This document shows, one piece after another, positions 1 to 64,000 of a DNA stretch of 64,000 nucleotides; position 1 is the first letter of the stretch, and each line of letters begins with the position of its first letter. The notes beneath the pieces are model-generated. The model was not told the origin of the DNA. It was given only the letters and a program-made list of their open reading frames with translations, and did no database searches. A program made the translations under genes and the position numbers. The stretch is from contig MOEB01000006.1 of assembly GCA_001939945.1 (NCBI GenBank), positions 30,934-94,933 on the forward strand, written 5' to 3'. This DNA is from Aerophototrophica crusticola (lineage in GTDB: Bacteria; Pseudomonadota; Alphaproteobacteria; Azospirillales; Azospirillaceae).

Positions 1-1
1 C

Positions 2-766
2 CCGGCTGCCCCGCCGGCCACGGACCCCGCCGCCGCCCCGGCCCCGGAAGCCGGCGTGGGTGGTTCCGCCACCACGGAGACCATCGAGAACCCCTACGGC
101 CTGAAGGCCATGTGGGAGCACGGTGACTTCGTGTCCAAGGGCACCCTGTTCATCATGATCATCATGTCCATGGGCACCTGGTACATCCTGGTGACCAAGC
201 TGATCGAGCAGGGCATGCTGCTGTCCCAGGCGAAGGCCGCGGAGAAGAACTTCTGGACCGCCCCGAGCATCCAGGAGGGCGCCCAGCGCCTGAAGGCCTC
301 CAGCGCCTTCCGCGCCCTGGTGGAGGACGGCCTGCGCGCCACCGAGCACCATGACGGCGCCATGACCGACCACATCGACCTGCACACCTGGGTGACCATG
401 TCCCTGCAGCGTTCGGTGGACGCCATCAACGCCCGCCTGCAGGGCGGCCTGGCCTTCCTGGCCACCGTGGGCTCCACCGCCCCGTTCGTCGGCCTGTTCG
501 GCACGGTGTGGGGCATCTATCACGCGCTGGTGAGCATCGGCGTGTCCGGCCAGGCCTCCATCGACAAGGTCGCGGGCCCCGTGGGTGAGGCGCTGATCAT
601 GACCGCCATCGGTCTGGCCGTCGCCGTGCCGGCGGTGCTGGCCTACAACTGGCTGACCCGCCGCAACAAGGCCGCCATGGACAAGCTGCGCAACTTCGCC
701 GCTGACCTGCATGCCCTGCTGCTGGCCGGCCAGAAGGCCAACGGCACCGTGGCCCGGAGCGCCTGA
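2..766 (+). CDS. exbB: ExbB/TolQ/MotA-family proton channel protein (5' end outside window)
   Basis: Inner-membrane subunit of the ExbB-ExbD motor, which uses the proton gradient to energise TonB-dependent outer-membrane transport. The frame is open back to the first base of the window with an Ala/Pro-rich stretch, so the true start lies upstream; a GTG at 56 would give 236 residues. Counting from that GTG, three membrane segments are visible at about 29-48, 131-157 and 176-198. The second carries the family hallmark GSTAPFVGLFGTVWGI. An Ala/Pro-rich N-terminus, often behind a signal peptide, is common in alphaproteobacterial ExbB. The stop is 2 bases before the first exbD, so the genes are co-transcribed. 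Confidence 0.93.
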   Translation, partial: PAAPPATDPAAAPAPEAGVGGSATTETIENPYGLKAMWEHGDFVSKGTLFIMIIMSMGTWYILVTKLIEQGMLLSQAKAAEKNFWTAPSIQEGAQRLKASSAFRALVEDGLRATEHHDGAMTDHIDLHTWVTMSLQRSVDAINARLQGGLAFLATVGSTAPFVGLFGTVWGIYHALVSIGVSGQASIDKVAGPVGEALIMTAIGLAVAVPAVLAYNWLTRRNKAAMDKLRNFAADLHALLLAGQKANGTVARSA

Positions 767-768
767 CA

Positions 769-1206
769 ATGGCAATGAGCGTCGGCCCCGCTGAGGGCGA
801 AGATGATGTGGTGTCGGAAATCAACACGACACCGCTCGTCGACGTGATGCTCGTGCTGCTGATCATTTTCCTCATCACCATCCCGGTGGCGATCCAGACC
901 ATCCCCGTGCAGCTTCCGCTGGAGCGGAACGTACCCACGGTGACCCGGCCTGAGAACGTGACCATCGCGGTGGACCGTGAAGGGAACCTGTACTGGAACG
1001 CGGTCGGCGTGGCGGACTACAACGCCCTGCTGGAGCGGATGAAGGAGATCGCGGTGCTGGACCCCCAGCCCGAGATCCACATCCGCGGTGACCGCAATGC
1101 CAAGTACGAGGCCATCGGCAAGGTGGTCTACAAGGCTCAGCAGGCGAGCATCTTCAAGATCGGCTTCATCACGGAGCCGCCCATGGGGGTCGCTGCCGCG
1201 CAGTGA
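769..1206 (+). CDS. exbD: ExbD/TolR-family biopolymer transport protein
   Basis: 145-residue protein with a short cytoplasmic N-terminus, one membrane helix at about 23-43 and a periplasmic domain. The helix starts with TPLVDVMLVLLIIF and contains the conserved proton-carrying Asp (D25). It works with ExbB to transmit proton-motive force to TonB. It starts 2 bases after exbB and is followed 39 bases later by a second exbD, a duplication frequent in alphaproteobacteria. The periplasmic part (PEIHIRGDRNAKYEAIGKVV) matches the usual ExbD dimerisation domain. Confidence 0.94.
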   Translation: MAMSVGPAEGEDDVVSEINTTPLVDVMLVLLIIFLITIPVAIQTIPVQLPLERNVPTVTRPENVTIAVDREGNLYWNAVGVADYNALLERMKEIAVLDPQPEIHIRGDRNAKYEAIGKVVYKAQQASIFKIGFITEPPMGVAAAQ

Positions 1207-1245
1207 TGCGCGGCAGTACTCCGGGTTCGAATGGGAGACTGAACC

Positions 1246-1680
1246 ATGGGTATGAGTGTCGGTGGTGGTGGCGCGGAAGAGGGTGAAGTCCCGCCCGTCA
1301 TGAACACCACGCCGCTGATCGACGTGCTTCTGGTGCTGCTGGTGATGCTCATCATCACCATCCCGGTCCAGACCCACGCCGTGAAGCTGGACATGCCAGT
1401 GAACAACCAGCCTCCTCCGCCAACGACGGAAGAGCCGCAGGTCATCAAGCTGGACGTGGACTTCGACGGCACCGTGTACTGGAACGGGGAGGTGATCCCC
1501 AACCGCCAGGACATGGAGTTCCGGATGCAGAATGCCGCGCAGCAGGCCGACCCGCCTGAGGTGCACCTGCGCCCGAACAAGCTGGTTGAGTACAAGCATG
1601 TGGCGGCGGTGCTCGCCTCGGCCCAGCGTCTCGGTCTGAACAAGATCGCGATGATCGGCAACGAGCAGTTCGCCGACTGA
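1246..1680 (+). CDS. exbD: second ExbD/TolR-family protein
   Basis: 144-residue paralogue of the preceding gene. The Gly-rich N-terminus is followed by a helix with TPLIDVLLVLLVMLIITIP, where D26 is the conserved proton-relay Asp. The periplasmic domain has PEVHLRPNKLVEYKHVAAVL. The ATG is preceded by a GGGAGA ribosome-binding site. Two different ExbD chains in one operon suggest a motor with mixed ExbD composition or two transducer specificities; this is inference. Confidence 0.93.
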   Translation: MGMSVGGGGAEEGEVPPVMNTTPLIDVLLVLLVMLIITIPVQTHAVKLDMPVNNQPPPPTTEEPQVIKLDVDFDGTVYWNGEVIPNRQDMEFRMQNAAQQADPPEVHLRPNKLVEYKHVAAVLASAQRLGLNKIAMIGNEQFAD

Positions 1681-1858
1681 CCGGTGGGGAGGGTGGCAGC
1701 GCCGCCACCCTCCCGCCGCTTTCGTCAGCCAATATCCGAATTCCCGGGCCCGCGTGACGCGCGAGCCCCTTGTCAGCAATCCCGCGCCGCTGGTCCCGGC
1801 CCGAGGACGCTTGTCCCGGGCAACGGCAGGGCGGTCGGCCAGACGTTGAGACAGGACG

Positions 1859-3163
1859 ATGAACCGCACACGACTTTTCACCGCAGCCTTGCTCGGCTCC
1901 GCCCTCTCCGTCGGCATCATGGCCACCCTGGTCCCGAGCGATGCCTTCGCCCAGCGCGCCGGCGCCCAGAAGGAAGAGAAGAAGGCCGAGGACCCCGGCA
2001 AGGCACCCGAGGGTGACGCAGCCCGCCCAGCCGTGGGCACTCCGCTGAACGCGGCGCAGGAGCTGATCAAGCAGAAGAAGTACAAGGAGGCGTTGGCGAA
2101 GGTGAAGGAAGCCGACGCCGTTCCCAACAAGAACGCCTACGAGGACTTCCTCATCGACCAGATCCGCTTCATCGCCAGCCTGTACGGCGGCGACCTGGGC
2201 GTGGCGGAGAACACCTTTAACAACCTGGAGAAGACCGGCCGCCTGTCCCAGCAGCAGCAGGTTCAGTTCCTGCAGGCCCTGGCCGGCTCCTACTACAACA
2301 ACAAGAACTATGAGAAGTCGCTGGCCCTGATCGACCGGTACTTCAAGGCGGGCGGCAACGACGCGCAGATGCGCGAGGTCCAGCAGGCCGCCAAGATGCA
2401 GTCCGGCGACGTCACCGGCGCCGCCAAGCAGGCCGCCGCCGACGTGGCCGCCGCCGAGAAGGCGGGCAAGGCGCCGGAGGAGAAAGACCTACGCCTGATG
2501 GCCCATGCCGCCAACCTGTCCAAGGACGAGGCGGGCTATGTGCTGGCGGTCGAGAAGCTGCTGAAGTACTACCCGAAGAAGGACTATTTCCAGGACCTGC
2601 TGATCCGCGCGCAGAAGAAGCCGACCTTCCGCCGCGACCGCCTGTCGGTGGACGTCTACCGGCTGATGAACGCCACCGGCCTGCTGGAGAAGCCGGAAGA
2701 CTACATGGAGTTCGCGCAGCTCGCCCTGCAGGCCGGCGCGCCCGGCGAGGCGCAGCAGGTGGTGGAAAAGGGCTACCAGCTGGGCAAGCTGGGCCAGGGT
2801 GCGGACGCCGATCGCCACAAGCGCCTGCGCGACCTGATCGCCCGCAGCGTCGCGGAGGACAAGAAGGTGCTGGACAGCACCGCCGTCGAGGCTGCCAACC
2901 GCAACGACGGCGGCCCGCTGGTCCGCGTGGCGGAGGCCTATGCCGGCTATGGCCAGTATGACAAGGCCATCGCCAACATGGAGAAGGGCCTGGCCAAGGG
3001 CGGCTTGAAGAACCCGGAGGACGCCCGCCTGCGTCTGGGCACCTACTACCTGATGGCCGGCAACAAGGCGAAGGCCGAGCAGACCTTCAAGGCGGTCAAG
3101 GGTACCGACGGCACGGCCGACCTGGCCAAGCTGTGGGTGCTCTCCGGCGGCAAGGCCGTCTGA
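1859..3163 (+). CDS. exported tetratricopeptide-repeat protein of the Exb operon
   Basis: 434 residues. The N-terminus is a clear signal peptide (basic NRTR, hydrophobic core about 7-25, likely cleavage after DAFA near residue 30), so the protein is periplasmic. The rest is helical, with TPR-like units such as AGSYYNNKNYEKSLALIDRYF and AEAYAGYGQYDKAIANMEKGL. TPR proteins are commonly placed downstream of exbB-exbD-exbD in alphaproteobacteria, but their role is not established; they may scaffold the TonB machinery. A 178-base gap separates it from exbD2, with no strong promoter seen. The next gene starts 2 bases after its stop. Confidence 0.85.
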   Translation: MNRTRLFTAALLGSALSVGIMATLVPSDAFAQRAGAQKEEKKAEDPGKAPEGDAARPAVGTPLNAAQELIKQKKYKEALAKVKEADAVPNKNAYEDFLIDQIRFIASLYGGDLGVAENTFNNLEKTGRLSQQQQVQFLQALAGSYYNNKNYEKSLALIDRYFKAGGNDAQMREVQQAAKMQSGDVTGAAKQAAADVAAAEKAGKAPEEKDLRLMAHAANLSKDEAGYVLAVEKLLKYYPKKDYFQDLLIRAQKKPTFRRDRLSVDVYRLMNATGLLEKPEDYMEFAQLALQAGAPGEAQQVVEKGYQLGKLGQGADADRHKRLRDLIARSVAEDKKVLDSTAVEAANRNDGGPLVRVAEAYAGYGQYDKAIANMEKGLAKGGLKNPEDARLRLGTYYLMAGNKAKAEQTFKAVKGTDGTADLAKLWVLSGGKAV

Positions 3164-3165
3164 CC

Positions 3166-3507
3166 ATGGGGACCCGCGGCCAGTCAGAGCCGGCCGCGGA
3201 GGGACCCTGGCGGGGGGAACCGGTCGCGGCGGAGCTGGAACCAGCCTACCGCCCGCGACTTGTCTACCCCGAGCGGGCCTTGCGCCTGCGTCGCGAGGGG
3301 CGTGTCGTGGTGGAGTTCAGGGTCGCCCAGGACGGGGCGACCCAGGACCTCCGTGTTCTGGAGGCGGAGCCGGCCGGCCTGTTCGAGGGCGCGGCCATGC
3401 GCTACGTCGCCGCGTTGCGCTACACCCCCAGTGACGTGGCCGGCCACCCTGTCCAGGGCCGGCACCGGTACATCGTCCGCTTCGAGTTGCGCGGCCAGCA
3501 CGGCTGA
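3166..3507 (+). CDS. unanchored TonB C-terminal-domain protein
   Basis: 113 residues from an ATG 2 bases after the TPR gene. The core matches the TonB C-terminal domain, which touches the TonB box of outer-membrane receptors: a YP..A block near residue 29, GRVVVEFRVAQDG, then GLFEGAAMRYVAALRYTP and a final beta strand. Unlike a normal TonB (above 200 residues) it has no membrane helix, no proline-rich spacer and no signal peptide. An upstream in-frame start at 3133 would add only 11 residues and no helix. It may be a degenerate transducer or may act as a small partner; the full transducer could be the tonB at 22721-23383. Confidence 0.72.
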   Translation: MGTRGQSEPAAEGPWRGEPVAAELEPAYRPRLVYPERALRLRREGRVVVEFRVAQDGATQDLRVLEAEPAGLFEGAAMRYVAALRYTPSDVAGHPVQGRHRYIVRFELRGQHG

Positions 3508-3646
3508 GCGCGTCCCGGCGCCACTCCTCCGCTGCGCGTTGGCAATTCTTTACCGAGCTGTGGCATGATCCGGCCGTGCCGGCCCCGGCGGGTCGGCAGG
3601 GGCCGCCATCCGCGGCCCTTCAGTCGGATTTCAGGAGAACGCCCCC

Positions 3647-3841
3647 ATGGGCAGCTTCAGCCTCTGGCATTGGGTCATCGTCCTCGTCGTCGTGCTGATC
3701 GTTTTCGGCACGGGCAAGCTCCCCAAGGCCATGGGCGACCTGGCCAAGGGCATGCAGGCGTTCCGCAAGGGCCTGAAGGACGACAGCGACGACAAGCAGG
3801 TCGTCGCCGCGAAGGAGGGGGAGGGCGCCCCCCGCGCCTGA
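3647..3841 (+). CDS. tatA: Sec-independent protein translocase TatA
   Basis: 64 residues, typical of TatA: one N-terminal helix (about 7-21), the FGTGKLP hinge, then an amphipathic helix ([17 protein letters not shown]) and a charged tail. TatA multimers form the pore that exports folded proteins carrying twin-arginine signals. The ATG follows an AGGAGA ribosome-binding site. No tatB or tatC lies next to it, so the other subunits must be elsewhere. Confidence 0.94.
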
Positions 3842-3903
3842 CCCGGGCGCCGGGTGCACCGGCGCCTTCGTCACCCCGACGATATAGCGGACCAGTTCCG
3901 GAC

Positions 3904-3934
3904 GGGCGCGCGGTGCATGCCGCGCGCCCTTTTC
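3904..3934 (+). terminator. rho-independent terminator after tatA
   Basis: Perfect 10-bp stem (GGGCGCGCGG / CCGCGCGCCC) with a 6-base loop, followed by TTTTCC. It lies 63 bases after the tatA stop. Confidence 0.8.
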
Positions 3935-4088
3935 CGTATGCGCGCGGCGTCCGAGGGGCAGGCCCCCCGCCATCCACGCCGCCCACCCCTTCCTGTGACG
4001 ATCATAAGTGTTAACCTTTGGGTTACTCCCCCGCTTCATGATGGCTCCCGAATTTGGGCAATGTTATCCTCCTTCTACTCCGGTTTCG

Positions 4089-4117
4089 TTGGCACGAATA
4101 CTGGATCAGAATTAGAT
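4089..4117 (+). promoter_or_regulatory. candidate sigma-70 promoter of the MarR gene
   Basis: TTGGCA at 4089-4094 and TTAGAT at 4112-4117 with a 17-base spacer, in an unusually A/T-rich stretch (about 4005-4140) and about 50 bases before the regulator start. The rest of the 328-base gap 3842-4169 holds only the tatA terminator. Confidence 0.5.
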
Positions 4118-4169
4118 CGGATTTCATTGCGCTTTCTGTGGATCGCGTGCGGACAGGAGGGGCAGGGGA

Positions 4170-4691
4170 ATGAGCGGGGCTTCAACCGCCGCGGATTTGG
4201 TGGTCTTGTCGCGGGAGCGGGTGTCCGCCGGCCGGGCCTACCAGGACCTTGCCCGCGTCATCGAGCGGCTGCATCGCCGGTTCCTGGACGTGATCCGGAT
4301 CGAGCTGGCCCGCCTGCGCCTGGACGACATCAGCCCGGTCCAGGCCCTGATGGTCATGACCATCGGCGGGGAGGAACTGTCGGTCCGTGACCTGATAGAG
4401 CGAGGCTACTACCTGGGCTCCAACGCCAGCTATAACCTGAAGTACCTGGTCGAGGCCGGTTATGTGGACCGGACCCAGAGCCAGCGCGACCGCCGCTCCG
4501 CCCGGCTGAAGCTGGCGCCCAAGGGCCTGGAGCTCTGGGGCGAGCTTCGCCGCATGGAGACCGGCCACATCGACAATCTGGCCCGCACCGACGCCGAGGC
4601 GACGGATGTGGAGGCCACCTATCGCACCCTGCGCCGCCTGGAACGGACCTGGACCGATGTCATCCGGTACGACGGTTCCGACTTCGAGTGA
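4170..4691 (+). CDS. MarR-family regulator, LdtR-like
   Basis: 173 residues with a winged helix-turn-helix. The segment YYLGSNASYNLKYLVEAGYV followed by RSARLKLAPKG matches the recognition helix and wing of the alphaproteobacterial LdtR group of MarR proteins, which control L,D-transpeptidase and stress genes in Liberibacter and relatives. It is cytoplasmic and probably dimeric. A strong AGGAGG-like site sits about 10 bases before the ATG. It is monocistronic with its own promoter, and autoregulation is likely for the family. The target genes here are unknown. Confidence 0.85.
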   Translation: MSGASTAADLVVLSRERVSAGRAYQDLARVIERLHRRFLDVIRIELARLRLDDISPVQALMVMTIGGEELSVRDLIERGYYLGSNASYNLKYLVEAGYVDRTQSQRDRRSARLKLAPKGLELWGELRRMETGHIDNLARTDAEATDVEATYRTLRRLERTWTDVIRYDGSDFE

Positions 4692-4832
4692 CCGCCGCGC
4701 CCTGAGTGAAGGCGCCGCGAGGCGCCGCCCCGATATCACGATTTCAGCACGATTTTTCGTCGAACCCCGGCCTTTCCGAAGCCTGGGCGCGAAGCGTCGT
4801 GCCCTGTGCCGGCCCTATGGGAGGATCATGCC

Positions 4833-6032
4833 ATGACTGTCGCCGCTACCGCCCTGTCCGTCTCCGACCTGACCAAGCTCCGCGCCGACAGTTCAGCCCA
4901 GGCGCGCATCGACACCATGGAAAAGGTCGTCGCCGACCTGGAGGCCGGCCGCCTTGCCGGTCGGGAGGCGGAGATCGCCCGGGACTTGCTGGAACGCTTC
5001 GCCAGGGACGCGGAGGTGGCGGTGCGCGAGGCCGTGGCCTGGCAGATCTACAACAGTCCGCTGCTGTCCGACGATTTGGCCCGGCAACTGGCCGACGATG
5101 TGGGGCATGTCGCCTTCCCGGTGCTGCGCCATAGCCTGAGGCTGCCGGACGACGTGCTGCTGGAGGTCATCGCCCAGCAGGATGGGCAGAAGCAGGTGGC
5201 CATCGCCGGCCGGCCCAACGTTTCCGCCGTCGTGTCCGACGCCATCGTGGAAAGCGCCAACCTCCGCGCCATCAACACCCTGCTGGTCAATGACGGGGCC
5301 GACATCCTGACCCTGACCCTGGAGAAGCTGGCCGACCGCTACGGCGACATGCCCCTGGTGGCGGAACCCCTGGCCGGCCGCGCCCAGCTTCCCCTGACCG
5401 TGGTGGAAAAGCTGGTCCACCGGGTGTCGGAGGGAATCCGCCAGGGCCTCGTCCAGCGCTACCACCTCTCGGCCCCCATGGTGGCGGAGCTGGTGACCCG
5501 GGCGCGGGAGGCCGCCACCATCCTGATGCTCCAGCCCCTGGCGCGGAAGGGCACGGACATGGCCCTGCTGGCCACCCACCTGCACGTTAACGGCCGCCTC
5601 ACCCCGTCGCTGCTGTTCCGCGCCCTGTGCGGCGGCGATATCGGCCTGTTCCTGGCCGGCATGGCGGTGCGGGCCGGCATCGGCGCCGACAACGCCCGCA
5701 CCCTGCTGCTGGATGACGGCCCCGCCGGCCTGAAGGCCCTGTTCGACAAGGCCCGCTTGTCCACCGTCCTGCTTCCGCCCTTCCGCTCCGCCATCAAGGT
5801 GCTGAAGGAGATGGGCTACCATGGGGAGGAGGAGCGCCGCCGTGCCTACCAGGTCAACGTCCTGGCCCGCGTCTACAAGGAGTGCGGCCATATCGAGGAG
5901 CGGGCGGTGGATGACCTGCTGATGCAGCTCTTCGACCAGAAGTCCGACGAGATGATCGACCAGGCCATGGAAATGGCCGCCATGCCCTTCGTCCCGCTGC
6001 GGGATGGCGAGGTGCGCGGGGCGCGGGTGTGA
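4833..6032 (+). CDS. DUF2336 domain protein
   Basis: 399 residues, no signal peptide or membrane segment, almost entirely helical with HEAT-like repeats (for example EAVAWQIYNSPLLSDDLARQLADDVGHVAFPVLRHS). This is the pattern of DUF2336 proteins of alphaproteobacteria, whose function is not known. The ATG at 4833 has a GGGAGG site 8 bases upstream and is preferred to the GTG at 4806. It stands alone between the MarR gene and a minus-strand gene. Confidence 0.8.
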   Translation: MTVAATALSVSDLTKLRADSSAQARIDTMEKVVADLEAGRLAGREAEIARDLLERFARDAEVAVREAVAWQIYNSPLLSDDLARQLADDVGHVAFPVLRHSLRLPDDVLLEVIAQQDGQKQVAIAGRPNVSAVVSDAIVESANLRAINTLLVNDGADILTLTLEKLADRYGDMPLVAEPLAGRAQLPLTVVEKLVHRVSEGIRQGLVQRYHLSAPMVAELVTRAREAATILMLQPLARKGTDMALLATHLHVNGRLTPSLLFRALCGGDIGLFLAGMAVRAGIGADNARTLLLDDGPAGLKALFDKARLSTVLLPPFRSAIKVLKEMGYHGEEERRRAYQVNVLARVYKECGHIEERAVDDLLMQLFDQKSDEMIDQAMEMAAMPFVPLRDGEVRGARV

Positions 6033-6094
6033 AAGCAAATCCTGGTGCGGGTGGGCATGGCCGAGCCCACCCGGGCGGTCATGGGTGGTCGTGT

Positions 6095-6691
6095 TCAGAC
6101 CAGCTTGTCCAAGCCGCCTCCCGGCTTCCTCGGGGTGCCGCCCAGGAGCTGAACAGCCAAGTCTTCCACGCTTGCCTGGGTTTTGCCGGCTGCCATGTCG
6201 GATTTGAACAACCTGCCGGCCTCGGCGGACAAAGTAATCTTGTCGTTCGGCTGATTTTGTCGGGCCAGATAGGCAAGGGCGCGTTCTGACCCGCCCGGTT
6301 TATGTTTCTGGAAGTCGTCCATCACGGCTACCCATTCCTCGACCGCTGGCAGCTTCATGAACGCACGCCGATCCTTGGTGCCTGACTGGTCGGCCATGGC
6401 CTGCAACCGGTCACCCATCGCGGTGCGTATGTTGTTGTAGTCACGCACCTCACCCAAGGTGTGCAATCCGACTTTTTCCCCTAGGTTCGTCCAGACTTTG
6501 GTGTTCTGCTCATCTTCGGAAAGCGAGTCGACAAAGGCGCTCGCGGCTGCCGCAGATTGCTTCGCAAGTTCTGCAAATCGACGGAGTAGTTGGTCGTTCC
6601 CGCCGGCACCCGCAAGATTTGCCTTGTCCTGTGGGGAAGGGGGAGAATTGCTGCCGGCGCCGATATTCGTGCGATTGTCGATGGAAGTCAT
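6095..6691 (-). CDS. hypothetical protein in an A/T-richer patch
   Basis: 198 residues from an ATG with AGGAAGG upstream; an earlier in-frame start at 6742 overlaps the -10 box and is unlikely. No signal peptide or membrane helix. The N-terminal 35 residues are low-complexity (Ser/Pro/Gly/Asn), followed by helices with QLLRRFAELAKQSAAAASAF and a Lys/Gln-rich middle. Codon use is visibly less GC-biased than in all neighbours, which points to acquisition. I do not recognise the family. Confidence 0.65.
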   Translation of the reverse strand: MTSIDNRTNIGAGSNSPPSPQDKANLAGAGGNDQLLRRFAELAKQSAAAASAFVDSLSEDEQNTKVWTNLGEKVGLHTLGEVRDYNNIRTAMGDRLQAMADQSGTKDRRAFMKLPAVEEWVAVMDDFQKHKPGGSERALAYLARQNQPNDKITLSAEAGRLFKSDMAAGKTQASVEDLAVQLLGGTPRKPGGGLDKLV

Positions 6692-6740
6692 TTTGGGCCT
6701 TCCTGTGAGGGAGCGACCGGATTTTCCGGTGCCATTGTCC

Positions 6741-6769
6741 AATCTACTCGATTTTGCATACTACATCAA
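6741..6769 (-). promoter_or_regulatory. candidate sigma-70 promoter for the gene at 6095-6691
   Basis: On the minus strand TTGATG (6764-6769) and TAGATT (6741-6746) are separated by 17 bases. This places transcription start roughly 40 bases before the chosen ATG. Confidence 0.5.
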
Positions 6770-7007
6770 GCAACGCTAAGCGGGATTCGCATAATGCGCG
6801 TGGGCTGGCCGGCTTATGATCTGAATATGGCTGCGTCGGCTGCCTGCCAACCGGCGAAGCGCGGCAGCCCGGCTTTGGCCGTCCGGACCCGCCGCCCCAA
6901 CCCGACCCTTCTCCTTCGAACGTAAGTTGGAACAAGCGTGAATGGGCCGGCGTTGACCCTGGCAACCGGCGGGACACAACCCGCCCTCCAGGACGGCGGA
7001 GCAGCCC

Positions 7008-8105
7008 GTGGCGGACGGCAAGGTCAGGGTGGCACTGGTGGGGGTCGGCAACTGCGCCTCCTCCCTGGTGCAAGGCATCGAGTATTACCGGCACGCGAAT
7101 GACGACCTGCCCGTGCCGGGGCTGATGAACGTCAAGCTGGGCGGCTACCATGTGGGTGACGTGGAGGCCGTGGCGGCCTTCGATGTCTCGCGGGAGAAGG
7201 TGGGCCTGGACCTGGCCGACGCCATCCTGGCCCCGCCGAACAATACCCAGATCTTCGCCAAGGTGCCGCGCACCGGCGTCACGGTCCGCCGCGGCCCCAC
7301 CCTGGACGGGTTGGGCGCCTATCTCCGCCAAGCCGTGCCGGAATCCGATGAGCGCCCCTGCGACGTGGCCCGAGTGCTGCGCGACAGCGGCGCCCAGGTG
7401 CTGGTCAGCTACCTGCCCGTCGGCTCGCAGAAGGCCACGGAATACTATGCCGAGCAGGCCCTGGCCGCCGGCTGCGCCTTCGTCAACTGCATCCCCGTCT
7501 TCATCGCCAGCCGGCCGGAGTGGCGCCAGCGTTTCGAGGAGAAGCGGCTGCCCCTGATCGGCGACGACATCAAGTCCCAGGTGGGCGCCACCATCGTCCA
7601 CCGGGTGCTGGCCAACCTGTTCCGGGAGCGGGGGGTGAAGCTGGACCGCACCTACCAGCTGAACTTCGGCGGCAACAGCGACTTCATGAACATGCTGGAG
7701 CGGGACCGGCTGGAGTCCAAGAAGATCTCCAAGACCCGCGCCGTCACCAGCCAGATGGACATCCCCCTGTCCAACGACGACGCCCATGTGGGCCCCAGCG
7801 ACTATGTGCCGTGGCTCCAGGACCGCAAATGGTGCCACATCCGCATGGAAGGCACCGCCTTCGGCGACGTGCCCCTGAACCTGGAGCTGAAGCTGGAGGT
7901 CTGGGACAGCCCCAACTCCGCCGGGGTGGTGATCGATGCCGTGCGCTGCGCCCGGCTGGCCCTGGACCGCGGCATCGGCGGCGCGTTGGAAGGGCCCAGC
8001 AGCTATTTCATGAAGTCCCCCCCGCGCCAGTTCACCGACGCGGACGCCCGCGCCCGCACCCGCGCCTTCATCGACGGGGCCCAAGCCGTCGGGCCGGGTG
8101 ACTGA
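7008..8105 (+). CDS. myo-inositol-1-phosphate synthase family protein
   Basis: 365 residues from a GTG with GGCGGAG upstream. The N-terminus has a Rossmann NAD-binding loop ([15 protein letters not shown]), and the C-terminal half has the family's catalytic core ([17 protein letters not shown], then [12 protein letters not shown] and a Lys-rich KKISKTRAV). The enzyme family converts glucose-6-phosphate to inositol-1-phosphate with transient NAD oxidation. The length and order match the short bacterial/archaeal type. It opens the glycoconjugate cluster; the next gene starts 49 bases later. It likely supplies the inositol acceptor or a related cyclitol. Confidence 0.88.
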
Positions 8106-8154
8106 TGCCCCGTTCCCGGGTTGAAGGGGTTCCTGCCGCCGCGGGGAGGCATAT

Positions 8155-9279
8155 GTGAAGCTTGTCGTCTTCGGCCTCACCATCAGCTCGTCCTGGGGCA
8201 ACGGCCACGCCACCCTGTGGCGGGGGCTGTGTGCTGCCCTGGCGCGGCTAGGGCACACGGTCGTCTTTTTCGAAAAGGACCAGTACTGGTACGCCAACAA
8301 CCGGGACCTCTGGGAACTGCCCGGCGGGGAGCTTGTGCTCTACCAGCGGTGGGAGGAGGCGCTGCCCATCGCCCGGCGCCATTTGGCCGATGCCGATGCC
8401 AGCATGGTCACCAGCTACTGCCCCGACGGCATCGCCGCCACGGAGCTGGTGCTGGAGGAGGGGCGGTCCCTGCGCACCTTCTATGATCTGGACACCCCCG
8501 TCACCCTGGCCGCGCTGGATGCGGGGGAGGAGCTGTCCTACATCGGCCCCGGCGGCCTGTCCGGCTTCGACCTGGTGCTGAGCTATACGGGCGGGGAGGC
8601 GCTGACCGCCTTGCAGCGCCGGCTGGGCGCCCGGGCCGTGGCGCCCCTCTATGGCCATGTGGACCCGTCCGTGCACCGTCCCGTGCCGCGCCAGGACCAT
8701 TACCGCGCCGACCTGTCCTATATCGGCACCTATGCGGAGGACCGGCAGCAGGCGCTGGAGACGCTGTTCGTCCAGCCCGCCCGTGCCTTGCCGCGACGGC
8801 GCTTCCTGATCGCCGGGTCCCAGTACCCGCAGGATTTTCCCTGGACCGACAACATCTGGTTCGTCCGCCACCTGCCGCCGAGCGAGCACCCGGCCTTCTT
8901 CTGCTCCAGCCGGCTGACCCTGAACGTCACCCGCGCCGCCATGGCCGCCATGGGCTGGTGCCCCTCGGGCCGCCTGTTCGAGGCGGCGGCCTGCGGCGCG
9001 CCCATCCTGTCCGACTGGTGGCAGGGGCTGGACGCCTTCCTGGTGCCGGGGGAGGAAATCCTGGTAGCCCGCACGGCCGATGAGGCCCGGGCTGCCATCG
9101 ACCTGCCCGACGCAGACCTGCGCCGCGTGGCGGCGGCCGCCCGCGCCAAGGTTCTGGACCGCCATACCAGCGACGCCCGCGCCCTGGACCTGCTGGCCGC
9201 GCTCGAGGGCGCCCGGCGACCGGCGCGGGCCCCGAACACCGGCCACGCCAGGCCGGACCACCACACCCAAGGGGGCTGA
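8155..9279 (+). CDS. CgeB-type glycosyltransferase
   Basis: 374 residues from a GTG preceded by GGGGAGG. The N-terminus LVVFGLTISSSWGNGHATLW is a GT-B nucleotide-fold start. The C-terminus has GRLFEAAACGAPILSDWWQGLDAFLVPGEE, the donor-binding block of the CgeB/Glyco_trans_1_2 group. It transfers a sugar from a nucleotide donor in the cytoplasm; the acceptor is unknown. It sits between the inositol-phosphate synthase and a sugar nucleotidyltransferase, consistent with successive steps. Only 4 bases separate it from the next gene. Confidence 0.85.
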   Translation: MKLVVFGLTISSSWGNGHATLWRGLCAALARLGHTVVFFEKDQYWYANNRDLWELPGGELVLYQRWEEALPIARRHLADADASMVTSYCPDGIAATELVLEEGRSLRTFYDLDTPVTLAALDAGEELSYIGPGGLSGFDLVLSYTGGEALTALQRRLGARAVAPLYGHVDPSVHRPVPRQDHYRADLSYIGTYAEDRQQALETLFVQPARALPRRRFLIAGSQYPQDFPWTDNIWFVRHLPPSEHPAFFCSSRLTLNVTRAAMAAMGWCPSGRLFEAAACGAPILSDWWQGLDAFLVPGEEILVARTADEARAAIDLPDADLRRVAAAARAKVLDRHTSDARALDLLAALEGARRPARAPNTGHARPDHHTQGG

Positions 9280-9283
9280 ACCC

Positions 9284-10108
9284 ATGTGGGGCATCGTACC
9301 CGCCGCCGGCAGCGGCACGCGAATCCAGCCACTCGCCTTTTCCAAGGAGCTGCTGCCCGTGGGCAGCCGCCAGGACGGCGACACCGAGCGTCCCCGTGCC
9401 GTCAGCGAGTATCTGCTGGAGCGGATGGTGCTCGGCGGGGCGGACAAGGTCTGCTTCGTCATCGGCCCCGGCAAGTCCGACATCCTGGAATACTACGCCG
9501 GCGGCTACGGCACCGCCGCCATCGCCTATGTGGTCCAGCCGCGGCCGGGCGGGCTGTGCGACGCCATCTTCCGCGCCTGCCCGCTGATCCCCAAGGACGA
9601 GCCGGTGATCGTCGGCCTGCCCGACACGGTCTGGTTCCCGGAGGACGCGTTGCGCCACCTGCCCGACGACCGGCTGGGCTTCCTGCTGTTCCCGGTGGAC
9701 CGGCCGGCCCTGTTCGACGCCGTCGTCACCGCCCCCGATGGGACGGTGGAGGAAATCCAGGTGAAGCGCGCCGACGCCGCGACCGACTGGATCTGGGGCG
9801 CCTTCAAGATGCCCGGCCATGTGCTGCACGAGCTGCACGACCTCTGGCGGGAGCGGGATCGCCGGGACGAGTACATGGGCACCCTGGTCAACGCCTGGAT
9901 CGCCCGCGGTGGCAAGGCGGTGGGGGTGAAGGCGGGGGAATCCTACGTGGACGTGGGCACCATCCATGGCTACCGCAGTGCCATGACCCTGCTGTCCGGC
10001 CAGGACCCGGTGGGCCTGTCCGGGGCCGCTTCCGCGCTGAGGGCCATCGACCGTGACGGCGGGGGCCCCTGGCTCGCCACCCCGCCCACCATCCCCGGCG
10101 GCCGGTGA
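9284..10108 (+). CDS. sugar-phosphate nucleotidyltransferase
   Basis: 274 residues from the ATG at 9284; longer in-frame starts run into the previous gene. The start WGIVPAAGSGTRIQPLAFSK carries the G-x-G-T-R...K signature of RmlA/GlmU-like nucleotidyltransferases, and VGLPDTVWFPED provides the metal-binding Asp. It would activate a sugar-1-phosphate as an NDP-sugar, plausibly the donor for one of the glycosyltransferases of the cluster. Which sugar and nucleotide are used cannot be read from the sequence. Confidence 0.85.
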   Translation: MWGIVPAAGSGTRIQPLAFSKELLPVGSRQDGDTERPRAVSEYLLERMVLGGADKVCFVIGPGKSDILEYYAGGYGTAAIAYVVQPRPGGLCDAIFRACPLIPKDEPVIVGLPDTVWFPEDALRHLPDDRLGFLLFPVDRPALFDAVVTAPDGTVEEIQVKRADAATDWIWGAFKMPGHVLHELHDLWRERDRRDEYMGTLVNAWIARGGKAVGVKAGESYVDVGTIHGYRSAMTLLSGQDPVGLSGAASALRAIDRDGGGPWLATPPTIPGGR

Positions 10109-10121
10109 GAGGGGAGGGACC

Positions 10122-10895
10122 ATGCCCATGGACAGCCTGCCCCCGCGCCTTGACCGGGATGACATCCGCCGCCGGGTGGAGGCCCTCGGCCCCTGGTTCC
10201 ACAACATGGACGTCGGCGGCGTGCGCACCGCGCCCGAGCACTTCCTGGGCGACTATCCCCAGGTGAAGTGGCGCGGCTTCGCCCACGCGATCCCGGCGGA
10301 CCTGACCGGCAAGTCGGTGCTCGACATTGGTTGCAACGCCGGCTTCTATGCCCTTGAAATGAAACGCCGCGGGGCGGAAACGGTGGTGGGCATCGACGAG
10401 GATGACCGCTACCTGGCCCAGGCCCGCCTGGCGGCGGAGGTGGCCGGCGCGGACATCGAGTTCCGCAACCTCTCCGTCTATGACGTGGCCAGGCTGGGCC
10501 GCCGCTTCGACGTGGTCCTGTTCATGGGGGTGCTCTACCACCTCCGCCACCCGCTCCTGGCCCTGGACCTGATCCACGAGCATGTGGCCGGCGACCTGCT
10601 GGTGTTCCAGTCCATGCAGCGGGGCAGCGCCGGGGTCGACCCGGTGGAACCCGACTATGACTTTGCCGAGACGGCGCATTTCGACAGCCCCGGCTATCCC
10701 AAGCTGCACTTCATCGAGCAGGACTACGCCCACGACTGGACCAACTGGTGGGTACCCAACGCGGCCTGCGCCGAGGCCATGTTGCGCAGCGCCGGCTTCC
10801 AGGTGACCGACCACCCGGAGCAGGAGGTCTACATCTGCCGCCGCGTGGAGACCCCGCATGGGATTGGGGCCGTCTACCCGGCCCGCGGCGTTTGA
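10122..10895 (+). CDS. SAM-dependent methyltransferase, TIGR04290-like
   Basis: 257 residues from the ATG at 10122, preceded by GGGGAGGGA. The SAM-binding motif I is VLDIGCNAGFYALEM, then VVGIDEDDRY and the post-motif LFMGVLYHLRHP, close to the CmoB-like group. The overall pattern fits the TIGR04290 family, which I recall from sugar-metabolism clusters of this type; that assignment is from memory. It probably methylates a sugar or cyclitol hydroxyl. It starts 13 bases after the nucleotidyltransferase stop and is followed by a dispersed palindromic repeat. Confidence 0.8.
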   Translation: MPMDSLPPRLDRDDIRRRVEALGPWFHNMDVGGVRTAPEHFLGDYPQVKWRGFAHAIPADLTGKSVLDIGCNAGFYALEMKRRGAETVVGIDEDDRYLAQARLAAEVAGADIEFRNLSVYDVARLGRRFDVVLFMGVLYHLRHPLLALDLIHEHVAGDLLVFQSMQRGSAGVDPVEPDYDFAETAHFDSPGYPKLHFIEQDYAHDWTNWWVPNAACAEAMLRSAGFQVTDHPEQEVYICRRVETPHGIGAVYPARGV

Positions 10896-10905
10896 GCTTC
10901 GCGTG

Positions 10906-11003
10906 GGCGTTCCCGGATCGTCCGGGAACGCCACGGCGGCGACCGCCGCCGCGCGGGCAGGTGCCCGCGTAAGCCAAGCCGCCGGAGGCGGTGCCGGCGT
11001 TTG
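10906..11003 (+). repeat. AAGCCAAGCC-core palindromic repeat, copy A
   Basis: Begins with a perfect 12-bp hairpin (GGCGTTCCCGGA / TCCGGGAACGCC, 10906-10932). Next come GGCGGCGACCGCCGCC, a GGC-AGGT-GCC hairpin, the core TAAGCCAAGCC (10970-10980) and GCCGGCGTTTGA. It lies between the methyltransferase and the glycosidase genes. Confidence 0.8.
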
Positions 11004-11032
11004 ACGAACAGGAAGAGATAGAAGGACTGCCC

Positions 11033-11986
11033 ATGCTCGACAGCGTGATGATCTGGAACGAGCCCAACAACAAGTCCCATTGGGACATCGAGCTGGACCG
11101 GGACTGGGCGATGTTCGCGGAGATGGCCCGCCTGGCCGGCAAGGCGGTGGGGGAGGCCTGCCCGGGCCTGCCACGGGTGCTGGGCGGTATCAGCCCCATC
11201 GACCCCAACTTCATCCGCAACATGGCGGAAAGGGGCGCCCTGGACACCATGGACGCCGTGGCCGTGCACGGCTTCCCCTTGGACTGGAACCACTGGCAGC
11301 TCAACGACTGGCCGTCCAAGCTGGAGGAGATCCGCCAGGTCACCTCCAAGGAGCTGTGGGTGTCGGAGGTGGGCATCAGCACCTTCGGGGCGGAGGAGGT
11401 GCAGGAGTTCGGCCTGAAGCGCACGGCGGAGCTGCTCATCGGCCGGGTGCCGCGCATCCACTGGTACAGCCTGTTCGACCTGCCCAAGGCCTGGCCGGCC
11501 ACCACCCGCCACCGGGAGGCGGAGGGCTCCAGCTACTATCGCCACTTCTACATGGGCCTGGTGCGGGAGGACATGACGGAGAAGCTGGCCTACAGGCATT
11601 TCAGCGCCTTCACGCCGGAGGTCGGCCTCTGCCAGTGGTTCCATTTCGAGGACCACCGGCTGGAGGAAGCGGTGCGCCGCATGAAGGAACTGGGCGTCAC
11701 CTACCTGCGCACCGGCCTGTCCTGGGCCGATTACTACCGGCCCAATGCGCTTGACTGGTTCGACCGGCAGATGGAGGCCCTGGCCGACTTCAAGGTCACC
11801 GTCACCTATTGCTTCACGCCGGAGCACAAGGGCCTGGGGGAGACGCCGAACTACACCAGCCCGCCCCTGGACCCGCGGGAGTTCGCCGATTTCTGCGCCG
11901 AGATGACCCGCCGTTACGCGCCCAAGCCTGGGCGCCAGGCACAGGAGGCGGCGCCCGCCATGGGTCTGGCGCCGACAGGCGCTTGA
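11033..11986 (+). CDS. clan-A glycosidase-like (beta-xylosidase type) protein with permuted motif order
   Basis: 317 residues from the ATG at 11033, which has AGAAGGA upstream. IWNEPNN at residues 7-13 carries the acid/base Glu (E10) of clan GH-A barrels and LWVSEVGIS (E112) the nucleophile. These are followed by a typical barrel end (HWYSLFDLP ... GLVREDMTEKLAY, residues 143-187). Residues 198-297 then look like the beginning of such a barrel (VRRMKELGVTYLRTGLSW, VTVTYCFTP, FADFCAEMTRRYAP). The order is beta4-beta8 then beta1-beta3, as in a circular permutation. No signal peptide, so cytoplasmic. It may trim or transglycosylate the cluster product. Confidence 0.75.
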   Translation: MLDSVMIWNEPNNKSHWDIELDRDWAMFAEMARLAGKAVGEACPGLPRVLGGISPIDPNFIRNMAERGALDTMDAVAVHGFPLDWNHWQLNDWPSKLEEIRQVTSKELWVSEVGISTFGAEEVQEFGLKRTAELLIGRVPRIHWYSLFDLPKAWPATTRHREAEGSSYYRHFYMGLVREDMTEKLAYRHFSAFTPEVGLCQWFHFEDHRLEEAVRRMKELGVTYLRTGLSWADYYRPNALDWFDRQMEALADFKVTVTYCFTPEHKGLGETPNYTSPPLDPREFADFCAEMTRRYAPKPGRQAQEAAPAMGLAPTGA

Positions 11987-12867
11987 CCCCCGCCAGGGCC
12001 AACCGGCCCGGCATCATCCGCGGCATCCCGCTGGCGGAGGCCTTCCTGCACGACCTCGGCCCCAGCGGCCCCGGCGTGCTGGACGCGCGGCGCGTGGCCC
12101 TGGTCTGCGCCCACCCGGATGATGAGACCATCGGCCTGGGCGCCCAGCTCCCCCGCCTGGCGGGGGTGCGGGTGATCCATGTGACCGACGGCGCCCCCGC
12201 CGACATGCGCGACGCCGTCTCCCACGGCTTCGCCACGCGGGAGGACTATGCCCAGGCCCGGCGGGACGAGCTGGAGTCCGCCATGGCCGTGGCGGGCATC
12301 CCGCCGGTGCGGCTGGTGGGGCTGGGCATCGCCGACCAAGAGGCCTGCCAGGTCATGGCCGGCATCGCCCGCCGGCTGGCCGAACTGGTGGACCAGAAGG
12401 ATATCGGCATCATCCTGACCCACGCATTCGAGGGTGGCCACCCCGACCATGACAGCACCTGCTTCGCCGTCCACGCCGCCGCGGCCCTGCTGCGGCTGGA
12501 GGGCCGGCCCGCCCCGGTGATCCTGGAGTTCACCGGCTACCACACGGGCCCGGACGGCAACCTGGAGTCCGGCATCTTCCTGCCCGACCCCGGCAAGCCC
12601 GAGGAACTGGCCATGCCCCTGGCGGAGGAGGACCGGGACCTGAAGCGCCGCCTGCTGGACTGCCACAAGAGCCAGGCCGCCGTGCTGGTGCAGTTCCCCC
12701 TGGTACCGGAGCGGGTGCGCGTCGCACCCACCTACGACTTCTTCCAGCCACCCTTCGCCCAGGCCTGGTACGACCAGTTCTCCTGGGGCTGCACGGCGGA
12801 CCGCTGGCGCGACATGGCGGCAGAGGCCATCGCCCAGCTCGGCCTGGAGGCGCCGCCATGGGCCTGA
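11983..12867 (+). CDS. PIG-L/LmbE-family N-deacetylase
   Basis: 294 residues from a TTG that overlaps the previous stop (TTGA); no ATG/GTG lies nearby. The zinc site is AHPDDE (H44, D46/D47) and GGHPDHD (third His, H153), the signature of PIG-L/MshB/BshB deacetylases, which remove acetyl from N-acetylglucosaminyl groups on inositol or malate. The length is close to MshB. With an inositol-phosphate synthase and glycosyltransferases in the same operon, deacetylation of a GlcNAc-inositol-like intermediate is a reasonable guess. It overlaps the next gene by 10 bases. The start codon is the least certain part. Confidence 0.85.
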   Translation: MTPARANRPGIIRGIPLAEAFLHDLGPSGPGVLDARRVALVCAHPDDETIGLGAQLPRLAGVRVIHVTDGAPADMRDAVSHGFATREDYAQARRDELESAMAVAGIPPVRLVGLGIADQEACQVMAGIARRLAELVDQKDIGIILTHAFEGGHPDHDSTCFAVHAAAALLRLEGRPAPVILEFTGYHTGPDGNLESGIFLPDPGKPEELAMPLAEEDRDLKRRLLDCHKSQAAVLVQFPLVPERVRVAPTYDFFQPPFAQAWYDQFSWGCTADRWRDMAAEAIAQLGLEAPPWA

Positions 12868-13913
12868 CCATCCTGCAGGTGGGCTACCCGCTCGCCCCCG
12901 TCGGCCCGGATACGGTGGGCGGGGCGGAGCAGGTGCTTTACCACCTGGACGCCGGCTTGGTTGCCCGCGGCCACCGCTCCCTGGTCGTCGCCCCGGAAGG
13001 CTCCCGCCCTGCCGGCGACCTGGTCCCCGTGCCGGCCGTCAGCGGCAGCCTGGATGGCCCCGTCCGGCAGCAGGCCCAGGCCCGCCATGCCCGGGCCATC
13101 GAAAGGGCCTTGGACCGTTACGGGATCGATCTGGTCCACCTGCACGGCATCGACGCCTTCAGCTACCTGCCCCCGCCCGGCGTGCCCGTGCTGGTCACCC
13201 TGCACCTGCCCCCATCCTGGTACCCCGCGGAAACCTGGGGGCAGGGGCGGCCTGATACCTGGCTTGTTCCGGTATCGGAACACCAGCGGCGCCAGTGCCC
13301 GGACAGCCCGGCCCTGCTGCCGCCCGTGCTGAATGGCGTCCCGGCGAAGGCCCTCTCCAGCCCCTACGGCAAGCGCAACCTGCTGGCCGCCATGGGACGC
13401 ATCTGCCCGGAAAAGGGCTTCGAGCATGCGGTGGACGCGGCCAAGGCCGCCGGCAAGCCCCTGCTGCTGGCCGGAAAGCTCTATGCCTACGGCGCCCACC
13501 AGGATTATTTCGAGAACGTACTGACCCCGCGCCTCGACAGCCGACGCCGCTTCATCGGCCCGCTCGGCTTCCTCGGCAAGCGGCACCTGCTCGGCATGGC
13601 CCGGGCCCTGCTGGTGCCCAGCCTGTGTGAGGAGACCAGCTCCCTCTCCAGCATGGAGGCGCTGGCCTGCGGCACCCCCGTCATCGCCTTCCCCAATGGC
13701 GCCCTGCCAGAGGTGGTGGAGCATGGCGTCACCGGCTTCATCGTCCCCGACGCCGCGGCCATGGCCGACGCCATCGCCGATCTGGGGCACATCGACCCCG
13801 AGGCCTGCCGTGCCACCGCCCGCGCCCGGTTCTCCCTCGACGCCATGGTGGAGTCCTACCTGGCCACCTACCGCCGCATCCTCGGCCGCGAGGCCCGCAC
13901 GGAGGCGGCGTGA
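12858..13913 (+). CDS. GT4-family glycosyltransferase
   Basis: 351 residues, GT-B fold. The N-terminus shows GGAEQVLYHLDAGL (acceptor/phosphate-loop region), and the C-terminus shows EETSSLSSMEALACGTPVIA and GALPEVVEHGVTGFIV, the donor-binding block of GT4 retaining enzymes (the MshA group belongs to this family). Its start overlaps the deacetylase end and its TGA overlaps the next GTG (GTGA), so translation is coupled throughout. The acceptor is unknown. Confidence 0.88.
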   Translation: MGLTILQVGYPLAPVGPDTVGGAEQVLYHLDAGLVARGHRSLVVAPEGSRPAGDLVPVPAVSGSLDGPVRQQAQARHARAIERALDRYGIDLVHLHGIDAFSYLPPPGVPVLVTLHLPPSWYPAETWGQGRPDTWLVPVSEHQRRQCPDSPALLPPVLNGVPAKALSSPYGKRNLLAAMGRICPEKGFEHAVDAAKAAGKPLLLAGKLYAYGAHQDYFENVLTPRLDSRRRFIGPLGFLGKRHLLGMARALLVPSLCEETSSLSSMEALACGTPVIAFPNGALPEVVEHGVTGFIVPDAAAMADAIADLGHIDPEACRATARARFSLDAMVESYLATYRRILGREARTEAA

Positions 13914-15148
13914 GGACGGTCCACGGCCTGGAAGCCTTGCGCGCCCTCGAGCCCGCCTGGTGGCACCTCTGGCACGCCGACCCCCACGCCACGCCCTTCC
14001 ACAGCCCTGCGTGGCTGCTGCCTTGGGCGGAAGTGTTCCAACCGGGGAGTTGCCTGGCGGTTGTTGGCTCTGTCGATGTTGGCAACCGTAAACCCGGCGC
14101 AAGCTACGGCATCCGAGGCGCGCTTTCCGGTAGGGAGATTGGTCGAACGGCGCCCCCGCGTCCCCTCCCCCATAGGGGGAGGGACAGGGAGAGGGGTTGT
14201 CTTGTCTCCGGAAAGGGAGCCTGCGGACAAGCGCCTGCTGTCCCGATCTGGCCACCCCTCTCCCTGTCCCTCTCCCCCTGGGAGAGGGGACGGAACGGTG
14301 AGGTTCGACCTAACTCCACTCAGCACCCAAGGCTCTCCGCGGCCCCGGATGAAACTTGGAATGAAGGACGTGGTGCCGAGTCAGGGAACATCACCTTCCT
14401 CCTCCCGCTCTTCACCCTGGACGGTGGCCGCCACGTCCTCCCCCTCGGCGCCGGTACCACCGACTGGCTCGGCCCCCTGTCCACCCATCCCGCGGAAGCC
14501 CCGATCCCCTGGCCCGACACGGCCGTCCTGATCGACCTTCCCGGCCTGCCCCCTACCACCCCATCCCTGCCGCCCCCGCCCGGCTGGCGGGAGAAGGGCG
14601 GGGAGGGGGAGCCGTGCCCCGCCCTGGACTTGCCAGCGACCTTTCCCAGATCCCACCGCCAGAACCTGCGCACCGCCCGCAACCGGCTGGACCGCCTGGG
14701 CAGGGTCGCCATCCGCCAAGTTTCCGGCCCCGACATCTCCCCCGCCCTGGACGCCCTGTTCACCCTGCACGCCGCCCGCTGGCAGCAGGATGGGGAGGCC
14801 GGGGTCCTGGCCGACCCGCTGGTGCAGGCTTTCCACCGCCAGGCCGCCCCCTTGCTGGATGCTGCCGGCCTGCTCCGCCTCTACGCCCTGGACCTGGACG
14901 GGCGGACCGTGGCCGTCCTCTACGGCCTCGCCGCCAAGGGCCGGTTCCACTACTACATCGGCGGCCACGACCCAGCCCTGGCCGCGTGCAGCCCCGGCAG
15001 CCTGCTCTTGTCCCACGCCATCGACCGGGCCACGGCAGAGGGTTGCACCCTGTTCGACTTCCTGCGTGGCCAGGAGCCCTACAAATACCGCTGGGGCGCC
15101 ACCGACCGGCCCAGCCATTGGCGCCGCTTTACCCGGGACCTGCCATGA
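13910..15148 (+). CDS. GNAT/FemAB-like (BioF2/CelD type) acyltransferase carrying an in-frame repeat insertion
   Basis: 412 residues from a GTG overlapping the previous stop. The N-terminal 50 residues (PFHSPAWLLPWAEVF) and the part after about residue 158 fit the Acetyltransf_6 family: HRQNLRTARNRL, then YYIGGHDPALAACSPGSLLL and LFDFLRGQEPYKYRWG. Between them, about residues 52-158, lies an Arg/Pro/Gly-rich stretch translated from a palindromic repeat that keeps the frame open, so the protein is about 105 residues longer than expected. The family adds acyl or aminoacyl groups to cell-surface glycoconjugates. Whether the inserted protein is active is unknown. Confidence 0.8.
   Translation: MRTVHGLEALRALEPAWWHLWHADPHATPFHSPAWLLPWAEVFQPGSCLAVVGSVDVGNRKPGASYGIRGALSGREIGRTAPPRPLPHRGRDRERGCLVSGKGACGQAPAVPIWPPLSLSLSPWERGRNGEVRPNSTQHPRLSAAPDETWNEGRGAESGNITFLLPLFTLDGGRHVLPLGAGTTDWLGPLSTHPAEAPIPWPDTAVLIDLPGLPPTTPSLPPPPGWREKGGEGEPCPALDLPATFPRSHRQNLRTARNRLDRLGRVAIRQVSGPDISPALDALFTLHAARWQQDGEAGVLADPLVQAFHRQAAPLLDAAGLLRLYALDLDGRTVAVLYGLAAKGRFHYYIGGHDPALAACSPGSLLLSHAIDRATAEGCTLFDFLRGQEPYKYRWGATDRPSHWRRFTRDLP
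14065..14385 (+). repeat. CCCTCTCC-type palindromic element inserted in the GNAT gene
   Basis: Contains the hairpin CCCTCCCCC-ATA-GGGGGAGGG (14163-14183), a second hairpin CCCTCTCCC-CCT-GGGAGAGGG (around 14265-14286), and a long inverted repeat between the two arms, separated by about 55 bases. Edges are approximate. It is related to the repeats at 49503, 54605 and 59210. Confidence 0.7.
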
Positions 15149-15948
15149 GCACGAACCTGTCCCCCATCGGCATCCGCTGGACGATCGGCGCCGTCAGCGA
15201 ACGCGGCTTCCAGGCCCTTCGCCTGTCCATCCTCGGCGCCCGGAAAATCTTCGGCCCCAGCGCCGCCTATGCCGTCGTCGTCAATACCCTGAACCCGGCG
15301 GACGCCCGCGCCCGCGCCGGCGACATCCCGCCAGAGGTGGAATGGTTGCCCGCCGGCGACTTGCCGGATGGCCTCGCCCGATTCCTCGGCCCCGACATGG
15401 CGGAGGGGGTGGCCTGGAAGCTGGCGCCCTTGCGCCTGTTCCCGGATCGCTGGGAAGTGGCCCTGGACAACGACCTCATCCTCTGGGACCTGCCGCCATC
15501 CCTGGGGACTTGGCTGGCCGATGGGGACAGGGCGCGCTGCCTGTTGGCGGAGGATGTGGAGCGCGCCCATGGCGCCTTCGACCATCTCTGCGGCCCGGAC
15601 AACCTGAACACCGGCATCCGCGGCTTCCCGCCCGGCTTCGACCTGGAATCCGCGCTCCTCGCCATCCTGCGCCAGCACCCGGCGCCCCTGTCTGGGGAAC
15701 TTGACGAGCAAGGGTTGCAGGTGGCCGCCCTCCAGAAACAGAAAACCCCCGCCGTGGTCCGCACGGCGGAGGTCAGCATCTGCTCCCCCTTCTGGCCGAA
15801 GAAGCCGGAGTTGGGCAGCCACGGCGCCCATTTCGTCGGCCTGAACGCCCGCAACCTGCCCTGGGACTGGTACGGCCGCCCGGCCAGCGACTGCCAGAAC
15901 GAGAACTTCGACCGTTGGGCGCCGGAGATGGCGCGACGTGTAGCCTAG
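15145..15948 (+). CDS. nucleotide-sugar-transferase-like protein, last gene of the glycoconjugate cluster
   Basis: 267 residues from an ATG overlapping the GNAT stop (ATGA). I do not recognise a named family. The segment WEVALDNDLILWDLP resembles the DxD metal site of GT-A fold transferases, and AVSERGFQALRLSILGARKIFG resembles an N-terminal nucleotide fold. No signal peptide or membrane helix. Its place at the end of a coupled operon supports a role in the same pathway. A perfect 32-bp palindrome begins inside the stop codon and may end transcription. Confidence 0.65.
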   Translation: MSTNLSPIGIRWTIGAVSERGFQALRLSILGARKIFGPSAAYAVVVNTLNPADARARAGDIPPEVEWLPAGDLPDGLARFLGPDMAEGVAWKLAPLRLFPDRWEVALDNDLILWDLPPSLGTWLADGDRARCLLAEDVERAHGAFDHLCGPDNLNTGIRGFPPGFDLESALLAILRQHPAPLSGELDEQGLQVAALQKQKTPAVVRTAEVSICSPFWPKKPELGSHGAHFVGLNARNLPWDWYGRPASDCQNENFDRWAPEMARRVA

Positions 15949-16093
15949 ACCTGTTTCCAGCCGGCTGGAAACAGGTCTCGCTGTCCGTGTCCCTCAGACG
16001 CCGGCGCCGCATCCGCGGCTTGGCTTACGCGGCCACGAGGCCGCGCGGCGGCAGTCGCCGCCGAAGCGTGTTTCCGCTCACCGGAAACACGCT
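15947..16093 (-). repeat. AAGCCAAGCC-core palindromic repeat, copy B
   Basis: Lies in reverse orientation. A perfect 32-bp palindrome (15947-15978) is at one end and a perfect 12-bp hairpin (AGCGTGTTTCCG / CGGAAACACGCT, 16065-16093) at the other. The core (16017-16027) is identical to copy A, and the flanking GGCGGCGACTGCCGCC block is preserved. The palindromes probably also separate the two convergent transcription units. Confidence 0.8.
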
Positions 16094-16101
16094 CCAACCC
16101 G

Positions 16102-16386
16102 TCACTCCGCCGACCGGGAGACGCCGCCGCGGGCTTGGATGTCCTTCAGGGCCTTCTGGTTCTCCGCCTCCATGGCGGCCCATTCCTTCTTGGTCTTGCA
16201 GACCTTGTTCTTGCCCAACCGCGATCCGGTGATCTTCAGGGTCTTGCAGACTTCCTCATCATCCCCGGCGGCGGCGGGCTGGCCGGAGGGCTGCTGGGCG
16301 GGCGTTGGCGGCGCGGTTTCCTGCGCGAGCCCAGGACCCGCGAATACCATTCCCGCCAAGACCAGGGCAACGAACCGAACAGCCAT
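16102..16386 (-). CDS. small secreted protein
   Basis: 94 residues from an ATG with GGAAGGGG upstream. There is a signal peptide (FVALVLAGMVFAGPGLAQ, cleavage after about residue 22). The mature part is Pro/Gln-rich and then has a Cys pair and Lys-rich motif (EEVCKTLKITGSRLGKNKVC) seen in small alphaproteobacterial exported proteins of unknown function; the two Cys could form a disulfide. It faces the glycoconjugate operon convergently. Confidence 0.7.
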   Translation of the reverse strand: MAVRFVALVLAGMVFAGPGLAQETAPPTPAQQPSGQPAAAGDDEEVCKTLKITGSRLGKNKVCKTKKEWAAMEAENQKALKDIQARGGVSRSAE

Positions 16387-16508
16387 GCTGCACCCCTTCC
16401 ACGGCATCCCCTGAACATCACGCAACAGGGGTAGTGGAAAGGGGCGCTCCTCGCCATCCCACGAAAGTAAGTGGTCTAACCTTCGCCGGCCGAATTGGCA
16501 CCACGGCG

Positions 16509-17312
16509 TCAGAACGCCCGGATCTGCATCTGGATGGGCCCTTCGGCCCGGCCGTGGATGAACTGGTCCACGAAGGCATTGCCCGAGTTATCGATCTCGC
16601 TGGTGGGGCCCACCCAGACCAGCTTGCCCTTGTGCAGCATGGCGATGCGGTTGCTGATCTTCCGCGCGCTGGCCATGTCATGGGTGATGGACAGGGCGGT
16701 GGCGCCCAGATCCTGCACGCACTTCACGATCAGGTCGTTGATCACGTCCGACATGATGGGGTCCAGGCCCGTCGTCGGCTCGTCGAAGAAGATCACTTCC
16801 GGCCGGGTGCAGATGGCCCGGGCCAAGCCCACGCGCTTCTGCATGCCACCGGACAGTTCCGACGGGAACAGGTCCGCCACTTCCGGGGTCAGGCCGACGG
16901 CACCCAGGGTGGCGATGGCGCGCTCCTTCGCCTCCCGCCGGCCCACGCCCTGGCCCTGGATCAGGCCGAAGGCCACGTTCTCCCACACCGGCAGGCTGTC
17001 GAACAGGGCGGCGCCCTGGAACAGCATGCCGAATTTGCGCATCACCGCCTCACGCTCGCGGCCCGTCACGTGGGTCGTGTCCTCGCCGTCGATCCGGATG
17101 GTGCCCTGGTCCGGTTGCAGGATGCCCAGGATGCATTTCAGCAGGACCGACTTGCCCGTGCCCGACCCGCCGATGATCACCACACTCTCGCCGCGCGCCA
17201 CGTCCAGGTCGATGCCGTCCAGCACCACCTTGGGCCCGAAGGCCTTGCGCACCCCGCGCAGGGAGATTTTCGGCGTCCCGCCGGCGCCGTTGGTCCCGTT
17301 CACCGCGCTCAT
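16509..17312 (-). CDS. mlaF: phospholipid-transport ABC ATPase MlaF
   Basis: 267 residues: Walker A GGSGTGKSVLLK (about 49-60), signature ELSGGMQKRVGLARA, Walker B VIFFDEPTTGLDP and the switch His in ITHD. It pairs with the MlaE permease encoded just upstream; stop and start overlap as ATGA. The complex moves phospholipids between inner and outer membranes. No mlaD or mlaC follows: the next gene downstream is convergent, so the substrate-binding subunits are elsewhere. Confidence 0.93.
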   Translation of the reverse strand: MSAVNGTNGAGGTPKISLRGVRKAFGPKVVLDGIDLDVARGESVVIIGGSGTGKSVLLKCILGILQPDQGTIRIDGEDTTHVTGREREAVMRKFGMLFQGAALFDSLPVWENVAFGLIQGQGVGRREAKERAIATLGAVGLTPEVADLFPSELSGGMQKRVGLARAICTRPEVIFFDEPTTGLDPIMSDVINDLIVKCVQDLGATALSITHDMASARKISNRIAMLHKGKLVWVGPTSEIDNSGNAFVDQFIHGRAEGPIQMQIRAF

Positions 17313-18079
17313 GAGAAGAAGATCCCCGTCAGCAGGTAGTTCAGCACCAGGATCAGGATGCTGGCGCTGACCACCGCGTTGGTGGTGGCCGCACCAACGC
17401 CCTGGGCGCCACCCTTGGAATGGTAGCCGTGGTAGCAGCCCATCAGCGCGATGACGAAGCCGAACACCGCCGCCTTGACCAGGCCGGACACCACGTCCAT
17501 GAACTCCAGGTATTGCCAGGTGTTCCGGACATAGGTCGCCGGGTTGAAGTCCAGCCGGTAGACGCTGACCAGGTACCCGCCGAACACGCCGATGATGTCC
17601 GCCACCAGCACCAGGATGGGCAGCATGGTGGTGCCGGCGATCAGCCTTGGCACCACCAGGTACTTGTAGGGGTTGGTGGACAGGGTGGTCAGGGCGTCCA
17701 CCTGCTCCGTCACCCGCATGGTACCCAGCTCGGCGGCCATGGCGGCGCCGATGCGGCCCGCCACCATCAGCCCGGCCAGCACCGGCCCCAGCTCACGGGT
17801 GATGGACAGCACCACCACCGTGGCGATGGCACTTTCCGCGTTGAAGCGGGCGAAGCCGCTGTAGCTCTGCAACGCCAGCACCATGCCGGTGAACACGGCC
17901 GTCAGGCCCACCACGGGCAGGCTGTAATAGCCGATGTCCACCATCTGCCGCCCGATCAGGCGCAGGTAGAAGGGCGGGCGCAGGCAGTGGGACAGGGCCA
18001 TGAAGGTGAACATGGCCAGCCGCCCCGTCGCCTCCATGAACAGCAGGGTGGTCCGGCCGATCGTGCCGAGGAAATTCAT
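17309..18079 (-). CDS. mlaE: phospholipid-transport ABC permease MlaE
   Basis: 256 residues from the ATG at 18079 with TGAGG upstream; a GTG at 18109 would add 10 residues. Five or six hydrophobic segments are visible, with the MlaE-family motifs ELGPVLAGLMVAGRIGAAMAAELGTM and AVFGFVIALMGCYHGYHSKGGAQGVG. It is the inner-membrane partner of MlaF and is translationally coupled to it. Confidence 0.93.
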   Translation of the reverse strand: MNFLGTIGRTTLLFMEATGRLAMFTFMALSHCLRPPFYLRLIGRQMVDIGYYSLPVVGLTAVFTGMVLALQSYSGFARFNAESAIATVVVLSITRELGPVLAGLMVAGRIGAAMAAELGTMRVTEQVDALTTLSTNPYKYLVVPRLIAGTTMLPILVLVADIIGVFGGYLVSVYRLDFNPATYVRNTWQYLEFMDVVSGLVKAAVFGFVIALMGCYHGYHSKGGAQGVGAATTNAVVSASILILVLNYLLTGIFFS

Positions 18080-18231
18080 CAACCATGCCTCATCCGGCGG
18101 GGGACCCACGTACCGCTAGCCAACGCGCGGCCCCCTGTCAATGTTGCGCCGCCGCGGACGGACGCAAGGGGGCAGGCCGGCGAGACCGCTACATCGCGGC
18201 GCCCAACGTTCTGGGGGACGGGAACGGTGGG

Positions 18232-19386
18232 TCACGCGGGGCCCAGATATTCCCTGTGATAGCGCGGCCCCAGCCGGGTCAGCACCTCATACCCGATGGT
18301 CCCGGCCTCTGCCGCCACCTGGTCCACCGTGCGGTGGGGGCCGATGACCTCCGCCCAGTCGCCCTCTGCCAGGAAGCGGGCCGGCACGTCGGTCACGTCC
18401 ACCGTCAGCAGGTCCATGGAGACGCGGGCGATGATCGGGGCCCTGTGCCCGCCGACCATCACCTGCCCCTTGCCCTGGAGCGACCAGGGATACCCGTCGG
18501 CATAGCCCATCCCCAGGGCCGCCACCTTGCGCTTGCCGGCCACCCGGTGGGTGGCGTCATAGCCCACGGTCCGCCCGGGCTCCACCATCCGCACCTGGTG
18601 GATGCGGGCCAGCAGCCGGATGGTGGGCCGCATGGGGTTGGGCATCCAGGGGGCGGGGTTGGCCCCGTGCAGGGCGATGCCCGGCCGCACCAGGTTGAAA
18701 TGGTAACCCGCCCCATGGAACACGCCGGCGGAGTTCGCAAGGCTCGCCGGCGCCTTCGGCAGCCGCGCCAGTGCGGCGCGGAAGCGGCCGAGCTGCTCCG
18801 CCGTCATGGGGTTCCCGGGATCGTCGGCGCAGGCCAGGTGGCTCATCCAGGCCTGCACCTCCAGCCCTTGCAGCAGGGTCCCCGGGTCGGCGGCCAGCCG
18901 GTCCAGCTCTGCCGCCTCCAGCCCCAGCCGGTTCATGCCGGTGTCGATATGGACGAAGCAGGGCAGGGGGCGTCCCAACCGCGCCGCCTCCTCCCGCCAG
19001 CGCTGGATGTCGCCCAGGGTGTTCAGGATGGGCGTCAACCGTTCCGCCGCGATCTCCGCCCCGGCCCCCGGCGGCACCCCGTGCAGCACGGCGATGCGGG
19101 CATCCCCGGGCAGGGCCGCCCTCAGCCGCACCCCGCCGGCGATGTCCGCCACGAAGAAGGTCCGCGCCCCGGCGGCATACAGGGCCCTGGACGTGGGCAC
19201 GGCGCCCAGCCCGTACCCGTCCGCCTTCACCACCGCCCCGCACTCCGCGCCCTTGGCCAGGGCCGCCATGGCCCGCCAGTTGTCCGCCACGGCGGCAAGG
19301 TCGACGAACAGAACCGCCCCGGCCCGCTGGGCGGCCGGGGTCCGCAGCGCGGCCATCAGGGCCGGGTCCAGGGGGGGCTCCGTCAT
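18232..19386 (-). CDS. alr: alanine racemase
   Basis: 384 residues from the ATG at 19386, 10 bases after dnaB. The PLP lysine is in AVVKADGYGLG (K54), and MSHLACAD and GYADGYPWSL are barrel motifs. The opposing catalytic Tyr lies in the C-terminal domain region (GYDATHRV / GMGYADGY). It converts L- to D-alanine for peptidoglycan. The dnaB-alr order is common in alphaproteobacteria. Confidence 0.94.
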   Translation of the reverse strand: MTEPPLDPALMAALRTPAAQRAGAVLFVDLAAVADNWRAMAALAKGAECGAVVKADGYGLGAVPTSRALYAAGARTFFVADIAGGVRLRAALPGDARIAVLHGVPPGAGAEIAAERLTPILNTLGDIQRWREEAARLGRPLPCFVHIDTGMNRLGLEAAELDRLAADPGTLLQGLEVQAWMSHLACADDPGNPMTAEQLGRFRAALARLPKAPASLANSAGVFHGAGYHFNLVRPGIALHGANPAPWMPNPMRPTIRLLARIHQVRMVEPGRTVGYDATHRVAGKRKVAALGMGYADGYPWSLQGKGQVMVGGHRAPIIARVSMDLLTVDVTDVPARFLAEGDWAEVIGPHRTVDQVAAEAGTIGYEVLTRLGPRYHREYLGPA

Positions 19387-19396
19387 GCCGCGACCG

Positions 19397-20899
19397 TCAC
19401 TCCTCGTACCCGCCGCCGGGATGGGTGGTGTCCAGGTCGCCGAAGCGGGTGTAGTTGCCGTCGAAGAACAGCCGCACCGTGCCCACCGGGCCGTGGCGCT
19501 GCTTGCCGATGACCACCTCGGCGGTGTTGTGCACCTCGCCCAGCCGCTCCTGCCAGCGCTGGTACCGGTCGTTGTACTTGTCCTCCGACTCGTCGGGCCG
19601 GCGGCCCGGCTCGGCGCGCTCCAGGTAATACTGTTCGCGGAACACGAACATGACCACGTCCGCGTCCTGCTCGATGGAGCCCGACTCGCGCAGGTCCGAC
19701 AGCTGGGGCCGCTTGTCCTCACGCTGCTCCACGGAGCGGGAAAGCTGGGACAGGGCGATGACCGGGACGTGCAATTCCTTGGCGATGGCCTTCAGGCCGC
19801 GGGTGATCTCGGAGATTTCCTGGACCCGGTTCTCCGGCCCCCGGCCCGCCCCGCCGCCGCGCAGCAGCTGCAGATAGTCCACCACCACCAGCCCCAGCCC
19901 ATGGGTGCGCTTCAGCCGGCGGCATCGGGTGCGAACCGCGGTGATGCTCAGGGCCGGCGTGTCGTCCACGAAGAAGGGCACGCGGGACAGGAACTGGCTG
20001 GCCTCCACGAACTTGGGGAAGTCGCTGGCCGCGATCTCACCGCGGCGGATCTTGTCGCCCGACACCTCCGCCTGGTCGGCCAGGATACGCAGGGCCAACT
20101 GTTCGGCGCTCATTTCCAGGCTGAAGAAGCCGACCGGCGCCCCTTCCTTGCCGCCCGACAGCATGTAGGCCTTGGCGGCGTTGAAGGCGATGTTGGTGGC
20201 CAGCGCCGTCTTGCCCATGGACGGGCGGCCGGCAAGGATCAGCAGGTCCGAGGGGTGGAGGCCGCCCAGCTTGCTGTCCAGGTCCCGCAGGCCGGACGTC
20301 ACGCCGGTGACGTGGCTGGTGCGGCGGAACGCGGCCTCCGCATTGTCGATGGCCAGCTTCAGGGCCCGCTCGAACGGGATGAAGTCGCCCTTCACGTCGC
20401 CGAAGCTGGCCAGCTCGAACAGCTTCTTCTCGGCCTCCTCGATCTGGTCGTTGGCCGTCACGTCCAGGTCGTGCTTGTAGGCATGGTTGACCATGTCCTC
20501 GCCGACCTCGATCAACTGCCGGCGCAGGTAGGCGTCGTGGATGATCCGCCCGTAATCCTCCACGTTCTGCACGGTCACGATGGCCGCGGCCAGCCGGGCC
20601 AGGTACTCGGTCCCGCCGATCTCCGCCAGGTCCTGGTCCTGCTCGAAATAGGCCTTCAGGGTCATGGGGCTCGCGACCTGGCCGCGGTCCACCATCTTCA
20701 TGATGGCCTGGTAGATCTTCTGGTTGGCCGGGTCGAAGAAGTGCTCCGGGCGCAGGAACTCGCCCACCTTCTCGAAAGCCTTGTTGTTCACCAGGACGGC
20801 GCCCAACACCGCCTGCTCCGCCTCCTCGTTGTGGGGCGGGGTGCGATAGGTGGGGATGGTCAGCGCCTTTGACGGCGGGTCGATCAGCTTGGTGTCCAT
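19397..20899 (-). CDS. dnaB: replicative DNA helicase DnaB
   Basis: 500 residues. N-terminal DnaB domain (HNEEAEQAVLGAVLVN), RecA-like helicase with Walker A AGRPSMGKTALATNIAF (about 230), GFFSLEMSAEQL, VVVDYLQLL (Walker B) and DLRESGSIEQDADVV. It unwinds the fork as a hexamer. The length is normal. The upstream gap 20900-21133 has one 8/9 match to a DnaA box (TGTGGACAA, 20989-20997), too little to call an origin. Confidence 0.96.
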   Translation of the reverse strand: MDTKLIDPPSKALTIPTYRTPPHNEEAEQAVLGAVLVNNKAFEKVGEFLRPEHFFDPANQKIYQAIMKMVDRGQVASPMTLKAYFEQDQDLAEIGGTEYLARLAAAIVTVQNVEDYGRIIHDAYLRRQLIEVGEDMVNHAYKHDLDVTANDQIEEAEKKLFELASFGDVKGDFIPFERALKLAIDNAEAAFRRTSHVTGVTSGLRDLDSKLGGLHPSDLLILAGRPSMGKTALATNIAFNAAKAYMLSGGKEGAPVGFFSLEMSAEQLALRILADQAEVSGDKIRRGEIAASDFPKFVEASQFLSRVPFFVDDTPALSITAVRTRCRRLKRTHGLGLVVVDYLQLLRGGGAGRGPENRVQEISEITRGLKAIAKELHVPVIALSQLSRSVEQREDKRPQLSDLRESGSIEQDADVVMFVFREQYYLERAEPGRRPDESEDKYNDRYQRWQERLGEVHNTAEVVIGKQRHGPVGTVRLFFDGNYTRFGDLDTTHPGGGYEE

Positions 20900-21068
20900 G
20901 ATGCCAGTGTAACAGGGCGGGGGCAGCGACGGGACATCCGTCCACGCCCCAGCCTAGGTGCAAGCCGTGGACAGGATGTGAACGGTTCTGTGGACAAGTG
21001 TGGGGGAGGGTAGCGTTTCAGCGGGAAAGGGCGAGGGGATTTTTCTGCCACGGTCCCGAACAAACGAA

Positions 21069-21096
21069 AACGGCGCAGCCTTGCGACTGCGCCGTT
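21069..21096 (-). terminator. terminator of the rpsF-rpsR-rplI operon
   Basis: Perfect 10-bp stem AACGGCGCAG / CTGCGCCGTT with an 8-base loop, followed on the minus strand by TTCGTTTG. It lies 38 bases after the rplI stop. Confidence 0.8.
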
Positions 21097-21133
21097 CCGG
21101 TACTCGAACCCGATGGACGGGGAAGGGGAAGCC

Positions 21134-21688
21134 TCAGGCCTCCGTCTCCTCGTCGCCTTCGGGGGCCTCCTCGGCCTGGTCCTCGTCCTCGTCGTCGGTG
21201 CGGGCGACCATGCCGCCGCGCTGGGCCTGCAGGGCGGCCTCCTCGGCGGAACGGGCCACGTTGACCGTCACGGCCACGGCGACCTCGGGGTGCAGCACGA
21301 CGCGGACCTTGAACAGGCCCAGGGTCTTGATCGGGGTGTCGATCGCCACCTGGCCCTTGCTGATGGTCACGCCGTTGGCGGTCACCGCCTCGGCCACGTC
21401 ACGGGACACGACGGAGCCGTACAGCACGCCGGTCTCGCCGGCCTGGCGCAGCACGACCACGGTCATGCCGTCCACGCCCTTGGCCACCACCTCGGCCTCC
21501 TTGCGGAGCTCCAGGTTGCGGGCCTCAAGCTGGGCCTTCTGGCTGTCGAAGTAAGCCAGGTTCTCCTTGGTCGCGCGCAGGGCCTTCTTGCGGGGCAGCA
21601 GGTAATTGCGGGCGTAGCCCGGCTTCACCTTCACCACCTGGCCCATCTGGCCGAGCTTCTCGATCCGCTCCAGCAGAATGACGTCCAT
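21134..21688 (-). CDS. rplI: ribosomal protein bL9
   Basis: 184 residues. N-terminal 23S-binding domain ([32 protein letters not shown]), long connecting helix and C-terminal domain. The C-terminus is extended by an acidic tail (about 25 Asp/Glu-rich residues), as in several alphaproteobacteria. Last gene of the S6-S18-L9 operon, 16 bases after rpsR. Confidence 0.96.
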
Positions 21689-21704
21689 GTCTGTTCTCCT
21701 GGCC

Positions 21705-22001
21705 TTACTTCACGATGTACGGCAGCAGGGCGAGGAAGCGGGCGCGCTTGATGGCGCGGGCCAGCTCACGCTGCTTCTTGGCCGACACCGCGGTGATGCG
21801 GGACGGGACGATCTTGCCGCGCTCGGAGATGAAGCGGGACAGCAGCTTGATGTCCTTGTAGTCGATCGCCGGCGCGTTCGGGCCGGAGAACGGGCAGGTC
21901 TTCCGGCGACGGAAGAACGGGCGACGGCCACCGCCGCCACCACCGCCACCGGAACGGGGGCCGCCGGGGCCACCGGCGCCAGGGGTACGTTCGGCGTTCA
22001 T
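21705..22001 (-). CDS. rpsR: ribosomal protein bS18
   Basis: 98 residues. The core ([28 protein letters not shown]) is typical S18, preceded by a Gly/Arg/Pro-rich extension of about 25 residues. S18 pairs with S6 in the 30S platform. Its ATG overlaps the rpsF stop (ATGA), so expression is coupled. Confidence 0.96.
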
Positions 22002-22468
22002 GCGCGGTCTCCTTCACCCTCGGACCGGGGCTCCGCGTCGCGGCGGGGACGGTCACCAAACTCACGACGGGGGCCACGGTCGCCGAAGTCACGGCGCGGG
22101 CCGCGGTCGCCGAAGCCGCCACGGGGGCCGCGCTCGTTGCGCTCGCCCTTGTTGGCCAGCATGGCGGTCTGGGCCTCGTCGATCTTCTCGACCTTCACGG
22201 TCATGAAGCGCAGCACGTCCTCGCTGATGGACATGTTGCGCTCCATCTCGGCCACGGCCGCCGCGGGGGCGTCGATGCCGAGATAGACGTAGTGGCCCTT
22301 GCGGTTCTTGTTGATCCGGTAGGCGAGGGTCTTCAGCCCCCACTGCTCGGTCTTCACGACGGAGCCGCCGTTTTCCTTCAGGATGTTGCTGAAGGTCTCG
22401 GTCAGCCCCTCCACCTGCGAGGACGCGATGTCCTGGCGGGCGATCAGGATGGTTTCATACAGTGCCAT
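21998..22468 (-). CDS. rpsF: ribosomal protein bS6 with repeat-rich C-terminus
   Basis: 156 residues from the ATG at 22468; a start at 22480 would add four residues. The S6 fold is in the first 100 residues ([35 protein letters not shown]). The tail has three imperfect copies of a GFGDRGPRR-type unit and is much longer than in E. coli. The tail is basic and Gly-rich, so RNA contact is plausible. It opens the S6-S18-L9 operon. Confidence 0.95.
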
Positions 22469-22582
22469 ACAACTCCCCATGGCTGTTGCTGGCCCGCCGC
22501 CGGAGGTCCCCCATGTCGGGAGCCCGGCCGCACGGGCCTAGCCGGCACCTGGCGAGTGCCGGCGGGGTTTCGGAAGGCGCGC
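22469..22582 (-). promoter_or_regulatory. structured 5' leader of rpsF, possible S6:S18 autoregulatory site
   Basis: The leader of about 110 bases contains a strong hairpin (CCGGCAC...GTGCCGG) and CCG-containing segments. Many bacteria regulate this operon through an S6:S18-binding leader; I cannot fold this one well enough to confirm the motif. Confidence 0.3.
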
Positions 22583-22610
22583 ACTATACACAGGGGCGGC
22601 CGGGGGGCAA
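22583..22610 (-). promoter_or_regulatory. promoter of the rpsF-rpsR-rplI operon
   Basis: Minus-strand TTGCCC (22605-22610) and TATAGT (22583-22588) with a 16-base spacer, about 115 bases before rpsF. Confidence 0.65.
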
Positions 22611-22720
22611 GGGAAAATGCCGGACTGAGCCATGCGCCGCCGTAGGTCGGGGTGAGCGGCAGCAAACCCCGACATCCCACGGCGCCGTCACATGTCGGGG
22701 TTCCCGATGGTCACCCCGAC

Positions 22721-23383
22721 CTACCGTCCCCCCTCCAGCTTGAACCGGTAGGACAGGTCGAACCACGTCCCGTCCGGTTTGCCGTCCACGGTGCCGGGCT
22801 GGCAGGTCCAGCCGCCGCGGCGGGCCTGGGTCAGGGCGGCGTTGTCCAGGCGGGGCTTGCCGCTGCCCTCCGCGATCTCGGCCACGGTGATCCGGCCGCT
22901 CACGTCGCAGAACAGGCGCAGCACCACGCGGCCTTCCTCCTCCAGCCGCACCGACTGGGACGGGTATTCCGGCGCGGTCCAGGTCTTCGGGTCGATCCTG
23001 CCGGGCACGATAGCCCGCTTGGCCGGGACCCCCGCCACCGGGGTGGGGCCCGTCACCGTGTCGGCGGGGGCGGTGGCCACCGGACGGTTGGCAGAGGCGG
23101 GCGGGGTCTCGATGTTGATGGTCGTCGTCACCGTCGGGATGCGGTTGGTCACCTGGGTCGTCACGGTCTCGGTGACCGGCGGCGGGGGCGGCAGTTCCTT
23201 CACCGTCTCCGTCCGGGTCGTCACCTCCATGACCGGCGGCTTCACCGGGGTGAAGGTCAGCAGCGACGGCTGGCTCAGCACATAAAGGGCAAGCCCCAGA
23301 TGGGCCGCGCCGACGGCGGCGAGGCCGGCAATCCTGGCGGGGCTGTGCGCGGCCCGGCGGTGGTTGAGGGGAACGGCGACCAT
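22721..23383 (-). CDS. tonB: TonB-family energy transducer
   Basis: 220 residues from an ATG with GGGAGG 7 bases upstream. The short basic N-terminus is followed by a membrane anchor (IAGLAAVGAAHLGLALYVLS, about 18-37), a Pro/Thr-rich spacer (about 45-125) and a C-terminal TonB domain (APEYPSQSVRLEEEGRVVLR). The protein spans the periplasm and carries energy from ExbB-ExbD to outer-membrane receptors. It is monocistronic and 20 kb away from the Exb genes. Confidence 0.88.
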   Translation of the reverse strand: MVAVPLNHRRAAHSPARIAGLAAVGAAHLGLALYVLSQPSLLTFTPVKPPVMEVTTRTETVKELPPPPPVTETVTTQVTNRIPTVTTTINIETPPASANRPVATAPADTVTGPTPVAGVPAKRAIVPGRIDPKTWTAPEYPSQSVRLEEEGRVVLRLFCDVSGRITVAEIAEGSGKPRLDNAALTQARRGGWTCQPGTVDGKPDGTWFDLSYRFKLEGGR

Positions 23384-23538
23384 GCGTACCTCCCTTGACC
23401 AGATGGATAGGGGTAACAGCATGACCCATGGACCTTGTCTTTTCTAAGGAAAATTCACAGGGCACCTGTGCCGGCGAACAATCTTTCCCGACTCGCCCAA
23501 TGGGCGGATGGCTGCCCACCTTCCGTAATCGTCACGGC

Positions 23539-23566
23539 TTGACTAAGGCGGTACAGCCGTTATCAA
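23539..23566 (+). promoter_or_regulatory. candidate promoter of the fab cluster
   Basis: TTGACT (23539-23544) and TATCAA (23561-23566) with a 16-base spacer, about 60 bases before fabD. A near-consensus -35 with a weaker -10. Confidence 0.45.
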
Positions 23567-23626
23567 GGGCGCGAAATCGGGGCAGTCCCCAAATCAACGC
23601 CAATCCACCACGGGCGGGACCAGTCA

Positions 23627-24568
23627 ATGACGCGCGCGTTCGTCTTTCCGGGCCAGGGCAGCCAGGCCGTCGGCATGGGCAAGGACCTTGCCGAGGCATT
23701 CCCCATCGCCCGCCAGACCTTCGAGGAGGTGGACGAGGCCCTGGGCCAGAAGCTCTCCACCCTCATGTTCGAGGGCCCGGGCGATGAGCTGACCCTGACC
23801 GAGAACGCCCAGCCGGCCCTGATGGCCGTCTCCGTCGCCGTCACCCGCGTGCTGGCGGCGGAGAAGGGGCTGGACCTGAAGGCCCACGCCGCGTTCGTCG
23901 CCGGCCACAGCCTGGGCGAATACTCCGCCCTCTGCGCCGCCGGGGGCCTGGGCCTGGCCGACACCGCCCGCCTGCTGCGCCTGCGCGGGCAGAGCATGCA
24001 GAAGGCCGTGCCCGTGGGCATGGGCGCCATGGCCGCCATCCTGGGTGCCGACCTGGACGCCGCGGTGGAGATCGCGGCCGCCGCCAGCGCGGATGGTGAG
24101 ATCTGCACCGCCGCCAACGACAACGCCCCCGGCCAGGTCGTTGTCTCCGGCCACAAGGCGGCCGTGGAGCGGGCCATGAAGATCGCGGCGGAGCGGGGCT
24201 TCAAGCGCGCCGTGCTGCTGCCTGTCTCCGCCCCCTTCCACTGCCCCCTGATGCAGCCGGCCGCCGATGCCATGGCCGCCGCCCTGGCCGACGCGAGGAT
24301 CAGCGCCCCCGTGGTGCCCGTGGTGGCCAACGTGACCGCGTCCGCGGTGACTGACCCCGACACCATCCGCCGCCTGCTGGTGGAGCAGGTGACCGGCACC
24401 GTGCGCTGGCGTGAGGGCGTGCTGTTCATGAAGGGACAGGGCGTGACGGAGCTGGTGGAGCTGGGCACCGGCAAGGTGCTGTCCGGCCTCGCCAAGCGCA
24501 TCGACAAGGAACTGGCCGGCCTGTCCGTCGGCACCGCCGCCGACGTGGCCGCCTTCACCATCGCCTGA
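23627..24568 (+). CDS. fabD: malonyl-CoA:ACP transacylase FabD
   Basis: 313 residues. The start FVFPGQGSQAVGMG and the nucleophile motif VAGHSLGEYSA (S95) are diagnostic, with the partner His in PVSAPFHCPLM. It loads malonate onto ACP for fatty-acid elongation. First gene of fabD-fabG-acpP-fabF-mltG, 27 bases before fabG. Confidence 0.96.
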   Translation: MTRAFVFPGQGSQAVGMGKDLAEAFPIARQTFEEVDEALGQKLSTLMFEGPGDELTLTENAQPALMAVSVAVTRVLAAEKGLDLKAHAAFVAGHSLGEYSALCAAGGLGLADTARLLRLRGQSMQKAVPVGMGAMAAILGADLDAAVEIAAAASADGEICTAANDNAPGQVVVSGHKAAVERAMKIAAERGFKRAVLLPVSAPFHCPLMQPAADAMAAALADARISAPVVPVVANVTASAVTDPDTIRRLLVEQVTGTVRWREGVLFMKGQGVTELVELGTGKVLSGLAKRIDKELAGLSVGTAADVAAFTIA

Positions 24569-24595
24569 TCTGACCCAGGGAACGGGAGACACCCC

Positions 24596-25333
24596 ATGTT
24601 CGACCTCACCGGCAAGACCGCCCTGGTCACCGGCGCCTCCGGCGGCATCGGCGCCGCCATCGCCAAGGCCCTGCATGCCCGCGGCGCTACCGTCGCCCTG
24701 CACGGCACCAAGGTGGCCGCCCTCGAGTCCCTGGCCGCGGAGCTGGGGGAGCGGGCCAAGGTCGTCCCCGCCAACCTGTCCGACCCTGCCGCGGTGGAAC
24801 AGCTCGCCAAGGATGCGGAGGCAGCACTCGGCCAGGTGGACATCCTGGTCAACAATGCCGGCCTGACCAAGGACACCCTGATCCTGCGCATGAAGGATGA
24901 GGACTGGCAGACCGTCCTGGACGTGAACCTGACCGCCGGCTTCCGCCTGTCCCGCGCCCTGGTGAAGGGCATGATGAAGCGCCGCTGGGGCCGCATCATC
25001 GGCATCACTTCCGTGGTCGGCGTCACCGGCAACCCGGGCCAGGTGAACTATGCGGCCAGCAAGGCCGGCATGATCGGCTTCTCCAAGGCCCTGGCCCAGG
25101 AAGTCGCCAGCCGCAACATCACCGTGAACTGCCTCGCCCCCGGCATGATCCAGACCGCCATGACGGACGTGCTGACCGACGCGCAGAAGGAAGCCATGTC
25201 CGGCCGCATCCCGGCCGGCCGCCTGGGCACGCCCGGCGACATCGCCGCCGGCGTCGTGTACCTGGCGAGCGAGGAGGCGGGCTATGTCACCGGCCAGACC
25301 CTGCACGTCAATGGCGGCATGGCGATGATCTGA
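24596..25333 (+). CDS. fabG: 3-oxoacyl-ACP reductase FabG
   Basis: 245 residues, short-chain dehydrogenase fold. NADPH loop TGASGGIGAA (13-22), NNAG at 86-89, catalytic S139, Y152 and K156 (YAASK). The ending GQTLHVNGGMAMI is typical of FabG. It reduces 3-oxoacyl-ACP. It is preceded by GGGAGAC and followed by a 208-base gap before acpP. Confidence 0.95.
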   Translation: MFDLTGKTALVTGASGGIGAAIAKALHARGATVALHGTKVAALESLAAELGERAKVVPANLSDPAAVEQLAKDAEAALGQVDILVNNAGLTKDTLILRMKDEDWQTVLDVNLTAGFRLSRALVKGMMKRRWGRIIGITSVVGVTGNPGQVNYAASKAGMIGFSKALAQEVASRNITVNCLAPGMIQTAMTDVLTDAQKEAMSGRIPAGRLGTPGDIAAGVVYLASEEAGYVTGQTLHVNGGMAMI

Positions 25334-25541
25334 CCAGGGGCGCTCAAGCCCTGGGGGAGCGGGTGGGCACCTACCCCGTTCTCGGGTGCTGGTCAGGGGC
25401 CGCGGTCTATGGTAAGTGACGGCACTTTTCTGACCGGCACGGGTAAGACCGGGGCAAAACGAACCTCCAAGGGTCCGCCCTCCTCCTCGAACGCCACAGA
25501 ATCCCAACTGACCACCGGAAGATCCTGAAAGGTCCAAGCAG

Positions 25542-25778
25542 ATGAGCGACATTGCCGAGCGCGTGAAGAAGATCGTCGTCGAGCACCTGGGTGTCGAGGA
25601 GGCCAAGGTCACCGAGACCGCCAGCTTCATTGACGATCTGGGCGCCGACTCGCTGGACACCGTCGAGCTGGTCATGGCCTTCGAGGAGGAGTTCGGCATC
25701 GAGATCCCGGACGACGCCGCGGAGAAGATCCTGACCGTGAAGGACGCCATCGACTTCATCCAGTCGAAGTCCGCCTGA
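25542..25778 (+). CDS. acpP: acyl carrier protein
   Basis: 78 residues, acidic and helical. The phosphopantetheine site is [10 protein letters not shown] (S37). It carries the growing acyl chain. It is separated from fabG by 208 bases, probably with its own promoter, and followed by a GC-rich hairpin. Confidence 0.97.
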
Positions 25779-25797
25779 TTTTCCGGCCGGTGGACGG

Positions 25798-25819
25798 GGC
25801 CGGCCCTCGCGGGCCGGCC
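25798..25819 (+). terminator. hairpin after acpP, partial terminator or mRNA stabiliser
   Basis: Perfect 9-bp stem GGCCGGCCC / GGGCCGGCC with loop TCGC, followed by CGACATCTTTT. The T-run is displaced, so read-through into fabF is likely. Confidence 0.5.
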
Positions 25820-25885
25820 TCGACATCTTTTGCCAGAAGCCCCACCTGAGGGGCGTGCCAGACAGAAATTGCCACAGGTCCTGCC

Positions 25886-27151
25886 ATGCGCCGCGTCGTC
25901 GTCACCGGTCTTGGACTCGTCACCCCCCTCGGGGTCGGCGTCCAGCACAACTGGGATCGCCTGATCGCCGGAACGTCCGGCATCAGCGCCATCTCGCGTT
26001 TCGACGTGTCGGACATCCCCTGCAAGGTCGCCGGCCAGGTGCCGCGGGGGACGGAGGTGGAGGGGGGCTTCATCCCCGACGCCTACGTGTCGCCGAAGGA
26101 CCAGAAGAAAATCGACGACTTCATCCTCTACGCCATCGGCGCGGCGGATGAGGCCATCAAGGACAGCGGCTGGAAGCCCGCCGACGATGAGCAGGCCGAG
26201 CGCACCGGCGTGATGATCGGTTCCGGCATCGGCGGCCTGCCGGCCATCTATGACGGGTCGGTGCTGCTGGCGGAGAAGGGGCCCCGGCGCCTGTCGCCCT
26301 TCTTCATCCCGTCGGCCCTGATCAACCTCGCCTCCGGCCACGTCTCCATCATCCATGGCTACAAGGGCCCGAACCACTCGGTGGTCACGGCCTGCTCCAC
26401 CGGCGCCCACGCCCTGGGCGACGCGGCGCGCCTGATCGCGCTGGACGATGCCGACGTGATGGTTGCCGGCGGCACTGAGGCCGCTGTCAGCCGCCTGGGC
26501 CTGGCCGGCTTCGCCGCCGCCCGCGCCCTGTCCACCGGCTACAACGACACGCCCGAGAAGGCCAGCCGCCCCTATGACAAGGGCCGCGACGGCTTCGTCA
26601 TGGGTGAGGGCGCCGGCGTGGTGGTGCTGGAGGAGCTGGAGCACGCCAAGAAGCGCGGCGCCAAGATCTATGCGGAGATCGTGGGCTACGGCATGTCCGG
26701 CGACGCCTACCACATCACCGCCCCGGCGGAGGACGGCAATGGCGGCTTCCGCTCCATGCGCATGGCGCTGAAGCGGGCCGGCCTGAACACGGACGAGATC
26801 GACTACATCAACGCCCACGGCACCTCCACGCCCGTCGGCGACCTGATCGAGTTGGGCGCCGTGCGCCGCCTGTTCGGCGACGACCTGTCCGGCGCCTCCA
26901 TGTCTTCCACCAAGTCCGCCATCGGCCACCTGCTGGGTGCCGCGGGATCGGTGGAGGCCATCTACTCCATCCTGTCCATCCGGGACCAGGTGGTCCCGCC
27001 CACCCTGAACCTGGAAGACCCGTCCGAAGGGACGGAGGGCGCCGACCTGGTCCCGCTGAAGGCGAAGGAGCGCAAGGTGCGCGCTGCCCTGTCGAACAGT
27101 TTCGGCTTCGGCGGTACCAACGCCTCGCTGGTCTTCAAGCAGTTCGCCTGA
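25886..27151 (+). CDS. fabF: 3-oxoacyl-ACP synthase II FabF
   Basis: 421 residues. Start RRVVVTGLGLVTPLG; active-site Cys in VTACSTGAHA (C170); catalytic His in NAHGTSTPVGD and GHLLGAAGS. It condenses malonyl-ACP with acyl-ACP. The following mltG starts 4 bases after the stop. Confidence 0.96.
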   Translation: MRRVVVTGLGLVTPLGVGVQHNWDRLIAGTSGISAISRFDVSDIPCKVAGQVPRGTEVEGGFIPDAYVSPKDQKKIDDFILYAIGAADEAIKDSGWKPADDEQAERTGVMIGSGIGGLPAIYDGSVLLAEKGPRRLSPFFIPSALINLASGHVSIIHGYKGPNHSVVTACSTGAHALGDAARLIALDDADVMVAGGTEAAVSRLGLAGFAAARALSTGYNDTPEKASRPYDKGRDGFVMGEGAGVVVLEELEHAKKRGAKIYAEIVGYGMSGDAYHITAPAEDGNGGFRSMRMALKRAGLNTDEIDYINAHGTSTPVGDLIELGAVRRLFGDDLSGASMSSTKSAIGHLLGAAGSVEAIYSILSIRDQVVPPTLNLEDPSEGTEGADLVPLKAKERKVRAALSNSFGFGGTNASLVFKQFA

Positions 27152-27155
27152 GGCC

Positions 27156-28166
27156 GTGGCCGGGGCGACCCCTGACACGCCAAAGCGCCGCCGCTGGCTG
27201 ATGCCGGCGGCGGCGTTGCTTTTGCTGCTGCTGGCCGCGGCGGGCGGGGCGGCATGGTATGGGTGGCAGCGCTATGTCGGGCCGGGGCCGCTGGCCCAGG
27301 ACACCACGATCGTCATCGCCCGGGGCACCGGCGTCCAGGCCATCGCCCGGCAGCTTGATTCCACGGGGGTGGTGCGCAGCGAACGTGACGTGCTGGTGGC
27401 CCTGAAGCTGCGCGACTCCGTCCGCCGCCTGAAGGCCGGCGAATACGCCATCCCCGCCGGGATCAGCCTGAAGGACGTGCTGGACCTGATCGAGAGCGGC
27501 AAGACCGTCATCCGCCGCTTCACCGTCCCGGAAGGCCTGACCAGCGCCCAGATCGTGGAGTTGCTACGGGCCGAGCCGTCCTTCAGCGGCGAGGTCACCG
27601 CCATCCCCGCCGACGGCACCCTGCTGCCGGAGACCTACCATTATTCCTGGGGCGACGACCGCGCCGCCCTGCTGGCCCGCATGGCGGCCGACATGCGCAA
27701 GGCCCTGGAAAGCCTGTGGCCCGACCGCGCCCCCGACCTGCCGGTGAAGACGGTGGAAGAGGCGGTGACCCTGGCCAGCATTGTGGAGAAGGAAACGGGC
27801 ATGGCGGCGGAGCGGCCCAAGGTGGCCGGCGTCTTCGTCAACCGCCTGCGGATGGGCATGAAGCTCCAGTCCGACCCCACCACCATCTACGCCCTGACCG
27901 GCGGCAAGGGCCCGCTGGAGCGGCCCCTGACCCGGGCCGACTGGAAGCTGGAAAACCCCTACAACACCTATTTCATCGACGGCCTGCCCCCCGGCCCCAT
28001 CGCCAACCCGGGTCTCGCCTCCCTGAAGGCCACCCTGAACCCGGAATCCCACAAGTACCTGTACTTCGTCGCCGACGGCACCGGCGGCCACGCCTTCGCC
28101 GAGACCCTGGACGAGCACAACCGCAACGTCGCGGCCTGGCGGCGGGTGCAGGACGGGCGGCAGTAA
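27156..28166 (+). CDS. mltG: endolytic transglycosylase MltG
   Basis: 336 residues from a GTG. One N-terminal membrane anchor (LMPAAALLLLLLAAAGGAAWY, about 12-32), then a LysM-like region and the YceG domain with catalytic Glu in ASIVEKETGMAAERP. It cleaves nascent glycan strands in the periplasm. The fabF-mltG order is conserved in many proteobacteria. Confidence 0.94.
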   Translation: MAGATPDTPKRRRWLMPAAALLLLLLAAAGGAAWYGWQRYVGPGPLAQDTTIVIARGTGVQAIARQLDSTGVVRSERDVLVALKLRDSVRRLKAGEYAIPAGISLKDVLDLIESGKTVIRRFTVPEGLTSAQIVELLRAEPSFSGEVTAIPADGTLLPETYHYSWGDDRAALLARMAADMRKALESLWPDRAPDLPVKTVEEAVTLASIVEKETGMAAERPKVAGVFVNRLRMGMKLQSDPTTIYALTGGKGPLERPLTRADWKLENPYNTYFIDGLPPGPIANPGLASLKATLNPESHKYLYFVADGTGGHAFAETLDEHNRNVAAWRRVQDGRQ

Positions 28167-28181
28167 GGCAGGGGAGGGGGA

Positions 28182-28586
28182 TCAGACCTCGGTGGGCAAC
28201 GCGGCCTGCCGGTCGACCCGGCGCAGCAGCTTGACCGCTTTCTGATCGAAGCTCAGGAACAGGGGCGCCCCCATCCGGCTTCCCATGTGCGCGACGGCGC
28301 CATCCGCGAAGTCGCCACCGGCGTGAAGCATGGCGAGGCCAGCGTCAACGGCTTCGGTATCCAAGATCGCATTCTCAAAATCGCGCAAGGCAAAGATGGC
28401 AACGGCCAGGGCGGACCTTGTGTACCCATAAGTCCGACTTAGAACCCACGCCAGCTCGCACAGAACTGGGGTAGGCACAGCAAATTTCTGAGCGGTCTGC
28501 AAACAACGGGTCGCGATCGGGCTTTGCGCAGGATCATCCTGCATGATGGCTCGCACCAGGATATTGGTGTCGACTGTGAAGATCAT
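28182..28586 (-). CDS. PIN-domain toxin, VapC-like ribonuclease
   Basis: 134 residues. Metal-binding acids in FTVDTNILVRA (D6), E44, GGDFAD (D92) and SFDQKAV (D114), the four-acid pattern of VapC. It would cleave RNA when freed from the antitoxin. The start overlaps the antitoxin stop (ATGA); a start at 28601 inside the antitoxin is less likely. Confidence 0.87.
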   Translation of the reverse strand: MIFTVDTNILVRAIMQDDPAQSPIATRCLQTAQKFAVPTPVLCELAWVLSRTYGYTRSALAVAIFALRDFENAILDTEAVDAGLAMLHAGGDFADGAVAHMGSRMGAPLFLSFDQKAVKLLRRVDRQAALPTEV

Positions 28587-28861
28587 GGCTCCCCAGCCCA
28601 ACCCTTTGCGATTGCCTCATTTATCTCCTCAATCGTGGGCGGTGGCCTCTTGATTGGGGGCGGCCCCAGGATGCCGAACAGCTCTTGGATATTCCGTTTC
28701 TTCCCGACCGGCTGGTCAGGTAGAGACCGCCGGACGATGGCCCGCCCTTCGGGCAGCACCTCTACCTCGACCACGTCCCCCGGCTTGACGCCCAACTGCT
28801 TCAGCACGTCCTCCGGCAGGACCGCTTCGCCCTGGTCGTTGACCTTGATCGTCGTAGACAT
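28583..28861 (-). CDS. AbrB/MazE-type antitoxin of the VapC pair
   Basis: 92 residues. The N-terminal swapped-hairpin DNA-binding domain (TTIKVNDQGEAVLPEDVLKQLGVKPGDVVEVEV) is followed by a Pro-rich toxin-binding tail (GILGPPPIKRPPPTIEEINEA). It binds and masks the toxin and represses its own promoter, which is expected in the gap 28862-28930. It is coupled to the downstream toxin. Confidence 0.85.
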   Translation of the reverse strand: MSTTIKVNDQGEAVLPEDVLKQLGVKPGDVVEVEVLPEGRAIVRRSLPDQPVGKKRNIQELFGILGPPPIKRPPPTIEEINEAIAKGWAGEP

Positions 28862-28933
28862 CTGCCGTTGTCCTCCGTACCCCTCCCACAAATGTAGGAT
28901 AGTCCGCGGGCGGGCACAACAGGGCCCCATAAA

Positions 28934-29059
28934 GGCCGGCGACTGCCGGCCCGCGGCTCCATGGCCGCGTAAGCCAAGCCCGCGGATGCGGGCGCGAGCC
29001 TGCCCCGGCCCCCGAGCCGGGGGCGTATGAGGGGCCGTTGATCGGTCACGATCAATGGC
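28934..29059 (+). repeat. AAGCCAAGCC-core palindromic repeat, copy C
   Basis: GGCCGGCGACTGCCGGCC block, a GCGGCTCCATGGCCGC hairpin, the core TAAGCCAAGCC, then a terminal hairpin GCCGTTGATCG / CGATCAATGGC (29034-29059) with one G-T wobble. Confidence 0.75.
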
Positions 29060-29067
29060 GGCTTGCC

Positions 29068-29517
29068 TCAGGCCTTCTTCTCCCAGCCGCCGCGCTCGTT
29101 CTGCTGCCAATAGGTCAGGGCGTGGCCGGCGTCCTTGGCGGTTTTCCAGCGGCGGCGGGCGGCGCTGACGGCGTCCGGGTCGTTGCCGTCGAACAGGTCG
29201 CAGGCCAGCTCATACTCGGCCATTCGCCCGCTTTCCGCCCCGTCGGTCAGGAACAGCACCTGCGCGCCGTTGGGCCGCTCATCCTCCGGCGTCAGGTACA
29301 CGGGCTGCCGGTCCGGGTGGTCATCCTTGGCCGTGCCGTGGGGCAGGAAGCCGTCCGGCTTGTAGGTCCAGAGGTGCTGGGCCAGCGCCTCCGCCCGCTC
29401 CTCGCTGCCCGTCAGCACCACGGCCTTCCAGCCCCGCTCCAGCGACTTCTCCAGCAGCCCGGGCAGGGTCTGCTCCAGGGTCTTGCGGGTCAGGTGGTAG
29501 AAGCGCAGCTCGGCCAT
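29068..29517 (-). CDS. holC: DNA polymerase III chi subunit HolC
   Basis: 149 residues. The pattern AELRFYHLTRKTLEQTLPGLLEKSLERGW and HLWTYKPDGFLPHGTAKD is typical. It links the clamp loader to single-strand-binding protein. It lies 11 bases after a secreted-protein gene and downstream of pepA, an order common in proteobacteria. Confidence 0.93.
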   Translation of the reverse strand: MAELRFYHLTRKTLEQTLPGLLEKSLERGWKAVVLTGSEERAEALAQHLWTYKPDGFLPHGTAKDDHPDRQPVYLTPEDERPNGAQVLFLTDGAESGRMAEYELACDLFDGNDPDAVSAARRRWKTAKDAGHALTYWQQNERGGWEKKA

Positions 29518-29528
29518 GGGGCAGGGGC

Positions 29529-30041
29529 CTAGCGGTCGGTGAGCAGGGTGAAGTTCGCTTCCTTGGCCAGGGCGGCCAAGTCCTGCAGGGTGGCGCTGTC
29601 GGTCACGAGCATCAACAGGCCGGTGGTCCCGGCGGGGATCTGCACGGTCAGCCGGCGGGGGGTCTTGGCCTCCGCCACCACCGCCCGGCGCCCGGCCACC
29701 ACCTCGACCCGGGCGCCGGGGGGCAGGGTGCCCGTGTTGGCGATGGAGCCGGCGATGGCCTTGTTCAGCGTGTTGCTGCGGGTGGCGGACACCACGACCC
29801 GCATGTCGCCCTTGCTGTAGGTCCGCTCGGCGGAGACGCCGGAATACATGGCGATCACGCCGCCAGCCAGCCGTACCTCGTCCGCCTTCCAGCCGTCGGG
29901 CGGGTCGGGCAGCACGTTGGTCATCTGGCCGTTGGGTTCCCGCTGCGGCGCCTGCTGGGCCTGGGCGGGCAGGGCGACCGTGGCTGCCAGGGGGGAGAAC
30001 AGCAGGGCCGCGGCGACCAGTCGGGCGAGGGGGCGGGCCAT
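29529..30041 (-). CDS. hypothetical exported protein
   Basis: 170 residues. The signal peptide (LARLVAAALLFSPLAATVALPAQAQ, cleavage near residue 28) places it in the periplasm. The mature part has no motif I can name; it is beta-rich and contains DGWKADEVRLAGGVIAMYSG and LTVQIPAGTTGLLMLVTDSATL. It sits between pepA and holC on the same strand. Confidence 0.7.
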   Translation of the reverse strand: MARPLARLVAAALLFSPLAATVALPAQAQQAPQREPNGQMTNVLPDPPDGWKADEVRLAGGVIAMYSGVSAERTYSKGDMRVVVSATRSNTLNKAIAGSIANTGTLPPGARVEVVAGRRAVVAEAKTPRRLTVQIPAGTTGLLMLVTDSATLQDLAALAKEANFTLLTDR

Positions 30042-30132
30042 GGGGAACGCTCCGAAACGGGTTTTCCATCAAATGGGCACGGCCCCGGCGGGCAGGAAGG
30101 CCTGCCGCCGGGGCCGTGTGTCGGGGCCGGCC

Positions 30133-31626
30133 TCAGCCCTCGTAGTGGTCGGCCACCAGCCGGTCCAGCAGGCGCACGCCGAAGGCCGTGGCGCCCTTGG
30201 GGATGTAGCCGCGGTCGGTCTTGCTCCAGGCCGTGCCGGCGATGTCCAGGTGGGCCCAGGGCACGTTGTTGACGAAGCGCTGCAGGAACTGGGCGCCGAT
30301 GATGCTGCCGGCGGTCATCGGGCGGCCGATGTTCTTCATGTCGGCCGCGTCGCTGTCGATGTCCTTGTCATAGGCGGGGGCCAGCGGCATGCGCCACAGC
30401 ATCTCGCCCGCCTTCTTGCCGGAGGCCGCCAGCTTGTCCGCCAACTCGTCATTGTTGCTGAACAGGCCGGCATGCTCGTTGCCCAGGCTGACGATGATGG
30501 CGCCGGTCAGCGTGGCCAGGTTGACCATGAACTTCGGCTTGAAGGTGGCCTGCGTGTACCAGAGGGCGTCGGCCAGGACCAGGCGGCCTTCCGCGTCGGT
30601 GTTCAGCACCTCGATGGTCTGGCCGGACATGCTGGTGACGATGTCGCCCGGGCGCTGGGCGTTGCCGTCGGGCATGTTCTCCGCCAGGGCCACCACGCCC
30701 ACGACGTTCGCCTTGGCCTTGCGGCCGGCCAGGGCGGCCATCAGGCCCACGACGGCGCCGGAGCCCGCCATGTCCCACTTCATGTCTTCCATGTTGGCGG
30801 CCGGCTTGATGCTGATGCCGCCGGTGTCGAAGGTGATGCCCTTGCCGACGAAGGCCACCGGCGCGTCGCCCTGGGCGCCGCCGTTCCAGCGCATGACCAC
30901 CAGCCGGGGCGGCCGGGTGCTGCCCTGGCCGACGCCCAGCAGGGCGCCCATGCCCAGCTTCCGCATCTTCTTCTCGTCCAGCACCTCCACCTCGACGCCC
31001 AGGTCGCGCAGCTCCAGGCAGCGGTCGGCCAGGCTCTCCGGATAGATCACGTTGCCCGGCTCGGACACCAGGTCGCGGGCCAGGAACACGCCGTCGGCCA
31101 GGGCCTCGTGGCGGGGCCACAGCTTCTTGGCGGCACCGGCGTCGGCGGTCAGGACGGTGACCTTCTTCAGGGAGGGCTTCTTGTCCTCCGGCGTCTTGGT
31201 CTTGTACTTGTCGAAGCGATAGCTGCGCGACAGGGCACCAAAGGCGATCTCCACCGCCAACTCCGCGCCCGCCAGGGCCGCACCCTCATGGGCGTCGGCG
31301 GCGATGGCCACCTCCGTCTCGCCGCTGGCCAGCAGGCCGGCGATGGCGGCGGAACCGGTGTTGTTGGCGGTCAGGGCGGTGCCGTCGGCCGGCTTGCCGA
31401 TGCCCACCAGCAGGATGCGCGGCGACTCCACGCCCGTGGGGGCCAGCACGCTCAGCACCTCGTCCGCCTTGCCGGAGAAGCGGCCCGACTCCATGGCGCG
31501 GGTCAGCAGGCCGCCGGTGCGCTGGTCCAAATCCTGCCCGAAGCCACCCAGCTTGCGGTCCGCCGCCACGGTCACGGCGATCACGCCCGCCTTCGGCAGG
31601 GCGAGGGGCGAGAAGGAGATCTTCAT
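30133..31626 (-). CDS. pepA: leucyl aminopeptidase PepA
   Basis: 497 residues from the ATG at 31626 with AAGGAGAT nearby. M17 metallopeptidase motifs are seen: VGKGITFDTGGISIKP (Lys/Asp metal ligands) and VLNTDAEGRLVLAD, the family signature. Hexameric cytosolic aminopeptidase. The following 402-base gap up to lptF holds repeat copy D and no gene. Confidence 0.95.
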   Translation of the reverse strand: MKISFSPLALPKAGVIAVTVAADRKLGGFGQDLDQRTGGLLTRAMESGRFSGKADEVLSVLAPTGVESPRILLVGIGKPADGTALTANNTGSAAIAGLLASGETEVAIAADAHEGAALAGAELAVEIAFGALSRSYRFDKYKTKTPEDKKPSLKKVTVLTADAGAAKKLWPRHEALADGVFLARDLVSEPGNVIYPESLADRCLELRDLGVEVEVLDEKKMRKLGMGALLGVGQGSTRPPRLVVMRWNGGAQGDAPVAFVGKGITFDTGGISIKPAANMEDMKWDMAGSGAVVGLMAALAGRKAKANVVGVVALAENMPDGNAQRPGDIVTSMSGQTIEVLNTDAEGRLVLADALWYTQATFKPKFMVNLATLTGAIIVSLGNEHAGLFSNNDELADKLAASGKKAGEMLWRMPLAPAYDKDIDSDAADMKNIGRPMTAGSIIGAQFLQRFVNNVPWAHLDIAGTAWSKTDRGYIPKGATAFGVRLLDRLVADHYEG

Positions 31627-31833
31627 TCTTGTCTTCCTGGCTGGTGCTGCTGGTGGCCCCGGGGGTGCCGCGCGGGGGGATGCCCTGCGGCCCCGGGTGT
31701 TGTCTTGGTGCTTGGGAGTCGATAAAGAACAGCCACCAAACCATGTCAAGCCGTGCCCGCACGTCACTGCCCCTTTCGGCGCCGGACCGGCGGGGCGCGC
31801 GTGCCATCTTGCCGCCCCGATCCGGCCTTAGAC

Positions 31834-31955
31834 CCGGGGGCATGCCCCCGGAGGACGCCGACCGGCGGCCCGCGACCCCATGGTCGCGAAGCCAAGCCGC
31901 CGGATGGCGGCGCCCGGCGTCTGAGGGGGCCTTTGGACGTTCACGGCCAAAGGCC
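31834..31955 (+). repeat. AAGCCAAGCC-core palindromic repeat, copy D
   Basis: Left palindrome CCGGGGGCATGCCCCCGG (31834-31851), then GCGACCCCATGGTCGC, the core AAGCCAAGCC, GCCCGGCGTCTGA and a right hairpin GGCCTTTGG / CCAAAGGCC (31928-31955). It fills most of the pepA-lptF divergent gap (31627-32028). Confidence 0.78.
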
Positions 31956-32028
31956 GGTCGTGTAAACGACAAGGTATGCTTGCCTGCCGCGTGCAAGTCC
32001 GCACGGGCCCGACGGAACAGCGGGGACC

Positions 32029-33165
32029 ATGAACCAGATCGGCCGCTACCTGCTGCGCAACCTGACGGTGGCGACCCTGTTCGTCACCGTGGGCTTGGCC
32101 GCGGCCATCTGGCTGACCCAGTCCCTGCGGCTGGTGCAGCTGGTGGTGGAGGGCGGGGCGCCCTTCGCCATGTTCCTGAAGATGGCGGTGCTGACCTTCC
32201 CCACCTTCCTGTCGCTGGTGCTGCCCATCGCGCTGCTGTCGGCGGTGCTGTTCACCTACAACAAGCTGACCATGGACAGCGAGCTGGTGGTGATGCGGGC
32301 CGCCGGGCTCGGCCCCATGGCGCTGGCCCGTCCGGCGCTGCTGCTGGGCCTGGGCGTGGCCCTGGTCTGCTACGCCCTGACCGTCAGCATCGGCCCCGCC
32401 GCCCAGCGGGAGCTGGTGCGCATGCGGGAGGAGGTGCGGAGCGAGTATTCTGCCGTCCTGCTGCGGGAGGGCACCTTCAACGATGTGGGCGAGGGGCTCA
32501 CCGTCTATATCCGGGAGCGGGGCCGCAACGGGGAGCTGCGCGGCCTGCTGATCCACGACATCCGCAGCCCGGAGGCGCAGACCACCATCGTGGCCGAGTA
32601 CGGCATGCTGATGGATGTGGGCGACAACCCGCGGGTGGTCGTCTCCAACGGCACCCAGATGAAGTTCTACGAACCCACCGGCAAGTTGGAGTGGCTGGAG
32701 TTCGGCCGCTACACCGTGGACCTCCAGGTCCTGCGCAAGCAGCTCGGCACCCGTTGGCCCGACCCGCGGGAACGCCCCATCGGGGAGCTGTTCCGCATCT
32801 CCAACGACCCGCTGGACCAGGAATTCAAGTCCCGCCTGCGGGCGGAGCTGCATTCCCGCCTGTCCACGCCGCTGCTGGCCCTGGCCTTCACCGTCATCGC
32901 CATGTGCGCCCTGCTGCCGGGTGAGTTCAGCCGGCGGGGCCGCGCCTCCCGCATCGCCGGGGCCGCCGTGGCCGCGCTGGTGCTGCAGAGCGCCGTGCTG
33001 GGCGTGGCCAACCTGGTGGGCAAGAACCCGACCCTCACGCCGCTGCTCTACGCCACCTGCATCCTGCCGACGGTGCTGGGCCTCTGGTACATGAAGAACT
33101 GGCGCATCGTGCGGCGCGCCCTGTCCCGGCGGCTCGCCCCGCCGGCGCCCGCGGCGGCGGAGTGA
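32029..33165 (+). CDS. lptF: LPS export permease LptF
   Basis: 378 residues with membrane helices near both ends (about 12-32, 50-75, 100-120 and three in 285-360) around a periplasmic jellyroll. Start NQIGRYLLRNLTVATLFV; AIWLTQSLRLVQLV and VMRAAGLGP are family motifs. It forms the LptB2FG exporter with LptG, whose reading frame begins at the stop. Confidence 0.93.
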   Translation: MNQIGRYLLRNLTVATLFVTVGLAAAIWLTQSLRLVQLVVEGGAPFAMFLKMAVLTFPTFLSLVLPIALLSAVLFTYNKLTMDSELVVMRAAGLGPMALARPALLLGLGVALVCYALTVSIGPAAQRELVRMREEVRSEYSAVLLREGTFNDVGEGLTVYIRERGRNGELRGLLIHDIRSPEAQTTIVAEYGMLMDVGDNPRVVVSNGTQMKFYEPTGKLEWLEFGRYTVDLQVLRKQLGTRWPDPRERPIGELFRISNDPLDQEFKSRLRAELHSRLSTPLLALAFTVIAMCALLPGEFSRRGRASRIAGAAVAALVLQSAVLGVANLVGKNPTLTPLLYATCILPTVLGLWYMKNWRIVRRALSRRLAPPAPAAAE

Positions 33166-33170
33166 CCCCC

Positions 33171-34292
33171 ATGCGCCTTTCCCCGACCCTGTCTGCCTAT
33201 ATCGGCCGCCAGTTCCTGCTCTGGTTCCTGGCGGTGCTGGGGGTGATGCTGGCCATCATCTACCTGCTGGACACGGTGGAACTCCTCCGCCGCGCCGCCA
33301 CCAAGCCCGACGCCACCTTCGAGGTGGTCATCGGCATGGGCCTGCTGAAGCTGCCGGAGATCGGGCAGCAGGTCTTCCCCTTCGTCATCCTGTTCGGCGG
33401 CCTCTACACCTTCTGGCGCCTTACGCGTACGCAGGAGCTGGTGGTGGCCCGGGCCAGCGGCATCTCCGTCTGGCAGTTCATGGCCCCGGTCATGCTGACC
33501 GCCATCGGGGTGGGCATCCTGCTCATCACCGTACTGAACCCCATCTTCTCCGCCATGCTGTCGCGGTATGAGCAGATGGAGAACCGTTACCTGCGCGGCC
33601 AGACCTCCTCCCTCGACGTGGCCAAGTCCGGCCTGTGGCTGCGCCAGCCGGGGGAGGATCTGTCCTACCTGATCCATGCGGAATCGGTGGTGCCCGGCAC
33701 GCTGGAACTGCGCAAGGTCATGGTCCTGCTGGACGCGCCCCCGGGCGCCCCGGCCGGGCCTTCCGGCGCGCCGCAGACCGCCGGACGGCTGGACGCGGCC
33801 ACTGCCGTGCTGAAGGAAGGCTACTGGGACCTGCGGGAGGTCTGGTACAACCGCCCCGGCCGCCCGCCGGAGTTCCTGGCCCGCTACCGCCTGCCGACGG
33901 AGCTGACGGAGCAGCGCATCCAGGAGAGCTTCGCCAGCCCGGACACCCTGTCCTTCTGGGAGCTGCCGCGCTTCATCGACATGCTGGAGGCGACGGGACT
34001 GTCCTCCATCCGCCACCGGCTCTACTGGCACTCCCTGCTGGCCCTGCCGGTGTTCTTCGCCGCCATGGTGCTGCTGGCCGCCGCCTTCGCCCTGCGCCAG
34101 TCCCGCCGCGGCGGGGTGCTGGGGCTGGTCGCCGCCGGGCTCGCCACCACGCTGGTGCTGTTCGTGCTGCGTGACATCGTCAGGGCGCTGGGGGTATCCG
34201 GCGCGGTGCCGGTGCCGCTGGCCGCCTGGGCGCCCGCGGGCATCACGGTGATGCTCGGGATCGCGGCCCTTCTCCATATGGAGGATGGCTGA
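33171..34292 (+). CDS. lptG: LPS export permease LptG
   Basis: 373 residues from the ATG at 33171, which has CGGAG 8 bases upstream; the overlapping GTG at 33162 lacks such spacing. LSPTLSAYIGRQFLLWFLAV, LLDTVELLRRA and VVARASGISVWQF are LptG motifs. Its C-terminal membrane domain matches LptF. Only 90 bases separate it from surA; lptD, often located here, is absent. Confidence 0.93.
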   Translation: MRLSPTLSAYIGRQFLLWFLAVLGVMLAIIYLLDTVELLRRAATKPDATFEVVIGMGLLKLPEIGQQVFPFVILFGGLYTFWRLTRTQELVVARASGISVWQFMAPVMLTAIGVGILLITVLNPIFSAMLSRYEQMENRYLRGQTSSLDVAKSGLWLRQPGEDLSYLIHAESVVPGTLELRKVMVLLDAPPGAPAGPSGAPQTAGRLDAATAVLKEGYWDLREVWYNRPGRPPEFLARYRLPTELTEQRIQESFASPDTLSFWELPRFIDMLEATGLSSIRHRLYWHSLLALPVFFAAMVLLAAAFALRQSRRGGVLGLVAAGLATTLVLFVLRDIVRALGVSGAVPVPLAAWAPAGITVMLGIAALLHMEDG

Positions 34293-34304
34293 CCCTCCCG
34301 CGCT

Positions 34305-34333
34305 TTGCCTTGTGGGCCGATACCCTCTATAAC
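34305..34333 (+). promoter_or_regulatory. promoter of surA-pdxA-rsmA
   Basis: TTGCCT (34305-34310), a 17-base spacer and TATAAC (34328-34333), 49 bases before the surA ATG. Confidence 0.65.
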
Positions 34334-34382
34334 ACCGCCACCCCGACGTCCCATGTCGTCTCCTACAGTGACCAGAGCCATC

Positions 34383-35657
34383 ATGAAGCGCCTCCTCCGG
34401 AGCACCCTGTTCGGCCTGACCGCCGCCTTCTCCATCGCGGCCCTGCCGGTGGCGGTGCCTGTCGCCTCGGCGCAGGAGGCGGGCCGGATCGCCGCCATCG
34501 TGAACGAGGAGGCCATCACCATGTCCGACGTGATGGGCCGGCTGCAGCTGGCCGTCGCGTCCTCGGGCCTGCCGGACAATGTGGAGACGCGGCAGCGGCT
34601 GCTGCCCCAGGTGCTGCGCCTGCTGATCGATGAGACGTTGCAGGTGCAGGAGGCGCGCAAGCGCAACATCCAGGTCACGGCGGACGAGCTGGACCAGGAG
34701 ATGGCGGACCTCGCCCAGCGCAACCGCATGTCCCTGGACCAGTTCAAGCAGGCCCTGGCCCAGGCGGGCATCCCCTTCAACACCATGCGCCAGCAGACCA
34801 TCGCCCACGTGGCCTGGGGCAAGCTGGTGCAGCGCATGATCCGCCCCAGCGTCCAAGTGTCGGACGATGAGGTGAACGGCTATATCGAGCGGCTCAAGGC
34901 CAACGCCGGCAAGCCGGAGTACCTGGTCTCCGAGATCTTCCTGTCCGTGGACAAGGCCAACGACGAGCGCCAAGTGGCCCAGCTCGCGGAGCAGCTGGTG
35001 GACCGCATCGGCCAGGGCGCGCCCTTCGCCGCCGTGGCCCAGCAGTTCTCGCAAAGCTCGGGTGCCGCCGCCGGCGGCGACCTGTCCTGGATCCAGCAGG
35101 GCCAGTTAGAGGAAAACCTGGACCGGGCGTTGCAGCAGCTCCGCCCCGGCCAGTTCTCCCGCCCCATCCGCGGTGCCAGCGGCTACCACATCCTGTGGCT
35201 GCGGGAGCAGCGCACCGTGGCGGCCGGCGACCCCAACAACATCCAGGTCAGCATCCGCCAGTTTATCCTGCCCGCCGCGGAGGGGCAGGACCCGACCCCG
35301 CAGTTCAACCAGGCCAAGCAGGTGGTGCAGGAGGCGGCGAGCTGCCCGGCGCTGGAGCAGGCCAGCCAGCGCATCCAGGGCGCCCAGCTCTTCAACCTGC
35401 CCCTGACCCGCATGGGCGACATCCCGGAGCAGCTCCGCGGCCTGATCGCCCCCCTGGGCGTGGGTACCCCCACCCAGCCGCTGGTGACCGACCGCGGCGT
35501 CATGATCCTGATGGTCTGCGACCGCGTCGTGCCGGAGGGCAGCACCCCGCCCGTGGACCAGGTGCGCAACGCCCTGTTCCTGGAGCGGCTGGACAACCAG
35601 CAGCGCCGCTACCTGCGCGACCTGCGCCGCGACGCCGACATCCAGACCCGGCTGTGA
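34383..35657 (+). CDS. surA: periplasmic chaperone/peptidyl-prolyl isomerase SurA
   Basis: 424 residues from the ATG at 34383. Signal peptide with cleavage after VASAQ near residue 25, the SurA N-domain (IAAIVNEEAITMSDV) and two parvulin-like domains (LVSEIFLSVDKANDE; GAAAGGDLSWIQQG). It folds outer-membrane proteins. Its TGA overlaps the pdxA GTG. Confidence 0.93.
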   Translation: MKRLLRSTLFGLTAAFSIAALPVAVPVASAQEAGRIAAIVNEEAITMSDVMGRLQLAVASSGLPDNVETRQRLLPQVLRLLIDETLQVQEARKRNIQVTADELDQEMADLAQRNRMSLDQFKQALAQAGIPFNTMRQQTIAHVAWGKLVQRMIRPSVQVSDDEVNGYIERLKANAGKPEYLVSEIFLSVDKANDERQVAQLAEQLVDRIGQGAPFAAVAQQFSQSSGAAAGGDLSWIQQGQLEENLDRALQQLRPGQFSRPIRGASGYHILWLREQRTVAAGDPNNIQVSIRQFILPAAEGQDPTPQFNQAKQVVQEAASCPALEQASQRIQGAQLFNLPLTRMGDIPEQLRGLIAPLGVGTPTQPLVTDRGVMILMVCDRVVPEGSTPPVDQVRNALFLERLDNQQRRYLRDLRRDADIQTRL

Positions 35658-36673
35658 TCACCGGGCGCGGCCTCCCCCTCGCCCTGACGATGGGTGAGCC
35701 CGCCGGCATCGGCGGGGAGATCGCGTTGAAGGCGTGGCTGGCGCGGGGTGAACGGGACCTGCCGCCCTTCGTCCTGCTGGACGACCCGGCCCGCATCCGC
35801 GCCCTCGCCGCGTCCCTGGGCTGGGACGTGCCGGTGGCGGAAATCGCCGCCGTGGGGGAGGGGGCGGGCCGCTTCGCCGACGCCCTGCCCGTGCTGCCCG
35901 TACCGCTGGCCGTGCCCGCCGCGCCGGGCAAGCCGGACCCGGCCAACGGCCGCGCCGTCATCGACAGCATCGACCGGGCCGTCGCCCTGGCCCAGGCGGG
36001 GCAGGTGGCGGCGGTGGTCACCAACCCGATCCAGAAGAGCAGCCTGTACCAGGCCGGCTTCCGCTGGCCCGGCCATACCGAGTACCTGGCCCACCTGGCC
36101 GGTCTGCCCGACGATGGCACGGTCATGCTGCTGGAAGGGGGTGGCCTGCGCGTCGTCCTCGCCACCATCCATGTCGCCCTGGCCCGGGTGCCGGACGTGC
36201 TGACGGCTGACGCCATCCTCCACGTCGCCCGCGTCACCAACGCCGCCCTGAAGGCCGATTTCGGCATCGCCCACCCCCGCCTCGCCGTCGCCGCCCTCAA
36301 CCCCCACGCGGGGGAAGCCGGCAGCATGGGGCGGGAGGAGATCGAGCTGATCGCCCCCGCCGTGGCGGCGCTGGTGGGGGAGGGGATCGACGCCTCCGGC
36401 CCCCACCCGGCCGACACCCTGTTCCATGCCGGGGCCCGCAGCCGCTATGACGCGGTGGTCTGCATGTACCACGACCAGGGCCTGATCCCGCTGAAGACGC
36501 TGGACTTCGACACCGGGGTCAACGTCACCCTGGGGTTGCCCTTCGTCCGCACCTCGCCGGACCATGGCACCGCCCTGGGCATCGCCGGCACCGGCCAGGC
36601 CAGCGCCTCCAGCCTCATCGCCGCCCTCCACACCGCCGCGCGCATCGCCGCCCGCCGCGCCTCACCAGCCTGA
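35654..36673 (+). CDS. pdxA: 4-hydroxythreonine-4-phosphate dehydrogenase PdxA
   Basis: 339 residues from a GTG overlapping the surA stop (GTGA). Motifs LTMGEPAGIGGEIALKAW, VVTNPIQKSSL, GHTEYLAHL and CMYHDQGLIPLKTL include the metal-binding His residues. A step in pyridoxal-phosphate synthesis. Two bases before rsmA. Confidence 0.94.
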   Translation: MITGRGLPLALTMGEPAGIGGEIALKAWLARGERDLPPFVLLDDPARIRALAASLGWDVPVAEIAAVGEGAGRFADALPVLPVPLAVPAAPGKPDPANGRAVIDSIDRAVALAQAGQVAAVVTNPIQKSSLYQAGFRWPGHTEYLAHLAGLPDDGTVMLLEGGGLRVVLATIHVALARVPDVLTADAILHVARVTNAALKADFGIAHPRLAVAALNPHAGEAGSMGREEIELIAPAVAALVGEGIDASGPHPADTLFHAGARSRYDAVVCMYHDQGLIPLKTLDFDTGVNVTLGLPFVRTSPDHGTALGIAGTGQASASSLIAALHTAARIAARRASPA

Positions 36674-36675
36674 CC

Positions 36676-37530
36676 GTGACCGACCTCTCCCACCTGCCGC
36701 CCCTGCGCGATGTCATCGCCAAGCATGACCTCGGCGCCAAGAAGGCCTTCGGCCAGCATTTCCTGCTCGACCTCAACGTCACCCGCCGCATCGTGCGGGA
36801 GGCCGGGGACTTCATCGGCGTCGCCGTGGTGGAGGTGGGCCCGGGCCCCGGCGGCCTGACCCGCGCCCTGGTGGAAAGCCCGGCGCGGGAGGTGGTGGCC
36901 GTGGAGCGCGACCGCCGCTTCGCCGCCGCACTGGAGGAGCTGGTCCAGGCCAGCGCCGGCCGCCTGCGCCTGGTGGAAGCCGACGCGCTCCAGGTGGACG
37001 CGGCGGAGCTGGTGGCGGAGCCGCGCGCCGTCGTCTCCAACCTGCCCTACAATGTGGGCACGCCCCTGCTGCTGGGCTGGCTGAAGCACATCGACCGCTA
37101 CCGCTTCCTGGCCCTGATGTTCCAGAAGGAGGTGGCGGACCGCATCGTCGCCCGCCCCCGCACGCCGGCCTATGGCCGCCTCGCCGTCATGTGCCAGTGG
37201 CTGGCGGAGTGCCGCACCCTGTTCGACCTGCCCGCCCGCGCCTTCACCCCGCCGCCCAAGGTGGACAGCGCCGTCATCCGCCTGTCCCCCCGGACCCGCC
37301 CCGCCGACGACCCCGACTTCGCCACCATGGAATCCCTGGTCGCCGCCGCCTTCGGCCAACGCCGCAAGATGCTCCGCGCCAGCCTGAAATCCCTCCTGGG
37401 CACCCCCGAACCCCTCCTGCTCTCCGTCGGCATCCAGCCCACCTGGCGGGCGGAGGAGGTGGACGTGGCCGGGTTCGTGGCGCTGGCGAAGGCGTGGAAA
37501 CAGGGCTCACACCCATCGGCGCCAAGTTAA
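36676..37530 (+). CDS. rsmA: 16S rRNA dimethyladenosine transferase RsmA (KsgA)
   Basis: 284 residues from a GTG. KKAFGQHFLLDLNVTRRIV, the SAM motif VVEVGPGPGGLTRAL and the catalytic NLPYNVGTPLL. It dimethylates two adjacent adenines at the 3' end of 16S rRNA. Last gene of the surA operon. Confidence 0.95.
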   Translation: MTDLSHLPPLRDVIAKHDLGAKKAFGQHFLLDLNVTRRIVREAGDFIGVAVVEVGPGPGGLTRALVESPAREVVAVERDRRFAAALEELVQASAGRLRLVEADALQVDAAELVAEPRAVVSNLPYNVGTPLLLGWLKHIDRYRFLALMFQKEVADRIVARPRTPAYGRLAVMCQWLAECRTLFDLPARAFTPPPKVDSAVIRLSPRTRPADDPDFATMESLVAAAFGQRRKMLRASLKSLLGTPEPLLLSVGIQPTWRAEEVDVAGFVALAKAWKQGSHPSAPS

Positions 37531-37562
37531 GGCCAAGCCGGCTCTGACAGGCACGACCGCTT

Positions 37563-37655
37563 CCCCCGCGCAGGCGGGGGCCCACAGTTCTTGACCCGCG
37601 GTGTGCCATTCCCGTGGTTGGAAAATCCGTGGACCCCCGCCTGCGCGGGGGATGC
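37563..37655. repeat. inverted repeat of CCCCCGC...GCGGGGG type
   Basis: CCCCCGCGCAGGCGGGGG near 37563 and its near mirror CCCCCGCCTGCGCGGGGG near 37634, each a hairpin and together an inverted repeat around about 55 bases. A common class of intergenic palindrome in GC-rich alphaproteobacteria; it lies after rsmA and may terminate it. Confidence 0.6.
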
Positions 37656-37734
37656 ACGAAAATTTTTCGATGCGGATCAATTTGGTGCCGATGGGGCCGA
37701 ACCCGAGGCGGAGCCTAACCGGGGGGACTGGTGC

Positions 37735-38385
37735 TCAAACCCCCGGCCGCCGCGCCAGGGCCAAGCCGACACCCAAGGCCACCATCGCCGCCCCGGACCC
37801 TTCCCGCAACCGGCGGACCAGCCCGGGCCGGGCGGCAGCGCCCTCCCGGATGCCGCTGGCACCGTAGGCGACGACCATGTCCGCCAGGGTGTTCAGCACC
37901 ACGGAAATCGTGCCCAGCACCACGAACTGCACGGCCACGGGGCCTGCGGCCGGATCAAGGAACTGCGGGACGAAGGCCAGGAAGAAGGCGGCAGTCTTGG
38001 GGTTCAGCGCCTCCACCAGCACCCCTTCCCGGAAGGCCCGGCGCGGCCCCATCGGCGGGGCTGCCGTGCCCCCCTCCAACGCCGTCGCAGCTTCCCGGCG
38101 GGCGGAGCGGAAGGTGCGGATGCCGATCCAGACCAGATAGGCGGCACCGGCCAGCTTCAGGCCGGTGAACAGCTCCGCGCTGGCCAGCACGATGGCGGAC
38201 ACGCCCAGGCTCCCTGCCAGCACATGGGCCATGCCGCCCAACCCCGTGCCGAAGCTGGATGCCAAGCCCTCCGCCCGGCCGCCGGCCAGCGTGCGGGCGG
38301 CGACATAGAAGATCCCCGGCCCGGGCGTGACGGCAAGGACCAGGGCCGCGGCGAAATACAGGGCAAGTTGGGTCAGGTCTGGCAT
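37735..38385 (-). CDS. LysE/RhtB-family amino-acid exporter
   Basis: 216 residues with six hydrophobic segments. LVLAVTPGPGIFYVAARTLAGGRAEG is the family signature near residue 20, and LKLAGAAYLVWIGIRTFRSA follows. It would export an amino acid or similar small molecule; the substrate is not deducible. Monocistronic, convergent with rsmA. Confidence 0.88.
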   Translation of the reverse strand: MPDLTQLALYFAAALVLAVTPGPGIFYVAARTLAGGRAEGLASSFGTGLGGMAHVLAGSLGVSAIVLASAELFTGLKLAGAAYLVWIGIRTFRSARREAATALEGGTAAPPMGPRRAFREGVLVEALNPKTAAFFLAFVPQFLDPAAGPVAVQFVVLGTISVVLNTLADMVVAYGASGIREGAAARPGLVRRLREGSGAAMVALGVGLALARRPGV

Positions 38386-38655
38386 GGCGACCAGACTAAC
38401 GGCAAGACGGGTCCATTGCCCAGCCGAAAGCCAGCCGGCGCGCCGCCAAGCTGCACGGGCAGGGCGGCCCCTCCAACGGCCCCTGACGGCGCGGCTCCGG
38501 GGCCACCAGCATGGCCTGCGATGGGGTGGGGCAGGTGGGGCCCACGCCGGGCTACCGGGCCCGCGATGTCGTTCCGGCAGAAGAACCAGATGTCATATGA
38601 CTTTGGGCTTGCGTCGGCTAAACTCGGCTACCCCTCCTGATCCCGGGATGCCGAG

Positions 38656-39711
38656 ATGCCCCGTCCGCTGCGTATCGCCCAGGTCGCCCCGATCCTCTAC
38701 CCCGTCCCGCCGACCCTCTATGGCGGGACGGAGCGGATGATCTCCTACCTGACTGAGGCCTTGGTGGAAGCGGGACAGGAGGTGACGTTGTTTGCCAGTG
38801 GCGACAGCGTCACCACGGCGCGGCTGGTGTCCGTCCGGCCCACCTGCCTCGCCGCCCAGGGCAGCCCCGACCCGCTGCCCGTCTGCATCGCCCACCTCGC
38901 GGAAGTCCGGCGCCGGATGGCGGATTTCGACATCCTCCACCTTCATGACAGCGGGTTCAGTGCCCTTGGCTTCCAGGACAGGTCGGCGCGGACGGTGACG
39001 ACCCTGCACATGTCGCTGGAATGGCCGGACACCACGGCCGCCTTCCGCGCCATGCCGGACATGCCCCTGGTCTCCATCTCCGAATGCCAGCGCCACCCCT
39101 ATCCGGAGGGGCATTGGGCCGGCACCATCTACCATGGCATCCCCGCGGACCTGTACCGCTTCAGCCCCCGGCCGGAAGGGCACCTGGCCTTCCTCGGCCG
39201 CCTGTCCGCGACCAAACAGCCGCATGAGGCCATCCGCATCGCCCAGGCCACGGGCCACACCCTGTTCCTGGCCGGCCCGCCGGAGCACCCGCAGGACCCC
39301 TATTTCGTCCAGTCCGTGGCGCCACACCTTGCCGGCCCCGGCGTCCGCTACCTGGGCGAACTGGACGACCGCCGCAAGGACGGCCTGCTGGGCAGCGCCA
39401 AGGCCCTGCTGTTCCCCATCGCCTGGGAAGAACCCTTCGGCCTTGTGATGATCGAGGCCATGGCCACCGGCACCCCGGTGATCGCCTACCGCCGCGGCGC
39501 GGCACCCGAGGTGGTGGAGGACGGCGTCACCGGCTTCGTCGTCGACAGCTTCGAAGAGGCGGTGGCCGCAGTGGGCCGCCTGGACCGGCTGGACCGCGCC
39601 ACCATCCGCCGCCGCTTCGAGGAACGCTTCAGCGCCAAGCGGATGGCCGCCGACTACATCGCCCTGTACCGCTCCCGCTTGGAGCGGGCGGGGCTGGCCC
39701 TGGCCCCTTAA
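38656..39711 (+). CDS. GT4-family glycosyltransferase
   Basis: 351 residues. GT-B start with RIAQVAPILYPVPPTLYGGTERMI and C-terminal donor site WEEPFGLVMIEAMATGTPVIA, GAAPEVVEDGVTGFVV. It is of the same general type as the glycosyltransferase at 12858-13913 and the same length, but stands alone, 23 kb away. The acceptor is unknown; a link to the 7-16 kb cluster is only a possibility. Confidence 0.85.
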   Translation: MPRPLRIAQVAPILYPVPPTLYGGTERMISYLTEALVEAGQEVTLFASGDSVTTARLVSVRPTCLAAQGSPDPLPVCIAHLAEVRRRMADFDILHLHDSGFSALGFQDRSARTVTTLHMSLEWPDTTAAFRAMPDMPLVSISECQRHPYPEGHWAGTIYHGIPADLYRFSPRPEGHLAFLGRLSATKQPHEAIRIAQATGHTLFLAGPPEHPQDPYFVQSVAPHLAGPGVRYLGELDDRRKDGLLGSAKALLFPIAWEEPFGLVMIEAMATGTPVIAYRRGAAPEVVEDGVTGFVVDSFEEAVAAVGRLDRLDRATIRRRFEERFSAKRMAADYIALYRSRLERAGLALAP

Positions 39712-39760
39712 GGCAGCCCGCAAGCGCTTGAGGCTCATCCAAGCCGGCAGCGGGTGGGGC

Positions 39761-40435
39761 CTACAACCCCGCCTGCAAGCCCCGCACGAAGTCGCTCAGC
39801 CCCACCTGACGGCGGCGCTTCAGCCGCTCGGCCTGCAGGATGCTGCGCACCGCGGTGACGGACTCATCCAGGTCGCGGTTGACGATGACATAGTCGTATT
39901 CCGACCAGTGGCTCATCTCGTCATTGGCCTTGGCCATGCGCTTGGCGATCTCGGCGGCGCTGTCCTGGGCGCGGGTGGTCAGGCGGCGCTCCAGCTCCCG
40001 CGCGCCCGGCGGCAGGATGAAGATGCTGACCAGATCGTCCCGGGCGGACTCGGCAAGCTGCTGGGTACCCTGCCAGTCGATGTCGAACAGCACGTCCTTG
40101 CCGGCCCTCAGCGCCTCTTCCACCGCCCCCTTGGGCGTGCCGTAATAGTTGCCGAAGACCTTGGCATGCTCCAGCAGCTCCCGCCGGTTGACCATCAGGT
40201 TGAACTCGGTGGGGTCGATGAAGAAATAGTCCTTGCCATGCACCTCCCCCGGCCGCTTGGCCCGGGTGGTCACCGACACGGACATGGACAGGTTGCCGTC
40301 CGACTCCAGCATCCGGCGGGAAATGGTGGTCTTCCCCGCCCCGGAGGGGGAGGACAGGACAAGCATCAGCCCGCGGCGGCGGATGTCGCCGGGCAGGCCC
40401 GCGGTGGTGGCGTTGGCGTCGGAAGCGGTGGGCAT
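39761..40435 (-). CDS. gmk: guanylate kinase
   Basis: 224 residues. P-loop LVLSSPSGAGKTTISRRML, then SVTTRAKRPGEVHGKDYFF (GMP binding) and DIDWQGTQQL. It phosphorylates GMP. It follows the YicC gene on the minus strand at 58 bases, a conserved pair. Confidence 0.95.
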   Translation of the reverse strand: MPTASDANATTAGLPGDIRRRGLMLVLSSPSGAGKTTISRRMLESDGNLSMSVSVTTRAKRPGEVHGKDYFFIDPTEFNLMVNRRELLEHAKVFGNYYGTPKGAVEEALRAGKDVLFDIDWQGTQQLAESARDDLVSIFILPPGARELERRLTTRAQDSAAEIAKRMAKANDEMSHWSEYDYVIVNRDLDESVTAVRSILQAERLKRRRQVGLSDFVRGLQAGL

Positions 40436-40493
40436 GGGTCGGACTCGACGGGGTTCGGGTGTACGCGGGGATATAGGCCGGGCTGGCGGAACG

Positions 40494-41420
40494 TCACTCG
40501 ATGTTCTGCACCTGCTCCCGGAACTGCTCGATGGTGGCCTTCAGGTCCAGGCCGATGCGGGTCAGCTCCACGTCGGCGGACTTGGAGCACAGGGTGTTGG
40601 CCTCCCGGTTGAACTCCTGGCACAGGAAGTCCAGCCGCCGTCCCACGGCGCCACCTTCCGCCAGCAGCGCGTGGGCCTGGGCGATGTGGGCGCGCAGCCG
40701 GTCCAGCTCCTCCCGCACGTCGGCCTTGGCGATCAGCAGGGCGGCCTCCTGGGCCAGCCGCTCCTCCGGCAGGCTGGGCACGGCCTCCAGCAACTGGGCA
40801 AGCTGCGCCTTCAACTTGGCGCGCAGGGCATCGGGTTGCAGGCTGGCGGTCCGCGCCGCCGCCTCGGTCAGGGACGCGATGGTGCCCAGGTGGCCGGACA
40901 GCACGGCGGCCAGGTGCCGGCCCTCGTCCAGGCGCGCCTGGGCCAGCTTGCCCAGCATCTCCGCCACGGACCGGGTCAGGGCGGCCTCAAGCTCGGCGCG
41001 CTCCCCTTCCGCGTCGCCGCCGCCATCCTCCTCCACCGTCTCGATGATGCCGCGGACGGACAGCAGGGCGTCGATGCGGGGCCGCTCGGCCCCGGCGCCC
41101 TCGATCTCCCGGGCCAACTCGATAACCTGGGCCAGCAGTTCCCGGTTCAGCCGCAGGGGCGACTGCCTGGCCGTGCGGGTCAGGCTCAGCCCGATGTTCA
41201 CGTTGCCCCGCTTCAGCACCCTCATGGCCTCGGCCCGGGCGAAGGCCTCCACCGCGTCCAGGCCGGACGGGAAACGGCAGCGCACGTCCAGGGACTTGCC
41301 GTTGACGCTCTTGACCTCCACGGTCCACGAAGCGGCACCATTCGCGCCGTCGGCGCGGGCGAAGCCGGTCATGCTGGCGATGGCGGCCTTGCCGGCGCTG
41401 GTCGTCTTGCTGGCGGTCAC
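40494..41420 (-). CDS. YicC-family endoribonuclease
   Basis: 308 residues. IASMTGFARADG at the start, VEVKSVNGKSLDVRCRFPSG and a C-terminal DUF1732 region (GRRLDFLCQEFNREANTLCSKS, IEQFREQVQNIE) define the family. E. coli YicC is an endoribonuclease linked to sRNA turnover. Usual partner of gmk. Confidence 0.92.
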   Translation of the reverse strand: MTASKTTSAGKAAIASMTGFARADGANGAASWTVEVKSVNGKSLDVRCRFPSGLDAVEAFARAEAMRVLKRGNVNIGLSLTRTARQSPLRLNRELLAQVIELAREIEGAGAERPRIDALLSVRGIIETVEEDGGGDAEGERAELEAALTRSVAEMLGKLAQARLDEGRHLAAVLSGHLGTIASLTEAAARTASLQPDALRAKLKAQLAQLLEAVPSLPEERLAQEAALLIAKADVREELDRLRAHIAQAHALLAEGGAVGRRLDFLCQEFNREANTLCSKSADVELTRIGLDLKATIEQFREQVQNIE

Positions 41421-41529
41421 CGGACTCTCGGGCTAATCAAGGGGGAAGGGGTGGGGGTTTATAGACCCGTTGCCCACCCCGCAACAACTGCCGATCCCTT
41501 TGCCCGTGCAGGCCGGGAAGGAGCCACTC

Positions 41530-42291
41530 ATGCGCGACCCGCGCTGCATCCTGATCACCGGCGGGTCCAGCGGCATCGGCGCCGCCCTGGCCCGGCTCTA
41601 TGCCGCCCCGGGCACCCGCCTGCTCCTCACCGGCCGCGACCCCGCCCGCCTTGCCGCCGTGGCTGCCGACTGCGCGGGGCAGGGGGCGGCGGTGGAGACG
41701 ACCACCACCGACGTCACCGACCGCGACGCCCTGGCAGCATGGTTGCTGGCCCAGGACGATTCAGGCCCCATCGACCTCGTCCTCGCCAACGCGGGCATCT
41801 CCGCCGGCACCGGCGGCGGGGTGGAGACGGAGGCCCAGGCGAGGGCCGTCTTCGCCACCAACTTGGACGGCGTGATGAACACCATCCACCCCCTTATCCC
41901 CCGCATGCAGGCGCGGCGGCGGGGGCAACTCGGCCTCATGGCATCCCTCGCCGGCTTCCGCGGCCTGCCCGGCGCCCCGGCCTATTGCGCCTCCAAGGCC
42001 GCGGTGCGGGTGTATGGGGAGGCGTTGCGCGCCGACCTCGCCCCCCATGGCGTGGGCGTCAGCGTCATCTGCCCGGGCTTCGTCCGCACGCCCATGACGG
42101 ACGTGAACCGCTTCCCCATGCCCTTCCTGATGGACGCGGACCGCGCCGCCCGGATCATCCGGCGGGGGCTGGAGCGCGACCGCGCCCGCATCGCCTTCCC
42201 CTTCGGCACCTACCTGGTGAGCTGGCTGCTCGGCACCCTGCCGCCCCTGCTCATCGACCCTTTCCTGGCCGCGCTGCCCCGGAAGGGCTGA
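41530..42291 (+). CDS. short-chain dehydrogenase/reductase
   Basis: 253 residues from an ATG with AAGGAG upstream. Classical SDR: ITGGSSGIGAALARL cofactor loop, LANAG, YCASKAAVRVYGEAL with catalytic Tyr/Lys. A hydrophobic C-terminus (TYLVSWLLGTLPPLLIDPFL) suggests membrane association. Substrate unknown. Confidence 0.87.
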   Translation: MRDPRCILITGGSSGIGAALARLYAAPGTRLLLTGRDPARLAAVAADCAGQGAAVETTTTDVTDRDALAAWLLAQDDSGPIDLVLANAGISAGTGGGVETEAQARAVFATNLDGVMNTIHPLIPRMQARRRGQLGLMASLAGFRGLPGAPAYCASKAAVRVYGEALRADLAPHGVGVSVICPGFVRTPMTDVNRFPMPFLMDADRAARIIRRGLERDRARIAFPFGTYLVSWLLGTLPPLLIDPFLAALPRKG

Positions 42292-42355
42292 GGCCCAAAC
42301 GGAAACGCCGGGAAGGACCCCTTCCCGGCGCCATCCGCAACCCGTGTGACCCGAC

Positions 42356-42958
42356 TCAGGCCTTGGTATAGCCCCACACGCTGGCCGGCGGGATGTTGGC
42401 CATGGTGAAGCCCACCCGGCGGCCATGCAGCCCCAGCGGCTTGCGCTTCAGGGGCGAGCGGGCGGAATAGGTATAGGCCAGGAACTGCCGCCCCTCCGGC
42501 ATGACCTTGAAGATCTCTTCCACGATCTTCCGCTGGGCGTCCACCGGGATCAGGATCATGGGGATGCCCACGACGACGGTGCCGACCTTGCCGATGAACT
42601 GGCTGGGGATCAGCTTCTGCACGTCGGTGACGTTGCCCTCGATCACGTTGACCTCGGGGAAGTGCTGGCGCAGGTAGGCGGCCAGCTCCGGGTCCAGCTC
42701 GATGGTGTACAGGCGCGACGGCGGCACGCCGTTTTCCAACAGCGCCTTGGTGATGGCGCCCGTGCCGCCGCCGAACTCCACCACGATCTCATCCGGGTCG
42801 CGGCGGACCTTGCTGGCGATCAGGTTGGACAGGGCGGGGGACGAAGGCGTGATCGACGCCATGGCAAGGGGGTTGGCCATCCAGCGCTTGAAGAACAGCC
42901 AGGCGGGGTGGGGGGCCTTCCTGGTGGTGGAGGTGGCCTCGGCGCGGTCAAGCGGCAT
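42356..42958 (-). CDS. PmtA-like phospholipid N-methyltransferase / rRNA-adenine-dimethylase-fold protein
   Basis: 200 residues. It starts with FFKRWMANPLAMASITPSSPAL and has the SAM motif VVEFGGGTGAITKALLENG and IELDPELAAYLRQ. This matches the alphaproteobacterial PmtA type, which methylates phosphatidylethanolamine, though KsgA-fold relatives share these motifs. Monocistronic, convergent with the SDR. Confidence 0.75.
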   Translation of the reverse strand: MPLDRAEATSTTRKAPHPAWLFFKRWMANPLAMASITPSSPALSNLIASKVRRDPDEIVVEFGGGTGAITKALLENGVPPSRLYTIELDPELAAYLRQHFPEVNVIEGNVTDVQKLIPSQFIGKVGTVVVGIPMILIPVDAQRKIVEEIFKVMPEGRQFLAYTYSARSPLKRKPLGLHGRRVGFTMANIPPASVWGYTKA

Positions 42959-43191
42959 CGGGGGTTTCGTCCCTGGTGTCGGTTGCGAAAACGGGTGACG
43001 GGAGAAATGGCACGCGGGCGGCAGCTTTGCAATCGTCGGGGCTGGCGCACGGTCTGCATACGGGCCCTGTCGCCAAACCCCTAACCCCGCGTCCGGGTTC
43101 CCCGCAAGCGCATTGGAAGTACCGGGAAGGGTACCACCTGCCACGCCCCGGGGAATCCCGCCACGAAGCCCCGGTCGCGGGGCGTCCCGGG

Positions 43192-43953
43192 TCAGGGGCT
43201 GACGGTGGTGTCGAAGGCCTGGCTCCGGTCCTGCCGGGTCATCACCGCCCGCAGCCCCGCCGCGCTCCCGGACAGCGCCAGCGTGCCCAGCGTATAAGTG
43301 CCGCAGGGCCCGCCATTGCTGTTGGTCGGCGTCAGCACCAGCGCGCCGGATGCCGCGGGGCCGGAGAATTCCAGCTCGTTGCGGCAGGACTCGGGCGCGG
43401 CGAACTCCACGGTCCCGGCCGGCTTGCCCAATCCCGCGGGCTTCACCGTCAGGGTGAAGGGGATGGTGGCGCCGTTCTGCTTGCGGTAGCTGCCCTTGTA
43501 GGTCCCCGCCACGGCGGCGGTGGAGGCGGTGCCGTCGCCGGCGGTGAGCGTCGCCACGGGACCCGGCTTGCCGTTCACCTGCGCCAGGGCCACCTGCAGC
43601 GCCCCGCCCGTCCCGGCGGTGGCGGTCAGGCTCCCCAGGGCATACGGGGCGCACTTGCCCCCGTTGGAGCTTCCAAGGGCGAAGCGGGTCGCCCCGCCCT
43701 CCGCCGCCGCCAGTGTGAGGGGGAGCTTGCACTGGTAGGGCTGGCCGAACCGGACCTCCCCCGCCGCCCGCCCCGGCTGGGCGGCTGCCAGTTCCAGCAC
43801 CACGGGCACCGGCCGCCCGTCCTGGTCCGTCGTGCCCGACCAGCGCCCGGCCAGGTCGGCGGCCCCCGCCGCGCACAGGGCGGGGATGCCCAGGCTCGCC
43901 AGGCCAGCCAACAGCATGCGGCCCGCAAGGCCGCGCCCATGTCCGATCCTCAT
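43192..43953 (-). CDS. hypothetical exported beta-rich protein of the DUF2589 operon
   Basis: 253 residues from an ATG with GGGGAG upstream. Signal peptide (LLAGLASLGIPALCAAGA, about 13-31). The mature part has two to three imperfect units with a pattern G.W.G.......IPF.L.L........G.....P..C: ADLAGRWSGTTDQDGRPVPV, GTYKGSYRKQNGATIPFTL and ELEFSGP. Cys residues occur in matched positions of each unit. Last gene of a six-gene minus-strand run; function unknown. Confidence 0.65.
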   Translation of the reverse strand: MRIGHGRGLAGRMLLAGLASLGIPALCAAGAADLAGRWSGTTDQDGRPVPVVLELAAAQPGRAAGEVRFGQPYQCKLPLTLAAAEGGATRFALGSSNGGKCAPYALGSLTATAGTGGALQVALAQVNGKPGPVATLTAGDGTASTAAVAGTYKGSYRKQNGATIPFTLTVKPAGLGKPAGTVEFAAPESCRNELEFSGPAASGALVLTPTNSNGGPCGTYTLGTLALSGSAAGLRAVMTRQDRSQAFDTTVSP

Positions 43954-43991
43954 GTTTCTCCCCTCGCATTCGGCCGTTCTCGGCCCGTTGT

Positions 43992-44303
43992 TCATGGGTT
44001 CGCCAGCACCGCCAGGGCGCGCATGACCGCTCCCAGGATCGCGTCGCGCGCCTCGGGCAGGGACAGGACCAGCGCCAGGGGGATGGCAAGGGACAGGCCG
44101 GCGGCCAGCAGCTTCGGCCACAGGGGCGGGCGGGCCGGCGGCGGTGGCGGTTCCTCGGCGGCGGATTCGGCCAGGATGGCGCGCAGGGTATCCTGCTCCT
44201 CCCGGCTCAGGGACAGCAGGATCCCCTCATTCCTCGGCGGGCGGAGCCGCCCCATCAGCCCGGCCAGCAGGCTTGATCCCGAAGACGCGGAGAAGGCGGT
44301 CAT
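43992..44303 (-). CDS. small single-pass membrane protein of the DUF2589 operon
   Basis: 103 residues if started at 44303, overlapping the previous gene by 77 bases; an internal Met at 44255 is an alternative. Cytoplasmic N-terminal part with GILLSLSREEQDTLRAILAES, a Pro-rich linker (EEPPPPPARPP) and one helix (LLAAGLSLAIPLALVLSL) near the C-terminus. I do not recognise a family; it could tether the complex to the membrane. Confidence 0.55.
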   Translation of the reverse strand: MTAFSASSGSSLLAGLMGRLRPPRNEGILLSLSREEQDTLRAILAESAAEEPPPPPARPPLWPKLLAAGLSLAIPLALVLSLPEARDAILGAVMRALAVLANP

Positions 44304-44742
44304 TCAGCCGCACCTCCGCCTGCTCGAAGCGGGGCCCGAAGATGGTGACGACCAGCTTGTGCAGCTTGGAGGCGGCGCGCGGCGGCACGCCGATGCGCAG
44401 GCGCAGGTCGGGCGGCGGGGCCAGCATCCCAGGCCGGCGTGGCGGCTGGGGGGCGGGGACCTCTTCCACCACGGCGGTGGTCTCGATCCGCAGCTCGGTG
44501 ACCCGCGTCTCGGTCAGGGTGTGCAGCGAGGCGAACGGGATCTGGACCGTCCGCGCGGGCTGCCCGCCCCGTCCCGGGATCTCGACCTTCAGGCTCCATG
44601 TCTCCGCCTCGACGTCGCTGTTCCCGTTGAGCTGCAGGTTGCGCACGACACGGCCGCGTTCGGACGCCGACAGGGCATCCTGGGCAAGGCCGGCCGCCGT
44701 CTGCAGCCTGAGGACCAGATCGTCAAGGCTGATGGCCGCCAT
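44227..44742 (-). CDS. DUF2589-operon protein, beta-sandwich-like
   Basis: 171 residues, no signal peptide. After a helical start (LDDLVLRLQTAAGLAQDAL) comes IPFASLHTLTETRVTELRIETTAVVEE, the same layout as the core motif of the other two large proteins of the operon (IP-L--L------I----I-F). A Pro-rich hinge then leads to LVVTIFGPRFEQAEVRLNDRLLRVFGI. Likely a diverged paralogue; function unknown. Confidence 0.65.
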   Translation of the reverse strand: MAAISLDDLVLRLQTAAGLAQDALSASERGRVVRNLQLNGNSDVEAETWSLKVEIPGRGGQPARTVQIPFASLHTLTETRVTELRIETTAVVEEVPAPQPPRRPGMLAPPPDLRLRIGVPPRAASKLHKLVVTIFGPRFEQAEVRLNDRLLRVFGIKPAGRADGAAPPAEE

Positions 44743-44769
44743 GTGACTGCGGTGCTCCCAGTGAAGGGT

Positions 44770-45024
44770 TCATTCAAGCCAATAAGGCTTCCGCGGGAAT
44801 CCCACATGGTAGACAACGCATTGCAAGACGACCTGGTGCTCGCCGATGTTCAGGATCGAGAAATTTTTCTCGACCCCGATGATCCGTCCCTTGGGCGAGT
44901 CTGACAGGCAGCGGTTCAGCAGGTCCGCCGCCGCCTGCACCTCTTCCTCCGTCGCCATCCTCTCCGGGTTGGTACTGCCCACGGTGATGCGCTTGACGAA
45001 TCCGACATCGGTCAGGTCGAACAT
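44770..45024 (-). CDS. small DUF2589-operon protein
   Basis: 84 residues, cytoplasmic, mixed alpha/beta. VEKNFSILNIGEHQVVLQCVVYHVGFP near the end is beta-rich. Located 27 bases before the next gene and 88 bases after the DUF2589 gene. No family recognised. Confidence 0.6.
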   Translation of the reverse strand: MFDLTDVGFVKRITVGSTNPERMATEEEVQAAADLLNRCLSDSPKGRIIGVEKNFSILNIGEHQVVLQCVVYHVGFPRKPYWLE

Positions 45025-45112
45025 CGTGCGCTTGCCTCGGCGGACGGAAGCGGGCCGGACAGGCCCAGGGGGAAGGGGCCCCGGGCCGTCGCCGGCCCGG
45101 GGGTATGGGCCA

Positions 45113-45730
45113 TCACGTCTTCGGCGGGGTGATGGTCTTCGGCGCGATGGACTGGTTCATCATGTCCAGCACGCGGGCCAGGCCCTCGGGCATGCCCTTG
45201 TCCTCGGCCTTCACGATCACCGTGTACTTGGCGGAGCTGTCGGTCTGCCGCTGCGTCTCCTTGGAGCTGGAGACGGAGCCGGAGATCTTCACGCTGCCGG
45301 ACACGGGGCCCCAGCCGAACTTGGCCTCCAGCTCGCCCTTGGCCTCGCTGGCGCTCTTCTCGGTGGTGGTCTCGCTGTTCTTCACCTCCATGTTGAAGGT
45401 GATGTCCACGGTGTTGATCGCCAGGGACGGGATCTTCACCACGGCCAGCAGCGGAACCTCCAGCTCCACCGTCTCCATGCTCGGGGCCGTGTTCGGGTCG
45501 GTGGCCACGGCGGTGGAGGGGCGGTTGAACTTGAAGGACACGGTCCGCACATCGCCCACGGCGTTGGCGTCGGCCTTGCTGGGGTCGGCAGGCGGGTTGA
45601 AGCCCACCACCTTGATGAAATTCGCCGTGGCGGTGGCCAGGCGCACCTGGGCGTCACAGGCGGCCATCAGCGGACCGCCGATGAGGTCGCCCATGGGAAG
45701 GCCGCGGAACTGATCAGCAATCGCTGCCAT
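45113..45730 (-). CDS. DUF2589 domain protein
   Basis: 205 residues, no signal peptide. The start FRGLPMGDLIGGPLMAACDAQ and the body (VRTVSFKFNRP; ELEVPLLAVVKIPSLAINTV; GWGPVSGSVKISGSVSSSKE) match the DUF2589 pattern of pseudomonads and shewanellas as I remember it. It is predicted beta-rich with an amphipathic helical start. No function has been assigned to the family that I know of. It heads a same-strand run of small genes with its paralogue just upstream. Confidence 0.8.
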   Translation of the reverse strand: MAAIADQFRGLPMGDLIGGPLMAACDAQVRLATATANFIKVVGFNPPADPSKADANAVGDVRTVSFKFNRPSTAVATDPNTAPSMETVELEVPLLAVVKIPSLAINTVDITFNMEVKNSETTTEKSASEAKGELEAKFGWGPVSGSVKISGSVSSSKETQRQTDSSAKYTVIVKAEDKGMPEGLARVLDMMNQSIAPKTITPPKT

Positions 45731-45757
45731 GCTTCAAACTCCCGGTTAAGTCCGCAT

Positions 45758-46297
45758 TCAGATCAATTTGTCGAGTTGCTGGATCAGCCTGGCCATCCCG
45801 TCGGACGGGGGCTGGCTCTCGACCTTCAGGGTGACCTTGGCGATGGCGCCCGGCCCCCGGCTCCTGCTCCCGCCGACATCGACGCCGAGCACGCGCTGCA
45901 GCCCGACGCCCCGCCAGCCCGACCCATCGTCGTCCGGGGCGCCGGAATCGCTCTTGTCCTGTGGTTTGCCGTCCTTGGCATCCTTCGCGCCCGCGCCCTT
46001 GGGCGGGTCGTCGTCATCGATGCCGGTCAGCCCGATCTCGAAATTGATCTCGGCCGCCTTGATGGACAGCAGTTGCGGCCCGACCAGCGACAGCAGGGGC
46101 ACGCGGACGATCCGCTCCTCCCCCTCCTCGGCGTCCGGCGACAGGGATGGCATCCGGACGTCCACCGCCTTGGGGCGGTTGTTCTCGTCGAAATAGTCGC
46201 TGACCGTCGAAAGCTGGAAACGATGAATCTTGTCCTGCGCCTCGGCCACCGCGTTGGCGATGGCCTGGATGAGGTGATGCAGTCCCAGGTTGGCCAC
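45758..46297 (-). CDS. DUF2589-like paralogue, first gene of the operon
   Basis: 179 residues. The helical start HHLIQAIANAVAEAQDKIH is followed by IVRVPLLSLVGPQLLSIKAAEINFEIGLTGID, aligned in layout with the VPLLAVV...IPSLAINTVDITF segment of the next gene. Then comes an Asp/Lys-rich linker and AIAKVTLKVESQPPSDGMARLIQQLDKLI, also mirrored in the neighbour (MPEGLARVLDMMN). Twenty-seven bases separate the two. Likely a duplicate subunit. Confidence 0.7.
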   Translation of the reverse strand: MANLGLHHLIQAIANAVAEAQDKIHRFQLSTVSDYFDENNRPKAVDVRMPSLSPDAEEGEERIVRVPLLSLVGPQLLSIKAAEINFEIGLTGIDDDDPPKGAGAKDAKDGKPQDKSDSGAPDDDGSGWRGVGLQRVLGVDVGGSRSRGPGAIAKVTLKVESQPPSDGMARLIQQLDKLI

Positions 46298-46939
46298 GAC
46301 TCGTCCCCTGCTGTCCCGGACGGGTTACTACCGCGGACGCAGTTCTATCACTGCCTATAACCGATGGAAAGTCAGAAGCCGAAAAGAGCGCACTTAAAGA
46401 ACCTTATTAAGCATATGACAATGCTGTGATCCGTCGCTTTTCATCTTTCGTTGCGCGATGCTATCGGCTTGACAACCACTTGTACCAGCCAAAGCGAGCA
46501 ACTTCCTGGCTGACGCCAGAGGCCCAAGCACCGCACCAAGTTGCCGAAGTGGTTCTTCTTAGGAGTGCGTCAATATCCAATTGCCCACCACACCCCAACC
46601 GGCACTGGATGCATGGGTTTCGGAGGCGGGTGGGAACACAGATGAAAACAGATTTAAAATGATGACCACACATAACAAAAATGAATGAGCTATTAAGAAA
46701 TCAGGCAACCTACTGATTATGATAGGAGTAAACGCATTTCGGTGAACCGGGGCTATCAATATTGACTGTGTTCATCCGTGTCTCGAGAACACCCAGTCCG
46801 GAATGGCCGACCGTAGGTTTGCGCCGCACTGATCCCGATCCTGGGTCGTCTACGCCGGAAGACCCGTGCATCCCTGGGCAAGAGAGGGATACCCAAGCAG
46901 CGGCCTGCTTTGCCTTGTCGGGTAGGGGCCGTCACTCCG
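46298..46939. other. 642-base gap without a convincing gene, A/T-rich
   Basis: The first part should hold the promoter of the DUF2589 operon (minus strand; a weak TTATAG box around 46357). The middle (46380-46770) is clearly A/T-rich and has only short open frames without coding character. It contains ACACAGATGAAAACAGAT and, at 46761, TGTTCATCCGTGTCT, wording also seen near 59280. No structured RNA was recognised. Confidence 0.6.
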
Positions 46940-47443
46940 TCACTGGAGCCGCGGCCCGTTCTCACGGTCCAGCAAGGCCTCGTACCGCCTCACCGTGGCC
47001 CGCATTTCCTCAAGCAGTTGGCGCTGCTCGTCAGCCGCCGCACGGGCCTCTTCCGCGTCGGTACGGGCGCGCTCGGCATACAGCCGGGCCGCCTCGGCAG
47101 ACTTTCGGGCATCCTCGCCCATGATGCGCGCCCGCTCCTCGGCTTGGCGCGCCTCTTCCGCCGCAAGCCGCGCGCTCTCGGCGAACCGGCGCTGGTCTTC
47201 GGCTTCCAGGCGCTGTGTTTCGCCGGTGACCCGCCCCTCCTCGGCGATCAGGCGGCTTCCTTCAGCCGCCTCCAGCCGCGCGAAGGCCGCCGCCCTGGCC
47301 TGCTCGGCCTCGGCCCGGTCCTGTTCGGCGGAAATGCGGTCCTGTTCGGCATGGGACCGCCGAAGCTCACCGCGCCGCCGGATTTCCTCGGCATCCACCC
47401 TGCGCTCCTCGGCATCGTCCATGGGGCGACGTGACGGGTCCAT
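46940..47443 (-). CDS. long coiled-coil protein
   Basis: 167 residues from the ATG at 47443 (a TTG two codons earlier is possible). Almost the whole chain is a single Ala/Glu/Arg-rich helix with repeats such as AEQDRISAEQDRAEAEQARA and RLAAEEARQAEERA, strongly predictive of a coiled coil. No membrane segment. Function cannot be inferred; it is separate from the DUF2589 operon by the gap above. Confidence 0.6.
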   Translation of the reverse strand: MDPSRRPMDDAEERRVDAEEIRRRGELRRSHAEQDRISAEQDRAEAEQARAAAFARLEAAEGSRLIAEEGRVTGETQRLEAEDQRRFAESARLAAEEARQAEERARIMGEDARKSAEAARLYAERARTDAEEARAAADEQRQLLEEMRATVRRYEALLDRENGPRLQ

Positions 47444-47560
47444 GGCCAATTCCCCAGGCTTTCCGTGTCAATCGTCCACGGAAAGCTTACGGCATCCCGG
47501 CACACGCGGCACAGGAAAAGGTCATCCTACTCCCATCGGCGAACACCGGCCGCAGCGGGA

Positions 47561-49462
47561 TCACGCCGTCAGCTCGGCTTCCATCCGCTCCAGCTCCTCG
47601 GACAGCTCCAGCCACTGCATCTCAAGCTCTTCCAGCTCGCGCCCCAGGGTGCCCAGCTCCTTCTGCGCCGCGGCCACGTCGGCCTTGGCGCCCTGGTAGA
47701 AGGCCGGGTCGGCCATGCGGGCCTCCAGGGCGTTCTTCTTCTTGGTGACGGCGGCCATCTGCTTCTCCACCGCCTCCACCTTCTTCTTCAGCGGGGCGAG
47801 CTGGGCGCGCACCTCTGCCGCCGCCCGGCGTTCGTCCTTGCGGGCGTCGCGGCCACGGGCCGGGGGGTCGGCTTGCTTCTCCGCCCGGGATTCCGCCCGC
47901 GCCTTGTCCAGCAGCAGGCGCTTGTACTCCTCCAGGTCGCCGTCGAAGGGCTTGGCCGTGCCGTCCGCCACCAGCCACAGCCGGTCGGCCGTCAGCTCGA
48001 TCAGGTGGGGGTCGTGGCTGATGACGATCACCGCCCCCTCATAGCCGTTCAGCGCCTCCACCAGCGCCTCGCGGCTGTCAATGTCCAAATGGTTGGTGGG
48101 CTCGTCCAGCATCAGGATGTGCGGCGCGTCCCGGGTCATCATGGCCAGCAGCAGCTTGGCCTTCTCCCCGCCTGACAGGGACCCGATCTTGGTCTCCGCC
48201 TTCTGCTGCGCCAGCCCGAACCGGCCAAGGTGCGCGCGCACCGCCGTCTCATGGGTGTTGGGCGGCATGATGGACGCCATCTGTTGGATGGGCGTCCAGT
48301 CCAGGTTCAGCTCGTCCGCCTGGTGCTGGGCGAAGTACCCGACCTTCAGCTTGGAGGACCGGCGGAACTCCCCGGCCATGGGGGCCAGCCGCCCGGCCAG
48401 CAGCTTGACCAGGGTGGACTTGCCGTTGCCGTTGGCGCCCAGCAGGGCGATGCGGTCGTCCGCGTCGATGCGCAGGTTCAGCTTCCTCAGGACCGCCCGG
48501 CCGTCATAGCCGATGGTCACGTCGTCCACCGCGATCAGCGGCGGGGCCAGCTCTTCCGGCGATGGGAAGTTGAAGCTGGTGGCGCTGTCCTCGATCACCT
48601 CGATGCGCGGCCCCAGCCGCTCCAGCGCCTTGATGCGGCTCTGGGCCTGGCGGGCCTTGGTGGCCTTGGCGCGAAACCGGTCCACGAAGCTTTGCAGGTG
48701 CTTGCGTTGCAATTCCTGCTTCACCGCGGCGGACTTCATCTGTTCCAGCTTGGCTGCCCGCTGCTTCACGAACTGGTCGTAGTTGCCGCTGTAGGAGGTC
48801 AGCTTCAACTGGTCCAGGTGGATGATGGTGGTGGGGACCTTGTTCAGCAGTTCCCGGTCATGGCTGACGATCATCACCGTGTGCGGGTAGGCCCGCAGGT
48901 AATCCTCCAGCCACAGGGTGGCTTCCAGGTCCAGGTGGTTGGTCGGTTCGTCCAGCAGCAGCAGGTCCGGCTCGGCGAACAGCACGCCGGCCAGGGCCAC
49001 GCGCATGCGCCAGCCGCCGGAAAAGTCGCTGCACGGCCGCCGCTGCGCCTCCGCGTCGAATCCCAGCCCGTGCAGGATGCGCGCCGCCCGCGCCTCCGCC
49101 GCATGGGCGCCGATGTCCGCCAGCCGCGCGTGGATCTCCCCGATGCGGGCCGGGTCGGTGGCCGTCTCCGCCTCCGCCAGCAGGGACGTGCGCTCCTGGT
49201 CGGCGGCCAGCACCGTGTCGATCAGGCTGGTGGCCCCGGCGGGCACCTCCTGCCGCACCCAGCCCATCTTCAGGCCGGCGGGCAGGCTGATGCTGCCCTC
49301 ATCCTGGTGCAGCTCCCCCGCGATCAGCTTCAGCAGGGTGGACTTGCCCGTCCCATTGCGCCCCACCAACGCCACCCGATGCCCGGCCGGCACGGTGACG
49401 GAGGCACGGTCCAACAGCACGCGGCCGGCGATACGGAAAGTGAGGTCGGTGATCTGCAGCAT
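47561..49462 (-). CDS. ABC-F family ATPase
   Basis: 633 residues from the ATG at 49462. Two ABC domains: Walker A GRNGTGKSTLLK and GANGNGKSTLVK, signatures CSDFSGGWRMRVALA and GSLSGGEKAKLLLA, and Walker B LLLDEPTNHLD in both. There is an ABC-F linker between them and a C-terminal coiled coil (KKKVEAVEKQMAAVTKKKNAL). No membrane domain, so it acts on ribosomes; YheS-like rather than an exporter. Confidence 0.92.
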   Translation of the reverse strand: MLQITDLTFRIAGRVLLDRASVTVPAGHRVALVGRNGTGKSTLLKLIAGELHQDEGSISLPAGLKMGWVRQEVPAGATSLIDTVLAADQERTSLLAEAETATDPARIGEIHARLADIGAHAAEARAARILHGLGFDAEAQRRPCSDFSGGWRMRVALAGVLFAEPDLLLLDEPTNHLDLEATLWLEDYLRAYPHTVMIVSHDRELLNKVPTTIIHLDQLKLTSYSGNYDQFVKQRAAKLEQMKSAAVKQELQRKHLQSFVDRFRAKATKARQAQSRIKALERLGPRIEVIEDSATSFNFPSPEELAPPLIAVDDVTIGYDGRAVLRKLNLRIDADDRIALLGANGNGKSTLVKLLAGRLAPMAGEFRRSSKLKVGYFAQHQADELNLDWTPIQQMASIMPPNTHETAVRAHLGRFGLAQQKAETKIGSLSGGEKAKLLLAMMTRDAPHILMLDEPTNHLDIDSREALVEALNGYEGAVIVISHDPHLIELTADRLWLVADGTAKPFDGDLEEYKRLLLDKARAESRAEKQADPPARGRDARKDERRAAAEVRAQLAPLKKKVEAVEKQMAAVTKKKNALEARMADPAFYQGAKADVAAAQKELGTLGRELEELEMQWLELSEELERMEAELTA

Positions 49463-49502
49463 GGCGGGGGATGTAGCACAGCCGCGCCAAGGGCAGAAGC
49501 GG

Positions 49503-49705
49503 CCGTTACCGTTCCCTCTCCCTGGGGAGAGGGTGCCTTGCGCAGCGAGGCGTGAGGGAGGTGGGAGCAGCACTACCCACCCCCTCTCCCCCCGGGGGAG
49601 AGGGTTGGGGTGAGGGGGCCGGGTTCCTCGAGACGCTTCGGTCCCTACGCCCACCTCCCTCACCCGGCGCTACCGCGCCACCCTCTCCCCAAGGAGAGGG
49701 AACAA
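49503..49705. repeat. CCCTCTCC-type palindromic repeat cluster
   Basis: Three hairpins: CCCTCTCCCTGGGGAGAGGG (near 49514), CCCTCTCCCCCCGGGGGAGAGGG (near 49581) and ACCCTCTCCCCAAGGAGAGGG (near 49680), linked by GTGAGGGAGGTGGG-like spacers in both orientations. Same family as the element inside the GNAT gene. Confidence 0.75.
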
Positions 49706-49727
49706 TACCGCCGAACAGGCACCCAAG

Positions 49728-49800
49728 GCCCGCGACCGCGGGCCCGCGGGCCCATGCCCGCGCAAGCCAAGCCCGCGGAGCGGGCGCCCGGCGCCTGAGG
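49728..49800 (+). repeat. AAGCCAAGCC-core palindromic repeat, copy E
   Basis: CCCGCGACCGCGGG, GGGCCCATGCCCGCG, the core CAAGCCAAGCC, CCGCGGAGCGGG and GCCCGGCGCCTGA follow in the same order as in the other copies; the terminal hairpin is weak here. Confidence 0.7.
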
Positions 49801-49859
49801 GCGCGCGCACGCGCACATCTGGCCCGCGCGTTCGGCGATGCGGTGGCGTAGGATTGGCG

Positions 49860-49888
49860 TTGCGGGCAGAATGGGCTGCCGTTATAAC
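49860..49888 (+). promoter_or_regulatory. promoter of ndk
   Basis: TTGCGG (49860-49865), a 17-base spacer and TATAAC (49883-49888), 36 bases before the ndk ATG. Confidence 0.6.
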
Positions 49889-49924
49889 GCCGCGACTTTT
49901 TCGAGAGTTTTCCAGGAGCATCCC

Positions 49925-50347
49925 ATGGCGATCGAACGCACGCTGTCGATCCTCAAGCCCGACGCCACCCGTCGCAACCTGACCGGCAAGATCAACGCCC
50001 GGTTCGAGGATGCGGGCCTGCGCATCGTCGCGCAGAAGCGCATGCAGCTCAGCCAGGCCCAGGCCGAGAAGTTCTACGACGTGCACCGTGAGCGCCCCTT
50101 CTTCGGCGACCTGGTGTCCTTCATGATCTCCGGCCCGGTGGTCGTGCAGGTGCTGGAGGGTGAGAACGCCGTGGCGAAGAACCGTGAGATCATGGGCGCC
50201 ACCAACCCGGCCAACGCCGCCCCCGGCACCATCCGCAAGGACTTCGCCGAGAGCATCGAGGCCAACAGCGTCCACGGCTCCGACAGCCTGGAGAACGCGG
50301 CCCGCGAGGTCGCCTTCTTCTTCGCGGAGAGCGAGATCGTCGGCTGA
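49925..50347 (+). CDS. ndk: nucleoside-diphosphate kinase
   Basis: 140 residues. [20 protein letters not shown] at the start, [17 protein letters not shown] and the phospho-His in [12 protein letters not shown]. It balances NTP/dNTP pools. Own promoter upstream and a strong terminator downstream. Confidence 0.97.
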
Positions 50348-50374
50348 CCCCAGCCTGACTGGTCGAGAGACAGG

Positions 50375-50413
50375 AACGCCGCCGGGGGATGCCCTCCGGC
50401 GGCGTTTTCTTTT
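50375..50413 (+). terminator. rho-independent terminator of ndk
   Basis: 11-bp stem AACGCCGCCGG / CCGGCGGCGTT with a 10-base loop, followed by TTTTCTTTT, 28 bases after the stop. Confidence 0.9.
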
Positions 50414-50421
50414 GCCCGGCC

Positions 50422-51015
50422 TCACCCCACGCTCCCCCGCACGCAGGCCGCGCACGTCCTGGCCACGGTGAAGCTCCCCGGCTTCCCCGGCACCGGCGAC
50501 ACGATGTATTCCGGCCGCTCCCCCGCCAGGCCCGGCCCGCGCCAGCCGCAATACATGCGCCAGCCCTGGGCCACCTTGGTGATGCCCTCGCACAGCAGCA
50601 ACCGCGGCTGGCCGCCCAGGCCCGTGCGGCTGGTGACGGACAGGCCGGGCCCGCCCTCGCACAGGGCCAGGGGCGACCAGTCGGGCCGCCCCTGGGCGAT
50701 GTCGTCATTGATCTCCACGGGATAGCCGATCAGGTCTCGGAACGTGTACTGCACCTCGCCTGGCCCGGCCGCCGGCATGACATAGGCCAGGCACGCCCCG
50801 CCGTTCAGCCCAGGGCTGCCCGGGTTGCCCTGGACGAAGGCCTTCAGCCCGGCCCCGGCGGCCTGCGCCACCACCGCCCCCACGGGCGGCACGCCCACCG
50901 TCACCGCCGGGCCCTGTGCCGGGGACCCGCCGGCGTTCAACCTTTCCTCCGACGGCCCGGCACAGGCGGCCAGCAGCAACAGGCCGGGCAGCAGCATCAG
51001 TCGGTTCGCGTGCAT
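50422..51015 (-). CDS. hypothetical lipoprotein
   Basis: 197 residues from the ATG at 51015 (51024 also possible). Signal peptide with lipobox LLLLAACAGP, Cys at about residue 18. The mature part has several Cys (GGACLAYV, ALCEGG, LLLCEG, MYCGWRG, RTCAACV), suggesting disulfides. No family recognised. Confidence 0.7.
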   Translation of the reverse strand: MHANRLMLLPGLLLLAACAGPSEERLNAGGSPAQGPAVTVGVPPVGAVVAQAAGAGLKAFVQGNPGSPGLNGGACLAYVMPAAGPGEVQYTFRDLIGYPVEINDDIAQGRPDWSPLALCEGGPGLSVTSRTGLGGQPRLLLCEGITKVAQGWRMYCGWRGPGLAGERPEYIVSPVPGKPGSFTVARTCAACVRGSVG

Positions 51016-51188
51016 GGGCGTCACTCCGGGCAGCGGCAGGGCACTCCCCAGCTAATTGCCCGGCCCGTACGGTCGTTCCATACCCCGGACGGCGCAGAAA
51101 TCCGCCGGCCTGTGACAAGGCTCACTTCAAACCCGGGGCCCTTGCCCCCATGTCCAGGCCAGCCGTTTCCAGCCAGGGGAAAGCCCCG

Positions 51189-51455
51189 ATGCGCCCGACC
51201 GAGACCACCGCCCGCCAACGCAACAACCGCCGCGCCTTGGCCGCCCTGGGCGCCTTCCTGCTGGTGGGCGTCGCGATGCAGGACGCGCCGTCCGTCGAGG
51301 TCGCCACCGGGTTCCCCATCGGCCCCGCCGACCGGCAGGAGCTGGCCGTCGCCCTGGGCGTGACGGAGGCCCGCGTCGCCCAGGCGGCGGAGCAGGGGGT
51401 CGGCGCCTTCCTGGCCTTCGTCATCGAAGGCGCCATCGCCCACACCCGCCCCTAG
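51189..51455 (+). CDS. small hypothetical protein with N-terminal membrane or signal segment
   Basis: 88 residues from an ATG with AGGGGAAAG upstream. A basic start (TTARQRNNRRAL), a short hydrophobic stretch (ALGAFLLVGVAM) and ELAVALGVTEARVAQAAEQGV. Convergent with the next gene, 3 bases apart. Unknown. Confidence 0.5.
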   Translation: MRPTETTARQRNNRRALAALGAFLLVGVAMQDAPSVEVATGFPIGPADRQELAVALGVTEARVAQAAEQGVGAFLAFVIEGAIAHTRP

Positions 51456-51458
51456 TCC

Positions 51459-52208
51459 TCACGGATACATGGCCACGTCGTTGAAGGCCTCTTCCTCGTC
51501 ATAGGGCTGCACCACCCGGCCCCGCCCCGGCGTCATCGCCAGGTCCGCGCCGTAGCGATAGCGCCGCTCCGGCCGCACCCCGTCCTCCCGGCGCGTCCCG
51601 CGGCCCTGGTCCTGGCGGCCATGCTCGTCCGCGCCCATCAGCGTCTCGATGGCCCACAGCGCCTCCGGCAGGGCCAGCGCGGCCGAGGCGAAGCTCGCCA
51701 CCGTCGCCACCTGGCAGTACTCGCACAGGGCGTGGTTGTCGGCCCATTCCTCCCGGGCCAGCTTCACGCACAGCACCGCGTCATAGATCGTCTTCGCCGC
51801 CATCAGCAGCGGCAGGGCAGGGGCCGTGCGCGCCCGGTCCCGCCCGCCGGCCCCTGCCAGGATGGCCGTCACGGCATAGGTGGCGGTCATCAGCAGCCCG
51901 TCCGGCGTCCCCGCCCGGCGATAGGCATAGGCGCTGGCATCCACCTTGGTGGCGTTGAACAGCTTACCCAGCTCCGCCCCCATGACCACCAGATCCTCCG
52001 GCGGGTCGGGCAGGCGCTTGATGATTCCGGTCTGGTAGAGCCCGACCAGGTTGCCGATGGTGCCGCTCAGCATGGACAGGCCGACGACCCAGCGCCGCCG
52101 CGTCAGGTCGGCGGACCGCCCCTCCCGCAGCTCATGGCTCAGCCGCTCCGGCCTCGGCACGTCCCACCGGGCGAGCCGCCGGGCGCTTCCGGGCATGTCC
52201 AGGGGCAT
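51459..52208 (-). CDS. VKOR-like membrane protein, low certainty
   Basis: 249 residues from an ATG with GGAGGAG upstream; 52238 is an alternative. Four hydrophobic segments (about 41-60, 104-120, 131-148 and 166-188). The last begins right after ALCEYCQ (C162-x-x-C165), a redox-like CxxC at the membrane edge as in vitamin K epoxide reductase homologues, which feed disulfide formation. The second Cys pair expected in VKOR is not seen. The C-terminal 60 residues are Arg/Asp-rich and soluble. Confidence 0.5.
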   Translation of the reverse strand: MPLDMPGSARRLARWDVPRPERLSHELREGRSADLTRRRWVVGLSMLSGTIGNLVGLYQTGIIKRLPDPPEDLVVMGAELGKLFNATKVDASAYAYRRAGTPDGLLMTATYAVTAILAGAGGRDRARTAPALPLLMAAKTIYDAVLCVKLAREEWADNHALCEYCQVATVASFASAALALPEALWAIETLMGADEHGRQDQGRGTRREDGVRPERRYRYGADLAMTPGRGRVVQPYDEEEAFNDVAMYP

Positions 52209-52271
52209 GGTCTCCTCCGTCGTCGGTTGGGGTGTCACCCCCTCAACCGCCGTGGCACCCCTTAGGTCACG

Positions 52272-52799
52272 CTAGCCCCCACACACCTCCAGGTCCGGGG
52301 GCGCCGGCTTCCAGTTCTGGGTCTTCCCGATCCACGGTATGCCGATATACCCCCGCACCTTCAGCCGCTCCGGCCCCAGGATCTCCAGCCTCGCCCCGTA
52401 GGTCTTGCCGGAGTGGGGGTCATAGACCCGGCCGCCGCTCCAGGTCCCGTCCCCCTCCCATTCCAGGCCCCAGACCACCTCCGCCCCGCACAGCTCCCGC
52501 CCGCGAAGCTTCGGGTCCGGGTTGCGCACGTCCTTGGTCTGGCCGTCCGGGTACTGGTCCTTCCGCCCCCAGACCAGGGTGCCGCACAGCTCCTCCCCCT
52601 TCTTGCCGCAGGGGTGGAAGCTCACGGCCGCCTTGCCGTTCTGCAGCATCCACACGCCCTTGGGCACCTCCTGCGCGCCCGCGGCACCCGCGCACACCAC
52701 GCCTGCGAGCCCCAGCAATGCCCCAAGGCCGCAGCGCCATTGCTTCCGGGGGCTGCGGCCCCTATCTTCCGCCCACCCCGTCCAGGACTTGAGTTCCAT
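52272..52799 (-). CDS. DUF2147 exported protein
   Basis: 175 residues if started at the ATG at 52799. A hydrophobic export signal ([20 protein letters not shown]) is followed by [30 protein letters not shown] and a late [17 protein letters not shown], the DUF2147 layout. The ATG overlaps the divergent lepA ATG by 2 bases. The signal peptide would then start about 24 residues in, so a later non-ATG start is possible. Periplasmic; function unknown. Confidence 0.75.
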
Positions 52800-54600
52800 G
52801 ACCGACCTGTCGCGCATCCGCAATTTCTCCATCATCGCCCACATCGACCACGGCAAGTCCACCCTGGCGGACAGGCTGATCGAGTACTGTGGCGCCCTTG
52901 AGGCGCGGGAGATGAAGGAACAGTACCTCGACAACATGGACATTGAGCGGGAACGCGGCATCACCATCAAGGCCCAGACCGTCCGCCTGTCCTACAAGGC
53001 GAACGACGGGGAGACCTACCAGCTCAACCTGATGGACACGCCCGGCCACGTGGACTTCGCCTATGAGGTCAGCCGCAGCTTGTCCGCCTGTGAGGGCTCG
53101 CTGCTGGTCGTCGACGCCTCCCAGGGCGTGGAGGCGCAGACCCTGGCCAACGTCTACCAGGCCATCGACGCCAACCATGAGATCGTGCCCGTCCTGAACA
53201 AGATCGACCTGCCCGCGGCCGACGTGCCCCGCGTGAAGCAGCAGATCGAGGACGTGATCGGCCTGGACGCGTCCGACGCGGTGGAGATCTCCGCCAAGAC
53301 CGGCCTCAACATCCAGGGCGTGCTGGAGGCCATCGTCACCCGCCTGCCGCCCCCCAAGGGCGACATCGACGCCCCGCTCCAGGCCCTGATCGTGGACAGC
53401 TGGTACGACCCCTACTTAGGAGTCGTCATCCTGGTCCGCGTCGTGAACGGGGAGCTGCGCCTGGGCCAGAAGGTGCGCTTCATGGCCACCGGCGCCACGC
53501 GCGAACTGGACCGCGTCGGCATCTTCACGCCCAAGAAGGTGGTGACCAACCGCCTCGGGCCGGGGGAGATGGGCTTCGTCACCGCCGCCATCAAGGACAT
53601 CCGCGACACCAAGGTGGGCGACACCATCACGGAGGAAAAGCGCCTGGCGCCCACCGCGCTGCCCGGCTTCAAGCCCTCCATCCCCGTCGTCTTCTGCGGC
53701 CTGTTCCCCGCCGACGCCGCGGACTTCGAGCACCTGCGCGAATCCCTCGGCAAGCTCGCCCTGAACGACGCCTCCTTCCAGTTTGAGACGGAGTCGAGCG
53801 CCGCGCTGGGCTTCGGCTTCCGCTGCGGCTTCCTCGGCCTCCTGCACCTGGAGATCATCCAGGAGCGGCTGGAGCGCGAGTTCAACCTGGACCTCATCAC
53901 CACAGCCCCGTCGGTCGTCTACAAGATGTACATGACCAACGGCGACGTGATCGAGATGCACAACCCCGCGGACATGCCCGACGTGGTCAAGATCGACCAC
54001 ATCGAGGAGCCGTGGATCAAGGCCACCATCATGCTGCCGGATGAGTATCTGGGCGGCGTCCTGGCCCTCTGCACCGAACGCCGCGGCATCCAGAAGGACC
54101 TGACCTATGTCGGCGGCCGCGCCATGCTGGTGTACGAGCTGCCCCTGAACGAGGTGGTGTTCGACTTCTACGACCGGCTGAAGTCCATCAGCCGCGGCTA
54201 CGCCAGCTTCGACTACCAGCTTGAGGAGTACCGGGAGGGCGACCTGGTGAAGATGTCCATCCTGGTGAACGCGGAGCCGGTGGACGCCCTCTCCATGATC
54301 GTCCACCGCAGCCAGGCCGAGTACCGGGGCCGCCAGCTCTGCGAGCGCCTGAAGGACCTGATCCCCCGCCACCTCTTCAAGATCCCCATCCAGGCCGCCA
54401 TCGGCGGCAAGGTGGTGGCGCGAGAGACCATCGCCGCCCTGCGCAAGGACGTGCTGGCCAAGTGCTACGGCGGCGACATCAGCCGCAAGCGCAAGCTCCT
54501 CGACAAGCAGAAGGAGGGCAAGAAGCGCATGCGCCAGTTCGGCGAGGTGGAAATCCCCCAAAGCGCCTTCATCGCCGCGCTACGGATGGGCCAGGAATAG
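52798..54600 (+). CDS. lepA: elongation factor 4 (LepA)
   Basis: 600 residues from the ATG at 52798. GTPase motifs [38 protein letters not shown] and NKIDLP. LepA-specific C-terminal domain ([26 protein letters not shown]-like end, ending [12 protein letters not shown]). It back-translocates stalled ribosomes. Divergent from DUF2147. Confidence 0.96.
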
Positions 54601-54604
54601 TTTT

Positions 54605-54960
54605 GTCCCCTCGCCCTGGGGAGAGGGTGGCCGCGCAGCTGCCGGTTGAGAGCCTGCCCCCGCGAAGGCGGGGGGAGGTGGGCATAGAGACCAACGCCTC
54701 CCCCTCTCCCCCCCGGGGAGAGAGCCTGCCCCGGACCTGATCCGGGGGGCGGGGTGAGGGGGTGCCCGGCATAGAGCCGGCGGCCCCCCTGCCAATCCCC
54801 GATGTCACCCCGGGCTTGACCCGGGGCCCTCGGGAAAGCCGCAGTGCCAATGGCGCGGCAGCGGCCCTCCGCCATTTCCACGGGGAGAGCGTCGGGCCAC
54901 CCAGCATCGCCCTGACCTCCCCCCCCCCCCATGGGGGAGGGGGCTTGCGTCCAGCCAAAC
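54605..54960. repeat. CCCTCTCC-type palindromic repeats and a CCCGGGC/GACCCGGGG element
   Basis: This 373-base gap holds no gene. Hairpins: CCTCGCCCTGGGGAGAGGG (near 54607), CCCCCGCGAAGGCGGGGG (near 54657), CCCCCTCTCCCCCCCGGGGAGAG (near 54700), CCCCGGACCTGATCCGGGG (near 54730), CCCGGGCTTGACCCGGGG (near 54809). A run of 12 C (54919-54930) is followed by ATGGGGGAGGGGG. Confidence 0.7.
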
Positions 54961-54973
54961 GGACCGCCCCCAC

Positions 54974-55354
54974 CTAACCTCCACACCCCCCGTACCGCAC
55001 CACGTCCCCCGCCATCGGCGGCAGCATCAGCGCCGTCACCGCGCCCCCATCCTGCGCCCGTTCCACCTGGACCAGCACCATGGTCCGCGCCGGCCGCCCC
55101 TTGTTGGCCCGCTCGATGGCCTGTTCCAGCAGGGCCCGCCGGCAGTCCGCCGACCCCTCCGGCGGCGGGTTGCGCAGCCGCACCGTGTCCTCCAGCACCG
55201 CCCCCGGCCAAGGATACGCCCGCACCGCCAGCGTCTCCCCATCCACCACCCGCAGCACCGCCACGGTCACCGGCCCTTGGGTCTGCGCCAACGGGTTCGC
55301 CCCCGCCGCCCCGGCCACCAGCCCCAAGGCCACCCCCACCAACACCTTCCGCAT
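54974..55354 (-). CDS. small exported protein resembling a staphylococcal-nuclease-fold fragment
   Basis: 126 residues from an ATG with GGGAGGGG upstream. Signal peptide (VLVGVALGLVAGAAGANPLA). The mature start VAVLRVVDGETLAVRAYPWPGAVLEDTVRLRN has the layout of thermonucleases (V--V-DGDTL-V....W-G...V-LR). The catalytic Arg/Glu region is missing and the chain is about half length. Probably a degenerate relative or a specificity module, not an active nuclease. Confidence 0.6.
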   Translation of the reverse strand: MRKVLVGVALGLVAGAAGANPLAQTQGPVTVAVLRVVDGETLAVRAYPWPGAVLEDTVRLRNPPPEGSADCRRALLEQAIERANKGRPARTMVLVQVERAQDGGAVTALMLPPMAGDVVRYGGCGG

Positions 55355-55435
55355 GGCCCCTCCCGCCAAGTCATATGACCCTGTAGGATCACCCCACCAT
55401 CCCCAGGGCAGGGAGGGGAGGGGGTGCCAGCAGAT

Positions 55436-55452
55436 TCACAATCAGATTGTGA
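55436..55452. promoter_or_regulatory. palindromic operator upstream of the XRE gene
   Basis: TCACAATC-A-GATTGTGA: a perfect 8-bp inverted repeat around one base, 57 bases before the XRE start. The size and position fit a binding site for the dimeric XRE regulator itself. Confidence 0.55.
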
Positions 55453-55508
55453 GTGCTTGCCACGGCCAATGCACAGAAACTCCCGGCTGCCTCCTTATCG
55501 TAGCGGCC

Positions 55509-55856
55509 ATGGATAAGGAGCTTCGCCAGCATCTCGGCCGGGTCGTGCGCGAAAACCGCAAGCGCCTGGGCCTCTCCCAAGAGCAGCTTGGGCAGATGAT
55601 CGGCCGGGCGTCTCACAACACGATTTCAAATATCGAGCGGGGGCGGACTGTGCCGTCGCTCTATCGGCTGTCAGCACTGTCGAAGGTGCTGGGGGTGCCG
55701 CTTTGGAAATTTGTAACGGTGGAAAATCTGGTACCTGCTACCAAAGCAGCAAACGAATATGAATACAAAATTATAGAAAACTTTTCTCGTTTGACAGAAA
55801 AAGATCAGCGGCGCCTATCGGAGATAGTCGCCGCATTTTCTAATGACCTGCATTGA
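55509..55856 (+). CDS. XRE-family transcriptional regulator of the accessory island
   Basis: 115 residues from the ATG at 55509. Helix-turn-helix at about 10-62: LGRVVRENRKRLGLSQEQLG, then GRASHNTISNIERGRTVPSL. The C-terminal helix (YKIIENFSRLTEKDQRRL) is for dimerisation. Codons become A/T-rich from residue 75 on, marking the island. Convergent with the defence genes; it may control them. Confidence 0.85.
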   Translation: MDKELRQHLGRVVRENRKRLGLSQEQLGQMIGRASHNTISNIERGRTVPSLYRLSALSKVLGVPLWKFVTVENLVPATKAANEYEYKIIENFSRLTEKDQRRLSEIVAAFSNDLH

Positions 55857-55867
55857 ATGGCTAAGTT

Positions 55868-56077
55868 TTAGCGAAAAACCCCAGACTCTCGGGCCATTCG
55901 GATTAACTCAGCTCGAACAGCTTCACGGCGTCGCTCTTCAAAGCAGATTACCGACGCTTCATCAGAATAGGATGGCGATTCGTCGCCTCTCAAATCTTTC
56001 CGATCATCAGCTGCTGAACCGTCAATCGGAAAAAAGAATGCGAGTTGCTGGCCATTCGGTTTGGTTCCCGCGCTCAT
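55868..56077 (-). CDS. small hypothetical protein next to the dCTP deaminase
   Basis: 69 residues from an ATG with GGGGGA upstream. Hydrophilic: first half Gly/Asp/Ser-rich with LAFFFPIDG, second half helical (EERRREAVRAELIRMARESG). Only 91 bases after the deaminase gene on the same strand; a possible own promoter (TATAGT) is in the gap. Function unknown; a small regulator or partner is possible. Confidence 0.55.
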   Translation of the reverse strand: MSAGTKPNGQQLAFFFPIDGSAADDRKDLRGDESPSYSDEASVICFEERRREAVRAELIRMARESGVFR

Positions 56078-56168
56078 CTTTTTCCCCCATGGTCCCGCTG
56101 CATCATTGTTTTTTTGTGACTATAATTCTAATTCTTACTGGGTAGTTTTCAAGCGCGCTTAAGTGGGA

Positions 56169-57743
56169 TCAGGGCTGCGACGTTTTGGACTCCATCTCGC
56201 GCAGCTGTTTTACAATCTGCGCTTCGTAGATTGTAAAACTATCCAGATGTGGTCTGTAGATTGGCTCCTGTCGCTTGCGGTCAAAGAGGATCACTTTGCC
56301 ACTCTGTTTCCTTTCAATACGGGAGTTAAAAAGTTTGAGAATATTCTTTGGTGCAACTCCCTCGTACTGGCGGAAGATCACCTGAGTGGCAGAGTTTCGC
56401 TCATCTGAAGATATTGTATCTTCATGAAGTGAGTCGGCAAGACTTTTGGGATAAGGTTCTATGTAATAAACCTCTCGGATGCCGCTGACTACGATATGTC
56501 TGGCGCAATTGTGGCAGGGGTATGTTGTCGTGTATAGAATGCTATCGAGTATAGATTTGCCACCGTTCCGCGCAACGCTTATGATTGCCTCCATTTCGGC
56601 ATGGATGGATCTGCTGTATTCAATGATGGACGATAGTTCGGTTTCTTTCAGAGCTTTTCTTATTGGGGTGATATCGGTTCCCTTCTTGATAACTCTTTTA
56701 TCCAATAATTTTGCAATGATATTATCGATCAGATTAGCTTTTCGTTCGTCATTATGACACAGGCCTTGCTTCCATTTGAAGCAGCGTGCATCCAAAAAAT
56801 CCTTTTCCTTTAGTGGCTCCTCATACAATCCCCCGCCAAATTTTGGAACATCATTCCATCCGACTGCTAGCAAATCGCCAGATTTGCTGACAATTGCTGC
56901 GCCAACTTGACGAGACATGCACCCAGACTTAGCTGCAACAGATGCTGCTTTGAACATAGCTGCTTCGTGTCTGTTTGGTGTGTGAATTGTACCGTGAAAA
57001 ATGATATCTAGGAATCGAAGAACTGTATCTTCGAGAGGCTTCTCGGTATCATGTTCGTTTCGGATGAAATAATCCGACTCAGAGAATATTTTTCTAACTT
57101 TCTGCCCTTCTTCTAAATTTTCTCCTTGGTCGCGCTCCATTATTTTTTCCGCTTCTGATTTGGACATTGTTTTCGTGAGGCGCTTCAAGCGAACAAACTC
57201 CGGAGCAAACACACCAACACACCAAAACATCTCTCCATAAACCTCTTGGAATAACCTTAGCTCAGCCGGGTGTTTGATAGAGTCGACCAAGTATGCACGC
57301 CGAATCGGAACCGGGACTGACGTATCCCCGGAAGGGGTGGAGACTTTTCTAAAGCCATTGTTTGTTTTTCTTTGTACGGCTATCTCATCAATTACTAACT
57401 TGGCTAGAATGTCACTGCTAAAACGTGCACGCAAAGTATTGCCGGTGGATTGCAAATGCTCAATTCGCTTCGCCCCCTTCATGTCATGAGAGGCGCTCAT
57501 GCTTACTCTGCTGGACCATTTGTTGATTAAAGAACTCACACGAATTGGTTCAGGAACTTCGTATCCGAACTCCTTTTCTAAAATGCGTCTAAAGGCATTT
57601 ACTGTAGTCGTAACGCCTGATGCTACGGGGCCAATGAAGCCAATCACCAATTCTGGCGTCCTACGTTCAAATACTGAGTCTGCCTGCTCTGATGAGGTCT
57701 CGGCAGTTTCAACCTTGCCAATTACAGCTTGGAGCAGGGACAT
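56169..57743 (-). CDS. anti-phage deoxycytidylate/dCTP deaminase, AvcD-like
   Basis: 524 residues. N-terminal P-loop kinase-like domain: GFIGPVASGVTTT (35-47) is a Walker A-like loop, and SDYFIRNEHD (222-231) fits the later nucleotide-kinase motif. C-terminal zinc deaminase: GCMSRQVGAAIVSKSGD (274-290), SIHAEMEAI (H381, E383 catalytic) and TYPCHNCARH (C410, C413). This two-domain layout is that of AvcD and related defence dCTP deaminases, which destroy dC nucleotides during phage infection. The gene is A/T-rich and lies in an island with an XRE regulator. It has its own promoter with a consensus -35. Confidence 0.85.
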   Translation of the reverse strand: MSLLQAVIGKVETAETSSEQADSVFERRTPELVIGFIGPVASGVTTTVNAFRRILEKEFGYEVPEPIRVSSLINKWSSRVSMSASHDMKGAKRIEHLQSTGNTLRARFSSDILAKLVIDEIAVQRKTNNGFRKVSTPSGDTSVPVPIRRAYLVDSIKHPAELRLFQEVYGEMFWCVGVFAPEFVRLKRLTKTMSKSEAEKIMERDQGENLEEGQKVRKIFSESDYFIRNEHDTEKPLEDTVLRFLDIIFHGTIHTPNRHEAAMFKAASVAAKSGCMSRQVGAAIVSKSGDLLAVGWNDVPKFGGGLYEEPLKEKDFLDARCFKWKQGLCHNDERKANLIDNIIAKLLDKRVIKKGTDITPIRKALKETELSSIIEYSRSIHAEMEAIISVARNGGKSILDSILYTTTYPCHNCARHIVVSGIREVYYIEPYPKSLADSLHEDTISSDERNSATQVIFRQYEGVAPKNILKLFNSRIERKQSGKVILFDRKRQEPIYRPHLDSFTIYEAQIVKQLREMESKTSQP

Positions 57744-57773
57744 AATCCACCATGGATGGTCTAGTTTTCTAAG

Positions 57774-57802
57774 ATGATGTACCGCTAATGGAATAATGTC
57801 AA
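57774..57802 (-). promoter_or_regulatory. promoter of the dCTP-deaminase gene
   Basis: Minus-strand TTGACA (57797-57802), a 17-base spacer and CATCAT (57774-57779), giving a 5' leader of about 25 bases. No AvcI-like RNA could be recognised in the 217-base gap 57744-57960. Confidence 0.6.
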
Positions 57803-57960
57803 ATCTTTGTGTTGCAACAAATGCAGTTTACAGATGTAGATCGCGTCGGTCTTGCCGGCTATCGCACCTCGCCTAACCGGCTCCTGACATCTCGCTCTAT
57901 GAAACAGGAAAAAAAACCGATATCCTTCCCTCCTTCCCCATCCGGAAGGAGCCCCGTCCC

Positions 57961-59148
57961 ATGTCCGACTTCACCTACTTCATGAAGCTCCCCGAGCCCG
58001 GCAGCCGGGTTAAGAGCCTGTTGCTGCCCTGGGGGCCGGAGGGGCCGCCGCCGGCGGACCAGTTGCCGGCGCAGCGGCCGAAGGACTATCATCCTCTCGC
58101 GGCCTGGCCGCCCATCCCCTACACCGACTGGGCCAAGCGGCGGCATGCGGCCAGCTTTCACCGGCCCAACGACATGGCCAACCGCTTCTTCCTGCTGATG
58201 CACCCGGAAGTGGCGCATGAGGTGCAGGCGCGGAACGAGGTGACCGGGGGGCCGGAGTCGGTGGCCCATGCCAATGCGGGGTATGATTGGGTGGTGCCCT
58301 ATGACGGCAACCATGACAACACCCTGCCGCCCGGCTTCTCCGGCTGCCACCTGGTGGTCAAGGATTACGTGGTGGAGTTCACGCCGGGCAACCCGGCCTT
58401 CGACTACACCGACCTGGTCCCGTCGCCCTCCATCGACATGCCCGGCCTGGTCTGGAAGGGCATGGGCCGCCGCCCGCTGGCGCCGTTCCACCGCTGGTTC
58501 CGCCCCGGCATCCTGGAGGAGTTCGTGGAGAGCTGGCCCGTGGACCGGGACATGCGCCCCGTGGACCCCGGCCCCTTCACCAAGGACTGCGCGGAAGCCG
58601 CCGCGGCCGGCATCTTCTTCACGCCGGAAGCCCTGGCCGCCGTCTCCGACCCCTCCGTCCCGCCCTATCCCGAGCCCGAGCCGCCGCGCCTGATCCGCGA
58701 CCGGCGCAAGCGCTACGACTGGACCCGCGCCGCCCAACTGCTTGGGGAGGGGCACAGCGTCAGCGCCGTGGCGCTGGAGATTGGCTGTGCCCGGCAATCC
58801 CTCTGGCGCGCCATCAAGGTGTCCCCCCAGCTCCGCGCCATGGTGGAGGAGGAGCGAATGAAGCGCGCCAGCGAGTTCGCGGCCCGCCTGGACGGGGCCC
58901 GCATGGTGGTGCTGGAAAGCATGCTCCAGGCCGCCTGCCTGGACCGCAGCCCCCATGTGCTGGTGGCGCTGGCCCGCATGATGCGCCTGGACGACGGCGC
59001 CAACTACGTGAAGCTGGCCGAGGGCCTGGACCAGATCCGCGACCAGCTCCGCCGCCGCGACGCCCTTAAGGAGACAAAGGTGACACGAAGCCAACCCGGT
59101 AACCTTAGTCACCTTAAGCCCGAAAACCCAATGATCCCAACGCCCTGA
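57961..59148 (+). CDS. hypothetical protein with a helix-turn-helix
   Basis: 395 residues from an ATG with AAGGAG nearby. The first 250 residues are rich in Pro/Trp/His and have no family I know (YDWVVPYDGNHDNTLPPGFSG). The C-terminal part has an HTH-like segment (GHSVSAVALEIGCARQSLWRAIK, about 262-284) and a long helix, a layout seen in phage terminase small subunits and transposase HTH proteins. The GC-rich codons differ from the adjacent deaminase. The 3' end carries iteron-like repeats. The defence gene is divergent from it. Confidence 0.6.
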   Translation: MSDFTYFMKLPEPGSRVKSLLLPWGPEGPPPADQLPAQRPKDYHPLAAWPPIPYTDWAKRRHAASFHRPNDMANRFFLLMHPEVAHEVQARNEVTGGPESVAHANAGYDWVVPYDGNHDNTLPPGFSGCHLVVKDYVVEFTPGNPAFDYTDLVPSPSIDMPGLVWKGMGRRPLAPFHRWFRPGILEEFVESWPVDRDMRPVDPGPFTKDCAEAAAAGIFFTPEALAAVSDPSVPPYPEPEPPRLIRDRRKRYDWTRAAQLLGEGHSVSAVALEIGCARQSLWRAIKVSPQLRAMVEEERMKRASEFAARLDGARMVVLESMLQAACLDRSPHVLVALARMMRLDDGANYVKLAEGLDQIRDQLRRRDALKETKVTRSQPGNLSHLKPENPMIPTP

Positions 59149-59208
59149 AATGTGACACGCGTCACCTTAAGCGTCACCTTTGGTCACCTTAAGGTCTCAT
59201 CAGGTCAC
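59065..59208. repeat. cluster of GTCACCTTAAG repeats
   Basis: Direct copies at 59108-59118, 59161-59171 and 59183-59193, a shorter GTCACCTT at 59173-59180, GTAACCTTAG just before 59108, and GGTCACCC at about 59202. An inverted copy at 59065-59084 (CTTAAGGAGACAAAGGTGAC) can pair with 59174-59193. The cluster spans the stop codon of the preceding gene. Confidence 0.7.
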
Positions 59209-59209
59209 C

Positions 59210-59460
59210 CATTTCCCTCTCCCTGGGGAGAGGGTGCCGCCGAAGGCGGCGGGTGAGGGGGGTGGGCATGGAGATCAACCCCATCCGTGCCCATCCGGCC
59301 AGCATCCGTGTCCATCCGTGTCCCAACCCTTCCGCCCCGCTCCCCCGGCCTTCTCATCGGCTCCCGCTTGGGTTTTCTGTTTCCCCCGCCTTCGCGGGGG
59401 AAACAGGAGGGCTCCTGGAAGCCGGACAACTCCCCCGCCCGTCATCCCCTCTTCCCCCCT
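59210..59460. repeat. CCCTCTCC-type hairpin and other repeats before the alcohol dehydrogenase
   Basis: CCCTCTCCCTGGGGAGAGGG (near 59217) with GGTGAGGGGGGTGGG spacer, CATCCGTGCCCATCC / CATCCGTGTCCATCCGTGT (59282-59320) and TTTCCCCCGCCTTCGCGGGGGAAA (near 59382). No coding sequence in 59209-59520. Confidence 0.65.
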
Positions 59461-59520
59461 TGCCCGAAACGCCCAACCGGCCCACCCTGTCCTTCCCTCA
59501 AACAAGCGTTCGAACCCGCC

Positions 59521-60666
59521 ATGACCGCCTTCGACTTCCGCACCGTCGGCACCCTCCTCACCGGCCCGGGCTCGGTCCAGCGGCTGCCGGAGCTGTGCCG
59601 GGAACTGGGCATCAGCAGGTTGTTCCTGGTCACCGACCCCGGCGTGGCCCGGGCGGGGCTGCCTTCGGGCGCGGTGGATGCCTGCAAGTCGGCGGGGATC
59701 ACCGTCTCCACCTTCGCCGATGTCCAGGCCGACCCGCCGGAATCGGTGATCCGCACGGCGGTGGCCCAGGGGCGCGGGTTCGGGGCGGACGGGGTGGTGG
59801 GCTTCGGCGGCGGCAGCGCCATGGACGTGGCGAAGCTGGTGGCCTTCCTGCTGGGGGACACGGGCCAGGCCTTGGGTGACATCTACGGCGTCGGCGCCTG
59901 CCGCGGCTCACGCCTGCCCCTCATCCAGGTGCCCACCACCGCCGGCACGGGGTCCGAGGTCACCCCCATCTCCATCGTCACGACGGGAGAGGCGGAAAAG
60001 AAGGGCGTCGTCTCCCCCCAGCTCCTGGCCGACGCGGTGCTGCTGGACGCGGACCTGACCCTGGGCCTGCCGCCGGCCGTGACGGCGGCCACCGGCATCG
60101 ACGCCATGGTCCACGCCATCGAGGCCTATACCAGCCGCCACAAGAAGAACCCCCTGTCCGACCTGCTGGCGCGGGAGGCCTTGCGCCTCCTCGGCGGGGC
60201 CATCCGCCGGGCCGTGTCCGACGGGCGGGACCGGGCGGCGCGGCAGGACATGCTGCTGGGCGCCATGCTGGCCGGCCAGGCCTTCGCCAACGCCCCCGTG
60301 GCCGCGGTCCACGCGCTCGCTTATCCCCTGGGCGGCCATTTCCACCTGCCCCACGGCCTGACCAACGCCCTGGTCCTGCCCCACGTCATCCGCTTCAACA
60401 GCGCGGAGCCCGCGGCAGCCGCCGCCTATGCCGAGCTGTCCGCCATCCTCTTCCCCGGCCGGGACGGCACCGGCCGCTTCGCCGACGACCTGGCCAGCCT
60501 GTCCCGCGACCTGGGCCTGCCCCCCACCCTGCGGGAGGTGGGCGTGGGCGCCGACAGCCTCGACCTGCTCGCCACGGACGCCATGAAACAGACCCGTCTC
60601 CTGGTCAACAACCCCCGCGAGGTCACCCTGGAAGACGCCCGCCGCATCTATGGGGAGGCGCTGTAA
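59521..60666 (+). CDS. iron-containing alcohol dehydrogenase
   Basis: 381 residues from the ATG at 59521. NAD loop VGFGGGSAMDVAK, QVPTTAGTGSEVTP, and metal ligands in DAMVHAIEAYTS, YPLGGHFHLPHGLTNAL. Oxidises or reduces alcohols/aldehydes; substrate unknown. The adjacent MarR-like gene is 114 bases downstream and could be its regulator. Confidence 0.93.
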   Translation: MTAFDFRTVGTLLTGPGSVQRLPELCRELGISRLFLVTDPGVARAGLPSGAVDACKSAGITVSTFADVQADPPESVIRTAVAQGRGFGADGVVGFGGGSAMDVAKLVAFLLGDTGQALGDIYGVGACRGSRLPLIQVPTTAGTGSEVTPISIVTTGEAEKKGVVSPQLLADAVLLDADLTLGLPPAVTAATGIDAMVHAIEAYTSRHKKNPLSDLLAREALRLLGGAIRRAVSDGRDRAARQDMLLGAMLAGQAFANAPVAAVHALAYPLGGHFHLPHGLTNALVLPHVIRFNSAEPAAAAAYAELSAILFPGRDGTGRFADDLASLSRDLGLPPTLREVGVGADSLDLLATDAMKQTRLLVNNPREVTLEDARRIYGEAL

Positions 60667-60684
60667 CCCGCACAAACCCTCGCC

Positions 60685-60711
60685 ATCGGCAATTCATCGG
60701 CAATTCATCGG
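60685..60711 (+). repeat. 11-bp tandem repeat
   Basis: Two copies and a partial third of ATCGGCAATTC between the dehydrogenase stop and the regulator. It may be an operator of the following gene. Confidence 0.6.
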
Positions 60712-60780
60712 CCCCCCGCCATGGCACCGGCCCGGCCGCCGCGGGACCCTCGGACCAACAAACAAGGACGGGGGGCAGAC

Positions 60781-61188
60781 ATGAACGCCATGAACCGCAA
60801 GCGCCAACGCTCCACCCCGCTGGAGGTGCTGGAGCTGTTCCGGGAATGGGACCCGGATGTCTCGCTGAAGGCCGCCTGTGCCTTCTTGTATGTGGCGGAG
60901 AATGAGGGCATCAGCATCTCCGAGCTGGCCTTCCTCCTGCGCACCAGCCTTTCCACCGCCACCCGGGTGGTGGCGGCCCTCGGGGGGCCGGGCAGCGGCC
61001 TGGTGGAGGTCCGGCCCTGGCCCAGCGACGGCCGGGTCCGCACGGTCCACCTCTCCCCCTTCGGCCGGCAGATGCGGGACCGGCTGAACGGCTCGGTCCA
61101 GGACGCCCGCCCGGTGGAGCCGCCCTCCCTCCCCATGCTCCCCCCCGGCATCGCCGGCCCCGCCGCCTCCCTGCGGGCCTGGTACTAG
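60781..61188 (+). CDS. small winged-helix regulator, MarR-like
   Basis: 135 residues from the ATG at 60781. The pattern LKAACAFLYVAENEGISISELAFLLRTSLSTATRVVAAL is a MarR-type HTH with the wing in VRPWPSDGRVRTVHLSPFG. The Pro-rich C-terminal 30 residues are unusual for the family. Regulated genes unknown. Confidence 0.75.
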   Translation: MNAMNRKRQRSTPLEVLELFREWDPDVSLKAACAFLYVAENEGISISELAFLLRTSLSTATRVVAALGGPGSGLVEVRPWPSDGRVRTVHLSPFGRQMRDRLNGSVQDARPVEPPSLPMLPPGIAGPAASLRAWY

Positions 61189-61334
61189 GCCGGGGGGGAG
61201 GTGGGGCAGGGGCCGGTCTGCCCAAGTGGCCCGGTACCACCGGCGGCCGGCCTTGCATCCTTATTGGGCAAAGGGGCATCCTCCCAGGCCCATGACCGGG
61301 GGTCTCCCCCGGGCGCGATGACCGGAAACCCGCC

Positions 61335-63503
61335 ATGGCCCTGGAAATGGTCGCGCTGGCCCGCGAGCCGGACTTCCGGCTGGGCCGGTGCGTCGTCTCC
61401 CCCTCCGCCGGCCTCCTGACCGCCCCTGGCGGCGGCCAGGCGCGGCTGGAGCCGCGGGTCATGCAGGTGCTGGTGGCCCTGGCCCGCCGCGCCGGCCACC
61501 CCGTCTCCCGCGATGATCTGCTGCACGCCTGCTGGGGCAACGTGGTGGTGGGCGACGACGCCCTGAACCGCTGCATCCAGCGCCTCCGCGCCGCCTTCCG
61601 CGACCTGGCCGAGCCCGGCATCCAGATCGAGACCCTGCCCCGCCTCGGCTACCGCCTTCGCCTGCCCGACGGCCTCTCGGTCGAGCCCCTCCAGCCCCCA
61701 CCGCCCGCCGCTGCCCCGCCCGGGCCCGCCCCGTCCCCCTCGCCGCCACCCCAGTCCCGCCGCCCCTGGCTGCCCCTGGCCCTGGCGGGGGCGGCGGCGG
61801 TGTTGGGCGGGTTGGTGGTACTGGCGGCCATGCTGCTCTGGGGCGACCCCGGCCCGGGTTGGGAGGTGCGCCGCGTCACCCCTGCCACCGCCCTGCCGGG
61901 GCGGGAGACCTGGCCCGCCTTGTCCCCCGACGGCGGCCAGCTCGCCTTCGCCGCCCGCCTCGCCGACCCGGGCAACGCCGACCTCTACCTGCAGAGCGTC
62001 GCCGGCGGCAGCCCCGTCCGCCTGACCGACGACCCGGGCATCGACTCGGCCCCCGCCTGGTCTCCCGACGGCAGCCGCATCGCCTTCTCCCGCAGCGCCG
62101 ACGGCCAGCCCTGCCGCATCCTGGTGATGACCGTCCCCGCCGGCCAGCCGCAGCAGGTGGGCCAGTGCCGTGACGCCCCCTGGACCCAGCCCGCCTGGAC
62201 CCCCGACGGCAAGTCCATCATCTTCCCGGACCGCCCCGGCATCGTGGCGCCATTCCAGCTCTACCGCCTGGCCCTGGATGACGGCCGCGTCACGCCCCTG
62301 ACAAGGGCGCTGGCCCGCACCTGGGGCCATGACCGGCCCACCGTCTCCCCCGACGGTCGCCGGGTCGCCTTCGTGGACACCCCCGCCTGGTCGGTGCAGG
62401 ACGTGCAGGTGCTGGACCTGCTGGACGGCACGGTGCGCCGCGTCACCAACGAGGGCGGGGAGATCGGCGGCCTCGCCTGGCTGCGCGATGGCTCCCTGGT
62501 CTTCAGCTCCGCCCGGCAGGGCGACCGCGGCCTCTGGACCCTGGCGCCGGGGGCGGAGGTGCCGCGCCGGCTGCTGGCCGGGGTGCAGGACCTGCGCCGC
62601 CTGTCCAGCGCCCGCCATGCGGACCGGCTGGCGGTGGAGTCCTGGACCTTCCACGCCAACCTGTCCGAGATCACCCTGGACCCAGGCGGCTCCCCCGTGG
62701 CGGACACGTCCGGCAAGCGCCTGACCTTCGCTACCGCCGCCGACCACGACCCCGACCTCGCCCCCGACGGCAGCCTGGCCTTCATCTCCACCCGCTCCGG
62801 CACGCCGGAAATTTGGGTGAAGCCGACGGCGGGGGAGCCGCGGAAGCTCACGGAGCTGGGCGGCACCTCCATCAGCAGCGTGCGCTGGTCGCCGGACGGC
62901 ACGCGGCTGGCCTTCGCCGCGGCGCGGGCTGGCAACTATGACGTCTTCACGGTGGGGGCCGACGGCAGTGGCCTGAAGCGCTGGACGGAGGAGATGGAGG
63001 AGGATCTGTCCCCCGTCTGGGCAGCGGATGGGCAGTCCCTCTACTTCACCTCGCGCCGTACCGGGTTCTGGCGGCTGTGGAGCCTGGACCTCTCCTCCGG
63101 CGAGGCGCTGCCCCTGACCGGCGACGGCCCCATGACGGTCCGGGCCAGCCCGGACGGCCAAGCCATCTATTATGCCAAGGAGGGGGAAAGCGGGATCTGG
63201 CGCCGGTCCCTGGACGGGTCGGAGGATGAGGTGCTGGTGATCCCCGACTTCGCCTACCAGGACTGGCCCAACTGGACCATCGCCGACGGGATGCTCTGGT
63301 ACGTGCTGCGCGGCCGGCCCGGGGGCGCGGTGCTGGTGCGGGCGGGGCTGGACGGGCAGGGGGCGCAGGCGGTGGCGACCCTGTCCCGCTTCTATGCCAT
63401 GTCCGGCCTGGCGGTGCGGCCGGATGGCCGGTCGGTCATCCTGTCCAGCATGGTGATCGACGAGGCGGACATCCACCTCGTCGATCTCGCCCGGCACGAC
63501 TAG
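61335..63503 (+). CDS. CadC-like membrane regulator with a TolB-type beta-propeller
   Basis: 722 residues. N-terminal OmpR-type winged helix (about 14-110: LEPRVMQVLVALARRAGHPVS ... IETLPRLGYRLRLP), a Pro-rich linker (118-143) and one membrane helix (145-169). A periplasmic six- or seven-bladed propeller follows, built from PD40 units (WPALSPDGGQLAFAA, APAWSPDGSRIAFSR, VRWSPDGTRLAFAA). It probably senses a periplasmic signal and regulates genes directly from the membrane. Neighbouring CopA is convergent. Confidence 0.85.
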   Translation: MALEMVALAREPDFRLGRCVVSPSAGLLTAPGGGQARLEPRVMQVLVALARRAGHPVSRDDLLHACWGNVVVGDDALNRCIQRLRAAFRDLAEPGIQIETLPRLGYRLRLPDGLSVEPLQPPPPAAAPPGPAPSPSPPPQSRRPWLPLALAGAAAVLGGLVVLAAMLLWGDPGPGWEVRRVTPATALPGRETWPALSPDGGQLAFAARLADPGNADLYLQSVAGGSPVRLTDDPGIDSAPAWSPDGSRIAFSRSADGQPCRILVMTVPAGQPQQVGQCRDAPWTQPAWTPDGKSIIFPDRPGIVAPFQLYRLALDDGRVTPLTRALARTWGHDRPTVSPDGRRVAFVDTPAWSVQDVQVLDLLDGTVRRVTNEGGEIGGLAWLRDGSLVFSSARQGDRGLWTLAPGAEVPRRLLAGVQDLRRLSSARHADRLAVESWTFHANLSEITLDPGGSPVADTSGKRLTFATAADHDPDLAPDGSLAFISTRSGTPEIWVKPTAGEPRKLTELGGTSISSVRWSPDGTRLAFAAARAGNYDVFTVGADGSGLKRWTEEMEEDLSPVWAADGQSLYFTSRRTGFWRLWSLDLSSGEALPLTGDGPMTVRASPDGQAIYYAKEGESGIWRRSLDGSEDEVLVIPDFAYQDWPNWTIADGMLWYVLRGRPGGAVLVRAGLDGQGAQAVATLSRFYAMSGLAVRPDGRSVILSSMVIDEADIHLVDLARHD

Positions 63504-63529
63504 GCGAACTTTCGAATTCGAAACCCGCC

Positions 63530-64000
63530 CTACCTTCCAGGCGTCCAGCGGTAGAGCAGCAGGGCGTTGCTGACGACGCTGACGCTGGAGAAGGCCATGG
63601 CCGCCCCGGCGACCATCGGGCTCAGCAGGCCCAAGGCGGCCAGTGGGATTCCCAGGACGTTGTAGGCGAAGGCCCAGAACAGGTTCTGGCGGATCTTGGC
63701 GTAAGTCCGCCGCGCCAGGTCCAGCGCGTCCCCCACCAGCGCCGGGTCGCCCCGCATCAGGGTGATGCCCGCGGCCTGCATGGCCACGTCGGTGCCGCTG
63801 CCCATGGCCAACCCCAAATCGGCCGCGGCCAGGGCCGGGGCGTCGTTCACCCCGTCGCCCACCATGGCCACCTTGGCGCCCTTGGCCTTCAGGGCGGCGA
63901 CGGCGGCGGCCTTGTCCTCCGGCAGCACCTCGGCCACCACCTCCGTGATGCCCAGGGTCCGGGCGGCGGCATGGGCGCTGCCCACATTGTCGCCGGTCAG
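63530..64000 (-). CDS. heavy-metal (copper-type) P-type ATPase, C-terminal part
   Basis: 156 residues visible; the frame runs off the window end (the first 75-80% is missing). [29 protein letters not shown] is the hinge motif of P1B-ATPases, and the last two membrane helices ([35 protein letters not shown]-like with SVSVVSNAL) end with the CopA-type pattern. Exports Cu+ or a similar ion. Confidence 0.92.

What the first reader, a model, noticed from the sequence alone, without database searches (positions are those of the whole stretch)
43192..46297. Six-gene operon built on DUF2589-type proteins
Three of the six proteins (45758-46297, 45113-45730, 44227-44742) share the layout [IV]P[LF][LA][SA]-...-L.I....I.F, which suggests paralogous subunits of one assembly. 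They are joined by an 84-residue protein, a single-pass membrane protein and an exported repeat protein. DUF2589 has no assigned function that I know. The mixture of cytosolic paralogues, a membrane tether and an exported protein suggests a structural or secretion-like apparatus.
Basis: partly seen in the sequence, partly recalled or inferred. Interest (0 to 1): 0.7.

Follow-up and report, generated by a model that had tools for sequence, protein, structure and literature searches.

The report
DUF2589 operon linked to wall lysis
A small group of related bacterial proteins of unknown function travels as a fixed gene set through very different bacteria, usually beside a cell-wall-cutting enzyme and sometimes a hole-forming protein or a toxin, which suggests an undescribed way of opening the cell envelope or releasing proteins; the copy in this window is an extra insert in its genome and has no such enzyme beside it.

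Summary
Window 43192-46297 (minus strand) carries six adjacent genes, P1-P6. P1, P2 and P4 are homologous (P4 to P2 only through P1), P5 has one membrane segment, P6 looks exported and has two repeats. They sit in a 4.47-kb insert absent at the same site in all ten sister genomes.

In 80 related loci, P2, P1 and P3 occur in 80, 78 and 77. P4, P5 and P6 are frequent additions; four P4 proteins carry the P5-like membrane segment themselves.

New clue: linkage to cell-wall hydrolysis. 52 of 80 loci carry a phage-type endolysin without apparent signal peptide, all on the module's strand, 51 within 4 kb; six more carry GH25 and three an MltF-like enzyme. Twelve add a phage-type holin, seven an EndoU nuclease.

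Best reading: a host-encoded, lysis-cassette-like (type-10-secretion-like) release or envelope-opening module with a new protein core. The mechanism is inferred. The window genome has no GH19 or GH108 gene, so this copy lacks the usual partner. I found no function for DUF2589 in print.

The parts
45758..46297 (-). P1, small DUF2589 protein, 179 aa, GTG start
   Evidence: Pfam PF11655 3.6e-20; family in 78 of 80 loci
45113..45730 (-). P2, main DUF2589 protein, 205 aa; helix, strands and a long beta hairpin predicted with low confidence
   Evidence: Pfam PF11655 7e-41; 80 of 80 loci (it was the query); 35 invariant positions in 53 sequences; model pLDDT 66
44770..45024 (-). P3, 84-aa protein, predicted beta-alpha-beta-beta, no Pfam family
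   Evidence: 77 of 80 loci; model pLDDT 91.9; no Pfam match
44227..44742 (-). P4, third, divergent DUF2589-like protein, 171 aa
   Evidence: hhalign to P1 98.5%; leave-out profile 2.9e-14; Pfam only 0.19
43992..44303 (-). P5, 103 aa, one membrane segment near residue 65
   Evidence: hydropathy scan; L012 counterpart; equivalent segment fused to P4 in L078, L086, L088, L089
43192..43953 (-). P6, 253 aa, signal-peptide-like start, two repeats of about 100 aa each with a Cys pair
   Evidence: repeat test; family in 31 of 80 loci
46940..47440 (-). P7, 166 aa, Ala/Glu/Arg-rich coiled-coil-like protein inside the insert; not part of the conserved module
   Evidence: no homologue in the 13 first relative loci searched; PHROG matches of low-complexity kind
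43103..47574 (.). 4,472-bp insert relative to the sister genome L177
   Evidence: L177 aligns window 41528-43102 and 47575-49481 with 141 bp between

Best explanation
P1-P6 are the core of a widespread, patchily distributed, host-encoded module that works together with cell-wall lysis. P1, P2 and P4 (DUF2589 paralogues) and P3 form a cytosolic heteromer that P4-P5 docks at the inner membrane; P6 acts in the periplasm. In most relatives a cytosolic phage-type endolysin encoded beside it, in some with a holin, opens the wall, and folded cargo without an ordinary export route (the DUF2589 complex itself and linked enzymes such as the EndoU nuclease or phospholipases) is released, as in type 10 secretion. 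Shown: the gene set, the homology, the linkage to endolysins without signal peptides and to holins, the insertion. Inferred: the complex, its docking, and the release. The window copy has no linked endolysin, so it either relies on an unlinked hydrolase or has another use.
For: P2/P1/P3 in 80/78/77 of 80 loci. Endolysin families in 52 of 80 loci, 52 of 52 on the module's strand, 51 within 4 kb and one at 4.1 kb, although far flanks make up 482,229 of 1,081,123 flanking bases. None of the 52 shows a signal or membrane segment by a hydropathy scan. PHROGs call five tested enzymes from different families endolysins (GH108, two GH19 forms, PF11860, amidase; a sixth, L119, likewise). Six Cyclobacterium loci have GH25 next to the core; three Vibrio/Aliivibrio loci a divergent SLT+SBP_bac_3 enzyme. 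Few copies elsewhere: 20 GH108 copies in 14 genomes, 17 beside a module (adjacency from coordinates); six GH25 copies in six Cyclobacterium genomes, all beside it. Holin family in 12 of 80 loci, all with GH108. EndoU nuclease plus small partner gene in 7 of 80. LuxR-, response-regulator- and AraC-type proteins upstream.
Against: The window copy and its L012 counterpart have no recognised endolysin beside them, and their genomes have no GH19 or GH108. 19 of 80 loci showed no peptidoglycan hydrolase that I recognised. Holins are in only 12 of 80; spanins were not searched for. The genomes were chosen because the enzyme lies beside the module, and GH19 also has 18 of 34 copies elsewhere. Loci of one genus are not independent. 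DUF2589-related genes occur in Archaeoglobus (PMC3949148, one passage), an archaeon that has no peptidoglycan (recalled). Other neighbours are lipases, proteases and nucleases, which fits the effector rival as well.
Confidence: 0.4

Rival explanations
1. Effector carrier: the DUF2589-P3 complex carries or loads toxic enzymes that act on rival cells; the endolysins are cargo, like the phospholipases, nucleases and proteases beside other copies.
For: Enzyme classes beside the core vary: endolysins, EndoU nuclease with a possible immunity protein in 7 loci, patatin in L096 and L158 and a Tle1-like phospholipase in L119, C58 peptidase in L106, nuclease-like protein in L095, GDSL lipase in L104, HNH protein in L117.
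Against: 61 of 80 loci have a peptidoglycan hydrolase, and 12 have a holin, which a carrier would not need. Most of the other enzymes were seen in single loci. P6, the recurrent exported protein, occurs with GH19, GH108 and GH24 alike, so it is not an enzyme-specific immunity protein. No delivery machine was seen, though only the 25 commonest neighbour families were listed.
Confidence: 0.25
2. P2 is a membrane-inserting beta-hairpin protein that with P1, P3 and P4-P5 forms the hole through which the cytosolic endolysin reaches the wall, i.e. it takes the place of a holin.
For: Endolysins without signal peptides need a way through the membrane; 40 of the 52 loci have no recognised holin. P2 is predicted with a very long hairpin whose tip alternates hydrophobic and polar residues on both strands in 53 relatives.
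Against: The hairpin tip has pLDDT below 50; an ordinary core strand of P2 (around residue 112) alternates even more strongly, so the pattern is not specific. Matches to pore stems (lysenin, iota toxin, CDTb, anthrax PA) have Z of only 2.0-2.6. At least 9 of the 12 holin-bearing loci also have the module and a P5-like protein, so the holin does not replace them.
Confidence: 0.12
3. The DUF2589 module is a cytosolic or membrane-bound assembly with no role in lysis; the hydrolases sit beside it because both are accessory genes in the same variable regions.
For: The window copy and L012 have no linked endolysin; 19 of 80 loci show none; Archaeoglobus has DUF2589-related genes.
Against: The linkage is close, strand-consistent, involves several unrelated enzyme families in different lineages, and often the genome's only or nearly only copy.
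Confidence: 0.13

Closest known systems
Type 10 secretion systems (host holin/endolysin/spanin cassettes: Serratia ChiWXYZ, Yersinia YenLC, Salmonella TtsA)
   Same: Host-encoded phage-type endolysin, in 12 of 80 loci with a holin, beside regulators and toxin-like genes; proteins without signal peptides (PMC10847048, passages; PMC13284979, abstract). That TtsA is a GH108 enzyme is recalled.
   Different: A conserved DUF2589 + P3 core that the passages and abstract I saw do not mention; holin in a minority; spanins not searched for; no endolysin beside the window copy.
Phage lysis cassettes
   Same: Endolysin and holin families are those of phages (PHROGs).
   Different: P2 relatives in 1 of 50,697 phage records, a 4-kb faecal fragment, plus one significant match in a library of viral protein models; P3 in none of the phage records.
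DUF2589 (PF11655)
   Same: P1 and P2 pass the Pfam cut-off.
   Different: The family has no assigned function; P4 falls below the cut-off.
Beta-barrel pore-forming toxins (stem hairpin)
   Same: Long hairpin with alternating residues in P2.
   Different: Low model confidence; Z 2.0-2.6 only; no signal peptide; not a membership claim.

Membership tests
DUF2589 (PF11655) | Score above Pfam's curated cut-off (23 bits): P1 and P2 | tested here: met
   73.3 and 140.6 bits
DUF2589 (PF11655) | Score above the cut-off: P4 | tested here: not met
   12.5 bits; homologous to P1 by profile comparison
Type 10 secretion system | Endolysin encoded in the cluster | tested here: not met
   Window: none recognised beside P1-P6; no GH19 or GH108 in the genome. 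Relatives: 52 of 80 loci
Type 10 secretion system | Holin encoded in the cluster | tested here: inconclusive
   Window: P5 has one membrane segment and no PHROG match of significance. Relatives: 12 of 80
Type 10 secretion system | Spanins | not tested
   No spanin search was made
Type 10 secretion system | Release of cargo proteins depends on the cluster | not testable with these tools
   Needs an experiment
Phage lysis cassette | Core genes carried by phages | tested here: not met
   P2: 1 of 50,697 phage records; P3: none
Type VI or other contractile injection system | Sheath, tube, spike or baseplate genes beside the module | tested here: inconclusive
   None among the 25 commonest families of 144 downstream and 79 upstream proteins; rarer families are not listed by the tool
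Beta-pore-forming protein (P2) | Fold match to a known pore-forming protein | tested here: inconclusive
   Best pore match lysenin Z 2.6 on a low-confidence hairpin

The most novel reading that the evidence does not exclude
Two or three DUF2589 proteins plus P3 are the core of an undescribed envelope-opening machine, unrelated in its core to holins, spanins or known secretion systems, that recruits interchangeable cytosolic endolysins from several unrelated families and releases or delivers toxic enzymes, in lineages from Proteobacteria to Bacteroidota, spirochaetes and Firmicutes.
Probability: 0.3. Interest if true: 0.85.

Novelty: new variant of a known kind. Interest (0 to 1): 0.62.

Why it matters
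DUF2589 has no assigned function. Its fixed partners and its linkage to swappable endolysins, holins and toxin-like enzymes give it a first testable one: lysis-coupled release or envelope opening. If true, host-encoded lysis cassettes would be commoner and more diverse than the known type 10 systems, and P2 and P3 would be the way into a new machine in many soil- and plant-associated bacteria.

Tried and rejected
Phage origin of the core: not supported, though one phage fragment and one viral protein model are related to P2. Anti-phage defence: no PADLOC match for P1-P4, P6, P7 (P5 was not given). Known fold for P3: best Z 5.0 (ribosomal S10 and Alba-like), no Foldseek match under E 0.001; told only as absence. 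Solved relatives of P1, P2 or P3 by sequence: none of significance. P6 as an enzyme-specific immunity protein: unlikely, it occurs with GH19, GH108 and GH24. P5 as a stand-in for the holin: weakened, at least 9 of 12 holin-bearing loci also have a P5-like protein. RNA elements: none in Rfam at 42900-47700; the leader fold is not unusual, z -0.35; one promoter-like site at 46746-46719 against 0.4 expected. Plasmids: P2 relatives in 4 of 72,556 records, not followed up. The extra protein of Burkholderiales loci matches the P4 profile only weakly (best 0.00048 of those tested) and is not counted as P4. L069 was first read as a P4-P5 fusion but shows no membrane segment in my scan, so 4 fusions are counted. 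L039's small protein, which I took for an M15 peptidase by eye, matched no Pfam family and is not counted.

Limits of the counts: the 80 loci are the best of 157 relatives confirmed by the scan, found through one P2 peptide pattern. Endolysin seeds were picked after seeing them beside the module, so the near/far comparison favours those families; the genome-wide counts are the better background but cover genomes chosen because they have the pair. For the Pfam tallies of neighbours I left out 24 near-duplicate loci of 80; 144 of 148 listed downstream proteins were scanned, and 79 of 141 listed upstream proteins, picked by hand, so the share of regulators may be inflated. Those tallies give counts of families, not which protein matched; that the GH24, PF11860 and Amidase_2 matches belong to the loci I name rests on the matching counts, on PHROGs for one or two of them and on my seeds. 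The name Amidase_3 for L119 and the name MltF for the SLT+SBP_bac_3 proteins are recalled. My gene calls in the loci are simple ORF choices, with many starts too far upstream.
Full report
The observation. The six genes are real and adjacent. P1 and P2 are DUF2589 by Pfam (3.6e-20, 7e-41), P4 only at 0.19; P3, P5 and P6 have no match of significance in Pfam, NCBIfam or PHROGs. Profile comparison links P1 with P2 (97.6%) and P4 with P1 (98.5%), but not P4 with P2 directly (5.1%). The P4 rows had been gathered by an iterative search that drifts into P1, so I repeated the test with a profile that left out the window and L012: it finds window P4 at 2.9e-14 and P1 at 3.8e-8, the best shuffled P4 reaching 9.3 bits against 52.2. 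The reverse search, P1 profile against window P4, does not exceed shuffles (5.4 vs 5.3 bits). One P4 with a membrane segment (L078) matches DUF2589 at 0.0011, still below the cut-off. P6 is two repeats.

An extra insert. DUF2589 is in 6 of 99 near genomes including the window's own and in none of the 10 others of its genus; in 9 of 398 genomes sampled from its phylum; and in 19 of 296 and 2 of 299 sampled around a Cyclobacterium and a Eubacterium genome; each count includes the centre. In all ten sister genomes the two genes that flank the operon lie on one contig with 141 to 342 bp between the matching pieces; five were read closely, and in L177 window 41528-43102 and 47575-49481 are 141 bp apart. 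So 4,472 bp with P1-P7 are extra here; gain is more likely than ten losses (inference). L012, from another genus of the family, has the same six genes in the same order.

Conserved core. One scan of named genomes confirmed 157 relatives of P2 and kept the best 80, from Pseudomonas, Azospirillum, Sphingomonas, Burkholderiales, Luteibacter, Xanthomonas, Desulfovibrio, Cyclobacterium, Vibrio, Brachyspira, Eubacterium and others. P2 is in 80, P1 in 78, P3 in 77, the P6 family in 31. P1 was not found in L053 and L111, P3 not in L053, L111 and L113. P4 was recognised in 17 loci, with shorter or weaker forms in Pseudomonas and Burkholderiales. In four of the 16 aligned P4 proteins (L078, L086, L088, L089) the end is a membrane segment, which ties P5 to P4. 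More distant relatives in Bacteroidota and elsewhere often have one DUF2589 protein followed by two other conserved proteins instead of P1 and P3.

Linkage to wall lysis. Reading the neighbourhoods showed phage-type lysozymes and amidases beside the core. A local search from nine seeds found them in 52 of 80 loci: GH19 25 (two forms), GH108 18, GH24 3, PF11860 muramidase 3, Amidase_2 2, an Amidase_3-like enzyme 1. All 52 are on the module's strand; 51 lie within 4 kb and one at 4.1 kb, with 598,894 bp of near and 482,229 bp of far flank. By a hydropathy scan none has a signal or membrane segment. Six Cyclobacterium loci have GH25 with a signal anchor next to the core (for L094, for the domain in all six genomes, for the starts), and three Vibrio/Aliivibrio loci a divergent SLT+SBP_bac_3 enzyme, as in MltF. 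That makes 61 of 80; in 19 I recognised none.

Background. The 14 genomes with GH108 hold 20 copies, 17 of them beside a module. Six Cyclobacterium genomes hold one GH25 each, the one beside the module. The 16 named genomes hold 34 GH19 genes, 16 beside a module and 18 elsewhere. Adjacency was worked out from coordinates. These genomes were chosen because they have the pair, so what counts is how few further copies there are; for GH19 there are many. Of nine further genomes, which include the window's, two have a GH19 match, one beside its module (G263) and one not (G134). In more distant relatives a patatin and an M15 peptidase (L158), a CHAP protein (L161), GH19 (L037) and a pesticin-type lysozyme (L038) occur nearby; these are 4 of 24 such loci looked at, without a systematic search.

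Holins, toxins, regulators. Ten Luteibacter loci, one Luteimonas and one Rhodanobacter locus have a holin-type protein (PHROG 2359, 3e-12 and 4.8e-13 for the two tested) and a second small membrane protein, always with GH108. Six Pseudomonas loci and L043 carry an EndoU-type nuclease (Pfam 1.2e-17 for L044) with a signal-peptide-like start, followed by a small protein that may be its immunity partner (inference; no Pfam match). L043 has no endolysin that I recognised. Other neighbours, mostly in single loci, are lipases, proteases and nucleases. Among 79 hand-picked upstream proteins, LuxR-, response-regulator- and AraC-type domains are in 10, 9 and 7.

Structure. P3 is predicted with confidence (pLDDT 91.9) as beta-alpha-beta-beta, with only generic fold matches (Z at most 5.0). 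P2 is predicted poorly (66): a 31-residue helix, short strands and a very long hairpin with its tip below 50. In the family the tip alternates hydrophobic and polar residues on both strands, but a core strand does so more strongly. This is compatible with a membrane-inserting hairpin and no more; matches to pore stems are too weak to count (Z 2.0-2.6).

Interpretation. Endolysins without signal peptides need help to reach the wall. Known host systems that pair them with holins are type 10 secretion systems, which release folded proteins by lysis (PMC10847048, passages) or, in Salmonella, reportedly without lysis (PMC13284979, abstract). The DUF2589 module resembles these in its enzymes and some neighbours, not in its core. 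I take it as a lysis-cassette-like release or envelope-opening system with a new core. Against applying this to the window: its copy has no endolysin beside it, and its genome and that of L012 have no GH19 or GH108. Other endolysin families were not searched in that genome; among 27 window genes scanned, the commonest families show one wall enzyme, a YceG-like protein, not beside the operon.

In print. The word DUF2589 is in one paper of the library, a transcriptome of Archaeoglobus that mentions related genes raised on lactate (passage). PF11655, pfam11655 and two phrases with DUF2589 are in none. Most subscription journals are not held, so earlier work cannot be excluded.

Noticed in passing
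window 56169-57743 (-), with 55080-55856 (+): Deaminase gene matching PADLOC's anti-phage dCTPase model (7.3e-163), with low third-position G+C (0.45), beside a gene with a Cro/C1-like repressor match: probably a defence gene in a small foreign island.
   Followed up: partly
window about 49509-49829: Short dispersed repeat: pieces of this stretch match many places in the window's own genome and in sister genomes, beside the ABC-F and nucleoside diphosphate kinase-like genes.
   Followed up: no
L169 6337-6632, L170 7062-7349, L171 7004-7294, L172 3786-4073: Stand-alone proteins of 95-98 aa (L169 runs off its contig) that hold only the N-terminal part of DUF2589, without P1 or P3 beside them.
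   Followed up: no
L154-L173, L036, L039: In many of these a DUF2589 protein is followed by two further conserved proteins of about 230 and 190 aa in place of P1 and P3; the two tested (L173) match no Pfam family.
   Followed up: partly
window 46250-46999: Stretch of 51-56% G+C upstream of P1 in a region of 64-76% G+C, inside the insert.
   Followed up: no
L044 11482-11748 and relatives: Small protein after the EndoU nuclease, kept in 7 loci, no Pfam match: a candidate immunity protein.
   Followed up: partly
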